Source: Mesodorylaimus sp. YZB2_4 (taxonomy: Eukaryota > Nematoda > Enoplea > Dorylaimida > Dorylaimidae). From it: 64,000 bases of DNA. The notes under the pieces were generated by a model. That model did not search any database. It was not told the origin of the DNA and was given only the letters and a program-made list of their open reading frames with translations. Shown in pieces: positions 1 to 64,000 of this stretch. Within the stretch, counting starts at the first letter, position 1. Each line of letters begins with the position of its first letter. Made by a program: the position numbers and the translations under genes. The stretch covers positions 1 through 64,000 of the forward strand of contig JASANH010001708.1 in the NCBI GenBank assembly GCA_030248295.1, given 5' to 3'.

Positions 1-1
1 T

Positions 2-1993
2 TATTACCGACGATATGTGAAGGGTTTTGCAAAAGTAGCGGCACCCCTGACCGCATTGATGAAAAAGGATTGCAAATTCCAGTGGACTAGCGAGGCTGAT
101 CATGCATTTCAATCTTTGAAGGAAGCATTGGCAACAGCACCAGTATTGGCCTACCCTGATTTTTCGAAACCATTCATCTTGCAAACTGACGCATCAGGCT
201 ACGGACTAGGCGCAGTACTGACACAGGTGGACCAGGGTCAAGAACACCCCATCGCCTATGCTAGCAGAGGGCTTAAACCAGCTGAAAAGAATTATTCTAC
301 ATTCGAACAAGAAGCACTGGCAGTGGTCTGGGCGGCTAACCACTTCCGACCGTATATCTACAAACACAAGATCACTGTCTATTCTGACCAGCCTGCGCTA
401 CAGTATGTGTTCACTAAAGCTAATCCCTCCCCGCGGGTGGCTCGCTGGGCTTTGGCACTACAAGACTATGATATCGAGGTTCGACATCGTCCAGGAGTGG
501 CAAATGGCAATGCGGATGGACTTTCCCGGATCAGGTGGCCTTTATCTGAAGCGCATGCGTGTGTGACAAGCCAAAAGCTTTCTACGAACCCTCAAGAGTA
601 CCTGAAATCTTTGCAAAAGAAGGATTCATTTTGTTGCAAGTTAGCAGGGGCAGGACCTGGGGCCCGTTTCAAACTTGTGAATGGAGTGTGGTACCAAAGC
701 GGTCGCGATGGTCAGCTACGCTTGGTCGTCCCAGAGGCATTTCTTCCAGAACTGTTGGAGGCGATGCATTCTGACAAATTTGCTGGGCATCTTGGATTTC
801 GGCGAACGTACAATCGACTTGTGCAGTCGTATTACTGGCCAACCATGCGACGCGATGTCTTCAAGTACTGCAAGACGTGTCTTCCATGTGCGATGCGCAA
901 AAGTCCGAAGCAGTATGTACGCGCGCCTTTAGTACCGATACCAGTTGGCGCAGCGTTTGATCGTGTGGCAGCTGATGTGTTAGGACCTTTGAATCTAACT
1001 GAGAGGGGCAATCGATATATTTTGGTCTTCACCGATTACTTGACCAAATATTGTGAAGCGGTTGCTCTTCCAGAAGTTACAGCAATTGCTACCGCAACAG
1101 CCTTTGTGGAACGTATTGTGTTGCGTCATGGGTCACCAAGAACCTTACTAACCGATCGCGGGTCAAATTTCGAATCTGACCTGATGAAAGAAATTTGTCG
1201 CATTTGTAATAGCAGAAAGTTGTGCACAACCAGCTATCACCCACAAACCGACGGCCTTGTAGAACGATTCAATCGAACACTGGCGACAATGCTTACAATG
1301 TATGTCAACAAGAATCATGCTGACTACGACGTTTTTCTTCCCTATTGCGTCTTCGCGTATAACACATCTGTCCAAAGCTCGACGAAATTTGCACCGTTCA
1401 CATTGCTGTACGGACGTGAACCAAACCTACCCATGGACAGTGCATTGAACTTTCATCCGACGTGTTACCAGGTCGACGTGGCCACATGTGCACACCGAGT
1501 CAAGACTTTTCTAGGAGCAGCGTGGAGTCTAGCGCAAGGTAATATCCAAACAGCTCAGGAAGGGCAGAAGAAGCAGTACGACAAAGCAGCGACACGAATC
1601 CCATTCGAGATCAATGACCTAGTCCTTCTGCGCACAACTGTCGTCCCGAAAGGTCTTGTCGCTAAGTTCCTGCCAAAATGGAAGGGTCCTTATCGTGTCG
1701 TTGCACTGCAGGGCCCTAATGCTATCATACAGCTTCAGCCTCAAGCAAATTCCGCACAGCACGCAATCACGCAGAGGGAAACAGTGCATGTCAATCGTTT
1801 GAAGCTTTACCAGGCGTCACAGGACACCCAACAGTATTTGTCTTCCGGTACACCACGTAGCACAGTGCCAGGCGCGCCTTCAAGTCCCCTGCCTTTGCAT
1901 CAGTTGACAACTCCACCTTCGAATCAGCTATTGGGCGTGCCACAACGACCACCCCATCCCTACAATTTACGTCCACGGACGCGGCAATCGTGA
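2..1993 (+). CDS. Ty3/gypsy retrotransposon pol polyprotein, 3' part (RNase H and integrase)
   Basis: The reading frame is open from the window edge to a TGA at 1991-1993, so this is the C-terminal part of a larger pol. In order: the end of reverse transcriptase (YYRRYVKGFAKVAAPLT); RNase H with TDAS (about nt 190), an EQEALAVVWA helix and HRPGVANGNADGLSR; the integrase HHCC zinc finger (H..GHLG to KTCLPC, about nt 765-890); the DDE core with Asp in AADVLGPL, Asp in LLTDRGSNF and Glu in GLVERFNR; and a GPY/F module (KWKGPYRVV, about nt 1680). The Asp in the usual TDH motif of RNase H is kept as SDQPAL. No frameshift is seen in 660 codons, so the copy is young or under selection. Integrase downstream of RNase H is the Ty3/gypsy order. 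No envelope-like frame follows. The 5' half (gag, protease, most of RT, 5' LTR) lies outside the window. Confidence 0.96.
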   Translation, partial: YYRRYVKGFAKVAAPLTALMKKDCKFQWTSEADHAFQSLKEALATAPVLAYPDFSKPFILQTDASGYGLGAVLTQVDQGQEHPIAYASRGLKPAEKNYSTFEQEALAVVWAANHFRPYIYKHKITVYSDQPALQYVFTKANPSPRVARWALALQDYDIEVRHRPGVANGNADGLSRIRWPLSEAHACVTSQKLSTNPQEYLKSLQKKDSFCCKLAGAGPGARFKLVNGVWYQSGRDGQLRLVVPEAFLPELLEAMHSDKFAGHLGFRRTYNRLVQSYYWPTMRRDVFKYCKTCLPCAMRKSPKQYVRAPLVPIPVGAAFDRVAADVLGPLNLTERGNRYILVFTDYLTKYCEAVALPEVTAIATATAFVERIVLRHGSPRTLLTDRGSNFESDLMKEICRICNSRKLCTTSYHPQTDGLVERFNRTLATMLTMYVNKNHADYDVFLPYCVFAYNTSVQSSTKFAPFTLLYGREPNLPMDSALNFHPTCYQVDVATCAHRVKTFLGAAWSLAQGNIQTAQEGQKKQYDKAATRIPFEINDLVLLRTTVVPKGLVAKFLPKWKGPYRVVALQGPNAIIQLQPQANSAQHAITQRETVHVNRLKLYQASQDTQQYLSSGTPRSTVPGAPSSPLPLHQLTTPPSNQLLGVPQRPPHPYNLRPRTRQS

Positions 1994-2165
1994 AGGCTTT
2001 GCTTTTTGATTCTCTTTTTATTTTATTTTATTTTTTTTATTGCGGGACCACCTTTTCCACGTTTTGTGTTCGGTTTGGCTTCTACCCGTATCTATTTGTC
2101 CGGCGGTATTCATTTGTTATTTTACGTTTTGCTTGTTTTTGCAATGAGGGCATTGCTTTTTCAAC

Positions 2166-2174
2166 GGGGGAGAG
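2166..2174 (+). promoter_or_regulatory. Polypurine tract of the Ty3/gypsy element
   Basis: The purine run GGGGGAGAG sits 170 bp after the pol stop and directly precedes a TGTAAGGG sequence, as expected for a plus-strand primer site next to a 3' LTR that starts with TG. Confidence 0.7.
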
Positions 2175-2420
2175 TGTAAGGGTATGTAGTGTGGATACTA
2201 AATGTTAGTCGAGAAGGTTACACGGATAGAAAGGCCAGTGAGAGAATATGTAAGAAGGTCGCGAGCAGGTCATAGCCAACAGGAAAGGTTAGGCGTCGGG
2301 AATGCAAATGAGAGCTAGAGGTGATTGAGTGTGTTAGTAGGAAGTGTTGGTAGGAAGCGTATCTATCGGCAGTGTGTGGATGAGGAGTAAATGAAAGGCG
2401 GTCGCTATCTTGTTGGCTTG
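2175..2420 (+). repeat. Putative 3' LTR (left boundary firm, right boundary estimated)
   Basis: The segment starts with TG immediately after the polypurine tract. The right end cannot be set because the 5' LTR is not in the window. It must end before the GPCR exon at 2431 if that exon is intact, which makes an LTR of at most about 255 bp. I saw no poly(A) signal or TATA box in it. Confidence 0.45.
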
Positions 2421-2430
2421 CACCTCTTAC

Positions 2431-2877
2431 ATAGCAGCAAGGGAACAACTGCGGTATGGAACTGATCACTCCATAAATATAGCAAACAGCAATTTGTAAC
2501 AGGACTTGTTTTCGCTCGTGCACCGCCGCAGCCACCACATTCGCACAAATGGCAAAATAGCGATTCATAGCAATTGTGATAAGAAGTGCCGCTCCAGCAA
2601 AATATTCCATATTGTTCAAAAATCCGATAAACTGGGCGTCAAAAGCATCACCCAGCGGTGGATACTGCAAGAATGTTGCCGATGACATATAGATTGCGTA
2701 GAGTAATAATCTAACGTTGTCACTGATACCGAGTGCAAAAAGTAACAAATAGAAAGAATTTTTAGTTTCCTTGAGCCCACTATGGATGGCCACCAAAACA
2801 AGCAAATATGTAATGAGGATCGATGATGAGAAGATAAGGATAATGCAGAAAGCAATGATATCGTCTCTTGATGGCAT
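2431..2877 (-). CDS. Serpentine receptor (7TM GPCR), first exon only: TM1 to TM4
   Basis: ATG at 2877-2875 opens 149 codons with four hydrophobic segments: TM1 (IIAFCIILIFSSSILITYLL), TM2 after NSFYLLLFALGISDN, TM3 (YFAGAALLITIAMNRYFAI) and TM4 (LLQIAVCYIYGVISSIP). NRYFA replaces the DRY box, as in several nematode-type chemoreceptor families (Srx/Srsx-like). The exon stops at a good donor, TAT|GTAAGAGG, with the intron beginning at 2430. The rest (TM5 to TM7) must lie at lower coordinates, but that space is taken by the antisense Ty3/gypsy element. So either the element sits in the intron and the gene resumes beyond the window, or the gene has lost its 3' half. An unspliced reading runs on to 2218 without receptor features. 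Confidence 0.7.
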
Positions 2878-2988
2878 TATGAACTCAACCGGGCTACACG
2901 GAGGAGAGACAAAATGAGATGCTGCCTTTTCTAATCAAATACGAGGTTTGCCAGCTACTATATGTGATCTCGCCCATTTAGTGTACTG

Positions 2989-2998
2989 TATATATAAG
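2989..2998 (-). promoter_or_regulatory. TATA-like core promoter candidate of the GPCR at 2431-2877
   Basis: TATATATAAG lies 112 bp upstream of the receptor ATG on the minus strand. The motif is near-palindromic so direction is not proved. The distance fits a short 5' UTR. Confidence 0.35.
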
Positions 2999-4181
2999 GG
3001 TATGATTTCACGTTGAGTTGGGAATGCCGACGGGTGTCTTATGCTCGTCTGAAAAATCGAATATTCGAGTAAATGTTGTGGCTGAGTCAGGAGGATTGAG
3101 TCAAGTCATACTCAGGCTCTATCTAATACAAAATTTATGCGGACAAAGTCTGAGCATAAAAAGTCATATTGTGGTTTAGATTCCTGAGCGCACAGTATTT
3201 CAATCCGTCATGATGAGATCTACGCATAAAATATTTATGAGGATCTTGGGATTTCGTTTCGTAAAGAAGGCCTCCATGGGTAGGGCACTATACTATGAAA
3301 ATTGAAAGGCTTGCAGAACAAACGGAGCACAGACACGGTCGGCCTCTGGGGTTTTTCTGGCCCCTCACCAAAACAACCTTGGCGCCAAACAAAATTTTAA
3401 AATTACGAAAATTGTTCTGAAAGGTATAAAAGTTTCTAACCCTTACCCGCTAAAGAAAGCTTTGGCCAAGTTTCGATCCTCAGGCCATCACTTGACCTGG
3501 CGGCTTCTGATGATCGATGCGGACTGGTCTTGAAACGAAGAGGAGAGAAAAATCGAGACTGGAAAAAATGTACCCGCTGTTTGTCACGACCGAAGAATAA
3601 AAGAACTAAACACCCGAAGGTTCAGAGAGGATGTTTATGTTGCATCTTATTTCAACGTAGTGCAGTGGGGTGACAGTTTTTATCGTCTCCTATTTTTCTT
3701 ATTCACTAAACAAAGAATGCCACACCTTCTCTTTCACTCACGTAGGTCTTCATAGTGCAGGTGTTCGTTCATGTGTACCGGAGAAATGTCCGTTGGGGCA
3801 CTCGCCAAGATTTTTTCTCTGCAGAAATAACTCGCGAAATAAAAAATGCAGACTTGACAAGGAGGGTACGGAAATAAAAAAGGTACCAAATGACAGCGAG
3901 CACCTGCTCTCAGTACAAAAAATTTAAATTTTTCTGTTTGCCACGGCTTTCAATTTAGCAAGTACAAATGAAAAATCCATTTGTATGAGGAGATACGGAC
4001 AACATGTCGAAGAAGAAGGAACCTGGGTTCATTTTTTAGGTGGATCACCTGTCAAAAGGCATGAAGATTCTTGCAGAAAAATGTGAACAAGCAATGAATT
4101 TTTGTGGGGCTGGCTGACAGTGCAGTGCGTAGTTACGATTAACGCAATACACGGCATCTCAATAGTCTTTATTAGTCATTA

Positions 4182-4346
4182 CCGGCACACGTGGGTTAAG
4201 CGTCTGCCTCTCACGCCAGGTGCGCACTTACGGGCGAGTGTTCGACTCGCGGGCCGGTAAATCATTTCGTGTAAAATGTGTCCCTTCACCCTCGAGTGCG
4301 CATAAGCGTTTGGTGATGTGGTAAAGCATGAACATGAACATCATGC
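4182..4346 (+). mobile_element. tRNA-derived SINE, family 1, copy 1
   Basis: The copy carries the tRNA-like left part (TTAAGCGTCTGCCTCTCACGC, then the B-box GTTCGACTC), a shared body ending in GCGCATAAGCGTTTGGTGATG, and a short tail of ATGAAC units. The anticodon-loop position reads CTC within CTCTCACGCC, like tRNA-Glu. The extreme 5' end differs from the other copies. Confidence 0.8.
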
Positions 4347-5303
4347 CACTTTACTTTTTAGCGTAACCTCAATGTTATCGCTGAAGCATGTCTGCGGTGA
4401 CAGTTTATCAAGAGTTAGTTGCCCTGTGGCTGCACTGTTGAAGCTGGCGTAAAGGAACAAGATTGTTATACTGTAAAAATTTTTTGATTGAAAATTTGAC
4501 ATGTCGCAAAATTTGGAAGCGCTGCAAGCCTGTTAAAATGCGCCAGGATGTTTCCCTAACTGTAAGGCGACAAGCGAACAAACACATGAAGACCTTTGGA
4601 ACACCAATGAGCGCAAAAAATCAAGTGACATACGCGGAGCCTGTTTTATTAGATTCTTTCTTTCTAATAGACATACAGTATCCGCGGCGCAAAATCTAAC
4701 TATGCTTTTTTGGCACACGGACTCGAGGGGCGTGATTCTAGAGTCAAACTTATAAAACCCGTGCTTCCTCGCTTGCGCCTTTGTACCTTTAGCACCCCTC
4801 TTTTGCATGCTTGCGCCTTTCCTTTTGGCGTGTTACTGTCTTGGACCACAGCTTTATAACGCCCTGCATCAAATTATCGGAATGTTTACTGCTGCTAATT
4901 GTCCGGTCAGTTGCCATCGTGACTAGTGTAGGATGCCGTATGGCGAGATCTCCCGTATCGATAAGACAAGCCAATACGAGAGAGAGGTTTATTGAGCAAC
5001 CACACGAGGCAACACACACAACACGACTGAGCAGACTAGACTAGGCACACCGAGACGGCAAGGCACCAACCAGGAAGTCAGCCAGACAAAGAGGCAAGGC
5101 GTGGCCGCAGAGCGACGAGAGACTAGGCGGACGAATGGGCAGGGCACGTATCACCAAAAAACGCAACATAGCAGGGCAGTGTCGACGACAGGCATAAAAG
5201 ACCTAATGGCACGATATATCGAACACTATATCCCTCACACTAGTACCTACTGTAGTATATTGACATATTGATATTGTTGATATTGTTGATATTGACATTG
5301 ACC

Positions 5304-5484
5304 GGCCTCGTGGCCTGGTGGGTTAGGCGTCTGCCTCTCACGCCAGGCGCGCAGTTACGGGCGAGTGTTCGACTCGCGGGCCGGTAAATCACTTCGTGTA
5401 AAATGTGTCCCTTCACCCTCGAGTGCGCATAAGCGTTTGGTGACGTGGTAAAACATGAACATGAACATGAACATGAACATGACA
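5304..5484 (+). mobile_element. tRNA-derived SINE, family 1, copy 2 (best preserved)
   Basis: This is the fullest copy. The left end GGCCTCGTGGCCTGGTGGG folds into a tRNA-like A-box region, and the B-box is GTTCGACTC followed by the acceptor-side GGGCCGGTAAATCA. An unrelated body of about 70 bp and a 3' tail of four ATGAAC units follow. The simple ATGAAC tail instead of poly(A) marks the family. RNA polymerase III transcription is inferred from the boxes. Confidence 0.85.
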
Positions 5485-5688
5485 TTTAACAAATTGATTT
5501 GAGCCAGACCCCGTCCTGCTGTTCCTTCTGTGCCTGCCCTCCACAGTTAACAAAATTGCTATTGCAATTACATAAACTATGGACTTGCTATCAAAACGTC
5601 GCCATGAAACGTGTTTCAGTTAGCTGAAGTCTTTCTCTGCTGTTCCAGCTGCATACGCTTCTGACTCTTGGAGCACTGCTTGTCTGCA

Positions 5689-7425
5689 ATGCTCATCTTT
5701 ACTACTAAAACCCCTTTTTTCGATAAAATTGTCAAATCGTTTGATTGCCATCGATTGGATGCCACTCACATTCTGATTTGGATCATCGGTGTGATTTTGC
5801 TAACATCTATCACCATTCGCGATTTCCTTCCTCTCCTACACGACTACAAGTACAACAATGTCGATACACAAATTTCTATCATCAAGAATGAAAGCGCTCG
5901 TAGACCCAACGTGACACTTTGCCTCCCTTATCACAGCGGTGCTTTGGCGAATATTGTCAGCTGGCTTAACAAAAAAGACGAGGGCAGTCAATTGATCAAT
6001 CATTACGATCAATTCATGTCCAATCGATCGATCGATGAGTGCTTGAAATGTCAAGCTTCGAGGAACCATTCTTAAGATGTCTGGACGCGGTTAGATCCAC
6101 CTTAAGAGAAACTAATCGATCAGAACACATTAGCAATCGCAATCCTGAAAAAACTTTTTGAATCTCAAGATTTCACCGAATGGTTTTCAGTAAACCAAAG
6201 TAATTTTAATTGCAACGAACCCATTTTCGATTCGGCTTGGAGACTCTTTGTTTGCATAGCTTATCGGGATATAAAGTTCACGATTGACTCTGAGAATCCG
6301 TTTACTGGAAATATGTGTCCAACATTCAACTTGCCAGTAATTGATTGGATTCCCAGGCAAAGTACCGACCGACTCGACCATATTCTTATCGATTACCTCG
6401 GTGTATATTTCAAAATTGAAATGACGACTGGAACAGATACAATGGTGCAAAGTGCCTGGGAGAGAGAAGGTGTATCTGCCGTAAAAGGTGATTACTTTTG
6501 CTTGGTTACAAATGAGACCGCGCAAAGAGAAGTTCATTCATTCAGGCCATTTCCAAATGATTCCGTGCCTGCTCCTTGGCAAAGATCGATTAGACCAAAT
6601 ATTTTTTCCATTTTTGAAAATGAAACTTTGCTTCATTCATTCGTGACTCGTCGAGTAGGGATCATCTATCCATCGCAAATGAAAGTCGAGGTTCTAAATT
6701 ACTTCGAGGACGTTCTTCTCGCATACACGGTCGCTAGCAGGGTCAAACAGGCAAATCTGGATTATAAATGTGATCGAAGCAATCTACCATTTGACACTTG
6801 CCTTGCAAAACGTCAACTGGGACAGGCTGATCAAAAATGTGGTTACATACCATTTTTACACAGACTTCTTGACCAAGAGGGTCATTCAGACTTGCCCTAT
6901 TGTAATGCAAAAACGATCTGAAAATGTCGTTGGAAATTAATAAAAAGCATTATTATGATCCATGTGATTATACATTTTACGTGTGGCATTACTATTCTAG
7001 CAAGACCAGTGAGCAAGACACCACTAATATGCGCTTTCAAGTGAATATCAGTGGCTGGTCGAATCTATTTGTCGAATTCATGCGAAAGACAGCCCTGAGA
7101 AATTTTTGTCTCATATTGGAGGAGTAGTCAATTTATATTTAGGCTTCAGTGGAATGTCATTGTGCGCCTTCATCATCTTGTGCATCGACTGGCTGAAGGG
7201 CCTGCGAGCAAAGCGCAATCGGAAGGGGGACCAGAAAACTTGGCTGTACAGATGGGGTCACAAAAGCACGAGGTAGACGGCAGAGACTATGAGGACGCAC
7301 AAATGGTAACAAGAGCAGATATGAACAAGGAATTCGAAGAGAGAATAAGAAAAGTGAGAGGAGATTTAATAATGATGATTGAAGAAGTGATTAAAAGAAT
7401 TCAAAGTGCATTTATGGAGAAATAA
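5689..7425 (+). pseudogene. DEG/ENaC (amiloride-sensitive) sodium channel pseudogene
   Basis: The frame starting at ATG 5689 gives TM1 (ILIWIIGVILLTSITIRD) and the RRPNVTLCLPYHSG segment that follow the same order as the intact channel at 39993-41621. In-frame TAA codons occur at 6073-6075 and 6103-6105, and TGA at 6919-6921, yet similarity continues across each stop. After 6921 the matching frame shifts at least three times: PCDYTFYVWHYY in frame 3, then NLYLGFSGMSLCAF (the GFSG of TM2) in frame 2 near 7130-7160, then a C-terminal helix (MNKEFEERIRKV) in frame 1. The intact copy has no introns and this one also reads as one exon, so it is a decayed duplicate on the opposite strand. A multi-intron rescue is unlikely because no good splice sites flank the breaks. 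Confidence 0.88.
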
Positions 7426-8624
7426 AGGAGTATTTTCACTGGGCGACGGTTTTGCGTTTTTATCGACAATTTTACCACTGTCGGATGATGTGATATAATA
7501 CCTAGCGAGTAGGTATATTTCAAGTACACTTTATGTATGTGCAGTAAGCTGGACCTTTACTAGTGGTTATTGTCAATATCGCGACCGAAAAAAATCGCGC
7601 CATCCTGTCGGTTATCTTCACCTTTCTGTGCTCCAAGTTCGGACAATCATACCACAAGCTTAGTATGGATGTGGTATGAGATGCAGAATGTCACTAAAAA
7701 AATGCCTCTACTCAGAGAACATTTTGTGTGCTCGCGGTATACGAGGCTGGGCGCACAGAGAGGAACTTTTGTTTAGCAAGCTTAAACCCAAAGTATAGTT
7801 CGATGCGATTCGCCAAATACTGTAAGCATGCGATGCAACTCTTTTGGGTTATCTGCCAATGGAAAGTCGCATCGGAAGCATCGCACCGAGCTATAGTTTC
7901 ACTCTACTTAAGAGAGGTTTTCTGAGAGACTCGACCCGCCTCTGGCCAGTCGACTTTTTTGACCCCCCCTTTTTTATTTGCCCCATCGAAAGTACTCACA
8001 AAACTGATTGTCTTCGCCGAAGTAAATGGGTTCAGTTATCTCACATGTGCACAATAATCTATGGTCGTAGGGTGAAATTTTGAGCTGTTTTGTGATGTAG
8101 CGGCCCTAGGCTACTATTTCAGTGAAAAAACCAGGGTTGGACTGTTTTAATAATTTGCCCATAATCGATTATGTGATAATGTTCGGATTCCTCAGAATGT
8201 AGCGGTCATTTCTGTATTTTTTAAATTGTTCTAGACGCAAAAATAAGCAAGTTATGATTTTTTGACCAAAAGTGACCACTTTTTACCTTTAATGTGCTAT
8301 AATTCCATATATAGGCATATTAGGAAAATTTTACTTCGGCGAAGACAATCAGTGAGTACTTTCGATAGAGCAAATAAAAAAGGGGGTCAATAAAGTCGAC
8401 TGGCCAAGTATATTTCATATGGGTCGAGTCTCTCAGAAACCTTCAGTCTGGGTACAGCAAGTGTTACCGCACACAAAAGCCGAACCCTCGACTTTACACT
8501 GCATATACGAGTATAAGAGGGCGCTACGGCTGTACATACATGCTAACGTCCCTTATCCTTTCCGATCGCCGCTACTGAAGTCGTCTGTTTTTGCGTCTTG
8601 TTTCGAAGAGCTGACGTGGTCAAA
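7426..8624. other. Intergenic with a large foldback element
   Basis: No gene is recognised. The main content is the inverted repeat at 7914-8444. A TATA-like GTATAAGA lies near 8511, about 110 bp upstream of the next gene's ATG. Confidence 0.6.
7914..8444. mobile_element. Foldback/MITE-like element with arms of about 115 bp
   Basis: The left arm (7914 to about 8030) and right arm (about 8330 to 8444) are reverse complements with only scattered differences. Both contain CTGAGAGACTCGACCC, CTGGCCAGTCGACTTT, a pyrimidine-rich ACCCCC..TTTTTTATTTG stretch, ATCGAAAGTACTCAC and ATTGTCTTCGCCGAAGTAAA. The loop of about 300 bp carries no reading frame. Non-autonomous DNA transposon is the likeliest identity. 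No target-site duplication was checked. Confidence 0.8.
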
Positions 8625-9459
8625 ATGTGTTTTGTTTCTACGGTGATTGCCGCCATGCAAATTATGGCAACAAAGTCAGTGATAGACAACAGTTCATACT
8701 CTGCCCTGGTTACGACTATGGGCAGCGTTGATCGTTATGGTAGCGGCAACAATTTCGTCAATGCATCGATCAGAGGCAGTTCCGACTTCACGCAACCTGA
8801 TATCATTCTTGAGCCCCGTTGGACTGCGGCCAGAGAGTTTAATCTCGAATCACCTTCATTCGTGGACTTCAGCAGCGTTCAATCCAATGCCACTAAGCCA
8901 TCGAAGTCGAGTTGCGCTGAAAGTGAATATGACGTGGAAAACGGTGGTTTCCGCGGTGCAAAGCAATCAAGTGGCGATCAGTTTCTCAATATAAGAGATC
9001 GGCCAGTCCCCTGGCGTTCGCCCGCTCATGAAATGTTCCCGCCGCTCACGAACGGGGGCAGTCAAAGCGGTCGAAGGCCAGGTAATTCATAATTTTTATG
9101 TAGCTGCGAAATTTGATTGCTTGATTTTAGGGGAGAACTGGTGGGTATTTCTTTTTATCGCCGTTTTCCTCTTGGTGACTGGAGTGGTCGTCATCGCCCT
9201 TCTCTACTTGTTCTACCAACGTCGTTTCAGTATGAAAGACTTCAAGCGCATGTTTAAACGTGGCCCAGGATCCAAACTGCCCCTCGGCCGTAACTCATCC
9301 ACAGTCTACTCAAAGCTTGAGAAGAAAAAAAAAGAGGTTAAAGGTGAAAAGAAACATGTCGAGACCCCGAAAGTGAAGAGTGCAAAGGATGCTCATATTG
9401 AGAAAAAGAAAACGACTGAAGTGACTAACGCGATTCCAAAAAAGAAAGGAGGAAAATAA
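8625..9459 (+). CDS. Unrecognised single-pass membrane protein with lysine-rich cytoplasmic tail
   Basis: Two exons, 8625-9081 and 9131-9459, joined across a 49-bp intron (CCAG|GTAATTC ... TTGATTTTAG|GGGAG). The phase is kept across the junction, giving 261 aa. The start is the first ATG in frame (MCFVSTVIAAM). Residues 1-150 are serine- and asparagine-rich with no clear domain; residues about 156-180 form one strong membrane helix (WWVFLFIAVFLLVTGVVVIA) followed by YQRRF. The tail, residues 185-261, is very rich in lysine (KKKKEVKGEKKH, KKKTTEV, KKKGGK). By the positive-inside rule the tail should face the cytoplasm. The N-terminal hydrophobic stretch is short, so a signal peptide is uncertain. 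I do not recognise the family. AATAAA overlaps the stop codon and another lies at 9618-9623. Confidence 0.72.
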
Positions 9460-10458
9460 ATGCTGGTCCTAGGGATTCGTAGATTGACAGTCTATGTTTT
9501 AGCATTAATCTGCTTGACTGTGCACCTTCTGATCATCTTGCGAATGTGTCTATTAAGTCTGACAGGCTCTCCGTTTTCAATAATCAAGAATCCTGACAAA
9601 AATGGCGTGACCTGACTAATAAATTTTGACATAAAGCAGTCGTAAAACTAGCGGCAATGCACGGCGGCAAAGAGCCTAACGAACTTGATGAGAGAGTTTG
9701 GGAATGGAATGATTGTCCAAAGCACCCAATTACGAGCATGGGTACAGAAAAGAGGTGACCCCATCAACAGAGTACAGGTTCAGAGCAATAGAAAAATTAA
9801 TGAGGCATAATTCACTTAGCTGTTCCTAATAAGGCGCAACGCACAGTACATGTGCACAATACATACTCGCAATTCAATGCGAGCATAACAAATCTCCACG
9901 AATCTTCAGGGATATAATTATTTCTGAAGAGTATGCACGATCCCAATCAAGCCGCACTCCCAGGTCAAAAGTACAGGCGCTCATTCGCGCAGCAGAACTT
10001 TTAATTCTACATTAGTATTGACGCGAGTGGATCGCATATACACTATACTCTGGTTACTCTCCTGTGCCCCATGGGTGACCCTTCATTCAAACGTACTGAA
10101 CCCCTATGAGATAAAACCTTCAAGGTCGTATCACTACAGAGCACAATCAATCATGAGCAGCCGATTCATGACGCTAGTCTGGCTTTTTTCTCAAGATTAG
10201 TATATTCCATCTGACTTTCTTAGGGTTGATAGTCGTTGTATCGATAAAAACCCCTTGCCTTAGTTAGCTTAAAAACCCCACTCACGACTAGCGTTCAGCA
10301 GTATGTATAAGCATCCATCTTCATCAGTCCATTAGAGCGAGAGAGCGCCTCTGTGGACACCTGCAGGGCGCCTCTTTGCGTTTGCAGAGAACCTTATCTT
10401 ATGCCGGAGCGCAGAGTCAGCTTTTCAGGCAAGTGATCGTCCATCCAGCCCATAAATC
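9460..10458. other. Intergenic, nothing recognised
   Basis: This is the 3' flank of the membrane-protein gene, with a poly(A) signal candidate AATAAA at 9618-9623, and the 5' flank of the ionotropic receptor. No domain-bearing frame or clear repeat was seen. Confidence 0.5.
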
Positions 10459-11685
10459 ATGAACATAAAAATTGGCATCATCGGCACCTACTCAATACCT
10501 CTGACTGGCCACACCAGCGAGGCTGTCCAGGCCATTTGTCATTTAATGCCCCTTAATTGCACTCTGGTCTGGTCATCAAATAACTATGATTTTGGAGACG
10601 CCTTGGAAAATGGGGCAGGATCTGGAATGATTGGAATGGTGCAACGAGGTGAAATAGACACTTTCGAGCCCGCCTTCACCCCAACCTTTAGTCGATATCG
10701 AGCTATCGATTTCACTGACCCATTCTTTCACGTCAATGTGTATATGGTTTCGCGAGCACCCGTCAGGTATGACTCCAAATTCAGTTTCGGTATTGTATCA
10801 GCTCTCAGTTGGCAGACTTGGTGCGTTTTTATCAGCGCTCTTCTTCTAACTTCTGCTTTTATCTCATATTTTGCGAAAAAGTTATTAGTAAAGCAGCCTC
10901 AGCCAGAAGCGCACTGGATTTTGGCCTTATTTTCGCATTGGCCAGCCCTGATTACTCATAAACACAAAGACCATTATTTGGTCTTACATTTCGCTCGTTT
11001 GACAGTAGCCTGTTGGTCATTAGCCGCCTTGGTCATAGCCTGTTCTTACACAGCTATACTATTTTCTGATAAATTGAGGAAGACTGATGCCTTACCTTAC
11101 AAGGACCTTTACGAATTTATCGATTGCTTGGAGAGAGGTCAGTGCAGATTTATAATACCATCCCTATCCATGAGCATCATGCAAATATTGACTGCACGTG
11201 ATAATTCTCTCGGCCGACGAATACAAACAACGTTTATCGAACGCCCTCCGATCATAAAACCCATGGAAAAAATAAGAAACGCCATTTTGGCCGAGCAAGA
11301 CGAATTCCTTGTTTGGTTCGGTGATAAAGGCACATTTGAGCAGTATTTTGGCGATAATCGCGATTGCAAATTGTATGTGATAGAAGCACCCTTTCGAGAA
11401 CCTTGGGCATTTCCAATTAGGAGACACTCGGAACTGAAAGCGTTATTGAATGAAGCGGCAGCTGCCTTTCAAGAACGTGGATTGGCGCAAGGTATACTTT
11501 TGAAATACGAATCGCGATGGAGTACTTGTGATCAGACCGCATACAACAGTCTGACTGCAGCTGGCATGTCCGATTCGTCAACTGTATATGCAGCATTAGG
11601 TTTCCTGGGATTGGGAATTTTCGCGGGTATGAGCTCATTTTTGGTGGAAGTTGGGTTAAAGTTGTGGAAAAGGCGTTCGTCATAA
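10459..11685 (+). CDS. Ionotropic receptor (divergent iGluR-like ligand-gated channel)
   Basis: A single exon of 408 aa from ATG 10459. The order is that of the ionotropic receptor family: ligand-binding lobe S1 (IKIGIIGTYSIP to IDFTDPFFHVNVYMVSRAP, about residues 3-100), TM1 (WCVFISALLLTSAFISYF), a re-entrant pore stretch (HWILALFSHWPALITHK), TM2 ending in SYTAILFSDKL (the SYTAxL-like signature), lobe S2 (about residues 210-360), TM3 (VYAALGFLGLGIFAGMSSFLV) and a very short tail. There is no amino-terminal domain and no signal peptide ahead of S1, so a small upstream exon with the signal may be missing from this model. IRs act at the plasma membrane of sensory neurons. The ligand cannot be inferred. 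An AATAAA at 12181 is a possible poly(A) signal. Confidence 0.88.
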   Translation: MNIKIGIIGTYSIPLTGHTSEAVQAICHLMPLNCTLVWSSNNYDFGDALENGAGSGMIGMVQRGEIDTFEPAFTPTFSRYRAIDFTDPFFHVNVYMVSRAPVRYDSKFSFGIVSALSWQTWCVFISALLLTSAFISYFAKKLLVKQPQPEAHWILALFSHWPALITHKHKDHYLVLHFARLTVACWSLAALVIACSYTAILFSDKLRKTDALPYKDLYEFIDCLERGQCRFIIPSLSMSIMQILTARDNSLGRRIQTTFIERPPIIKPMEKIRNAILAEQDEFLVWFGDKGTFEQYFGDNRDCKLYVIEAPFREPWAFPIRRHSELKALLNEAAAAFQERGLAQGILLKYESRWSTCDQTAYNSLTAAGMSDSSTVYAALGFLGLGIFAGMSSFLVEVGLKLWKRRSS

Positions 11686-11916
11686 TGTGCCAGTGGGATG
11701 AGTACAGTGTGAGACTCTGTGTCTGTTCTGACTTGGAATGAGCTCACTCTCAATTACTTCGCAGAAAATTAATTTACTGCACCAATCCACAGTAGTATCA
11801 GGTGCGTGGGCAATGTGAATCAGAATTACTGTTATTTGTAGTGTATGTATACTGCGCATAGCTGCTGCCAAAAGTTCGGTGACGCGGCCGTTGTGTGCAG
11901 CGGTTTGGCGTTAACC

Positions 11917-11993
11917 CTTACTGCAGGTAGCCAGTGGCTGGGCTCGCCCTGGGTTCTATCCCGGTTCGATGAAGAGGTCGGTTTGCGCATAGC
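11917..11993 (+). mobile_element. tRNA-like repeat, family 2, copy 1
   Basis: The copy shares with two copies downstream the block GTGGCTGGGCTCGCC, a TTC..ATCCCGGTTCGATGAA B-box region and the end GGTCGGTTTGCGCATA. The B-box and spacing suggest a tRNA-derived SINE different from family 1. Confidence 0.65.
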
Positions 11994-12330
11994 CTCTGAA
12001 TCTCGCTCATTTCTCTGTTTTCTTGCTGCTGGTCTTTTTGTTGGGTTCTGCTCATTTATCTGTGAATACATAGTAATTGTGCGGAAGAGTCGATTTGGTG
12101 ATTTCGTACAGCCTGCCTAAATTGTTTTCCCCCCTCGGGTGATTATTTCATTTTTCCACTCCAATTATGGATGTGACTCGAATAAATATGTGAAAACCAA
12201 TAGTTCAATGATCCGTTCCACTCATCATCTTTGATGGATTGGATTTTCATTGGAGTCACATTCCACGGAAGAATGAATTTTTTATTTCCGTACAGTATTG
12301 TACATACATACTTGTAATGTACAGTAAGGT

Positions 12331-12432
12331 ATGGTGCAGCGCTTCAGCATTCGCTCACCCATATTGCTCGGTAGCGAGTGGCTGGGCTGGTCCCGGGGTC
12401 ATCCCTGGTGAAGGAAGTCGGTTTGGACGACT
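12331..12432 (+). mobile_element. tRNA-like repeat, family 2, copy 2
   Basis: The copy starts with GGTGCAGCGCTTCAGCATTC, continues through CACCCATATTGCTCGGTAG and GTGGCTGGGCTGGTCCC, and ends with GAAGGAAGTCGGTTTGG. It is colinear with the copy at 12617. Confidence 0.65.
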
Positions 12433-12616
12433 CATCACGGAGTTAATCACGGGAGTTGATGAACATTATTGGACAAGATCTTCTTTTGACGCCCGCTATC
12501 ATCCTTGAATGCATCTGATTGCCTTCGCGGTGCTGCCGTCTAACATGAACTGCAAGTCAGCTAGATCACATCGCACAGCATCGCAGCTTGATCATATCAT
12601 GAGTCGCGGCTGAAAG

Positions 12617-12725
12617 CGGTGGTGCAGCGCTTCGGCATCTGTCTACCCATATTCTGGTGTCATGGCTGGGCCCGTTCCTGGTTCGATCCCCGGCGAAGGA
12701 GTTCGGTTTGCTAAACATAAGCCCT
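12617..12725 (+). mobile_element. tRNA-like repeat, family 2, copy 3 (best B-box)
   Basis: GGTGCAGCGCTTCGGCATCT begins a tRNA-like fold, and TGGTTCGATCCCCGGC is a near-consensus B-box. The same end (GAGTTCGGTTTGC) follows. Three diverged copies lie within 0.8 kb. Confidence 0.7.
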
Positions 12726-12755
12726 CGCTGACTTTGCATGCCAGACAGTAGGTGG

Positions 12756-14128
12756 CTCACCCCGTACCCTAGAGGTGCTTCGAGTGGAGAGACGAAAGCC
12801 ACACGAGTAGACAGTCTAAGCTGTCGCACGGACAGGGTACACAGCCCGCCCGCTATTGTCCAAAGAAGTCGGTGTCCAGGATGCCCCCTTGTGGAGGATT
12901 GTGGAGGTGCTACTAGAGGAGACGCACAGAGGGACGATGCTGTGTGTGCCGGACCCGGCTCAGCCTTGCTTAGCCCTAACTGCTGAAAACAAAGAGAAGA
13001 AGTCGATGAATACGCTTGGAATATGTGTAGGCCATCGGCAATTAGCCTGACACCTCAATGATTTTTACCGTTCAGCCAGTATACTTCGTATATATGGATA
13101 GTCACATTGCCGTTTGTTCCAGATGCCGCTTGATTATTCGTCATGCTTTTCTGGACAATCTACTTGGGCGAATGAGGGGCGCGTGAGAAATGGGAGTAAT
13201 GTCCTTCTGACAAGTTGTCTTGGGGAGAGAAGACCCACGAGAACGATATGTTTTCCTTTACCGGTCGGCTCTACTGAAGGCGGACCTGAACACAGGCTTA
13301 CGCCTGGTTAAGCATTAAGTGATGCTTCGTCAAGGAAGTTTTTCACTCATGTGTGCACCCAAACGCACTCTTACTATCAACTATATTTTCGTATGCTACC
13401 AAGAACTCTCAGACTATCTAACCTATAGCATTCGTCCCCCTTCGCAGAGTAGTAGCTGCTTTGATTTCCGGACCTGGTTAGCAGTTTAGTTTCTTTTACA
13501 TTACAATGATAAGAGGCGATCGATGTACTGTACATTTGAAATAGGCGGAATAGCCTTACATTAGAGGAGATACCGCGGGGAGCGGATGGACTCAAATACC
13601 CTCCACCTACGACAACCTGCCTGGTAGTCGTAGGTGCCTGAGACATCAACCCGACAGGTTTCAGCCTCGCCTGGAGGAGCGTCCAGCGAGGGCAACTGAT
13701 AGAGTATGCGGCGGCCAGTCAAGGCAACCACACACTGCTCCTTGTAAAAGGCGGCCACTGCACGTACATTAGTATAACAATACTAGTATGTTATCGGAAA
13801 AACCTCAGAATGCGAAGACAGGAATTCCACCTTTAGTTACTCATATCGTATGCAGTACTGACGCTACACTGACACATACACACGCGGCGTGCAAAACGAA
13901 CTACAGTTAGCACAGCATAAAGCATGGCATTAAACTGAGCATGCAGATTTCCCATTTCTCTGAATCTGAAATCTGAAATTGCGTAAGATGCTGGCATGAA
14001 TACATTATTGCATAATGAACAATAAATGAGCGACTGCTTGAGGCCATAGAGTCGCTTGCACACACGCTAGCTGACATGACAGGAAAGAGAATTCCTGGGC
14101 GAGTTCTCTATGCCTTTTTCTAAAGTCT
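12756..14128. other. Intergenic, nothing coding recognised; one dispersed repeat
   Basis: A repeat at about 13567-13700 (CCGCGGGGAGCGGATGG ... TTTCAGCCTCGCCTGGAGGA) has partial matches near 25123-25200 and 61930-61970. The remaining short frames show no domain. Confidence 0.5.
13567..13700 (+). repeat. Dispersed repeat, family 3
   Basis: The block CCGCGGGGAGCGGATGG with its downstream CCTCC recurs at 61935-61970, and TCAGCCTCGCCTGGAGGAGC recurs at 25150-25170 inside the DHCR24-like gene's first intron. It contains a short inverted pair, CCACCTACGAC / GTCGTAGGTG. Confidence 0.55.
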
Positions 14129-16121
14129 TTACACCTGACTGTCGTTAATGGGCTGAACTCTGACAGTCCGTATTGTCAGTCGGTGAATTCCTTCATACCG
14201 CTGCTGCCGTTGTTTTGCCCTGGCTTTCCACAGGACATACAAATAACGGGGCACATAATAAAACACATGCACGAAGCTGATGACGGACGTTCCCCAATAG
14301 AAAGCAGCCAAATTTGAGAAATCGCAGAAAGCGAGGTAAGTCGTTGGCTCCTTGACTTGTTCATAGAGAATGTAGGACAAGTCTGGATAGTAGATGTGCA
14401 TCTTGCTGTACATGATATTGTCTTTGTCCGCCCTACTACTCTCCAGATCAGTAAAGCTTGCTGTGCTTTCGTACATCCAAAGATGGCAATGATAAGGGCA
14501 TGCGGACTTCTCGTTTAAAACGTTCTTCAACTTTTCTTCCGCGTTTCTCTGCGTGCGTTGAATCTGAAAGTAGGAGCGATACTGGAACCAAAATCAAGAG
14601 GCTAGCTGAAGGGCAGACAGATTCCGATTAGCACCATTTGCATGTCAAACTACATTCATGTTCGATTTATGCAAACTCCAGGATCTCAAAGGCTACGCAA
14701 TGTCCATACCTTTTCCTTGAATGCAGACACGGACACAGAATTGAACTGCCTTGTAGGCGATGCTGCAAATTCGGTTTTCTCAGCAGAGACTGTTTGAATG
14801 AAATAATAAAGGTCGAATGGCTTGCAAATTTTTGTCTTATTTGGTTTGCGGTAATACAAAAATGTGTCGCATGAAATAATCGTTTCTCGGACAACATCAG
14901 CAACTCTCTCCAAACCGCAGCCTATACCATATGGGTCGTAGTACATGCTTGCGTTAGACGGCAAAGTCAAGCCTTGGTATGGTGCACATTTGTGGATGCT
15001 GTGCGCCTTGGATGGCACGACTTTGACGAATGTTTCAGCACTGTGCGGCACTGCAACCGGGAGTCTGGCAGCCGAGAATGGGGTCGGGTCAATGAGGACT
15101 CTGTACCCACTTTGGGCATCTTCCTCGAGCCAAGGGAAGTCATGAACGGACAAGCTAGCTTCAATGGTGAGACCACCCTTTGGTCCTGGCCGTGTCTGCC
15201 TAGCTGTCGATGAAGATTCATACGCATTGTCGCTGTCAAAATTCAGCTAAAACAAAGCATCCAGTGCCAAAGTTTCAGGATTTAAACCTACAGACTTATT
15301 AATTGCGTTTTCTTATTTAAACTGTTTTGTACTGACTGGTTCCCACTTCACTCTGACGGTGAGATGAGGGCTTATTGCGGAGATGCATTTCTTAGTTCAA
15401 TGTTCCTTACCATGAGTTGGACGCACACTCCATCATCGTCGAACACTTGTATGGCTCGTTCGCAGCAGTCAAATTCTTTTCCATCAAACCAGCATCTCTT
15501 TAGCATGCTCTTACACGATGCCATAGCCTGCGATGTGTAGACGAAGTAGTCGGAAATTTGTGGATTTAACCTTAAAATTTGAATAAAAAAACCAAGAAAA
15601 TTTGGTTCAAATTTTCTTGGTCGTGACATCGGTGTGAGGAACAAAGCCAACTGATTGTAAAACAGGTCTAGCGATCCGCCACTTTGGTTCCTAACTTTGT
15701 CGAGAATCCGTTGCGGCACTGTGACATTCTCTTTGATGAATGTCACGTTGTAGTAGACTTGGGCGCAGATGGTCACATTGGAGGCGGGGATGTAATCGAC
15801 TTGTGGGATGTAGTTCATGTCGGTATTGTAGCCGCTGCTCTTCATCCAATTCTGAATGCTGCAGGAGACGTAAAATATGCAGCATCCGGACAAGATAAGG
15901 AGACTCAACTTAAACATGTGGCCAATCCAGGGTATATTGACGTTAAATGCGTCTTGCCAGCCAGCTACACTGATGCGTTCGATCACCTCTTTTCTTGCAG
16001 CTTTGACTTCACGATTCTCATCTTCCTCCTTTGTTTCCATGCTGTTTGGCGGGTGGAATTCCTTGAAAGCGTCCTTGTTGCCAATGGACCCAAGTCTCAA
16101 AGTCTGAAGTTCTGGGCTCAT
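14129..16121 (-). CDS. DEG/ENaC-family sodium channel, three exons
   Basis: Exons on the minus strand: 16121-15411, 15246-14710 and 14563-14129, joined in phase 0 (donors ATG|GTAAGG and AAG|GTATGG; acceptors TTTTAG|CTG and TTTCAG|ATT). An acceptor 18 nt upstream, TTCCAG|TAT at 14581, would also keep frame. The product is about 560 aa, usual for the family. TM1 lies near residues 68-90 (MFKLSLLILSGCCIFYVSCS), followed by the post-TM1 ASNVTICAQ motif, then CKSMLKRCWFDGKEFDCC and GVCVQLMLN, then the extracellular cysteine-rich part, and TM2 near LAAFYWGTSVISFVHVFYY with a basic tail. The family forms trimeric amiloride-sensitive cation channels gated by peptides, protons, force or chemicals. The GxS-type selectivity region is weak (WGTS), so conduction properties are uncertain. 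It is clearly a different subfamily from the pair at 5.7 and 40 kb. Confidence 0.9.
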
Positions 16122-18354
16122 CACTTCCGCTTTTCGCAGCTTCGTATTAGAAGTGTGTTGTCGTCCGCTGTACTGCTTAATATCGGGCTAACTGGTCGGC
16201 TTCCAGGTAGAGGTTGTTAGGTTACAATATGTGCGAAGGCCATATGGAGTGTACCATTACTACAGTGCCCGTAACACAGTGAATCGTCGCCTTTTCACCC
16301 TCGGGTAACAGGTAGCATGACGAAGGTACGATACCAATATTCCGTATCTCACATAGCGGTCTCACTCTTGGGGATGCACACGTGCGAGTGAGTGAAGAGG
16401 GTTACAAGCGCGGTACGGATACAAATAGGTACTACGAAAAACTGAATGGTACAAACGATGCCGTTGAAGCCTAAAAACGATGACGCTGAAGCCTAAAAAT
16501 GTTGAGACCACTCGCTATCAAACCATAGGAGTCTTCGAGCCAGTATCGTTGGCAGCCGAATGCTCGGTTTTGGAATGAGAATTTATGGGATAACGATGTA
16601 ACTTACAATTAGCTGGTTTATTTTTCATTCGTCCAAGTTCAGCAAACCCATATTAGGTGTGTTTTCAATGCCCTGGTAGACGGCATCTGTGTAACTGCAC
16701 TGTATGTAGTTGGTTAGATGGAAGACGGTCTCGCACTGGTTTGGCCATTTGTGCGCGAGATCGCGTGGTCGTTGCGAGTTGAGCTAAAATGGATGCGCTC
16801 GTTCTTGGTCCTGTTGTTGCGATTGGTTCGGGTCGCTAGACCAGGCGCAGGGAGAGACCACTTGGCTCTAGCCGTTAGTTGACGTAATCATACTACCTAT
16901 GCATAGATACTCCACCTACCATCACCACTATCAGTGACACACACATCTGCAAACCAAAACCTATCGACTACCAAAAAGTACCCTAGCTTAGGCACAAGCA
17001 GCAAGTGACAAGCGATAAGTGATTGTCAGAAGTGACATTGTGCTAATACCAGGTTAGTGTAGCTGGGGCTTGAAATTCTTTATTTCGAATTTGAGTAGCC
17101 AATAAGCTCGTAAAGTTAGAAGTTAGATTTAGCCGCGGAATTCTCTTTTTCACAGAGCAGCAATTTAGCAAGAGCACATTTTCGAGGCACTACAGCTTAC
17201 GCATAGATACGGCTGAGGTCAGTCGGGCTTTGAGATAGAAGCTTCCGCAATGTATGTCGCTAGTAACAATAACTCATAAGGGAATGCTCCCTCTATTTCG
17301 GGGTCGAAAGGGACACAGCAGATGTCTGGCTTCTTTAATTGTGATGCACTAATCATGCAACGATCTGGCCAGGTTTCACCAAGTTACAAGCAAAACAAGT
17401 CAAAGTTCTCACGCTACAAGCTCACAAGTTACAAGTCCACAAGCGACAGGCGTTTCACCAAAGTGAATGATCCATTGACACCTCCTAGAGTTACAAGACT
17501 TGTTACGGGAGCGCTAGCACGACTACGAGCAGTTCTGTTTCATAAACTTACAAGCTCTAGAAAAATGTGGGCGGAGACTCGTAACTTGCGTTGAATTTTC
17601 TAGGAGTCAGAACGAGACTCGTAGGACTTGTAGCCTTGCTGGTTTTCATCCATTTTCCCTATGTTTCCCCCATGGATGCCTTTCCTTTCGTCTTTTGGCA
17701 GGTCAATGATTATGGCAGGAAACCAGAATTTGTCTTCCCTTCGAAAGGGGCCTAACTTATCAAAGCACCTTGTCCCCTCACCTTCCGAAAAATCAATGCG
17801 CTGCTGCCTTCTGAATTTAGGCTCGTTTACAAGTTCTGCCTCCATCTTTCACAAGTCACTTTATACAAGCCCGCTTTTCCACAAGGGCTGGAAATTTCGT
17901 GGTGAACCGCTCGTTATTCAGGCTTGTAACTAATTGCCCGTAGTTCTCTATACTTGCCACGTGTTCTTACTGGACGGCCCACATGCTCCTTGTAACCAGG
18001 CATCTCCCACACCTACATTTCTTACTTGTGAGTTTGTTTGTGGTGAAACGCGGATATTTGTAAAATAGACACTTGTGGCGCTTGTGACACTTAAAATTGC
18101 CTTGGTTAAACTGGGCCACTGCATCAAAAGTGTTCCAGACTGGAAGTCGAAAATATTTGAATATATCTGCAAAATACTACGAAGCGCTATTATGCCAATC
18201 AAAGGTATGAATGAAAGGAAGATGGAGGGACAACGAACTATAAGCAATCAGACATATGACTCTGATGAGCGCTCAAGGTAGGCCACAACAATGTATCTCC
18301 TAAAGTCTATGTATATCTGCCCTTTCATTACTGCGACACTATCAATGGCATCAA
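16122..18354. other. Intergenic, no gene recognised; ACAAG/CTTGT-rich tract
   Basis: No domain-bearing frame was found. Between about 17380 and 18100 the pentamer ACAAG is very frequent in the left part (six times in 75 bp at 17385-17460) and CTTGT in the right part, as in a diverged inverted repeat. GCGTTTCACC (17450) and GGTGAAACGC (18040) match as reverse complements. Confidence 0.5.
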
Positions 18355-21279
18355 TTATTTTTCATCCGTATCTTCAGGCGTCTCATGATCAGATCCCGTT
18401 TTCTGCTTCTTTGATTTTCGTTTCTGGACGTTGAAATCTCCCCAAATCGGACAACGTTTGCTGGGAACAGCCCTGCTGCCCTCTGGACATTTGAAGGCGT
18501 CGGCAAATTGAGGCATATTCCTGGTGGCGATCTCGATACGGGCTCGGTCAGGAGTATGTTCATCCAGAAATAGGTCAAAAATAGACGGGTCGTTCCTGAC
18601 GCACCATTGGCGTGTAGCACTCAAGAAGAAGATTTGATCGCTGGTGTACTGGAACAGTTGAGGGACAGGAATATCCCCGCCGATTGTGCGCGCCACATAT
18701 TTGTAGGCCAAGTAAGCCGCTTTCAGTCCGTCCGTGTCAGCTATGTTGTCCCCGATGGTCTTCTCCCCATTGACGCACGTGTTCAAGTGTTTGTAACAGT
18801 ACTGGTTGTATTGATCGATCAAACACTCCTTCCGCTTCTCGAATGCCTTGAGGGTTTCCGGCTTCAACTCCTTGTTCGGCAGTGCTTCGTATACACCAGT
18901 GTTGTCGAAAGCGTGACCCAGTTCGTGGCCGATGATCATGCCGAATCCTCCGTATTTGACTGCCAGGGGATAGGTGGGCTGGTAGAATGGAGGCAGGATG
19001 AATCCTGAGAGAAGGACGCGCTTTTACTGTAGTTGTGCTGGCGCAAATGCATCACATCACAGCATCTATATGATCATAGGATAAAGGAGAACAACCAGCC
19101 CGGAGTTGGAAACCTGACTGTGGGCAAGAAACTTTGTATGCAAAGAAACCCTGAAAAACTAACGCTCTCTCTCTTAGCTTCTGAAAGCAATCTTAGAACC
19201 AAGTACTGTACTCACCAAGAAACGTTTCCACTGTCATTGTGCCAGGGTTATACCGAGAGTTTGGCTCGAAAGTCGGAGGTGGCTCCTCGACCTTGGCTCC
19301 CTCAACTAATTGTATTGTGTCGTGATCATACTTTCTAGTTTTGGATTCCAGGTCGTTTTCATACAACGACTGCGTTTCGTTGTACACATTCATGTGCTGA
19401 GCAACCTTCTCCTCGTCCGTGATCCAGTCCGGAACACCTGCAAGAAAGGAAGATCATGATTACAGAAAATGTCACCCCGTATCAAATTAAACCTGGATAA
19501 AATTTGATGGCGTCAATTTTCTCATTGATCTTGACCTTGTCCTCTTCATCAACCCAATCGATACTATTGAGCATGAATCGAAACGCTGAGAAGATATTTC
19601 TGGCCATCAATTGAATTTCTGATCGCCAACGACCAATATCCTCGCCGATATAGTCGAAATATAACCTAGCAGCGCCTGGAGCCAAATATCGTAGGACAAA
19701 ATCCAAGCACCGTTCTTTTATCGATTTTGGATCTTGTACAACTACGGCCTTTTCGGAATCGAATTCTCCAAAAAAATCGTCGTTATACGACCATACAATT
19801 CGCAGAAAAGCGAGTGCTTGCCACTATAATTTATATGAAAATCCAGTTAGTCAGGGATTCATCTGCTAGACTATTAGGCGCAGAGAAAGTGTGATCCTCA
19901 TGCTCGCGGCGTGAGTGATATAGAGATCTGTAATGTAGCCGTTATTACCGTTTCCCATCTGGTTTTGACAGTGTGCGTGGAAAATCAAGAAACAAGAAGG
20001 ATCGAAATCTTCAGCCCTGATTGGGAATCGAACTTGCTCCGCAGAGGTGCCAGCAACATGCTATGCACCACTGATCCTGTTCCACGCAATACTGGGCTGT
20101 ATCACATGATGTCTTGCAAAATTAGCATCCTGAGCCTGCTTGCTTATTATGCGATGAATCCTCGCTTGTATCCGCGTGTCGGACGTCCTTGATCCTGTAT
20201 ATATCACTGGCTGGCTTAGTGTAACAAGCGAAAATACGATATGCACTAATTGTTCTAGGTGCTAGCACAGGAAGAATACAAAATACAAAACCACACTGTC
20301 AGGGTGTACTTACCACGTCAGATTCATATTTTTTGTCCTTGGTAATCGTGACTATCGCATTCAGCCATTCTTCATTTTGCACGCGAATCAGAGCTTCCTC
20401 AGAGTTGAGCCATTGCTTTCGCACATTCTCTTGCAGCAACTCCTCCAAATAATCTTTCAAGAGCGGATATTTCGATGTAAGGTTAGACACAGAGTAGAAG
20501 CTGCTCGTTCCTGACTTGAAACTTGGAGAAACATTGTCAATGTTGGTCAGAGCAGTGAATAATGATTCCAGGCGGTCGACAAGATCATCCAGTTTCCCCT
20601 CATCTACTTTTTTCCCTGCGGCATCGGCCATCGCTTTTATAATTTCTTTTGTTCCGGTGGCGTTGTACTCACCCGAAAGAGGCACAGGTATGATGATGAG
20701 GACGGGAGACGTGGTTGTGTTAAAGTCGGTTAGCACGCTTTGTACTTCGGCTGGTACAACGACTCCAGCCCCCACGCCCAGCCCAGTATCGGCCCGTCGT
20801 TGCAGAATGCCCATGGCCCGCCAGATGCTGAAGTCTGCTGGCAACGGTCCCAATAATGGAAACGGACCCAAGCGGCTGGATACAGCATCATAGATCTGTT
20901 TGGTCACTTCCTTAGAATTGGGGGTTTGGGCGGAGCAATGGTCGTAAAATGTGCGAACAACTCTTTGATAGTGCGGAGTTTTTGGATTTTTCAAATCCAC
21001 TTTCGCCAACGCTTTCTCCATTACTTTTATGGTGACTGCTAATTTTTCCAAAAAAGTCCTTTGATATTCGGTATCGTCATCTTGAGAAGAGGAAACATTG
21101 AATCGTCCGCATACATGTTCAAAAAAATTGTTGCACGGATCAGCTGTCGGGTCCATGGTCGACCTGAGATATTTGGCTGCAGTTTGCCATGCTTTGATAT
21201 CGTATTCGACCTCTTGCCCAGTTACGCCACGGGCTGTTAGCAAGTGCACTAGAAAGTAGAGGACAGCAGTCTTCGCCAT
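18355..21279 (-). CDS. Secreted M13 (neprilysin-family) zinc metallopeptidase, variant
   Basis: Four exons on the minus strand: 21279-20314, 19823-19493, 19437-19216 and 19004-18355. Phases match at every junction, giving 722 aa, normal for M13. Residues 1-21 form a signal peptide (AVLYFLVHLL) in place of the usual N-terminal anchor, so the enzyme is probably secreted. DPCNNFFEHVCG opens the M13 N domain. HELGHAFD at residues 533-540 is the HExxH zinc site. The second motif reads GDNIAD (residues 591-596), where the family has GENIAD: the third zinc ligand Glu is Asp592. NAxY, which binds the substrate backbone, reads NSRY (492-495). DEHTPDRARI and the closing CPIW are kept, but 24 extra charged residues follow the usual CxxW end. 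Family members cut small peptides. Activity here is uncertain because of the two altered motifs. Confidence 0.92.
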
Positions 21280-22052
21280 TTTTGAAGATGTTGGAGTAGC
21301 ACAGCCGGCCGCCGACAGACGGGCGAGCGAAATGTAAAGCGAGTTACTTGGAGGATGAGCCTGGACTACGGAACTAGATGTGCCCCTGCTTGAGAATGCC
21401 GCGGTCCGTTGTTTTCAGGGGCAGCTACTCTATGACTGAATATAGCAAAACTGGTTCTCTGTTGAATTTAGCTGCACCAGGTTGTGAAAAGAAGAACACT
21501 GTCTTCGCGTTGGTTCTGAAATATAATTGATCTTCGCTCGCCTGGGGGCACTGGGTGAGTTAGGTTGCTTACGCCTTTACCTGAAGACTGAACGACTGGT
21601 ATGTGATGAGTATCGCCGCATATATTCAGTCAAGTGGAATCAGTGGCTTTTTTATAATGCATTCCAGACGTCAGGCGGTGTGCAAAAATACTTGTTTACG
21701 ATGCAAAAGAACGAAATGCGCAATAAATTGGTATACCTCGAAGGATAAAAGGCAGTAGCACACACTGTCGTTGCACTTTTGGACTTCCAGGATGAAACCC
21801 TGATTGCCATGCAAAGAGTCGATAGGAGTTTCGCTTGCGTTGCAAGGCATTTTCTTCGTTGACATCAGATATGTATGACTGCTTCTACCTGCTATCTTGA
21901 AAGGAAAACATCCCCACTGGCTAAAACACAACAATCGTTTGACCAGGATGTTTTATTTGGCCTTTTCCTAAATACACAAAAACACACTCCAATTAAAAAT
22001 GGGACTCACAGTCAGATGGCAGAACCTGGTATTTCTTTCTGCTGTCTTCTAC

Positions 22053-22106
22053 TCTCACGCCGCGCGTGAGAGGCAGACGCCTAACCCACCAGGCCACGAG
22101 GCCAGT
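22053..22106 (-). mobile_element. tRNA-derived SINE, family 1, 5' fragment
   Basis: The reverse complement reads GGCCTCGTGGCCTGGTGGG then TTAGGCGTCTGCCTCTCACGC, the left tRNA-like end only. The B-box and body are missing. Confidence 0.75.
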
Positions 22107-22604
22107 AGCTCTAGGTGCTGCAAAAGAAACTTTAAATTGAAAACACAGAGTCCTCTTTGCTATCACAAAGACAGCAGGCATTCTTAAACAACAGCGTTCT
22201 TGAAAGTCTCAGCGTCCGGCTTATAAAATTCGCTTAATGTCTGAGCAAATGAATCAGTTATCCAAGTGCTTGAATTTCTTGCACCAGCAAATGGTGAGGA
22301 GCTTTTTGTTCTCGATTATGGTTGATGTTGGTATTTTGACCATTGTTGACCAAGGTCGTTGGCATGTCTAGAGATTCAAATACACCCGCCTTACAGACTG
22401 GCCCAACAGGAACATTAGCCGAGACAGGGATCTGGATAAAAAGGGACGCTGGTCAGAGCTCTGGCCGCAACGGATCGCTGGCTTAACTGAGATGGGCCCG
22501 ATTCGAAAGCTCAAAGGCTTGCTCAGATACAGTATGGTACACACGCACACGGCCTGTTGAACGACGTTCTCAGGCTGACTTGAGGGAGTGCTCTCAGGTT
22601 ATGT

Positions 22605-22775
22605 GACCACGGCGCCTGGTAGGCCATGGCGAGTGGGAGAGAGTAATCGATTTTCCCTGGCTAATCGTGAGAGACGCCAACCCTTCGGGTTTATGTTTCA
22701 GCCGCAGATATAGCCGCAAAACTTGCCTTGCTGCAGTTGGAGTTTTTGTCGCATTCTTTCCTGCGCCTGCCAGGC
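22605..22775 (+). repeat. Dispersed repeat, family 4, copy 1
   Basis: Shared blocks are GGCCATGGCGAGTGGGAGAG, TTCCCTGGCT, CCAACCCTTCGGGTTTATG, TTTCAGCCGCAGATATAGCC and a TGCGCCTGCCAGGC end. They recur in the same order near 39296-39480, 41900-42065 and 54640-54800, and reversed near 59685-59800. Confidence 0.7.
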
Positions 22776-23010
22776 TAGATCCATAGGTATATATTCACTG
22801 CACTTTGCTTGCATGCTTTGCAGGTTGTGCTCACTAGCACAGTATGCTATGTTTATCGTGGGCAGCTAAAAGAATAAGTGATGTGCGTGTGTCGCCACGA
22901 GCGATCTCCCGACAGAATGACAACAGCCTTCTCGAAACTTTAGTGCAATCAAACTAGCAACAAACCAGCACACTTTTAGGTCTCCCATTGTCTCATAGAA
23001 CTCGCTTCTC

Positions 23011-25559
23011 CTAGTCGCTGTCGTTTTCGTGTTGCTCAGCATATCTTTTTCCAATAGCCACTACGTCGACTTCAGGCCTCACTTTGTCGTACAAATGCGG
23101 GAAGGCACCTTCAGCCTTGTATTTCCTACGAACTTTTTCATACGCTGTTAAATCGAACATCTCTTCGAATTCTGCTCTGTTCATAAAAATATCAGCATAG
23201 AGAAAAGCATATCCACCAACGTCCCTGGTGAACCTGCAGAAAATTAGATAGTCATTAAAACGAGTAGCATGGATCACAATTAGCTTACTTTTCCATAGCT
23301 CTCATGGCCTCGACAGCATCGTACTTTTGTCGTCGTTTTACCGCACCTGGTGTGCCATAAATGCCCAAATCGTAGAACATTCCGTAGCTAGTACCTGGCA
23401 CGTATTGATCCACCTTCGGGGGCCTGAAACGAAATATTCCTGCACCATTCTAGCACCGACATTAGACTCCTTGCTTACCTTAACTGTCCCCCGTTACGCG
23501 GCCCATGGTCATAAATCCTGCACGGATAGATCAACAGCGGGTACGTATCAAAGAGCTCCTCAGCTTTATCGATTGATTTTTCCATGACAGTCATTGGTAG
23601 AACGATATCTTGGAAGACTTGCTTGGTGAAAGTCATGGCTCGAACGGAGGATGTGGTGGTGAACTTGAGGAAGGCTGGCTTGGGTGGGCAAAGCCATCCG
23701 AACAGGTACCTGCAAGAACAGAGGTACAGTACCATCTAGCCTCACGTGATATTTGTACAGCATACCTGAATATGACATTGTTAGCAAAGGGTATCATGGA
23801 TTCTAGGACCCAGAAAATAGCGCGATTGTGTCTGAGAAGGTAGTCTTCCAATGGAATAAATTCCTCTCCTTCACCATCGCGCAAAAACGTTTTCACGTGT
23901 TTGTACCACCATGGCTTGTACCAACGAGCCACATAATTGATCTGAAATAGAAATATGTCTAAACAGAATAGAACCATTTTTGCAAATCAACCTTTTTCTT
24001 ATCAGCTTCTGTAAAAACATCAGAGAAATTTCCGATCATGACCACAGCACGATCTCGTGAAAATACTGTAGCTTCAAGGAAATCTGGCGTTCGTTTTTTG
24101 GGGTTAGTGGCACCAGATAGCTCACGAAGCATGTTACAATACGCCTTTCGTCGTTTGACCTATTCAAAAAGCAGAATGTAAAACTGACTTTTTTGCTGGT
24201 TTATGAACTTACTGGAACATATCTCATGTGCACATACGGCTTGACTGGTATGATCTTCAGTTCCAACGCTACCAAGAATCCGAGTGTGCCGTGCGACCAT
24301 GGAAGGCAATGGTAGAGGTCGGAGTGTTCATTTTTAGCAGTTGCGCGAACTAGATTTCCGTCACCAAGTACTACATCATAGGAGACGACTGTCTCCTGAT
24401 AAAGGCCCACCTAAATGATAAGGGTGGGGTGATGTCTGTGATAAGGCAAAGGTGGCCTGAGCAGCATGGTGCTTGCTGTTGGTGCAAGTATGCATCGGGC
24501 TCCTTAAGATCAGACTTTCAGAGGGATTGTATCATCGTGAGGACAACTTGGATTTTTGTGCACCGGAGCATTGCAGCAACAAAAATCAGAGGCTCAATCC
24601 ACAGTGACACTATCATGAAAGGCACCAGAAAGGGTATTTTTTGGAAGAATTGGCTTTCAAGTCGAAATAGCATTGCGGGTCCATCCGCCTAAGAAACCCG
24701 AGTCTGAATCTCTATTTTACAGACATTGTGAAAGAATGCTTCTGCTAATGGACTTGTGCATTGGACTGGACTGGAAGTGCCATATCTGTGCACAGGTTCA
24801 GCAAACTAGGCAGGTAGGTCCATCAGTGACTCACCTTATGCGAATGGGTGGTCATTCCTACAGCCAATGCCAGACCACCGCATGTTGCGTCGGCTATTTC
24901 CAGTGTGACTGCCAGTGTATAACCACGTGGAATCAAGTACCGACATATCGAACGAACTGACACCAATGGCTCGACTTTGACAGCCATACGATCTTCATCC
25001 AATTCCAAAATGTCAAACAGGTCCACTGGTACCTTATGGCATTGATCCTGGGCAAAGAGACGGGAGTTACCAATTAGTCTGCGGGCCTGTTCAAAGTCCA
25101 GAAGGGCCCTCAAGAACCGATACGCTCGATACGCTCCTCCAGGCGGGCTTCAGCCTCGCCTGGAGGAGCGTATCGAGCGGTCAACGAAGGCAAGCAGATA
25201 CACTACCTTCTCCACAGGCTACAGGCCAGACGCCTACTACATTATCACACCTTTCGAAAAAATGTAGTTGACAAACTCAACCAATTCGGTCTTGCTGTGC
25301 AAAGTGGTTTTCGTTTGTCATTTGGCAAATTATTCCATTGTTTAACTTTGTCTTGAATCTTCCTCACGCGTTCATCGTGCTTCCAAGGTGCAGAGAAGAA
25401 TTTGTTCTTCAACCATAATCGAAGTTCCAATGCTAAATCGAAGATGAAGCTAGCTGGGAGGCAAAAGAAAAAGATGACCAGGCCTCGATTATCTTCCAAC
25501 CATCGAATAGCTCTTTTCTTAAAACTTCGATAATAAGAGCCAAAGTCAATAGCCACCAT
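23011..25559 (-). CDS. DHCR24: Delta(24)-sterol reductase-like FAD oxidoreductase (DHCR24/Diminuto family)
   Basis: Eight exons on the minus strand: 25559-25251, 25047-24835, 24410-24213, 24159-23992, 23941-23766, 23709-23479, 23423-23289 and 23233-23011. All phases agree and give 550 aa, slightly longer than vertebrate DHCR24. Five of the seven introns are 50-56 bp. An N-terminal membrane anchor (GLVIFFFCLPASFIFDLALE, about residues 27-46) is followed by the FAD-binding part with VDLFDILELDEDR, VKVEPLVSV and GGLALAVGMTTHSHK. Then come LPWSHGTLGFLVA, NYVARWYKPWWYKH, IFRYLFGWLCPPKP, and the C-terminal YADIFMNRAEFEEMFD. The enzyme family reduces the C24-25 double bond of sterols at the ER membrane. 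Many protostomes are sterol auxotrophs and use it to convert dietary plant sterols to cholesterol (family knowledge). No break or missing motif was seen. Confidence 0.95.
25123..25179. repeat. Perfect 23-bp-arm hairpin in intron 1 of the DHCR24-like gene
   Basis: Arms 25123-25145 and 25157-25179 are exact reverse complements (core GATACGCTCCTCCAGGCG) around an 11-bp loop. The right arm belongs to the family-3 repeat also seen at 13567. Confidence 0.9.
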
Positions 25560-26284
25560 TTTCTCACGATCTGAACTTGCAAGCTGCTGCTTCAGAGCTT
25601 AGGCGCCTGAAGACTGGCTTCTGGGCTGCTCTTCTTTTCTGCTTTCAACAAAGACTGCCTTGCGTCGATGATAAGTGCAAAGGTGGCGGTGGCGCGTGGC
25701 AACTGCTTCACCTGTGATTGGAGAGAACGACTCGAGTACACTGCTGCTTGCTTTGTACTTTGCACTGGTCAGAGTCAAAATATGGAATGCACGTGATTAA
25801 GGTCTGGTGCGAGCTGGGGAATTTGTTTGTAAGCTTAGTAATAGATAACAGAAAGCGAATAGAACTAATCTACCACACATCGGTGTTGTTTGAAAGGTGG
25901 CTTGCCGTTCTAATTTTGCATCATTCGATAAAGGCATCTGATAAGGCACTATTGTCTGTTACCCAAAAAAATACAGTATAGTACCTGACCTGGTCAAGAC
26001 TGACGATCAGATGATTATCTTCTTCACTTATTTATGTGTACGCATTTGCAATATATACCAAATAGACTAACTACACTATGATTTAAAATTTGAAATTCCC
26101 GCCTTTTCGAATTCAATGGAATCTATGCTTGTACACCACTACCCAATCGTCGTGGCAACGGTAGCACCTCGCCGGGCTGGCTGCTACGTGCTGCAGCCTG
26201 GTTTGCATGCTTGCTTGCGTTGCTCTTTTGTCAACAAGAAAGGATAAGATAAATTGGAAAAACCTTTTCATCAAAATTCTCGAA
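25560..26284. other. Divergent intergenic region between the sterol reductase and the WW gene
   Basis: The two genes are transcribed away from each other over about 725 bp, so promoters of both must lie here. I saw no clear TATA box, repeat or reading frame with domain content. Confidence 0.5.
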
Positions 26285-29200
26285 ATGTCTTTACTTGACG
26301 AAATTCCATTACCGACTGGATGGGAAAAGAAATTTGACGCGGCTTCTGCTCGAACGTAAGTATGTTCAGAGACTATGTAGGCATGTCGGTGGCTCCTTTT
26401 TGACTGAAGTAGCACCTCTGTGAGTCTACGCAAATATACTGTTAACGCTGGTGTCATGGATACTGTACCTTTCAGACAGAGACAATGTGTTTACCCATGC
26501 TTGATGCATCAGGGAATCGTTTGTTGATACAGCGGGTTATTAAAGCCAAAAAACTCGCAAGTGAGAGAAACGCGCGTGTTAATCTCGCACTATTATTGAG
26601 CAGTGTAAAGAAGCAGTTTCTAAAAATATGAGGGGCATCATAGATGATCATAAGCAATGTAAAGCAAAAAAGTCAAGCTGCAGTTTGACGAATTTCTCAT
26701 TCCGCAAATTTCTGCTCACGTTGGACAGGAGTTTGGCAAGTTGTATTTCTGGTCTGAACCATGATGACGGCGTATGTCATGGTCAGCAAAAGTGTCAAAG
26801 ATGTGCACTGTCACCTCACAAGAGAGTAGGGAATACATTCCAACTTAACTCCTTTGGGATAGTCAGTGTGCCTTGTTTGGTATGTGGGGAAGTTTGTGTA
26901 TTTGGTTGCCTTGACTAGCCGCATTATACGCGGAGCTGTGCGTTAGCTGGCCTTCGTTTGCCGCTCGATAAGCTCTCTCCAAGCGCGTCTGAAACCCGTC
27001 GGGTTGATGATTCAGGCTCTTATGACTAGGAGGCCTGCCCGGAGTATTTTTGAGACCATCCGCTCCTGATGGTGTCTTCAGTGTACCGCCATTCAGCCTG
27101 TTGCAGCTGCCAAAGCGAGAATTGTGGATGGTATCACGGGACTGTAGCGCTTGCTGCTTTCTGGAATGCTGCTGTACCAATCATTCGATTTGAAATGGGA
27201 GAAAGTTACTGATGCTAAATTATGCATCTTTGTCATCACGATAAAATAAATTTTTCCTGAAAGTCGACACAAAATTAAAAGTAGACTGCCTTCAGTTAGA
27301 AAAGCTTTTTCAGATCGGCTTTTTCACTGCCATAACACTTGCCCGGTGCATGCAGGAAGACCTAGCAGATGACAGCGCACTAACTGGGCATAGCAGTCCA
27401 GCATCCACCGATCCGAGGGATGGGTCGGATCAGCAAATGAAATTTTCCATGCTGTGTCTTCTGAAAAATGATAATGCGCGGCATACTAAAATAAGAAAGT
27501 TCCTTTTTTCAAAAGTGGGATCAAATCCCGTCTCATTAGAGCTGGTTAGTTCTCCTTTGGAGTAGTCTAATAGCAGACAGCAAGGTAGGTTGGGGAGGGC
27601 GACGTGCAAGACACTGCATCCCTTGAGCTGGTCGGCTGGCTAGGACCTGATCCAGGCCTAAGGTCAGGTCGGTCGATGCTGAGCAGGAATACTTGTTCCT
27701 GGCACCCTCCTGCACAGTACAGTGCCGCATGTATGTTGTTTTGTGTGTCTTTTTAGTGACCTATAGTAGAGCCCTTTTTCAATCATAAAAGTATATGTAA
27801 CTGACTACCACAAACAATGCTCAGCTCTGACCGTCATCTCGTATTTCGAAATTCTGTGATCTCAGACAAACCTTGAAAAATTTGTCCCACCTAAAAAGTT
27901 CTGGCAGCTTCACAGGCAATCAGTCGTCCTCAAAGTTGACTGCCCGACCATTCTGCCGGTTTTTTGTCACCAATTTCTGTCATAACAGATGTTCAATAGG
28001 AAGCTGCGCTGACACAAAAGCTCAGATCTGAAATAACAAAAGTCACAAAAGCTCAAATCTGAAATCACAAAAGTCACAAAAGCTCAGATCTGAAATTTCT
28101 GTGACTTAACTGCCAGACTTGTACCTGCTGTACTTATATTCATGTGCATGGGTATAAGTACAGCAGGTCTTCTGGGAACGATGTCACCCCTCTCAGCAGC
28201 AACAGATAGGTAATCAGCGTTTACACTTGTTTGTTTTCAGGTATTACATTGACCACGCTCGTCGAGTCACTCAATGGGATGACCCTCGCCTTCGCCATCC
28301 GTCCATCTGGCGCGAACCACAGAGACAAATGCTGGATCGACTGACCGTTATCTTCAAGGATGCCCCCGAAGACACGTTGCGGCAGGCGTTGGTGACGTAA
28401 GTGTATCGTGCATCATAGGTGGGACTGCTATCACGTGGCTGATGCTGTGTTGCGAGTGGTACAGTAGGGCGGATCAGTGGGTCATTGGATCAGTGCTAGA
28501 ATACGTGTTCACACTCTCTGGTCGTAGACTATCGGTGTCTCACGGGTGGATCTCTGTTCCATCGTAGTACCATAACTACCCTGTGCCTAAGGTCTCCTCC
28601 CCTCCAGACCCTTATTCGTTTCAGAACTCGTTTCATGGAGTTCAATGCGGTTAATCACGTTGCGAATCTCGGCTACAAGAAATCGGCTTCAGTCGTTGTC
28701 GGTCTCCCGATGGGAACCTCTGATGCCACGCCAGTCTCGCCATGCGGCGCATCAGCTGGCCCTCCAGCACCGTCGGGTCCAAACAGAATGTCCACTACTG
28801 CCGTTGCGAATGGTGATTTCCCGACTGTTACTCAAGCGCCTAGAAAATCGAGTTCTCCACGAGTTCGGCCGAGCGCTGTATCTCCGAAGCCTCGAAATCG
28901 TGCTAGCTCGACCGCTGATCGAGCGACCGTCGATCAATTCTCGCTTTTGACACTGAAGGCCCGATTTCCTGAAACCGGCGAGGATGTCATTGCGGATGTA
29001 TTGAACCAGTAAGTTGCCTGATTTAGAAATAAGGAGCGAGTGCAGAAGTTGCGTGGTTCTAGACTTATAGAAATCTCCGAGTCGGTTTCTTTATGACCGC
29101 TGCAGAGTCGTCTGACCCTAAATCCTAGATTTCTCATTCGTCCATACACTAAAAGCTCGAATAGAATTTCTGCTTTTTGGAATAGTTCGTTTGGGATCCC

Positions 29201-31330
29201 CGATTCCTATCCCGATCAGGATTGACTGAATTCATTCAGGATCGGGACCAGGATTCAGTCAATCCTGATCGGGGATCCCAAACGAACGCGACTTGGAGAC
29301 ATATATCAGTGGACAGACAATCAGAACTGCCCTTCGCCGTGATGTCCGTGCAATGTGAGAAGTAATGATCGAGGCCATATTCCCAAATATGACTACAATC
29401 AAATCTGCCTATAGATGCGGTCAAAACATAGACTTGGCAAGTCGGGAATTGACGAACATGGGATACTCGGGTCGCCAAAAAGCCGTCGACCGAAATGTGG
29501 AACGTGAAATAAAAGCGGATGAATTGGAGAAAGAGAAGAAGCGAAAACAAAAAGATGAGCGGGAACAAAGTAAGATTTTGTGTTCATATTGTCTTCGTAT
29601 TTCAAAATGAACTGGTCGTATTTTAGATTTGCGTCAACTGAAAAGAGAATTCGAAGCTTTTCTCGATGCCGATATTGTTGACGCTTTTGACAAATGTGCC
29701 CACGATTTGTTCGAAACAAGATCGGCATTACGTCGTCGGGAAGCAGATTTGCGAATCCAGGCGCTGAACACGAGCGAAGCCACAACCGACGTTGCAGGTG
29801 TGACTGCGGAAGAACAGGTTGTGTCGATGAAGGTGGAGGATGTTGATGTGAATGTCGAAGCCAGGTATTCATGTTTATTTGACTTGATTTTTGCTTCTAA
29901 AATGCGTAGCGTAAGATTTGCAGTTTGTGAAGACTTTACTGTTCCAGGCAGGCTTCTTCGAACGTCCCGACAGGAGCAGTAACTGTGAAGTAAGTTTAAA
30001 TTTTTGAGGGAGTTCTATCCTGGGATATACAGTAAGCTAAGCTAGCATTCTCTTGCTTGCTAGTTGGATAGTGATGAAATCATACCTATTCCATTAATGA
30101 CCAGACGTATTCTGCATTGATTATACTTGCACCCTGAATCTAGCTTATGCTGCGTGAAATGAAGATTCCTTTATTGAAGATTTTACAAAGATTTGCTTTG
30201 TGTGTAGGGTGGTAGCAGAACCAGTGTCGACGAAAACGAGCGATATGCGTAAAACGAGATTGCCGAAAATGGATATCACCAGTAAAGGTAAAGCGGGGTT
30301 AGGGTACACTAGTAAACCTGGGGGTCTCCTGTCAACATAACCCCCTGGTCATGCCGCTGGGTTCTTATGGTCAAGCGCGCTCACCCCTTTCCCTAAAATG
30401 ATTTATTCAGAAAAAGAGAGCATGTTACTGGCGAGTACCCAAATGGCATATTTTTGTACAAAGTTCATCAAAAAGTCCTTTTTAAAAAATAGCGGAAAAA
30501 TTAAAATATGTGAAAATCTCTCTCTCCCCCCCCCTCCCCCAGCTTCAGCACCAGGAGAGGGCATCAGGGCCATCAGCAGCATTAGTAGTGGGCGTACACA
30601 GGATCGTGATCATGAGTAGAAAACTTTCAGCCATCGTAGCGCACTATTTTTGCGTCTTCGATTTGGCTTCTGTTTTGCAGCTTATCTCAAAACCAATGTG
30701 TCGAGGTCAACTGAAGCGACACCTTTGCATCACACGCATCGTGGCGGTGATAGTGGTTCGTGGGTATCAGGAGCGAAAGGACCGGATCCGAGTCTGCGTC
30801 ATGGATCAGACCCAAACTTGAGAAGGTACAGGATAGTTCTTGCATTGCAGCTTTTGTAAACGGGGAATACTGTAGAGCCACAACCTACCACATGGACGTA
30901 TATTACGTATTTATCAGAAATAATGCCCAGCACGCAATGAGCGGTGTTTGTGGCACTTTAGGTCCGGTGAAAGTGAGATGCCAAAAACTGCTTTTGCATA
31001 CGGAGTGTACTCGTAGAATATAAGCTATAGATAGATTGAGGTGCCCACCCACCCATAGAACAAGTGTATATAAAAGACTAGAAGTGCCGCAAGCCCACTA
31101 GTAGCGTAAAGGTCAGTTTCAGATAAGAGGTATCTTACGGATAGCTCGTAGCTGCTGGTATTTGATGGAGCTTACACTAAAAGACACGTGTATGCTGTAA
31201 CCGATTTTGGTCCACTCTCCTTCGATCACGAGCTTTCTTTTTTAGCACCAGGACTATCGCGATGGGACCTGATCCGAGCCTGCGAAGAGGACCTAATCCT
31301 GCATTGCGTCAGTCGATCATTGCCACTTAG
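26285..31330 (+). CDS. WW-domain protein with CUE/UBA-like segments and GPDPxLR C-terminal repeats; one internal TGA
   Basis: Nine exons fit with matching phases: 26285-26355, 28241-28396, 28625-29008, 29310-29569, 29627-29864, 29948-29989, 30208-30287, 30681-30825 and 31246-31330, 487 codons in all. The WW domain spans residues 10-41 with W13, YY25-26, W36 and P39, split by intron 1. Three CUE/UBA-like segments follow: LTVIFKDAPEDTLRQAL (58-74), LKARFPETGEDVIADVLN (186-203) plus HGQTIRTALRR, and MIEAIFPNMTTIKSAYR (223 onward) ending in NMGYSG. A charged helix (KADELEKEKKRKQKDEREQ) is next. The C-terminus carries GPDPSLRHGSDPNLR and GPDPSLRRGPNPALR. Codon 220 (29356-29358) is TGA in the same frame on both sides. 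WW domains bind proline-rich motifs and CUE domains bind ubiquitin, so an adaptor role is inferred. I do not recognise the orthologue. Confidence 0.75.
28013..28096 (+). repeat. 31-bp tandem repeat, 2.7 copies, in intron 1 of the WW gene
   Basis: The unit CACAAAAGCTCAGATCTGAA plus ATAACAAAAGT starts at 28013, 28044 and 28075. The third copy is cut short. Copies differ at only a few bases. Confidence 0.9.
28123..28168. repeat. Perfect 16-bp-arm hairpin
   Basis: ACCTGCTGTACTTATA (28123-28138) and TATAAGTACAGCAGGT (28153-28168) are exact reverse complements with a 14-bp loop. It lies 27 bp after the tandem repeat in the same intron. Confidence 0.9.
29185..29287. repeat. Long imperfect palindrome in intron 3 of the WW gene
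   Basis: GTTCGTTTGGGATCCCCGAT (29185-29204) matches its reverse complement at 29268-29287 exactly. A second, inner 21-bp pair (29211-29231 with 29251-29271) is also perfect and overlaps the outer right arm by four bases. Together they form a strong cruciform or RNA hairpin 22 bp before the 3' splice site of exon 4. Confidence 0.9.
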
Positions 31331-32120
31331 ATGTTATGATTGGTACTGAATAAGCCAAGAACACAGAGCCGGTTCTATTTGCTTTTTAAAACGTGAACTC
31401 GCTTTCTTGTAGTCGTGTAGTCTTATTGGTAGCTAGCTTGTGTAGTGGGAATAACAAGGGCCAGAATACCTGCTGCAGCGCAGTGTATTGAGTTTGTATT
31501 CGTGGTACCTGCATTTGTTTTGTCGTCTGTTGGCAGAGCGACAGTCTGGTTTGCATATTGTGATATGATCTTGGTCGTGCTCAGTGATGTCTAGTGTTTG
31601 TGTATCCAATATATACAGCTATATGTATGGTATGGAGGAGAATAGGGATGGTGTACTGCTGGAGAGGGCCCAAAAGAGGGTGGCGTGCATGGACTGTTGA
31701 TTGATCAATCAACCTACTCTTATTCTTTGACCGCCTACCCTCTTCATAGGTAAACTGAAATAGGAGACACGTTGGAGCTGGAGCAGGACATGAAGTGGGA
31801 GTGGAGGACAAGCGGGGAATATCGATAGTGTTTGATAAGTTTATCTAGGTGAGGGCTAATGCATGAGTTTGTGCGAACAGTGCATTTGACACTTCAGTGT
31901 AAATAGGTACCGGCTTGTCCGAGCCAGTCTCATTTAATCCACAACGCACGCTCATTACATCCACACTAGTCTATTGGTCAGGCACGAAAGAGCGATTTCT
32001 TTGAGTGCTAGTTTGGACAGTCAAGTCCGACAAGACCTTGGATCCATATTAAAATTCTTTTCCATTTTCGCCAACTAGAAAACGGAAGCGTGTTTGTTGG
32101 AAGAGTGTCCATTCGTGATC
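31331..32120. other. Intergenic, nothing recognised
   Basis: This is the 3' flank of the WW gene and the 5' flank of the first peptide precursor. No clear repeat, TATA box or coding signal was seen. Confidence 0.45.
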
Positions 32121-32435
32121 ATGTCTGCATCGGGTCACTTCGTTGTATTATGTATGGCGATCACGATCTTGGTCTCGCCTGTGCTTACTGAATCTCGAAT
32201 GCCCGCCCGTGTCCAACTTCTGGCCTGGTCATCCCCTCGCACATCGCCCGACTGGCCCCCAGGTAATGCAGTCAATCCGAATATCAATGAGAAGAAAGAA
32301 AAACGTGCAGGTGGTGATTTCTCAAAACTTTGGGGACCTTTAGACGCGGATACAAATCAAGGTTGGAAAATGTATTGGGGAAACCGAAGAAGACGTCAAG
32401 GTATTTTCAAAGATTGGTGGGCTTCAAAGCTTTAA
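32121..32435 (+). CDS. Secreted peptide precursor 1 (one AGGDFSKLW unit, RRRR site, pQGIFKDWW-type peptide)
   Basis: A single exon from ATG 32121, 104 aa. Residues 8-23 are a signal-peptide core (VVLCMAITILVSPVL). After a spacer, KR at 61-62 releases a peptide starting AGGDFSKLWGPL (63 onward) that runs to an RRRR site at 89-92. The last peptide, QGIFKDWWASKL (93-104), starts with Gln, which can cyclise. G-I-F-K-D-W-W resembles the G-D-F-S-K-L-W core. The AGGDFSKLW unit is identical to four units of the precursor at 35112-35519. Two AATAAA signals follow at 32462-32467 and 32496-32501. Neuropeptide or peptide hormone is inferred from architecture. I match it to no named family. Confidence 0.82.
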   Translation: MSASGHFVVLCMAITILVSPVLTESRMPARVQLLAWSSPRTSPDWPPGNAVNPNINEKKEKRAGGDFSKLWGPLDADTNQGWKMYWGNRRRRQGIFKDWWASKL

Positions 32436-33724
32436 GGTTCAATTGATATGTATGATGTGATAATAAATGGTCAACTAGTCCAGGCGGTACCTTTGAATAA
32501 AGTTGAACTATACGTGCGGTTTTTTTTATAAACTGCCTATCGATCAGAATTTTGACTTGAACATGTTCGTATGTTAGGGAAAAAGCCTACATGTAAAAGG
32601 CCTTTATAAATTACAGTTGGACACGAGACAAAATGACCAACCTTTGGGTGTATATAATGGAAGCGAGCACATGCTGCGAAAATCAATGCATTTTTATTAT
32701 GTCGATTGTTTTCAAAACACAAAAAGAACATCCATCCATCATGACAGGCACTTGCTCATTCGACTAGTAGAAATGGAAAATTGCCCCGAATTTTTCTTTT
32801 GTTCAGTTAGAGGTTTTATTGAAAATGCATAGTGCATCATTTTTAAAGGTCATGAAACCTCGACCATGTCCTGCTGCCTTTTATGTACATTATAGTGCAA
32901 CATACCTAAAGATTTGTTGAATCCCTGCGAAATTGAACCTTCCTTTTAAAATGCACTTTGAAATTCATAGCGCACAATATTTGCCTTTTATTTCGTCTCT
33001 TACAGTATATAGGCGTGGGAGATGCAGGCAGAATTTGACATTTAGCAACTCGAGACCATAGAAAGACAGTGCGAATGCCTAAAAGGGCAATGCGATGCAA
33101 AAATTATGCTTGTGTGTACGAGAAGCCGTCCTTTTGAGGAATATTCAGCTAAAATCGTGCAAGATAGCCTTCAGGAAGTGATGGATCTGTCGGTGTAAGA
33201 TTTCAAACACGCATCATCCCGTGAATAACTACTAATAAACATGCGGTCATTCTCACGCCACGTCCGATGTGCTATGCCTACGTGAGCCTTAACAGAACAG
33301 AGAAAAAAATCGAACTTTTAGTCTCACAAGAATCATGCACAAGGAAAAATTTATTTCGCAATTTCCCTTTTCCACCAAAGCCACCTGGCTTATGCTAGCT
33401 TTTTCAAAGTGATTACAGAATAGGAGCAAAGTGAAGACAAAAAAAGTGTTTCCGCCTTTGATAACGAAAAGCTATTTTGGCAGTTGTCAAATCAATAAGC
33501 GTCTTTTCCGCTTGCTAATCCAAAACGAATCCAGTTTTTCTCGATTGCGACACGTCGCATTTTCTCTTTCGGCTTAACGTATTCCCTTTTCAACAAACTC
33601 CTATCAAATGTGGGTGCCTTTTTTGCCTAAAAGCATTGTAGGACTTGACAGCTGTGCTTGCTGGCTGCTTTCGTTCCGAGTGCATTGCATTTGAGCAAAA
33701 CCAGTTCTGCTCATTAAATTAAAC
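32436..33724. other. Intergenic between peptide precursors 1 and 2
   Basis: A/T-rich 3' flank of precursor 1, then the upstream region of precursor 2. No other peptide-like frame with a signal sequence and dibasic sites was found on either strand. Confidence 0.5.
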
Positions 33725-34000
33725 ATGAATCTTAATTTTGTTTCTCTTCTTGCACTGATTTCCCTTTTATTCCTCGCGAAAGTAGTTTTGTCGAGTGATC
33801 ATCAAAAAGATTCAGGTGTCGTTATGATAGACGGCGAGGATGGAATGATAATGGAAGGAAAACGAGAGCAACCAAAAAACGATCCACGCATTCAAAGTGT
33901 TTGGGGACGTCGAGGCGGCAAAGATTTCCTCAAGTTTCGTGGAAAAAAATTTCAACTGGCATTTGATGATGAGGAGGAAGAAGAGGAGAATACGAAATGA
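33725..34000 (+). CDS. Secreted peptide precursor 2 (two amidated-type peptides)
   Basis: A single exon from ATG 33725, 91 aa. A strong signal peptide occupies residues 1-23 (FVSLLALISLLFLAKVVLS). KR at 46-47 precedes EQPKNDPRIQSVWG, which ends in Gly before RR (62-63), the signal for a C-terminal Trp-amide. GGKDFLKFRG follows (64-73), ending in Gly before KK, the signal for FLKFR-amide. The rest is an acidic tail (DDEEEEEE). GGKDFLKF aligns with AGGDFSKLW of its neighbours, so it looks like a diverged member of the same cluster. Poly(A) signal AATAAA is at 34088-34093. It is the most conventional neuropeptide precursor of the three. Confidence 0.85.
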   Translation: MNLNFVSLLALISLLFLAKVVLSSDHQKDSGVVMIDGEDGMIMEGKREQPKNDPRIQSVWGRRGGKDFLKFRGKKFQLAFDDEEEEEENTK

Positions 34001-35111
34001 GAAATATTTCGTCTTACGGTATACAATTTCACACATATGCTAGGCTTGATGATGTAGTGACTTTTTAGGTTTTCACATTCACACACGAATAAATCAATGC
34101 TGGCTAGTCCTGCAGCCAATTTATGAGAGTGGGCTTCAGTGAAACGGTGCTTGCTCGCACGGCTCATTCGTCAAGGGTGACGCATTTCATTTGGTTACCT
34201 ACACCTTGAAAGGGTTCGTTCACGGTCCTATGAGACTGGCAGTATTTCATAAAGGGTTTCAATCTGCCCTTTTTCCCTCGATGCTCATAAAAGGAGCGCA
34301 TGATCTACTTTTCCAATGGACATTATTCACAGCGCACCATATTTCTTGCCACTTTGTGACCACCCACATACGTAACCAACATAGGACATTCCCAATACGT
34401 GTACTCGTACTGTAGGTACATGAAAAAATTGATTGCAGCTTCTTTTCTTACCTTCTATTTTTCGACTCAGGCAAGCACTCTTAACAAATATAGACATCAC
34501 GCCAAGATGTTTGGCGTGTCTGTCAAAGAGATCTATTTATGACTGCTCTGGAAAGATTCCTGTGAATAGTAGATGACATTGTCTTTTCATCATGAAACAA
34601 CAAAATATCTTGGGGTACTAAAATTGATTTCACTTGGACCACCCTCGGAAGCTCGGATGAATGAGACCCAAACAACAAAAGATTTTTCTAACGATAAGTA
34701 AGGAAACGTGCCAGGAATCGCATTCAAAGAGCCAAGATTGTGGTCCTATGAGGATGCCGTTGCAACTATGTATTGGATAGGGAAGCAGCCAAAGAAATGT
34801 GTTTACGCTTGTCAGAGTGAGGGATTCGCTAGCATTGGTCTCCTCGACCAGGCCGAAAACAGTTTGTGTGCAATGTCATCAAGGAGGGCAATTCCATGGG
34901 GTTTTATTCGGGCATGCTGACAATGACATGTAGCGATGTGGTCGGTGCTTCTATATTTCAAGCCGAGTAACAGAGTAATACGTGGCGTATTGCTTACACT
35001 GACACGATCACATATGGAAATATAGGTCATCCTGCAAATGCTCACCTGACGCAGGTTATCGGGGTTCTCTATTACATGTAGCCTGATCTTACATTTATGC
35101 CATAATGAGAC
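34001..35111. other. Intergenic, convergent between peptide precursors 2 and 3
   Basis: Precursors 2 (plus) and 3 (minus) point at each other. Apart from the AATAAA at 34088-34093 I see no feature or domain. Confidence 0.5.
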
Positions 35112-35519
35112 CTACTCTTGATCATTATTGCGCTTATTCCAAATCATGGAGAAATCGCCCGGCACCCTTTTGCTCCATAATTTGGAAAAATCGCCACCGG
35201 CTCGCTTGTCGTTCCACAATGTCGAAAAATCGCCCGGTGATCGTTTCGCCCACAATTTTGAGAAATCGCCGCCGGCTCTTTTATCGCTCCACAATTTCGA
35301 AAAATCGCCAGGTGCACGTTTTGCCCATAATTTGGAAAAATCGCCTCCAGCTCGTTTGGCCCAAAGTTTCGAGAAATCACCACCTGCCCGCTTTTCCACT
35401 TGTTCGTCCGCTGCTTGATAGCCGTTATCGTTGTCGGTTTTAGCTGAGACCACACCAAAACTCAAGGCTATGGCGCATACGGCCAAAGCGACAAACGATC
35501 GTGCCAGCCAATTACGCAT
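35112..35519 (-). CDS. Secreted peptide precursor 3 with seven tandem GDFSKLW-type peptides
   Basis: A single exon of 135 aa. Signal peptide residues 1-26 (SFVALAVCAIALSFGVVSA), acidic spacer, then KR at 43-44. The rest is seven units separated by KR: AGGDFSKLWA twice (45 and 57), APGDFSKLWSD (69), AGGDFSKLWA (82), SPGDFSTLWND (94), AGGDFSKLWS (107) and VPGDFSMIWN (119), then a short NNDQE tail. Gly-Asp-Phe-Ser and Trp are invariant; position 2 alternates Gly/Pro. No unit ends in Gly before KR, so the peptides would not be amidated, unlike precursor 2. Units of 30-39 nt show tandem expansion. Cleavage by a KR-specific prohormone convertase is inferred. The opposite strand is also open here only because of the repeats. 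Confidence 0.93.
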   Translation of the reverse strand: MRNWLARSFVALAVCAIALSFGVVSAKTDNDNGYQAADEQVEKRAGGDFSKLWAKRAGGDFSKLWAKRAPGDFSKLWSDKRAGGDFSKLWAKRSPGDFSTLWNDKRAGGDFSKLWSKRVPGDFSMIWNKRNNDQE

Positions 35520-38035
35520 TCTAGCCGTTATTTGAAATCAGCGATAGGATTATCGCACAACGCGAGGGTGCCCTGAAAAGAAAGGAGATAACGAGGTGGA
35601 GAGGCTCGCTCCCAAAGAAACCCGCCCTAGCTTAGGCCGCCGGTTGCCAAGGTGCATGTGAAACTCGTGTTTGTTTTATTCATTTATCTAAATGCTAGTG
35701 GCCTCCCCGCGTAGATGAGCCACGAACATCTGGTTCGGGGAGAATAGTTTGGATCAGACCCTCCTACTCAAGTAGAAGTTGTATAGACGACAGATCCGAC
35801 TCCCTTTCGCTCAGTCAACGGCAGGTGATGTCGAGTTTTCCATCTGTATTCTATCCCTCTTCAACTGCCAATTGTGGCACGTACAGTATAGTCCAATTGC
35901 GCCTGCCTACATCCCTCGTTCCAAGCCATCAAAGAACCGACTAGAAACTGATGAAACTGCCTCGAACCGCTCCTTTCAAAGCACTGGTTTCCAGCGAAGC
36001 CCGCCAACGATTCGACGGGAGGGAACGGGGAGACAGGAAGCAAAGAAGCCTTGTCAAATATGTTCGATTGACTTATCAGTATTGGAGCCGTCCTGATAGT
36101 CAATGCTCACATTTAGCCGCCAGCCAGTGTGACGCACTTTGATGGAAACCAAAAAAGGGCGTTCTACCATCCACCCCTCGGCGAAAAATGCACGTCCAAC
36201 ACAATCTAACTCGACATGGTTTCGAATGAAAAATGGCACTACCATGTCCATATTGAAACCACAAATGAGCCTCTAGCATAGAGACTAGATAAAACCCATT
36301 TATTTGTCCTATGTTACCATTAGCTATGTACATAGCCCACTGACGTAAGACTAGCTGCTCATTACTCTTTATTTCCTAGAAAATTAGGACATGGCCTATT
36401 AACTCCCACGCGCGCGGAGTCATCAGCAGTCATTCAAGCCAGCACTAAAAGACATAGCACAACCCCAAAAATACTTTTCCCACTCACCACCCAGCAAGAA
36501 ATGGCAGACCTAATTCGAGGATGACTACTTTCGGATACACACAAACGAGCACGCACAGTCCGGTCCTCGAGAAGGAAGGATGAACTGATTGTGAGCGGGC
36601 TCTTTCAGAAGACCACTTCACACATGAATGCTTGAATGAGTTGACATAAGCATTTCTAAAATTCTGTCCCTAATCGAAAATCTTCTTATAATGAACACGA
36701 TCGATAATCTGTCATTTGACTACTTTATAAAAGTTTGACCGGTGCACTCAAGTTTCGTTCATGCACGAAATACAGAAGTCTTTTGCACGAATCTGTTAGA
36801 AATTAATTTTACGGGGTTTTTAAGGAAACCTAGTTCCTGTTCGTGTCACTCTTACGCACTAATCTTGTGCGAATGACGTGAAGCCTTTTTATATTAGTCG
36901 GCGGGTGAAGGTGGTAGGGCGAGTTAATCGCGTGACCGGTACTGGCCCCCACATCAGAACCATTCATATCTGTCCCTGCTCATTAGCTCGGACAGTACGC
37001 CTATCGTGCAACGGAAGGTATGCACGGACCTGAGTCCATGCATAATGTTTATAGCCGAGCCCATGAGCACGTTTTTCGTCTCAATCATCGTCTTCTGGCA
37101 CGAAGGCGGGTCATTGACGAGGATATTACATTATCTGGACCCTGTTGGGAATTTTACAATGACATTATGTATTTCAAGTTTAAAACCTGCACCTGTCACC
37201 GCCTTCTTTTCCTGTCGATGAAGATGTTAAGAGTATTCGAGGGCGACCATGGGGGTGGTCGCTACATCGGTTACCCTGCTAGGAACGGTTCCGGCAAGTC
37301 TGTCCGAGGAGGCGGGAAGGCGTAAATGGCGGACTGTCGTCTGCATGTACGCTCATATGGGCTGCCAGAGGAGATGACGGAACATGCTGGGGGTACTGGT
37401 GAGTTGGTGATGGCGATGAAGGCCCAGAGTAAGATAACGGGAAGAGAGAACATGGAAGGACGAAAAGATTAAGCGTGAAATTGATTACGCCAGAAGCGCA
37501 TGTAAATTGGAGACCGCCATCCGCAAAAAGCTTGTGCTACCGATTGCAAGATGTTATTGCCATGTGGAACGCAGTGCTCTCGTGCCTGTCGAGTCGTACT
37601 TTTACCCCGGAACAGTAGTTTTCTACGCCCTCAGTTTGCAGAAGCATATTTCTGGAGATGGCGGTGCGTGCGTGCACTTGTTAGGTAAGGATAGAAAATG
37701 GAGAATGAGCAAAATTACGAGAAGTCTGAATGCATTTTCTGCGCTTGACATTGTCAGCAAACTGACATTTCTTTAACTATTTGCGTCATCGCTTCAATGA
37801 GGCGGGAATGTTTTCACCAAGATAGCTTTGACGTAATACGCCTAGTATAAAGCAGCTGTATGGTATCTGACATCGAGTCAAATCTGACCTTATCAACTAA
37901 ACGAAAATCTCCATAAAAACGTGATGGCATAAAAAAGGAAAAAGGTCAGTGGGGAAAAAAAAGATGTGTCAAAAAGATTTAAAAACAGTGCGCACCTTTT
38001 AAAAATTTTCTAGTTTTGTTGTATGCCTTGGTTGG

Positions 38036-38285
38036 CTGACAAAGGAGCAGCGCCAATCGTGAAGTCGAACTTTACGAAGCCAAATGTTGTATTTGCTTCC
38101 TAGGTGCGAAAGAAAGCTCTCTGCAAAATATTAGAGACGTCTGGCCACTGCACCAGTTTGCTAAACCCCTGCAATACTGTATTTTGCAGAGGTTTCTTTT
38201 GCACCTAGGGACAAATTACAATATTTGGTTTTGGTTTTTGTCAAGTTTGACTTATTGGTTGGCGATGTTCCCTTGTGATAACAGG
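38036..38285. mobile_element. Foldback/MITE-like element, arms about 110 bp
   Basis: The left half contains GCCAAATGTTGTATTTGC, TCCTAGGTGCGAAAGAAA and CTCTGCAAAATA. The right half contains their reverse complements (TATTTTGCAGAGG, TTTCTTTTGCACCTAGG, ACAATATTTGG), with an outer GCCAAT / ATTGGTTGGC pair. One arm recurs at about 54345-54460, so it is a dispersed family. Confidence 0.75.
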
Positions 38286-38299
38286 ACTATAGTTTTCAG

Positions 38300-38343
38300 T
38301 TTCTTACCGTTCAGGTTAGCAGTGCAACCCGAACGGTAAGAAA
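38300..38343. repeat. Perfect 13-bp-arm hairpin
   Basis: TTTCTTACCGTTC (38300-38312) and GAACGGTAAGAAA (38331-38343) are exact reverse complements with an 18-bp loop, 15 bp after the foldback element. Confidence 0.85.
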
Positions 38344-39295
38344 TTAAAAGTAATTCAGTCAGCCAGTAGTAGATGCAGTTCTCACTAGAAAAAGTAGATG
38401 CAGCTCTCATTTTGGTGGCACCGTTCCGCGTTCTATACCGTGATGAGTACAGTTTGCGCTTTCATCATTCCTTTCTGCTGAACGAATGTCTGTCCCTGAC
38501 AATGAGTTGACAATGGCTACGCAATGTGGCCTAGTCCATTGTTCTTTGAACTTAGTGTTGCTATATTTGTCTAGCTTACTAGCACTACACCTGGCGTAAT
38601 CACGGCACGCCTCTGACTAGACAAGCACGCCAATATATATAGATACTACCCGAACTTTATGAGAGATATCGCCAGCTCCTCTGGCTCTTCTGAAATACGC
38701 TGTCGATGTCTTTGATTGGATAGAAGAATGGATCGATGATGTTGTCGGTGATACTTTGATAACCGGTAACAGGCGAACAAGATGAGGTGCTTGGCAGCGC
38801 ACATAACAACCAGCATACGCACAATACACCACCACTCTTACACATGTGCAGCAATGACTCTTGTCATTATGTTCATTCACTATTTTCTATCCTTACCTAA
38901 AAAAGTACTCGCAGAAATATACTCCTGAAAGTATTTCTGAAAAACGAGGTCGTAAGGAAAGTTCTGTTCCTGGGGTAACAAGGAAGTACCACTCGACACA
39001 CTTGTCACATTTCAATTCTGCTAAAAGTAGACTTCTGCTGCTCGATCTCTTTTTAACAGCTTTTGCTGACTCGATCTGCGTGAGATGGTCTCATTTGCGA
39101 CTTGGAGTCAAACCTCATAAGCAAGATCGTGTGGGGTCCTGTTTGCCTCGCTATATCTCTGGTTGGGGTATCCTGACCCACACACACAGGCACACTATTG
39201 TTGTTTTCTAGGACATCGGACAATGGCGAGCGGGAGTTTGACAATCAGAATTGTCCACATGTCTGGCCTCGGCAGTACTGGGCGAATGTAACCCT

Positions 39296-39480
39296 AATGC
39301 ATGGCAGACCATGGCGAGTAGGAGAGAGTATTCGATACTCTTCCCTGGCTGGGAAGCGTCATCCCCTCTTACCCTACCTTATCAAGAATCTGCACCTGTT
39401 CTGGTCTGAGTTTTTGTCCAACCGACTTCGGTCGACAGCCTCCCTCCTACGCTTGCCAGGGCTGGTTACACGAGTAACAA
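39296..39480 (+). repeat. Dispersed repeat, family 4, copy 2
   Basis: GACCATGGCGAGTAGGAGAG, TTCCCTGGCTGGGAAGCGTC and an end in CGCTTGCCAGGGC follow the order of the copy at 22605. The middle has diverged. Confidence 0.6.
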
Positions 39481-39992
39481 AGCCTGCCATGCAAGGTCAG
39501 CGCGGGTTTCAGGGTTTTCAAATCGACTTCTATCGCCAGATTTTGAACCCCGATCATCCAACCGTTTGCTGCAGGAAGTCCGTTGGAGCAACCAGCTCTT
39601 TACGATACGTGACTACTTAAGGGTACGATTTTATTTAGCGCTATACATCTTTCTCTTCACTCTTTGACCCAAGCGGTCATGGCTCCTCTTTGCTCGGAAA
39701 AGAACGAAACAATCCTACACGCTTCCCTAACACTGCGTCTACCGTAATTTGGACAGAGTTGGTACCGTCGCGATAAGTTTCACCTGGAGCAGGTGGTGTC
39801 GAATGCCGATGTTCTTGTGTGCTGTAGTTCTTAAAACCAGGTATGCATAGTACGTCGAGCAAGATCATACTAAACCTGTGTGCGCGCAGTTTCTAGAGTA
39901 CCCGCAGATGGTCAGGACGCTTTTTATGTACAGAAACATAAGACCAAAAAGGGATTTGTTGCCTAAAGCACTCATTTGCAGACACAATCACA

Positions 39993-41621
39993 TCACGAAC
40001 ACTGATGATCAGCAATCTGTCGTCTAACCTCTTCAAATATTTCTTTCCTGAGTCGTTCCATATCCGCCATCTCAACATAAACCACTTCATTACATCCTAC
40101 ACCCACACTGACGCTACCGCGACCACCCTCATTCATTTCTACTTCATCCGCTGCCTGCACTGCATCACCAGCTTGGCCAGCAACCACATGCCGAGGCAGT
40201 TGCTGCCTTCTGAAATGGCTGATCTTTCTCAGCAAGTTGAAAGCATAAACTGCCGCTGTGATGACAGACAAACCACTGAAGCCCAGATAGAAACTAATGA
40301 CAGCAATTAACTGCGACAGGTATTGTTCGTGCGTATTTCTCCGAGTCACAGAAAATTCTACGAATGATGACAGCACAGGATGAAGATCCAAATTGAAGAC
40401 TCTTTGTTTAGCATCCCGTATTGCCGCTCTTGTAACATGCCAGTGATAAGAAGTGTACAGGCAAGGAATGGAACACGCTTCAGTGCATTTGTCAAATATA
40501 TCGAATAAATTCATTTGGCATTTCTCGTAAGTTGATATGTCGCAGTATGGAAGATCAGAAAAGGACGCGAATTGTCGGAATGAGAATGGTGTGCAATTAC
40601 ACGTCCTCACCACACTTTCAATAATACACGCGTGAGAACACTCAGTCAATGTTTGATACATGTGGCATTTCACATCAGACCTCTTTTCGTGGACAGTGAA
40701 AATAACTAAATATCGAATAATTGCATTTTCAGATTGTCTGATAGCTTGATAAATAATATCGCCATCGCTTACATTCTCAGTCAAATAGATATCTGCGTAG
40801 AGGCGAAAAGAATCAGAAGTAACCTCATTTAGGGCCTTCAATAGAATACCATTTCTGGATGCATTGATAGAAAATGAAAATCCATGCGTATTAGAGGGCA
40901 ATAAGAAACAAAAACCGTCTTTGAGAATGGCTGAAGGAGTTTGCAGAAGAGTATTCAAACAATGCTCATCAGGAGGTGCATGATCGTGCCACTGTGAAAA
41001 CTGATAACACAGAATTGTTATCAAACGTTTGAACAAAGTTTCAATGCTTTTCTTATTCGATAATAAGATATCCAAAAGATCGTTATGTCTCGTCATCATG
41101 CTGTCTTCAGTGACACGCAAATTTGAATCATATTTTCTTAAAAGTGCGAAAAGGCCCCATGCGGCAGAGAAAATAGCCTGATTCCATTTTAGATTGTAAA
41201 TATCAAGGACACTGTAATCATTTTCCACCCCTTCAACGATTAACCTTGTTAATATGGCACTGACTAAGGACTCTTCAGTTAAATTACCAAAAGTAATGCC
41301 ACTCCAAATATCCCAAGAATGGTTAGCCATACCATTGCATTCGTCAAATGCCAAGGTCTCATTGGCGCGTGGACTTTGGAGTCTCATAACCAAATCAGTC
41401 AATGGTTTTGATGATAATGGAACGCAAAAAGTATGAGCAGGGGGTCTAACTGTGTTATTTCGAGCAATAAATTTCGCCTGAGTAGCAAAATTATTAGAGT
41501 TGTTTTCGTGGATAAGTGGACATAATTCTTTTATCGCCAAAGAAGTCATTAGGCTGAGACCTAAGATCCAGATGAGAACGGTAGTCCAGTCTGGATAGTT
41601 GTGGCCGAATCGTTCAAGCAT
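39993..41621 (-). CDS. DEG/ENaC-family sodium channel, intact, intronless
   Basis: One open frame of 542 aa from ATG 41621. TM1 is TTVLIWILGLSLMTSLAIKE (about residues 13-32). The post-TM1 region (RPPAHTFCVPLSS) is followed by a long extracellular loop with a late cysteine cluster (CHMYQTLTECSHACIIE, RTCNCTPFSF, DLPYCDI, CTEACSIPCLYTSY). TM2 carries YLGFSGLSVITAAVYAF, with GFSG at about 447-450 in the selectivity-filter position. The cytoplasmic tail of about 80 residues ends in a short charged helix. This is the functional paralog of the pseudogene at 5689-7425. Lack of introns in a 1.6-kb gene, beside a three-exon relative at 14-16 kb, suggests retroposition or intron loss in this subfamily. 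A trimeric, amiloride-sensitive cation channel is expected; the gating stimulus is unknown. Confidence 0.92.
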   Translation of the reverse strand: MLERFGHNYPDWTTVLIWILGLSLMTSLAIKELCPLIHENNSNNFATQAKFIARNNTVRPPAHTFCVPLSSKPLTDLVMRLQSPRANETLAFDECNGMANHSWDIWSGITFGNLTEESLVSAILTRLIVEGVENDYSVLDIYNLKWNQAIFSAAWGLFALLRKYDSNLRVTEDSMMTRHNDLLDILLSNKKSIETLFKRLITILCYQFSQWHDHAPPDEHCLNTLLQTPSAILKDGFCFLLPSNTHGFSFSINASRNGILLKALNEVTSDSFRLYADIYLTENVSDGDIIYQAIRQSENAIIRYLVIFTVHEKRSDVKCHMYQTLTECSHACIIESVVRTCNCTPFSFRQFASFSDLPYCDISTYEKCQMNLFDIFDKCTEACSIPCLYTSYHWHVTRAAIRDAKQRVFNLDLHPVLSSFVEFSVTRRNTHEQYLSQLIAVISFYLGFSGLSVITAAVYAFNLLRKISHFRRQQLPRHVVAGQAGDAVQAADEVEMNEGGRGSVSVGVGCNEVVYVEMADMERLRKEIFEEVRRQIADHQCS

Positions 41622-42609
41622 TTTGAGAAGCCACTGCGTAACTGCTGCGTGCTCTGACTACTGTATTGTTTGGAAGATGGCAGGTATGCACCCTGCCACA
41701 GGTTGTTGGCTCTGTGCATATCATATTCCCCTTTTCAGGACCTTTTTCAAATTTATGACAGTGCCTATCTATATGCTCATTCTGTTGTCAATTACTTGGT
41801 CACTATGTTAGCTAGAAAAGACAAAGAACCTGGTCACAAAACCTGCTGCACTGTAGGAAGAGAAAGCTAGTCGATCAATTTGAATTCGGAATCTTCCATA
41901 TGTAACCTCACTGCCTGGCGCCCCATGGCGAGATCGAATTATCGAGCTATGTACCCTAGCTGGGAAATGTCAACCCCTGGGTTTGATGTTTCAGCCGCAG
42001 GTATAGCCGCACGACTTGCCTGCTCAACAGTTGTCGCACTCTTCCTTCGCCTGCCAGGCATGGTTGCGATTACACTAACCTGTATGTTGCTTGATCATCA
42101 GAGCATAAAACAGAAATGGGAGAATACAGAAGATCCCTGGAAGGTTTTGTCTCTTGAAGGCAGCAAGCATTGCATTTAGCTGAAAGGCAAGACTGGTGTT
42201 TAGCTCAAATTTACTCTGGGAACGTCATATGGTCACTTCCTTCGGGCAAGGCAACCTCTTGTCCTTGCGCGATCTTCTTCACATTGACGCTACAAAATCG
42301 AGCTTGCCTTGTGGTCTCTCAAAGTCGCTTGGCCGAGTTGACTATCATTACCCGTCGATATAGTCTTTTTCGGACTGATTTCATTGTTAGTCCTCCACCA
42401 CAGCCACCACCATGAGACGCGCGGAGCACCACCACGCCAGCAGGAGTACTTAGAAACCACGGAAACATCGACCGACTTCCTACACGTTGTATACTTTACA
42501 GTATCTATCTGCAATAGCTCTCCGCCTCATTCTCATTCACTCGTCTCGCAGGTTGGTCGGTTCTTCTATTTGATCTTGCACAAAAATTCGTGATCCTGTA
42601 CAATACGCG
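41622..42609. other. Divergent intergenic region with a family-4 repeat
   Basis: The DEG/ENaC gene (minus) and the dynein light chain gene (plus) are transcribed apart. About 41900-42065 is a family-4 repeat. No other gene was recognised. Confidence 0.5.
41900..42065 (+). repeat. Dispersed repeat, family 4, copy 3
   Basis: CCCCATGGCGAGATCGAATT, CCTAGCTGGGAAATGTCAAC, TTTCAGCCGCAGGTATAGCC and an end in TCGCCTGCCAGGC follow the same order as at 22605. Confidence 0.7.
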
Positions 42610-42975
42610 ATGGCCACACCTCCTGCTGCCATGCGAAAGTACGATTCGCCTCAAGCTGTGCCCTACACGATCAAGCTGAAAGACATGGACGACGAAAAGT
42701 TAGCATTCATCGAACAGATGGCCCGAGGTAGGAGAAGAGAACTTGTTGCTACACACAATTTCTAACCGCTATTGTCGCTTTTAGATTTCGCCTTCAAAGG
42801 CCAATTTTCAATGAAGGATTCCGCGGGTAAATTCAAGGCAGCTGTTGACAAGAAGTTCGGTGGCACTTGGCACGTGATCGTTGGTCGAGATTTCGGATGC
42901 CGAGTCAGCCACGCTTCTGGTTGTCTGGTATTTTTCTTCGTCGACACCGAAGCAGTCCTCATTTTCAAGTTCTAG
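42610..42975 (+). CDS. Dynein light chain, LC8/DNAL4 type, divergent
   Basis: Two exons, 42610-42727 and 42785-42975, with a 57-bp intron (CGAG|GTAGGA ... CTTTTAG|ATTT) and matching phase, give 102 aa, a little longer than LC8 (about 89 aa) because of an N-terminal extension. The core matches the fold: helices (DDEKLAFIEQMARDFAF, MKDSAGKFKAAVDKKF), then the strand signature GTWHVIVGRDFGCRVSH and the last strands (LVFFFVDTEAVLIFKF). WH.IVGR.FG is kept; DKKFG recalls DNAL4. LC8-type subunits are dimeric hubs on dynein intermediate chain and other partners. Loss of the usual Thr-His-Glu after FG (here VSHAS) suggests altered partner choice. A paralog rather than the main LC8 is likely. Confidence 0.88.
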
Positions 42976-44179
42976 CCGAGAATCGAATGAAGGTCGAAGT
43001 GGGCGAAGAAAGTGGCAAGATGGGGTGCCTATTCTGTGACATGTCCTTTGAAGTTTCGTGCGTGTCATTTTGCTAAGGGCGCTTTGTATGCTGGCTGTGT
43101 TTGATACTGGTAGTTTGGCTGGCAGAGGTTGTGCTGATAAATGCGAGGGTCTGTGGTAAGCACGAATGGAAACTGACCGACTGGCCATGAGATAGCTGTC
43201 CTATGTATATTTTTAGGACTTGAAGGCTGGGTGGTGTTATAAATGCTTAACTCCTCACTTCTCCCGGAAGTGCCTAACAGCAATATTTTCAATTCAAAAT
43301 CATTTATCGAATCGTCGGTCTGATCGTGGGATGATCTGAGCACTGCACGCGTCAAATATTTCGATACACAACATAGCGTGCTAGTCCCGATCGCGTTTGC
43401 TATCACCAATTTGAATTTTTTTGAGCAGATCACTCAGGACTGAGCTGGAAATTACTGCATCCTCTATTTGGGCTCGTCGATGCGCTGTGTTCTATCCAAA
43501 CTTTAGGACTGCGTGTCGGCTGGGAAGGCATCAGCGAAACTTTTGCACCCCAGGGGAGCCGCATCGATTTTTTCGCCTGATGTGGAAAATAACAGTGTCA
43601 TCAATTTAGCTGCCTAGATCCATCGTATCACGAAGCACCTATGGATTGTAAGGCTTACTGGAAGCTCAATGCCCCCTCCAAAATGGACGTGAAAGCTAAA
43701 ACGCCATATTTGAAAGACAACCAGATATTGTGATATTGGGCTTTGCTAGCTTCAGTCAAGTTTATACAGTTGAGTATCTTTGCAGACGCTCTACCTGGCA
43801 ATCGATCTTTTTCACGGATACATCAGATTGGAGGGTGACGTTTGCCATTGACTAGGTTAAGACTAATTGGCTGCCCTAGGTTTTTGGTGTAATGCTAGTC
43901 TCCACTGGTTACTCCCTCCAGCAATAATACATATCCGGATGTCTTGAACCAGATAAAGGGCGAACACTACCTCTGGCATGTAGCATGTTTCACTGTATAA
44001 GAAAGCTATAATGTGTGTATAATATCGTATTTGAGTAATTTATTGGTCTTCCTGCTCCTTTGGAAATGTCGCTATAAAGTCGTCTCAATTTCTTCTTATA
44101 AGAAAGCTCAAGCTAAAAACCTAAAGACTCTAATTCTCTTTTACTCCAACACAGCACTTTCTGATTTTCACCATTCCTA
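42976..44179. other. Intergenic, nothing recognised
   Basis: This is the convergent region between the dynein light chain gene and the GPCR on the other strand. No domain-bearing frame or clear repeat was seen. Confidence 0.45.
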
Positions 44180-46116
44180 TCATTGATATTTCCTTTTTCT
44201 CAACTTTATGGCTCCATAAAGAAAAGGATTTAGAACAGAATTCAAGACTATAAGAACATTTAAAAATTTCATACTGTCGACATTCTTCCTATAGCTGACA
44301 CTGTCAACAAATTGCCATAAGGCCAACGCATTGTATGGAGTCCAAAATAAGAGGTAAGCCGATATTAGCATGAAGCTAACCCGGAAAGTGTTATTCCTCA
44401 CTCGACTGATCTCGACTGGCATGAGATATACACGCAAGGATGCGTTGGTACTTTGCGATTCTTTCCTCGAATCCACGCCCACGATCAGACCAGGACTGCC
44501 GACGGAAATAGCTGATAATATCATTTCATTATTGGCACTGCCACTAAAACGTCTTCGAGCACTAAAATAAAGAGACACCATGGTATGCAAGACGTAATTC
44601 TATCTGTTGTTATTCTCGGTCTATTCACTCAGAGTATAAGTCGAGCGAGAATGCCTGTGACGTAGATTCAGGAAAAGTCTCTTATTTCTGTGTTTTCGCA
44701 TAGTTTTTCTTTTCGCCCAGATACCTGCTAGTGAGACGATATTGGGTGAAAATTGATATTAGGAATACTTGGCGCACGAAAACAAGAAAATATAGCCCTC
44801 TGCAATCGCCCTTTTCCTGTCTTTTGATTGATTGTAGCCAAAGAGTAAGCTCCTAGTTTAGAGGACCTGTTATTACGGACTTGACAAAATGTCAAGAGTG
44901 CACTTGGCGTAGGTGTCTTGCGTACTCTCGGAAATTATGAGGCTATAAAGGGAGAAATGACGTTCGAAAAGGTGTCTCAATTCATTTTCACTAAAGAGCA
45001 ATATCAAGTGTTCGATCATTGTGCAATGGATTGACCTTTTATGACACTCCTTTTTCCTTATTACTGAGGCATGGCTAGTGTTTCCGGGTGCATACCCGTA
45101 TTTTGCGAGTATTCAGGCAAATAGGAGCGCATGCCGAGGAATGACCTCATTCGTGCATGAACAGGTGACAAAAAGGCGATAAAAATGAATTACCTATCTA
45201 GTGACTGGCGTTTTCCGATTCCATCTTGAAGGGGTACGTTGTCCATACCATCGCTCCATTCCCGTTCGTATTGTGCACTTAGCGCTCGACGTCGTTTCGT
45301 TTCGATAAGATATAAAAACAAGAGCACGAACGAGTAGCAAATTATGATAAGCGTTGCTGGTATCCAGAAAACGAGCAGGACATGAAGGAGGTCGTAAGTG
45401 AATTGGCTAACGGCTGGTACCCACGTTTGTCCCGATGGACCAGTGTTTCGATTAGGGCTTATTAGATTGAGGAGCCAAGACAAACGTTCTTTATGCGCGT
45501 GCATAGCATAGATAGTTGTGCACTGCTTCCAGTTACTTCTAGTCAGTGGGTAAGGAGTATATAATCGCCAGACGTAAAGTTGAGGCGAATTAATAAGAAT
45601 CGCTGATATCCAAGCCACGGCCAGGCAAATCTTGACGTACCATACTGTACGCCGTTTGAACCGTCTTTTGTACCAATGACTGCTGTTCAAGACAGTAAGT
45701 AGTCTGTCTACGGCTACAGCTACTATCAAATTTGAAGAAGCTTGGAATGCTGTCGAACTGAGGAATTTGACCACCTTGCACAGTGCTTCGCCTCCACGCC
45801 ATTCGTACGTGACTTGCCAACACACCTGCGCCGTAACGTAGATGAACAAGACCATCAGATCGCTCATGTTCAAATGTAATTTTATTAAATTCAGTCGCCC
45901 ATGACGCCCGACTGAACGTTGTCGCAACAGACGCGTCAACGATGCCAAATTGATGGGTGCGCCAACACAAAACATAAGGAGTAATAGACCCAGTTGCACC
46001 CGATCAGACGTCAGTGGTTTGGGTGGGTTAAAGTAATTTGACGACAAGAAACTTCCATTATTCCCAAATCCGTAAGACGTCGCATTTGCCAAATTATTTT
46101 TCACCAGCTGACTCAT
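44180..46116 (-). CDS. Neuropeptide GPCR, GnRH/AKH/corazonin-receptor-like, two exons
   Basis: Exons 46116-45194 and 44561-44180, joined GATAG|GTAATT ... TTTTAG|TGC in phase, give 434 aa. N-glycosylation sites occur before TM1 (LGLLLLMFCVGAPINLASL). TM2 is HLNMSDLMVLFIYVTAQVCW, TM3 reads VKFLSSTAFQASSNLIVAVAV followed by DRLLTV in place of DRY, TM5 is LLHVLLVFWIPATLIIICYS, TM6 is FMLISAYLLFWTPYNALAL and TM7 ends in LNSVLNPFLYG. TM2 followed by CW..TYEWRGGEALC is typical of GnRH-receptor relatives, especially nematode GNRR-type. Such receptors bind amidated peptides and usually couple to Gq. The 632-bp intron splits the gene in the third intracellular loop. Confidence 0.9.
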
Positions 46117-49100
46117 AGCTTCTATCTAAAAATGTGGCTTCTATAAAAAAAGTCAACGTTAGACGAGTGCAAGTTGAGACTTTGCTTGCCCTTCGTCGTA
46201 AGTGGACCTTCAGCCCCGATCTCATGCTTAGCTAATGCCCATCTTTATGTCCAACAGGGAGGAAGAAAATCGAATCTTTTGACGCGTAGCTTTCACACAC
46301 GGCCAATTCAGGCCTGGCTACCCGGACGACAGCATAATGCCCAGTTTATTTGATGTTTTGCTGAGCTATATTTAGCTGCTAAGCGAGAACATGCTCGTAG
46401 ATATCACTTAAACTGGAATTTCCCCACTTACGTCCGATATCATGGATTGGTATTATTGGAGGAAGAATGGGGCATGGCTCGGAGTATCACATGATGTTTG
46501 CCTTCTAGGCACTTCTGGGAACTATTACCAGAAGAACTTATGGCAAAATTGATCAAAGCGAGGTCGAAAATACAGATTGAGACCTACGTGCACGCGAATC
46601 ATGGGGGAACCTTTGACTCCTAGCTTGGCTAGCTAAAGCCAGCTATTTCTTTAAGCTTGACCAGGAAAACAGAAATTTAACAAGGAGCAAACAAAATCAC
46701 GCTCTAAGCAAGTTTCATCTTCAATTGCAAAAATAATCCCCATCTCTGACAACTCTGAATAAAGAATGTAATAGGGAAAAGCCTAATGAGTGAACTCGCG
46801 ATCTAGAAAACAACACAACTGACGTCTGTCGTGTCTTGGCAACCACATCGAGAATGGTTGAGGCGTATAGAATTAGAAAAATGCGGCCCGCCACTAGCCT
46901 AGTTCGCTAGCTTTCGTATTGGAAAAGATTATGCTTGCGGAACGGATAAGGATAAGTCCTACCCTCCTTGGACCAGATAGCCGAGGGCTTGTTGAGCATA
47001 AAACTTGTTGACACGTCTTATTATCCCATAGCTAATAAGCGTCAAATGATGCGTACGACATGTGATTGAGGACATGGCGAACAAGTTTTTGTGAGCAAAA
47101 TTGACACCAAAGTAAGGCACAGAAAAAGCAAACTGAGGGCATCCATCGCCGAGGGAAGAAAATTTCAGCTCCGTTAGTCCCGAGCAAAAGAGCATTGGCG
47201 CCAAGAATCGCCTGAAAGACTTTAATGATGTCTGCATTCATTGAATCCCATACACGGAGGCTGTGGGCACTTGTTAACTTTGAACGCTTTAAAAAGGCAA
47301 AGAGAAGCGGCAAGGGTCCTGTCAGAATGGGTCTAGTTCCGATGTTGCAGAGCGCAGCGGATGTTAGGCGCAACTGCTCGATCTTACAGTCACTAACGTA
47401 AGAGCAAAGGTTCAGGCGCGTGACTAAAAAGGAAGGGGGTCGGAGTTAGGCGTGAAAGGTAAGTCACTAACAAGTCGCAGCAGACCCCAAGAAGACTATG
47501 CCCATAGTCCGAGACATTGAACACAGTGCTGGTCATATGGCTGCCTAAACATAGTCTTGCGACCCGGACTGCGTTCTAGCCTTGGAACAGATGAAAACTA
47601 GCTCTTCAAAAAATTAATGTGACTCGCTGGTCAGCCAATCTCTTTTTTGCATGTTTGGAACTAGCAGCCTTGATTAATTTTATAGGCCTTCTAGTTTTTC
47701 AGCTAATCTGTCAATATCTCCTTGTTTTCGCCCGCTGTTTCTACACAAAGCATTAGCTGGCGGAGCACGAACCATACTTGGTTAAAACCTACAAGGCATC
47801 TGTGAGAACGTATAGAGTTGGAACAGCAGGCACTTTCTGTAAGTTTGCAACTTTTGCTTATGACACCTTTCTTGTGGTGCAACCATTATGTGGACGGTTT
47901 GAAACTTACGCGCATCACTACTATCATGACTCTAGGACTCATTGTCAGGTGCAATAGTTGTTTACCTCATGAAACATGCCTCGCTCAGGTCTCTGTGATA
48001 AGTTATGACCACGACTCCCCTAATGACGCATGAAATGACTTTCAATGGCTTCACTCGATAATAAAGTCCTAGGATAAGGGGGTCGATACATTATTTCCAT
48101 AGTGCAAATCTATATCAAATCGTATTCTTCTCTAAGAAAATGGAAAGATCATATCCGTCACAAGCACAAAAAGGAAGGAAGAAGCCTGCACTGTTTCGAC
48201 GAGCATCTTTTCTAATTTTGAAACCCCGTTCTCGTCTTCTCATCGAAGCCCTGTGCACTACTTTCCAGATTCAACGCAATATTATAGCCTCGAGCTACAA
48301 TGCAACAAAAGGCTCATTTCAATGACGTCTTATACATTCCTATGCAGGGGTGCTTGAGTATGACGGCTTGATATCGGTTACATGAAGACGGAGCAGCAGT
48401 CTAATGTGTTATATGGAACCATGCACAGGAACAGTGTCGTATGCTCCATAGGAAATTCCCCAGTCACCTGTTGGCCTGGATAAGTGTCGATTAGACGACT
48501 GGGAGGTTGAACCTGTTTCAGCGTATACGGTCACGATTTTTGTATTTGCACGCGCTAGAGCGTAGCCTTGTCGGACGCTAGTCTCATTTTGGCTGCCGGC
48601 AGTCGTTCATTGTAGCATGTACAATGGTCATATATGGCAGGGGTTGAAGGAAGGTGTGTTTTCACATATGGCCACTTGTGTCCATTGGACTAGCTTATTG
48701 TTCTTTTGAACAGCTCGTGACATATTGCGGCCATTTCTCATCTTTTTACAGAACGTTTCATGGACAGGTAGGAGTGATGGGATTGAGGGATTCGGTTGCT
48801 CGGATGAGCCTCAATTGAATCGACCAGATTAAGCAATCATACTCCATCTGTAGAGTCTCGATTTTTCCTCATTTAGCTATTTTAACCCCCGCCTGTCCTG
48901 GTCTCAATAATTAGCTGGCATTGTCGTTCCCCCTGAGAACTGGTTTTGTCAAATGTATTGCCCCAAATCAGTGCTTGGCTATATCTGGTTTTTCCATACT
49001 AGGTGCAGTATGCACGCAGTAATTCTCTAGCTGGCCTATGCCATACGAGGGTCGTCAGATTTTCTTGATACTGCTTCCAGACCTGCTTGCATCGCTTATT

Positions 49101-50274
49101 TTAAAATCAGGCGGCAGCTAAAAGATGATTCTGGATGATATATTCCGAAAAAGACTGGTTTTACTGCAATGACATAGTTGAATTCAAGTAATCAAAAGCT
49201 GGAACTCCCTCGTTTGTACCAAGGCAAGTTTTTTCCAATTTTTTGTTTTTTGCGTCAGTGGAGTCAACTTTTTTGTGCATTTTTGCATAGGAGGTAATTG
49301 ATTTTTTGACTAGCAGGGATAGTCAGGTCAGATTTTGCTCTCATGTACGTGAGATTAATTTTTCCTGTGAGTCTTCTGATGAAACTATCCGAGCGAGATG
49401 GTCATATAAATTCAGTGGCATCCTTTAGCTCGCGTAAGCCCCTTAAATTAATTCCCAAATGGAGGGCAAGTCTGCACTGAGGCCCTGCGGATGCAAACTC
49501 TGCAAGATGAAGAGGAGGCACATAGACTGTGACCAGGTTTGAAGGCTGAGCATGCATAGAGGAGCGGTTTGTAATAGAAACTTGGGTGCTTGCTTTTTGC
49601 AGAGTAGGCCCTTTGGAATGCGGCGGCAAAATTTTTTCTCAAAGACTAGCTTCAATAAAGCTAAAAGCTGAAAGTATTGCTCAACCTTTCAGACATTCAG
49701 GATACTGCGTTGTAGGAGATACATAAAACCTCGGCATTTTTATCGTCTAGTGTAGGTTTTGGCTGGTGTTCCAAAATAGCCATTAGAAAAGGTGATAACA
49801 AGAGCGTAAAAGGTCAATTAAATGGTTGGCTTTTGCTGGAGCTCTAGAATGCAGAGTGGCTTTGCCTGCACTGGTTCTGTATCGCGCGCTGTCTATTGTT
49901 TTGACTACCCTTCCCTACCTGTCGCAGGTGTAGCCTCAGCTACTGTATTGTACTGTACGAGTATTTGCGCCCCTCAAAAAATCAGTCAAACGCAACTGGA
50001 CTGTGTATTTGAGTCCCTCCGATCCCCAATTCAAGATCACTCTGGTTCTCTAGCGCCTAGGATTGCTAGCCACTCGCGTTTCTTCTCTTTGCTACCTACT
50101 GTAGATCGCAGAATATTCGCAATGACCATCGCTGATTCTGTCAAGTTATCGCTTACTCACTCATACATACTGAGCTCCTTTGTGAGATGCGTTTTCGTTC
50201 CATAAAATCTATCTCAGTTGGCAAAAGCTGATCTCGGCTAGCCGTAAACCAGTTTACTTTTTCAGACGAAAACC
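46117..50274. other. Intergenic, 4.2 kb without a recognised gene
   Basis: Minus-strand frames at 46959-47373 and plus-strand frames at 47818-48033 and 49822-50205 show no family features. An acceptor-like TTTTTCAG ends nine bases before the transporter ATG at 50275, so a 5' UTR exon probably lies in this stretch. Confidence 0.5.
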
Positions 50275-53200
50275 ATGGCCGCAAGACTGAAAGAGAAGCT
50301 CCCTGGTCCTTTTCGAAACTTCTTCAAACGCCTTTTTCATACCAAGTCAGTGGACGAACTAGAAGGCGATTCGGACAACAAGACCATGAAGAAATCGTTG
50401 ACAGCTTTTGACATCACACTGCTCGGAATCGGTGCCATTATTGGAGCTGGTATTTTCGTTTTGACTGGTCAAGCTGCTGGCAAGAACGCAGGGCCCGCTA
50501 TTGTCATCTCGTTTCTTATCGCGGGCATTGCGGCTGGATTGGCAGCCCTGTGCTACGCCGAAATGGCGTCCATGTTACCGGTAAGGAAATAACACCCATT
50601 TTTAGCATGATCGAAACCACCGCGAAGCAATTTCCCGCATGCTGCAAAATGTACCCATAGAGAAGCGTCCCATCCACTTTACCCTGTTTGGTGCCCAACG
50701 GTCGAGTCTTTACCAGATAACAGAACATGCGATATACAGTATTCAGATGCAAAATGTGGGTGGGACAGCGGGGTATTTGCAATCGGAAGAAACAAAGTTT
50801 ACTGCTTTTCCAGGTTTCGATGTGAGCTTTTCCCTAACCTTGTTTTTAACTGCATTATGCACAGCGATGCATGAAATATCACACGAGCCCAGCAACAGAT
50901 AAAAGTTACTGAACGACCTTTGCTCTGAGATTGATCCCATCATTAAATTCACATTATATCCGCACGCACCATTTTGAAAACGTTGTTTTGCATCATAGCG
51001 CCTTGTCAAGCGAAAGCAACAACAGCGGCGTGACCTTCAAGGAGACAATATTAGCACTGCTTACGACATTCGCGATTGGAACGGGTAACAAGGAACTTGT
51101 GTAACTTAGTGGGTCTATAGCTCCTTGGCATCCTAAGAAGGAGCTACGTGCGCGAAGAGAAACATAAGACCATTTTTCCCCATGTTATTCGATGGGGAAA
51201 CTGTATCTTCAAACACCAGTAAAGCAAGCATTGTTCAGATGCAGTAGGTTCCTGCTCTTCCCATCTTGATAATTTCTTGCTAAGATTACATGAAACTTGG
51301 ACGGCGATGATTTTCTTACTCAGACTAAGAAAGCATGAACTCTTGGCAAAATCGAACAATCTTTTTAGTAGCTGTACAGTAGGTCTAGCAAGAATCCTAG
51401 TCAGGCTTGGTGAGTTTTCTAGCAAGTTCTAGATAAAATTTTACAGAAATGGGGAAAAGGAGGTTTGTATTGCCATTTACAGCCGAACTAGTTTATAATA
51501 TCAATTGAAAATCAAGACATGAATTCAAGCCGACCGTGTAAGTACAGTACATACAGTGGTTGACTTGAATGCACATTTTGCAGTATGGGTCACCCTACTG
51601 TTAGTATTCTAAATGTAAATCAACATGGTGGGTGGCCTGGTGGGTTAGGCGTCTGCCTCTCACACCAGGTGCGCAGTTACGGGCGAGTGTTTGACTCGCG
51701 GGCTGGTAAATCATTTCGTATAACATGGGTCCCTTCACCCTCGAGTGCGCATAAGCGTTTGGTGATGTGGTAAAACATGAACATGAACACCGAGGGGCGC
51801 AGGTTTGATTTCTGCTCAGGGACGTTTTGATTAAAGACGTATTTCAATTCTGGGCCTATTTGTACTCGAAGTTTGAGGTACATAGCGGGGTGTGATAGTG
51901 GACTTCAATTATAAGAAACACTGTTTCTGCTGGTGCAGCTCTTATTTTAGAAGGTTATTTGTAGGTGTCATCATCAAAATTGACTGAATTTCTGAGTCAA
52001 GCAGCCCGCTGCATGCATAGGGCGTCTACCTGGCATACAGTGCACATATGTATACTGATATGGCGCCTGCATATTTTAGATCGCAGGCAGTGCCTACACC
52101 TATTCGTACGCTACGATGGGCGAGCTGTTAGCTTGGACGATCGGGTGGGACCTAATTCTGGAATATCTGGTCGGCTCGGCTACAGTGAGCGTCAGTTGGT
52201 CGTCGTATGTCGTTGCATTTTTGGACGACGTGGGTGCGGGCTCGATAGTCCATCGTGAGTGGGCGACAGCACCGTTCGCATTCAATGACACTACAAATAC
52301 GTTTTCGACCACGGGAGCCTATATCAACGCTCCAGCCGTAGTTATCGTGCTTCTAATCACAGTTCTGCTCGTGGTCGGTATCAAAGAGTCGGCTCGTTTG
52401 AATGCACTGGCCGTCTTCATCAAGGTTACTGTCGTTCTGATCGTCATTTTTGGATCGATCAAGTGGATCGATCCGAGTAATTGGCATCCGTTCGTACCGC
52501 CCCCAGGTGACAGTTTCGGTCGATTTGGAGTTGGGGGCATTTTTCAGGCCACAACAATGTGCTTCTTCGCCTATATCGGTTTCGACGCAGTCTCGACTAC
52601 AGCGCAAGAATGCAAGAATCCGCAACGTGATCTGCCGATAGGTGCGTGCTTCATCGTTTACACTTGGGCTGGCTAGCTGACAGTTGATTTTTTAGGTATC
52701 CTAGCCTCATTACTGATATCTACTGTTCTGTACATGGCCGTGTGCCTGTGCCTAACTGGCTTGATACCGTACGAGTTGATGGAAAATGTGGCACACCCGT
52801 TGGCCAAAGCAGCTGAACACGTCGGCCAGTATTGGTTGGCCATTGTGTCAGAAGTCGGCGCCGTCTTTGGCCTGCTGTCAGTCATGATCGTCATGTTGAT
52901 GGGGCAGCCTCGAGTGTTCTACTCGATGTCTCAGGACGGCCTCTTACCCCCTTGCTTTGCTCGTTTGCACCCTCGTTTTGGTACACCCGTATTCCCAACC
53001 ATTCTTACTGGTGTCTTATGCGCTACCTTGGGAGGACTCTTGCCCATAAGCGTCCTGGGTGAACTGACCAGTGTTGGAACCTTACTGGCTTTCCTATTGG
53101 TCAGTTTGGGGGTCATGATCTTACGTATAACGAGGCCAGATTTGCCAAGAAAATTTCGGGTTCCTTTTGGTCCATATGTCATACCCCTGCTTAGCGCCGC

Positions 53201-53600
53201 CTGCTCCCTGACCCTAATCTGTGTCTCGACCGTACAAACGATCATTCGTCTGTTTGTATGGATGGCGATCGGGTACATAATCTACTTTGCATATGGGATT
53301 CGCAATTCCAAATTACGAAAGAAACGAAGAGAAGCTGCTCGATCGATGGCCGGAGATAATATGGAAATGAAACAGACAACTTCTCCTCCCCCCGGGCCGC
53401 CACCTTATGACGAGGTCGGTGAAGAGCGCCCGCATCGAGTTGTCCCAACTGATGGCCCTCACCACGAAGCCAAGAGTGCGTGGACGACTGGTGCTCACAT
53501 CACCACAATTGCTGTTGGAGATATCGACCCCAAAGTGAACAGCAGCAGACACAATGATATCAGTGGTCGCAGGAATTCAACATTGCTTCGCACAGAATAA
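50275..53600 (+). CDS. Amino-acid permease of the APC superfamily, YfnA-like (SLC7/CAT family)
   Basis: Exons 50275-50580, 52080-52641 and 52696-53600 join in phase (CCG|GTAAGG ... ATTTTAG|ATC; ATAG|GTGCGT ... TTTTTAG|GTATC), giving 590 aa with about 12 membrane helices. The first helix carries DITLLGIGAIIGAGIFVLTG, with the GAGIF unwound-helix substrate site. The second exon starts AGSAYTYSYATMGELLAWTI. Later come CFFAYIGFDAVSTTAQECKN, GQPRVFYSMSQDGLLPPCF, HPRFGTPVFPTILTGV and TRPDLPRKFRVPF. These blocks follow bacterial YfnA-type permeases closely and differ from the 14-helix animal CATs. The hydrophilic tail of about 110 aa is proline-rich (SPPPGPPPYDE, with a PPPY WW-binding site). A cationic or neutral amino-acid transporter of the plasma membrane is likely. 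AATAAA lies at 53693-53698. Confidence 0.92.
51627..51790 (+). mobile_element. tRNA-derived SINE, family 1, copy 3, in intron 1 of the permease gene
   Basis: GGTGGCCTGGTGGGTTAGGC, CTGCCTCTCACACCAGG, the B-box GTTTGACTC (one change from consensus), the shared body and a two-unit ATGAAC tail are present. It ties the permease gene to this host genome. Confidence 0.82.
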
Positions 53601-53739
53601 AGTGCATGACCCTACAACCAAGCACATCGCTTGGTTCAAATGAGGCAATACACACACGATTGCCACAGCAGCACGTTATTCCAGTGTGTTCGAATAAATG
53701 CTATTTCTAGTATCACTACCCTGGCACAAAACTATCGGT

Positions 53740-53985
53740 TGAGTCGAGTCTTCTGTTTGTCTTCACTCCTGCTGAGATCACTCTCAATAGACGTCAAGGC
53801 CACATAGAGCACGCGAGAAATCTTGGGTTGGCGTAGCTGACGATGTATAGACGTGTAGGTGGCGCTGGCAAAGACATCTTTATACCTCCTGCGGACTATC
53901 CAATTGTTTGATGTGACTGGGACAAGGACTCCTGTTGCCACATTTGTTAGACAGCTCCAGAAGATTCCGTGTCCGTTCACTTTTA
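53740..53985 (+). repeat. Dispersed repeat, family 5, partial copy
   Basis: CTCCTGCTGAGATCACTCTC, GACGTCAAGGCCAC, AAAGACATCTTT and GGGACAAGGACTC occur in the same order as in the copies at 59080-59480 and, reversed, 60650-61090. Confidence 0.65.
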
Positions 53986-54344
53986 CGTACGTACGTACAT
54001 ACGTTTACGATGCCGCAAAACAATGAAACATATACTGTAGTAATTTCGAAGGAAAACAAGGACTCCTTCGCAGATCATGTAGTCGATTGTTCGCGCAGTG
54101 AAAAGTTGATTCGCTGAGTTACACGTTGATTTGCTTAACACAGTAAATTTTGAGAGAACTGTCAGAACATTCGATTCACGGAAAACAAGGGTTCTCAATC
54201 TACCTCACACTCTCACTGCCTACTCTATCACATCATCACTCATACTAAGACCAGCAGGGGCGCTTTACGTTCAGTGCCTCCGCTCGTGTTCGTGATGGAT
54301 CATGATTACTCATAGTAGGTCTTACAAGGGAACATGGCCATCTG

Positions 54345-54460
54345 TAAATAAACTTGACGAAACCAAAAAATTGTATTTGTTCTTCGGTGCAAAAGAATCG
54401 CAGCAAAAGGCTGAATCGCTGTATCAGTTGGTCAGACGCGTCTGATATTTTAAGTAGTTT
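54345..54460 (+). repeat. Single arm related to the foldback element at 38036
   Basis: AACTTGACGAAACCAAAAAA, TTGTATTTGTTC, GGTGCAAAAGAA and GTTGGTCAGACGCGTCTGAT match the reverse complement of the right half of the 38-kb foldback in order. Confidence 0.6.
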
Positions 54461-54639
54461 TTAGTAGCGGTATACTGAAAAATTGAAACTATTTTTTCCA
54501 GCCAGCTGATTGACATTCTATTTTTCGAATCTAACAGACAGCGCGACAGCAAGCGATGAAACTCCTTGGGGGGGGGGGGGGGGTTGATAAATCTACTTTT
54601 TTATGGCAGTTTCTGCAGCATTTGTGGTGGCCTGCTGAT

Positions 54640-54800
54640 GTGACCCTCTGCCGGCGGGCCTTGGTGAGTCGGCGAGGTGATTTACACTCTACCCCTGGCT
54701 GGGAGACTTCAACCCCTCGGGTCGATGATTCAGACGGGCATAGTCGTAAGACTTGCCTACTCCAGTCGGAGTTTTTATCCCGCCGACCGACTTCGGCGGG
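54640..54800 (+). repeat. Dispersed repeat, family 4, copy 4
   Basis: GGGCCTTGGTGAGTCGGCGA, CCCCTGGCTGGGAGACTTCA, ACCCCTCGGGTCGATGATTC and CATAGTCGTAAGACTTGCCT follow the family order. A further GCCGACCGACTTCGGCGG hairpin follows. Confidence 0.65.
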
Positions 54801-55835
54801 TCACACTCTCTCGTGCGCCTTCTCAGCATGGGTGCATTGGTTGAGCGGTTGAATGGCCATCCGTAAATTACTTCGTGCGAAACGTGCCTCTGGGATTTCT
54901 GTTCTAGCCTTGCACTAAGGAATAAATATATCTCAACTTCCTCTAAATTACTGACCGTTTCGAATCCATTCTATAGAAAACGGCCCTTGGCCATAAAAAT
55001 GTTTAGGACTAAGCTCGGACAAAGCTGTCCGAGCCCCGCAGCATTCTTAATATTTGCCAAAATGGTGTTTAGGCCTACTTATAAAAATAATCTGTCCTCG
55101 CTGGTAAAGCTACGCTTTGTCAACTTTAAGTGCTCCATTTATCACTTTTGTGTGAGAGATAATACTGTCTCGAGATATTTCTAGAATGTGCGGTGTCCCT
55201 GTGCGGTGCGGGTGGTTTGAGCCTGCTTACAGCTCAATGCCGCCTTCACTTCGATCATACTCGTACAACAATTAGGGTATATACTTGACGAGAACGCAAA
55301 GGTCTAGCACCCGACTCAACGTTTTCATGGACGTTCGCCCACTACGTACTGTACCGTACATGCTGTAGGTCATATTAGGTATGAAATCAAATTAAACTGC
55401 ATACAATGGCGCGATGTACATTCTCTCGTCAAAAGGAATACCTATTCGCAGTAGAGTATGTAGCATATGGTTCATGATGCTCCATAGGCAGTAATTCTAC
55501 GATTTTTACATTTGAACTATGCTCTTTACGAGTTGGCGGATGGCTTCTTTTTTCAAAGACAGAGTAAAAACCTATGCATGAGGGTCAACAATGGTCGACT
55601 TTACTGTACTTGCACGAGACAACCAGCTCCTACAAGACGTTTCAAGTTAACCATCGAGCCGATGGAGTATCTTGATCATAAAAAAACAAGGGCATTCAAA
55701 GCAACTGGCCGCAAGAATAGCCACAGGCGGCAGACATACCGTGATCACGATTGCACACACAAACGCTGAGAAATCATATGTCATCATGCACAGGCTGATT
55801 CTGATTTCTGCGGTACTGATGGTGAAGCAGCAATT

Positions 55836-56999
55836 TCAAATTGAAGAATAGAGCGCACGTCGAGAGTTCGATTTTTGCTTCTTGTAACGAAGAAACCTAA
55901 TGATAACACTGCTATCTTTCTCGCATACCAAATGGACAGCTTCAGACATTGACTTTTTCTGCGAAGTAGAAGAGAATAAAAGACGGCATTGAAATCGAAA
56001 CTGCTTGCTAAAGGCGAGGTAGATGAAAAAATTTGATGCGCAATGGGTCATAACCAAACAGTTGCTCAGGTCGATCAGAAAATAAAAAAAATGGCTGTGA
56101 TGTGGTGGTTCGATTGAGTGAACGGACGTGGTGCTGTTTTCGATTCCATCCGGTGAGCTTGAGCTTGCGCCAAAGGCTTCCATGGCATTGACTGCGAATG
56201 CCAATGCGTTGCAAACAAGGAATATTATGGTGACTAGGGTCATCATCGTGGCTGTGGCATATTCGCATTTACGTTGTCCGCTAAGTAAAGCCCGACAATG
56301 TTGGGCTTTTCGAATGGCTACCACAACCAGAGTATTGAGAATCACCAGGACAGCAAAAGGAAGAGCAAAAATAAATACAAAATACATCCAATGACTGTAG
56401 ATGCTCAAGTAAGCTCGATTTGCCCGCAGTGCATGCACTGCCATAACGTGCTTTTGTTGGAGTCCACTGTCATCATCAGTGTATACCTCTTCGACCAGAT
56501 CATAATCGAAAATACGAATAGCATTGTAGCACACGCTCAAGACTGTCAAGACGATTAGTGCTGAAATAGCCCTTTGCTTAGTGCAAGCCACCCTAGCCAA
56601 GAAAGGGTGCGAGACAGCAATATAGCGATCCACTGTGATCAGCACCACGATCCAGACTGAGAGCGTTTGGAAAATACTTGTAACTGGGTACAAATACACG
56701 GCCATGTAGGCCATAAGCTTCTCCAGATTGAGTACGATGAGAAACGGGACTTGTGGCTCGAGCGATGTGACATACGAGTACAATGCTGCCAATGCGTAAA
56801 GTGGACAAGCAGTGATCAGGAGTAAAGCGTCGGCGAAAGCCAAGCCAGATAAGAGAACATGGATCGAGGAGAGGGGCTGTCGACGAATGAATATGTGGAT
56901 GGTAAGGGCATTGACCACAATTCCGATCAAGGCCACACCAATCATACATACGCCGCATGCTGCACTGGACCAAGCGAAGGTGCTGGTTGCTTGATACAT
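55836..56999 (-). CDS. Class A GPCR, FMRFamide-receptor-like, intronless
   Basis: One exon of 387 aa from ATG 56999. Seven helices are clear: TM1 (GVALIGIVVNALTIHIFI) ends in IFIRR, TM2 LAFADALLLITACPLYALAA, TM3 with LSVWIVVLITVDRYIAVSHP (DRY at 124-126), TM4 ISALIVLTVLSVCYNAIRIF, TM5 FVFIFALPFAVLVILNTLVV, TM6 MMTLVTIIFLVCNALAFAVN and TM7 DLSNCLVMTHCASNFFIYLA. NFFIY stands where NPxxY is usual, as in FMRFamide-receptor relatives of protostomes. A long extracellular loop 3 is rich in Ser and Glu. The ligand is probably a short amidated peptide (family knowledge). A close paralog lies at 63482-64000 and a dead fragment at 63130-63420, so this is a local tandem family. Confidence 0.92.
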   Translation of the reverse strand: MYQATSTFAWSSAACGVCMIGVALIGIVVNALTIHIFIRRQPLSSIHVLLSGLAFADALLLITACPLYALAALYSYVTSLEPQVPFLIVLNLEKLMAYMAVYLYPVTSIFQTLSVWIVVLITVDRYIAVSHPFLARVACTKQRAISALIVLTVLSVCYNAIRIFDYDLVEEVYTDDDSGLQQKHVMAVHALRANRAYLSIYSHWMYFVFIFALPFAVLVILNTLVVVAIRKAQHCRALLSGQRKCEYATATMMTLVTIIFLVCNALAFAVNAMEAFGASSSSPDGIENSTTSVHSIEPPHHSHFFYFLIDLSNCLVMTHCASNFFIYLAFSKQFRFQCRLLFSSTSQKKSMSEAVHLVCEKDSSVIIRFLRYKKQKSNSRRALYSSI

Positions 57000-58167
57000 G
57001 TCTCAAAAATGTCTAGAATACCTATTCACTGAATTTAGATCTTGCTAGGAGCACACCAGTCGAATCAGCCAGGTCTCAGAGCAGCCGGTGATACAATGAC
57101 AGCGTTTAGCACCTGAGGTGTCTACCCCGCCCCTGTACGGTTAAACAACAGTTTCCTTGTGGGCGGTCCTCTGCTCGCCTTCTTGAACTAGAACAAAAGC
57201 GGTGACATCTTCGCTAAGTTCAAATTACTTATCAGATGCTTGCTTCTTCTACTCGTCTGAACAAAGCGCTAGAAATTTCGAGTTCTTCTTCAGTGTTCAT
57301 TTTCAACGGCTGCAACTCTAACAACGCTTCCTGTCTCAGAGAAATAGAGATACATGCTTAGCGAGTTCTATGCGATGAGCCCCTTCAATTACATGGTCCC
57401 AAAGCATTAAATCTAGTCGATCGTCTTACGACTTATTGATTCTCTTTAACAAGCCCAAAGTCTTCCTTGTTGGAGCATCGAGTCCTCGCAGTCGAGTCTC
57501 TGGAAAAAAATCGCTTTTATGGAAGCTAATTCGTAGCGCAGGTTGAGTGTCAGAACATGTGCTTGCTCAGGCAGCAATTTTCTACTATTATTATTGTCAA
57601 GGTGCCATGTAGAGGCAACCTACAGAACAGCCAAGGTGGGGCATACATGGAGCAAGTTTGTTATTTTTCCTGCCCCCCCCCCCCCCATATATCTAGTACA
57701 TATTTGAAAAATCTGTGCATTTGATCGGGAGAGTTTCTGACAATCGAATAAGTATTATGTGGGTGGAGTTTACTAATATCAGGCGCGCTGGTTCACCTTC
57801 CGTTTCAGGTTTATGTTTTTCAGAACTTTGGAAGGAGGTGTATGGTAGTCACCCAATTTTCTCAACTGATCTGATGGTATGTATGTGGGGGCATGCGGTG
57901 TTTCGAGCCAAACTAGTTTGTACCAAAATCGTAAAAAACGGTCATGATATTATTTCCAAAAGAGTCTGTTATGACAGACTCAAAACTTTCAGACCAGCCA
58001 ATGCACACGTGGATAACCAGGGCTTAGGACGGCTGGTATACTCAGCCTCTGCAAACAGCAATCACGGTTTAGGAAGTGTCTAAGCAGAAGCTGCTTTTTT
58101 TCTGAATAAATAGCAGCACGACTGAGCAACGAGCAGAGGATCATCAGCTCATAGTGGGCTATGAGTG

Positions 58168-58288
58168 TCACTCTCAGGCTGGGTGCGCACTTACTGACGA
58201 ATGTTCGATTCGCGGCTGGGTGAATTTTTTTTGTAATGTATGCCTTCGCGTGTGCCATTGCTAATGTGGTAAAACATGAACATGAAGT
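58168..58288 (+). mobile_element. tRNA-derived SINE, family 1, degraded copy
   Basis: GGTGCGCACTTACTGACGAA, the B-box GTTCGATTC and GGTAAAACATGAACATGAA remain. The left end is lost and the body has deletions. Confidence 0.7.
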
Positions 58289-59079
58289 TGGAAGAAGGGG
58301 GGAAGGTTGATGAAAGTGCTCTCGAAGCTTGTGGCATCTAGCGATAGGCCATACTTTACTTGCAGCGCTAGAGCTTTACCATACTCATGTTGCTTGCGTG
58401 AAACAGCACAGCTGGTATCCTTTGGGGAGCCTTCCGAACAGTAGCAGCACACAAGCTTTGTGGCATTGATACTGACATCAGCAAGCATCTGGGTGTTTGA
58501 GTGATTAAACACTGCGTGCAGTGCGCAGCATGTGGGGCCACCTCTTCTTATGGCCGAATAGACCAGCCATCCTAAGCCATGGTTATCCCCTCTGCATTGG
58601 CTGGTCTGAAAGTTTTTGTTTGCGATAACAGAACCTTTTCAGAAATAATATACGCTTCATTCCACACTACACTGAACTACATACGGTATATCACTTCTTG
58701 CGTGATGTGCGCCTGACTGTATAAGCCCCTTCTTCCCTGAGAGCGCAGTGTAGCGTTTGATGATGAACAGGAAGAGAAGAACAGTGTTTGTGTAGGAAAG
58801 ACTGAGGGATGGAGGATAGACGATCTGCAGACTGGTGAGTAGATGACATGAAAAATTTGCGTGTATTTTGCGCCAAATGGTATCAGGGTTTATGTTGCCC
58901 CCTGCGAATCTTCTTTGTGGTCAGGGGAGTGACGTTAGTTATATTGGAAATTTTTCAAATTCCTGTCTTTCGCATGCTACAGCTAGAGGACTTCAGGGTA
59001 CGTACTATTCACTAGTAAAACGCGACGATACATTAAATATCATCAGATTAGTCCAGTATGTGGATCTAATTTTATCTGC

Positions 59080-59480
59080 ACCACCGTGACACGAAGCAAG
59101 AGGTTAGGACTGTCTGCTGTTTTGCTGTACTCCTACTGTGATCACTACTCAATGAGCGTCAAGACCACGTGCCGGTCGAGCTAACCTGTTTTGCAAGCTC
59201 CCTCCTGACAGCTTAGCCAATTTATAGTTGTGCACGTAGTTCAGACAATGACATCTTTTTGCGCAGGTTACCCAATTATTCGGCGTGATCAGGACAAGGA
59301 CTCGTATTTGCTTACTCGACAGGCTCAAAAGATTTCATCTGCTTCCACTTATCTAGGTAAAACTAGCGGGTGAACATATAGCGTCTAGAACACTCCAGTA
59401 CCTCTGGGAGCAGAAAGGATCAGCAGACTGGCTATTAGCGGCGGGTCTCAAAGAAGGCTGCCGCCATAGTCTCTGGCTAT
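59080..59480 (+). repeat. Dispersed repeat, family 5, copy A (inverted partner at 60650)
   Basis: CACGAAGCAAGAGGTTAGGA, TGTGATCACTACTCAATGAG, TTTTGCAAGCTCC, GTGATCAGGACAAGGACTCG and GGCTGCCGCCATAG all have reverse-complement matches, in reverse order, in 60650-61090. Confidence 0.8.
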
Positions 59481-59684
59481 AGTCTCACTGAAGTTATCAG
59501 CAATTGTGTTTATGTACAGGACTTCCCACAAAGGTCCAAGTATCTAGATTTTATTGTTTTTGCAAAATAGTCCTAACGCACAGTGCAGAAAGTACAAGGT
59601 GTACCGGGGCACAGTTTATAACCGAGCGTGGCAGGCGCAGTGTCGAAGTCTAAGAGGACCGAAGCTGGGGGGGGACAAAAACTC

Positions 59685-59800
59685 CGACTGGAGGAGGCCA
59701 AGTCTTGCGGCTATACCTGCGGCTGAATCATTGACCCGAGGGGTTGACGTTTCTTAGTCAGGGGAGATCGATCATTCTCTTCCACCCGCCACGGCCTACA
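59685..59800 (-). repeat. Dispersed repeat, family 4, copy 5 (reversed)
   Basis: The reverse complement reads through CGTCAACCCCTCGGGTCAAT, GATTCAGCCGCAGGTATAGC and CGCAAGACTTGGCCTCCTCC in the family-4 order. Confidence 0.65.
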
Positions 59801-60074
59801 AGGCGCTATGGTTACATCGGAGAGGGCAAATGTTCGAGACACAAGGCGGGATCTACCGTTATGCATAATCAGTGCTTACTCCAAAGTGCATGTGTGCTCC
59901 GACCAACCACCACCAGTGTCCGACCAACGAGAGCTGGTCACCTCACGGCCTTGCTTATCATCTCATGACTGCAGGCCAGCTGTAGGCAAAGTAAGTTGGT
60001 AGGGTCGCAGGGAACTGGGGCGGCACGGGTCCCCTTAAAAAATTATTTAAAGACCCGTAAACAGCGAAATAGGC

Positions 60075-60655
60075 GAGTATTACGTATTACGCAAATCTTA
60101 CAGGTGGAGCACAAAAAATATGCTGCTACTCATGATCGTCCAGCTGCCTGTTCCTATACTTAGTCCAACAGCACGACGAAATGTGATGAAACCCCCAGAA
60201 AGCTAATCTACATTCCGTGGTCATTATCCCATATAATATGCGGTAACCCGCTGATTTAAACCACCTTTTAACGAGCGAGCTTGCAAAAAAAAGCTCACGT
60301 CATCGTAGTCAATTTGCTGACGTTCTGTCGTGTCGATAATAAGCATGCACTAAGAATGTATCAATTTACGTTCATGCTGAATACGCCTCTGAAATTTTCG
60401 ACCCATCTCTAGCTCTACACAAGAAGAAATACAAACGTGTTGAAGCACACCAAAGTCTTGACGATTTTGAATGTGACTGATGGCTGATTTGTTGTCTTCT
60501 GCAAAAACGGTCGGACGCTCAAGAGGGTCGCAGAAGTTCCTTTTGAGCGTCGGACTGTGTCCCCTTGATTTGAGCAGATACATTTGCTGGATATGGCACA
60601 TTATTTACAGAGGTCACATATCAAATCCAAATCCATAGTGAACGACCGCCGACTA
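60075..60655 (+). repeat. Direct duplication, copy A
   Basis: TTACGCAAATC, CCAGAAAGCTAAT, CGTGGTCATT, CGCTGATTT, AAAAAGCTCACG, GTCGTGTCGATAATA and TTCGACCCATCTC follow the same order and spacing as in 62205-62755. Identity is roughly three in four by eye. Confidence 0.75.
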
Positions 60656-61090
60656 CTGGAGCCAGGAGCTATGGCGGCAGCTACATAGAAATACTGTATG
60701 AGGCTCCTTTGAAGCTCGCTGCTAATCCCAGACTCCTAGTCTAATATACTGCACGGCTTCCAGAGATATTGGAGTGTTCTAGATGCTAAGGTTACCCACA
60801 ACTTGGACTTACAGAAGAAGAAGCAGAGGAAATCTTCTAGACTTGTCCAACAAAGCGTGAATACGAGTCCCTGTCCTGATCACACTAAATAACTGCCTGT
60901 CGGAGTCAAAAAGATATCATTGTCTGAACTAAGTGCACGTCTTATTGCCGAACCTATCAGAGGGGAGCTTGCAAAACAGATTATTTTAGTTCAACCAGCT
61001 AGCGGCCCTTACGCTCATTGAATAGTGATCGCAGCAGGAGTGAAGCAAAACAGCAGACAGGCCTAATCTATTGCTTCGTGTCACCATGGC
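60650..61090 (-). repeat. Dispersed repeat, family 5, copy B (inverted)
   Basis: This is the reverse complement of the copy at 59080-59480. Best blocks are TATGGCGGCAGC, GTCCCTGTCCTGATCAC, GATATCATTGTCTGAACTAA and GGGGAGCTTGCAAAACAG. The pair encloses about 1.2 kb. Confidence 0.8.
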
Positions 61091-62204
61091 ACAGATAAAA
61101 ATCAGATCCTCATGCTAGAGTAAGCTGATAATATTAATTGAAAGTATCGTCTCCTTTGAATAGTGAATACGTTGAAGTCTTGCAGCTATTGCATTCGAAA
61201 GACAAAAATTTTATTTCAAAAAACTTTCGTTATTGGACTCTGACTGCACCTTTCCACCTCCAGGGACATTCGCAAGGGGCAACGGGTTTGACACCATCTA
61301 TCGCAAAATAAATACATGCAAACTTTTCATACTGTTATCTACCCACCAGTCTGCTGAGATTCTCTCGCATTCGTCAATCTGTCCTACACAAACACTCATC
61401 TCCTTCTTCCTCATTTACGACATCATCAAACACTGAACAGCACACTCGGCGAAGAAGGGGCTAACAACTTTGGGCAACATTACGCAGGAAGTGATACAGT
61501 ATCTACAATAGGTTCGATGGCGAGCACACCGGATTGAATCGAAAACAGCACCACGTCCGTTCACCCAGACGAACCACCATATCACAACCATTTTTATGTC
61601 TCTCGCTCCTATAGAGCATGTATTTGCTGTATATACAGTATATACCTGCAAAAGTGCACGCACTCTCGGCGTTGAAGCGTCTTGCCCACTCGCTCACTAT
61701 TTGGCCACTTAGTAGCACGTACTATCAAAAAGCATGGCGGTTGCCTGTTTAGCCCGGCCACGCAGAAGCGCATTGTTAAACGGGCAATTTTGCTCGTCCA
61801 AACCTCAACAACGAATCAGCAAAAATGTATAAAATTTGGGAATGAGCTGTGTACCATGACTAATGACTGTGCAAGCAAGCAACTCAAGCACCATTTTTGC
61901 TTTCTGCGCGGCTGGATAGCATTGAATAAGATGCCGCGGGGAGCGGATGGTCTGAAAAATCCTCCGAAACACTAAGTGGATGGGTTTTGCATGCATTTGC
62001 TCGGGCGACGAGTAAAACATGAGCATGAGTATGCCTCGAGTAAAGGTGAGTATCGAGCGGAAAACAAAGGCAATCTATGCACAAAGGGCAACCACAGTAA
62101 GTCCTTTCTCCACACGCCAAAATTCGCCATCCTATTGAAGAGGTTCCAGAAAATCATTCCAGGTTTCAACCATCAAAACCCATCAACGTCGCGATGCTGC
62201 CTCG

Positions 62205-62755
62205 AATATTTTACGCAAATCCCTCAGATGGAGCAAGAAATATATTACTGCGCACGATCTTCGTGCGACCTATTTATATTTTATCCCGACAGCTAACGTT
62301 GAAATACGATGAATCTCCAGAAAGCTGATGAATCTAGATTCATTTCGTGGTCATTTTCCCGTGTAAAAATTATGGTAACTCGCTGATTTGAACCCTTGAA
62401 AGAATGAGCTTGCCAAAAAAAGCTCACGGTCAGTCTTAGTTCATTTGTTTGACACCCCGTCGTGTCGATAATACACATGCACCGAAAATAGTCGATTTAC
62501 GTTCAAGCTGGATGTGCTTCTGGATTTTTCGACCCATCTCCAGTTCTGCACAAAAAATGAAGGGCTCCGAAACTGTGACCTTTGTTTGATAGATGCCTAA
62601 TTTATCGTCTTCTGCCAACGCAGCCCGGTACTCAAAAGGAGCGCAGAAGGTCCTCTAGCTACGTCATAGGTATACTTTTAATGGATGCAGGCTCATTATT
62701 TACAAAATTCGCACAGCAAATCAAAATCTAGACGATAGTAAAGGATCACTGACCA
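62205..62755 (+). repeat. Direct duplication, copy B
   Basis: This is the partner of 60075-60655, lying 2.1 kb away in the same orientation. It starts about 730 bp past the 3' end of the partial GPCR gene on the minus strand. Confidence 0.75.
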
Positions 62756-63129
62756 TGAAAATCATGTGGTCCAGTAGGCTCATCCTGCGGCAGTGACAAA
62801 GAGATCTCAAAATAGTGCACAGACCTCACAGTAAACACTACTGATCCCGCAGGTGCAGCTACTCTTTGTCGACTCGGAGTGCCACCTGTCATTTTCATTG
62901 TAATCCCGCCTAGAGAAAATTTTAGTACGTTCGGTGCCTTTTGGTACAATCGGCACTTGACTGCAGTAGGATCAAAGCTTATAGTGCTTTCATCAGATTT
63001 GATATGCCGCAGTTTTAACGAGCGACCGCGAGTACCCAACTCTTACTGTCTATTCGTAACCGTCCGGCCCCTTTGGGCGAATACTATATACTTTCGTTAG
63101 CATTAGATCTGGCCAAGAGTAGACTGCGA

Positions 63130-63420
63130 TTATGAACTAAATACAAAAGAGCTGTGATTTTTGTATGAAAGAAGTATACCTTTCCTTTCAATTAGGTTTG
63201 TGCTCGCTCGACCGCGCAGGCATATCGACCGAAGTACCGCCTGCGCATATGTACCAGCAAGGCCGATCAACTTGACCAGCATTATCAGTGCGCTCTTATT
63301 ATCATAAAGCACCAATGACAAAAGTACGGGTGCAAAGAGTGACAAAAATGGACAGGCAGCTATTAGGGATTACGCTTATTCGATGACATGTCACTACTCG
63401 CTGAGCTCATTTACACTTAT
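63130..63420 (-). pseudogene. GPCR fragment (TM2-TM3 region), dead paralog
   Basis: On the minus strand, LIAACPFLSLFAPVLLSLVL followed by YDNKSALIMLVKL aligns with the TM2-TM3 stretch of the intact receptor at 55836-56999 (LITACPLYALAALYSY ... FLIVLNLEKL). The codons matching Ala-Asp-Ala-Leu just before it are TAA-containing, and similarity fades after TM3, so the frame is broken. It lies just beyond the 3' end of the paralog at 63482. Confidence 0.7.
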
Positions 63421-63481
63421 TAGAATTTGCTGAAATGGCTTCGTATACATGGTTGGAAATACAGTAGAACGCAATACACTT

Positions 63482-64000
63482 TCAAACAAAACTACACTGC
63501 ACTCGTGGGACTTTCATTTTTTGCCTCTTAAAACGAAGCAAACTTATGGTGACACTGTCCTCTTTCTGGCATACCAGATGGACACCTTCGGAAGTCGATC
63601 GTTTTCTCGAAGTGCATGTGAAGAATAGACGACATTGATAGCGAAACTGTTTACTGAAGGCGACGTAAACGGAAAAATTTGATGTACAATGGGTCATGAC
63701 TAGGAAGTTGCTTAGGTCGATCAGAAAGTAGAATAAATGGCTGTGGGGTGGCGATTCTGCTGACTGGTCCGAAATGGTCTTGTTTTTGGTCTCTTTGGTC
63801 TCATCCGTGCTGTAACTTGCTCCGAAAGCTTCCATGGCATTGACTGCGAAAGCCAATGCGTTACAAAGGAGGAATATAATGGTGACAAGGGTCATCATTG
63901 TGGCAGTTGCATATTCGGTTTTTCGTTGTCTACTCAGGAAAGCTCGACATTGCTGAGCTTCTCGGATAGCTATCACGACTAAAGCATTGAGAAATAGTAG
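63482..64000 (-). CDS. Class A GPCR, FMRFamide-receptor-like paralog, C-terminal part (runs off window)
   Basis: The frame is open from the window edge to the stop at 63482-63484 and covers the end of TM5 (LLFLNALVVIAIR), the third loop (SRQRKTEYATATM), TM6 (TLVTIIFLLCNALAFAVNAM), a shorter extracellular loop 3 than its neighbour, TM7 (DLSNFLVMTHCTSNFSVYVA) and the tail. It is colinear with the receptor at 55836-56999 throughout, including the VHLVC motif of the tail, and the loops are the least alike. No stops or shifts are seen, so it is probably functional. The first half lies past 64000. Confidence 0.9.
   Translation of the reverse strand, partial: LLFLNALVVIAIREAQQCRAFLSRQRKTEYATATMMTLVTIIFLLCNALAFAVNAMEAFGASYSTDETKETKNKTISDQSAESPPHSHLFYFLIDLSNFLVMTHCTSNFSVYVAFSKQFRYQCRLFFTCTSRKRSTSEGVHLVCQKEDSVTISLLRFKRQKMKVPRVQCSFV

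Follow-up and report, generated by a model that had tools for sequence, protein, structure and literature searches.

Novel families of neuropeptide-like proteins (NLPs) that are missing from C. elegans have been described in nematodes (PMC8764417). In C. elegans, the RPamides NLP-2/-22/-23 act on the GnRH-type receptors GNRR-3/GNRR-6 and their three genes are clustered on one chromosome, and the GnRH/AKH motif is given as [FW]-[ST]-X2-W (PMC7303124). Progress in nematode neurobiology is held back by the difficulty of matching orphan peptides to their orphan receptors. The genome of Mesodorylaimus sp. would itself propose such a pairing, since a receptor clade and the precursors of two peptide families appear to have been kept together through an old duplication. 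In agreement with a nematode source, the genome gives 133 matches to the nematode cuticle-collagen N-domain (Col_cuticle_N, PF01484), and its COX1 reads by genetic code 5; the collagen matches led to the rejection of a tardigrade origin, to which GC content, genome size and the mix of IR, ASC and GPCR genes had pointed. The arthropod cuticle family PF00379 had no match, a weak negative since control genomes had none either. The locus described here lies in the window, that is, the whole stretch of 64,000 nucleotides (64 kb) that was analysed. We infer, with a probability of about 0.7, that it is one copy of a duplicated nematode neuropeptide/receptor cluster, in which the GDFSKLW peptides are candidate ligands.

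The GDFSKLW precursors

An earlier note on this DNA had pointed to three secreted-type frames with a leader and dibasic sites. All three are complete ATG-to-stop frames; the leaders of genes 2 and 3, and of their counterparts on contig C172, were recognised by hydropathy, and that of gene 1 was judged hydrophobic by eye. Those that carry the GDFSKLW unit are as follows.

32121..32435, plus strand: gene 1, complete frame of 104 aa that has a leader and a single unit, KR-AGGDFSKLWGPLDADTNQGWKMYWGN-RRRR-QGIFKDWWASKL
35112..35519, minus strand: gene 3, GDFSKLW precursor, complete frame of 135 aa with a hydrophobic leader
C172:96635-97084: second GDFSKLW precursor (L003), 4 units, retrieved in own-genome searches with gene 3

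The frame of gene 3 carries the seven KR-bounded units that had been counted earlier: AGGDFSKLWA, AGGDFSKLWA, APGDFSKLWSD, AGGDFSKLWA, SPGDFSTLWND, AGGDFSKLWS and VPGDFSMIWN, each followed by KR, which is preceded by SD or ND in two of the seven. The units have no Cys and a small net charge, and their peptides are predicted to be free acids. Searched against 5.8 billion proteins, gene 3 found two homologues, P0001 and P0002, and an alignment used as query returned the same two; gene 2 found none. Both proteins, as well as the C172 paralogue (about 54% identical to gene 3), match the gene 3 family unit by unit, with four dibasic-bounded units each against seven in gene 3 and one clear unit in gene 1. 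A Gly-Lys-Arg amidation signal is found in none of the seven gene 3 units, in one of four in the C172 gene and in two of four in both P0001 and P0002, so that amidation is not confined to gene 2, and the division into two processing styles proposed earlier, amidated in gene 2 and free acid in gene 3, is not supported.

AGGDFSKLW is indeed identical between genes 1 and 3. At the DNA level, the gene 1 unit has 1 of 24 bases changed relative to unit 1 of gene 3, and pairwise differences among the first units of both genes and of the C172 paralogue amount to 1-2 of 24. Besides the unit, a link comes from the gene 1 frame, which matches the C172 precursor at E 2e-4, and gene 1 probably represents a paralogue of gene 3 that has been reduced, as far as its sequence tells. 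Whole-protein searches of the genome do not list the two genes together, gene 1 finding only itself. As a candidate, gene 1 is weaker than the other two and fails the motif-free scan described below; two AATAAA signals follow it, at 32462 and 32496. A degenerate second unit in gene 1 (QGIFKDWW) is not claimed, its score being reached by 462 of 5000 shuffles.

Over 12 units (seven of gene 3, one of gene 1, four of the C172 paralogue), pN/pS is 0.20 (pS 0.73, pN 0.14). This pattern, in which codons vary while the core stays constant, goes beyond chance. A motif-free scan for precursor-like ORFs, with thresholds chosen when genes 2 and 3 were already known, returned genes 2 and 3 as its two matches in the window, and two more in 20 kb of C172. 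Elsewhere in this genome, 67 loci totalling 203,147 bases, some of them overlapping, gave none, the 14 of 81 loci left out being those of both clusters and L040; 30 random 64-kb sequences gave one match. The scan is insensitive, as it misses gene 1 and the two AKH genes presented below. Across the genome, a degenerate version of the unit, D-F-x-x-[hydrophobic]-W-...-KR, shows no enrichment, with 108 places vs 107 in reversed controls.

The reading of the three frames as neuropeptide-type precursors outside any nameable family is supported, and no mention of GDFSKLW, DFSKLW or FLKFR was found in the literature searched. No Pfam family is matched above its cut-off, which would also suit a secreted product of a different kind that is processed at KR, for instance a repeat peptide with an antimicrobial or cuticle-related role, and such proteins have secreted repeats too. 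This alternative is improbable, given that the KR bounding is exact and GKR amidation signals occur in some units, that the short core is strictly conserved next to linked genes of the peptide-receptor type, and that the units combine the absence of Cys with little net charge.

A second precursor family

Gene 2 encodes two differing dibasic-bounded peptides and has its own counterpart on C172.

33725..34000, plus strand: gene 2, second-family precursor, complete ATG-to-stop frame of 91 aa with a hydrophobic leader and an acidic tail
C172:102049-102354 (L043:1550-1855), minus strand: gene 2 paralogue, FLKFRGKR; pattern common to both, FLKFRG[KR][KR]

The predicted products of gene 2 are EQPKNDPRIQSVW-amide and GGKDFLKFR-amide, the former replacing the pQPKNDPRIQSVW-amide expected in the earlier note, as it is the peptide that KR cleavage would give. 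An AATAAA follows the gene at 34088. GGKDFLKF had also been taken for the equivalent of GGDFSKLW, an equivalence that the unit profile does not confirm (2.2 bits, vs 20-28 for true units). Gene 2 was rejected as a member of the GDFSKLW family, GKDFLKFR being no better than shuffles. Its match to the C172 paralogue extends mostly over 11 residues and is equalled by 2 of 2000 shuffles; gene 2 is the best of 852 window ORFs for this paralogue, by just 47 vs 46. The paralogue was recognised only through reading of the ORF list: apart from itself, gene 2 searched against its own genome finds a single match, at E=2, and misses the C172 gene, and the pair is too weak to appear in the ORF comparison of the window (64 kb) with C172 (20 kb). 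On these sequence comparisons, gene 2 belongs to a separate family, termed here FLKFR-amide.

The proposal that genes 1, 2 and 3 all go back to one founder peptide gene, with two styles of processing, draws on their physical clustering and on the unit common to genes 1 and 3. It has become highly improbable, as gene 2 pairs with its own C172 paralogue and 1283 of 5000 shuffles equal its GKDFLKFR against the GDFSKLW profile.

The linked receptor and a probable duplicated cluster

Two receptor exons lie on the same strand as gene 3.

45193..46125, minus strand: rhodopsin-type receptor exon, TM1-TM5 (Pfam 7tm_1; GnRH/vasopressin receptor superfamily)
44183..44599, minus strand: second receptor exon, TM6-TM7 (WTPYN...NPFLYG), 59% identity, across 88 aa, with exon 2 of the C172 receptor

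From their position and from the C172 receptor, we infer that both exons form one gene, whose product is, by sequence comparison, a member of the GnRH/vasopressin receptor superfamily. Its best PDB matches are vasopressin V1a and GnRH receptors. Three of the five clade members were searched, namely the window's receptor and two of the C172 copies; among solved receptors they match vasopressin V1a/V2, GnRH and oxytocin receptors best, and the placement inside the superfamily varies, the GnRH receptor being best for one C172 copy and vasopressin V1a for the window's receptor and another. Four receptor frames gave no match in NCBIfam. Within the genome the window receptor has, its own included, 36 matches at E<=0.001 and 24 at E<1e-15, two of these 24 being one C172 gene. 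In this genome of 145 Mb, the four best non-self matches all lie on one contig of 237 kb, C172, at 82, 87, 92 and 108 kb, with the GDFSKLW precursor at 97 kb; the fourth (E 1.3e-37) is barely ahead of the one that follows it on another contig (C8, E 8.4e-36). The window and C172 receptors are 44-49% identical. In a tree of 10 excised receptor loci, a branch with support 100/99 sets the window receptor and the four C172 receptors apart from the rest, under a long-branch warning and with one row covering 27% of the columns.

In both places the genes keep a matching order and orientation: the receptor is followed by the GDFSKLW precursor, which shares its strand, and this in turn by a convergent FLKFR precursor. 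Additional receptor copies flank the C172 cluster on both sides, and in the window 8.7 kb separate gene 3 from the receptor, with an ASC-type channel frame in between. When the 64 kb of the window were compared with 20 kb of C172, the strong matches were the receptor and GDFSKLW frames, plus frames opposite or overlapping these; the remaining ones, gene 1 among them, had E-values of 2e-4 or worse.

That this trio recurs on C172 in an unchanged order suggests that one of the peptides may be what the receptors detect. The linkage may instead be a relic of one block duplication and is no sure sign of binding; as the cluster has two peptide families, either of them, or neither, could be the ligand. 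That it is the mere trace of one segmental duplication, with peptides and receptor unrelated in function, is a possible but doubtful explanation: two loci in one genome amount to a single duplication event, which carried the FLKFR precursor along too, yet the copies are old, as the identities given above indicate, and the clear shared genes in 20 kb are nonetheless the receptor and the peptide. The AKH genes of this genome, in turn, lie on contigs without a listed receptor match.

The duplicated-cluster model proposes that the precursors would enter the secretory pathway, where a proprotein convertase would cut them at KR/RR/KK and a carboxypeptidase would trim the ends. This processing would yield decapeptide-like products such as AGGDFSKLWA, with an unamidated end, whereas units with Gly before KR would give amides. 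The linked receptors would read the conserved F-S-x-x-W core as the message, with the FLKFR-amide peptides as a second message or as an alternative ligand for the same receptors, and ligand and receptor genes would have been duplicated together. The cluster turns ligand identification into a question for one assay.

Relation to AKH/GnRH peptides

The families that had previously been excluded (myoinhibitory peptide, orcokinin, tachykinin and RFamides) do not fit, but AKH/GnRH was overlooked. Its [FW]-[ST]-x2-W core is found in all seven units of gene 3, in the one unit of gene 1, in 4/4 units of both L003 and P0002, and in 3/4 of P0001, the exception ending in F. Two canonical AKH genes are present in the same genome.

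C31:338671: canonical AKH gene, QLTFSQNWGKR, Pfam PF06377
C61:233206: canonical AKH gene, QLTFSSNWGKR, Pfam PF06377

The GDFSKLW peptides may have arisen from the AKH/GnRH/corazonin family, through a precursor that lost its N-terminal Gln, became multi-copy and kept a GnRH-type receptor alongside. The core [DT]-F-S-x-x-W-G-K-R common to some units and to both canonical AKH genes is consistent with such an origin, as is the membership of the linked receptors in the GnRH/vasopressin superfamily; convergence is possible for a five-residue core. No Gln directly follows the signal peptide, the gene 3 units beginning with A/S/V-G/P-G-D after KR, and the units are repeated, instead of forming a single peptide, and in their majority unamidated. 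PF06377 (Adipokin_hormo), with a gathering score of 22.9 bits, matches the canonical genes (L079 and L080) at 28.9 and 28.3 bits (E 1.6e-6 and 2.5e-6). It is also the top match, below threshold, of P0001 (17.0 bits, E 0.0085) and P0002 (15.0 bits, E 0.036). None of ten unit-shuffled controls matches it, and gene 3 and L003 do not match it at all. Unrelated families reach like E-values (HAMP_2, 0.048 with gene 3; Hao_C, 0.031 with L003; DUF7120, 0.02 with a shuffled control). An AKH pattern occurs genome-wide in 18 places vs 21 in the control; the four retrieved are the two AKH genes and two chance-like places, where Gln has no leader before it, and the other 14 were judged from their printed bases alone.

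An AKH origin is compatible with the duplicated cluster, to which it adds an origin, and it is put forward here only tentatively. The combined reading, of co-duplicated modules of a peptide and its own GnRH-superfamily receptor whose peptides would be a new tandem, Gln-less AKH/GnRH branch beside two ordinary AKH genes, is rather unlikely. Both are given less weight because unrelated Pfam families match at E-values like that of P0002.

Comparison with known systems

Orcokinin and pedal peptide precursors are multi-copy and yield KR-bounded free acids, like gene 3; no core sequence common to them and gene 3 was recognised. Myoinhibitory peptides and other Wamides have the spacing W-x6/7-W-amide, unlike gene 3, which has one Trp per unit and hence no such spacing, its family being mostly unamidated. 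P0001 and P0002 would give LW-amide ends, as in the Wamide superfamily (myoinhibitory peptide/allatostatin B/GLWamide), with which the GDFSKLW units share a Trp at or near the C-terminus (PMC7270403).

The precursors resemble nematode NLPs in having a signal peptide and dibasic-bounded peptides that are neither FMRFamide-like nor insulin-like (McKay et al. 2022, PMC8764417). They differ from new families described there with the motifs NPYSW, S(L/V)AP(T/S)TSA..., RPamides and allatostatin-C-like, none of which is GDFSKLW or FLKFR. The candidate case made here is like that of the RPamides, where nematode peptides besides classical GnRH have GnRH-type receptors; an RPamide C-terminus stands there and FSxxW here, and linkage to receptors is not mentioned in the available sections of PMC7303124. 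With AKH/RPCH/GnRH/NLP-47 the GDFSKLW family shares the [FW]-[ST]-x2-W core, a linked receptor of the GnRH/vasopressin superfamily and, in part of its units, W-Gly-Lys-Arg, whereas its peptides are without N-terminal pyroglutamate, tandem, mostly free acids and under the PF06377 cut-off. If the AKH-like core reflects homology rather than convergence, this locus would show how a pyroglutamate hormone family with single-copy peptides becomes multi-copy.

The precursor genes and their relatives

Re-reading of the sequence has borne out the three peptide precursor frames that an earlier note had placed in the window:

32121-32435, plus strand: gene 1
33725-34000, plus strand: gene 2, on the same strand as gene 1
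35112-35519, minus strand: gene 3, opposite to genes 1 and 2

The gene 3 product consists of a leader and seven units, each directly followed by KR, with the core GDFS[K/T]LW in six and GDFSMIW in one. Gene 1 harbors KEKR and then a single AGGDFSKLW unit, and gene 2 is laid out as KR-EQPKNDPRIQSVWG-RR-GGKDFLKFRG-KK, plus an acidic tail. AATAAA is found downstream of gene 1 (32462 and 32496) and of gene 2 (34088).

In its own genome assembly (G000; 145,146,385 bases, 1067 contigs), gene 3 has one clear paralogue, at C172:96635-97084 on the plus strand (locus L003), whose units are AGGDFSKLWA, ASADFSRVWQ, VGGDFSKLWA and KAGDFSKLWG; the next match has an E-value of 0.01 and an internal stop. Among 5.8 billion proteins only two homologues, P0001 and P0002, were found, and a protein-database search that scored the 8000 candidates with most words in common gave the same two only. 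Each is encoded on one contig of about 1.3-1.5 kb and carries four units that align position by position with those of the C172 gene, so that, on these alignments, it is the C172 gene that seems to have the form common to other species, gene 3 being apparently a longer paralogue. Identities are 67/107 (L003-P0001), 52/94 (L003-P0002), 65/111 (P0001-P0002) and 52/97 (gene 3-L003). Two of the four units in each of P0001 and P0002 end in W-Gly-Lys-Arg, and are predicted to be amidated. Upstream of the likely signal-peptide Met of the C172 precursor, L003:1330-1476 (MKKTNTRALVGRGN) resembles the P0002 N-terminus (MKKINTRAFVCLGN); this is either a conserved 5' leader or an N-terminal extension of an unusual kind.

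Across the 12 units encoded by gene 3, the paralogue and gene 1 together, codons are variable and residues change little (pS 0.73, pN 0.14). Since the first units of these three genes differ pairwise by only 1-2 of 24 bases, the first unit position is probably ancestral in the GDFSKLW precursors, with gene 1 apparently a reduced copy. Genes 1 and 3 were not paired in whole-protein searches of their own genome; the ORF comparison links the gene 1 frame to the C172 precursor at E 2e-4.

Gene 2 had been proposed to descend from the same founding gene, a claim that is not supported, as its score against the unit profile is no better than that of shuffles (1283/5000 reach it). The frame C172:102049-102354 (minus strand) has a leader, then ...KPRNWEKYGRQFLKFRGKR..., matching ...GRRGGKDFLKFRGKK... 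of gene 2; the mature parts align locally with a score of 47, which 2/2000 shuffles reach, and gene 2 ranks first of 852 window ORFs against this frame by a narrow margin (47 vs 46). The pair was listed neither by the genome-wide gene 2 search nor by the window-C172 ORF comparison. By these comparisons, gene 2 is a second peptide family (FLKFR).

Short ORFs that begin with a hydrophobic stretch and have several dibasic sites were also sought by a scan that uses no motif, its thresholds chosen with prior knowledge of the genes. It returned genes 2 and 3 and nothing else in the window, two ORFs and no more in the 20 kb of C172, none in 67 other loci of the assembly (203,147 bases, overlaps included) and one in 30 random control sequences of 64 kb. 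Because gene 1 and both adipokinetic hormone (AKH) genes fail it, the scan counts as specific rather than sensitive.

The linked receptors and the duplicated cluster

All window ORFs were compared with 20 kb of C172 (86000-106000), and a receptor was found in both:

45193-46125: receptor frame, paralogous to a C172 receptor located 3 kb upstream of the GDFSKLW precursor there
44183-44599: second exon of the receptor

The two receptors are 44% identical across 302 aa (E 1e-79) and, in the second exon, 59% across 88 aa. In the window as on C172, the receptor comes first, then the GDFSKLW precursor in the same orientation and a convergent FLKFR precursor; nothing corresponding to gene 1 turned up in the compared 20 kb. 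The window receptor has 36 genome matches at E<=0.001, and its top four non-self matches are all on C172 (92229, 82236, 87179 and 108003), which is 0.16% of the assembly; the fifth, on C8, is hardly weaker than the fourth. A branch supported at 100/99 splits an unrooted tree of 10 loci cut out from the genome matches into the window receptor plus all four C172 receptors on one side and the other five on the other; the tree carries a long-branch warning, and in one row 27% of the columns are filled. PDB matches are the vasopressin receptor V1a (66.5 bits) and the GnRH receptor (58.6) for the window receptor, GnRH receptor (73.3) and V1a (68.5) for C172:82k, V1a (66.0) and GnRH receptor (48.6) for C172:87k, and vasopressin V2 (53.4) and GnRH (51.3) for a receptor outside this clade. 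Judged by sequence, the receptors belong to the GnRH/vasopressin superfamily, the PDB matches not choosing between GnRH and vasopressin.

Beyond this sequence anatomy, conservation, duplication and linkage of precursors and receptors, the precursors would be secreted and cut at dibasic sites, and the peptides would be amidated where Gly precedes KR and received by the linked receptors. The ligand could come from either precursor family; of the two, GDFSKLW is favoured by its FSxxW core and by the class of the receptors.

Other frames on the two contigs are:

39993-41657, minus strand: matches amiloride-sensitive sodium channels (ASC), separating gene 3 from the linked receptor
5665-6075, plus strand: related to this ASC-type frame, 34% over 110 aa
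10456-11685, plus strand: ionotropic-glutamate-receptor-like, Lig_chan-type domains slightly below cut-offs
55836-57002, minus strand: receptor frame with 7tm_1/Srw match
63485-64000, minus strand: related receptor frame (71% identity over 161 aa to the preceding one), running off the window's end
C172:150616-152480, minus strand: seven near-identical copies of GACTTCTGCAGCATCTGGAGGAAG (DFCSIWRK) within 1.9 kb of the contig that bears the paralogous cluster, possibly a gene made of tandem repeats

The organism and the literature

The organism is taken as a nematode on its sequence signatures: PF01484, the nematode cuticle-collagen N-domain, has 133 matches in the assembly, and a mitochondrial-type COX1 on C73 reads sensibly under code 5, with AGA standing for Ser and AAA for Lys when set against known COX1. 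This COX1 lies at G000:C73:246000-255900 (L040), inside a 488-kb contig, and is followed by ND4, plus an inverted partial second copy; the stretch is either a nuclear copy or an assembly join. GDFSKLW, DFSKLW and FLKFR were searched for as strings in the full text of a limited literature and returned no paper, so earlier publication is possible, and DFS and KLW are absent from the main text of a nematode NLP survey (PMC8764417).

Comparison with adipokinetic hormone

A GnRH/AKH motif, [FW]-[ST]-x2-W, is given in PMC7303124. GDFSKLW contains F-S-K-L-W, and the genome encodes two canonical AKH precursors:

G000:C31:338578-338826 (L079:208-456): leader-QLTFSQNWGKR, at C31:338671, predicting pQLTFSQNW-amide
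G000:C61:233134-233367 (L080:229-462): leader-QLTFSSNWGKR, at C61:233206, predicting pQLTFSSNW-amide

Both exceed the Pfam cut-off of PF06377 (Adipokin_hormo), and both have a possible splice donor after LMM/VMM. P0001 (E 0.0085) and P0002 (E 0.036) match PF06377 below the cut-off, and gene 3, L003 and ten unit-shuffled controls do not match it. Unrelated families give similar E-values: HAMP_2 0.048 (gene 3), Hao_C 0.031 (L003) and DUF7120 0.02 (one shuffled control). Because chance matches are of this order, and because the GDFSKLW precursors, unlike those of AKH, lack the N-terminal Gln, the single-copy layout and general amidation, their peptides are classed as AKH-like in core and possibly related to AKH, but not as members of that family.
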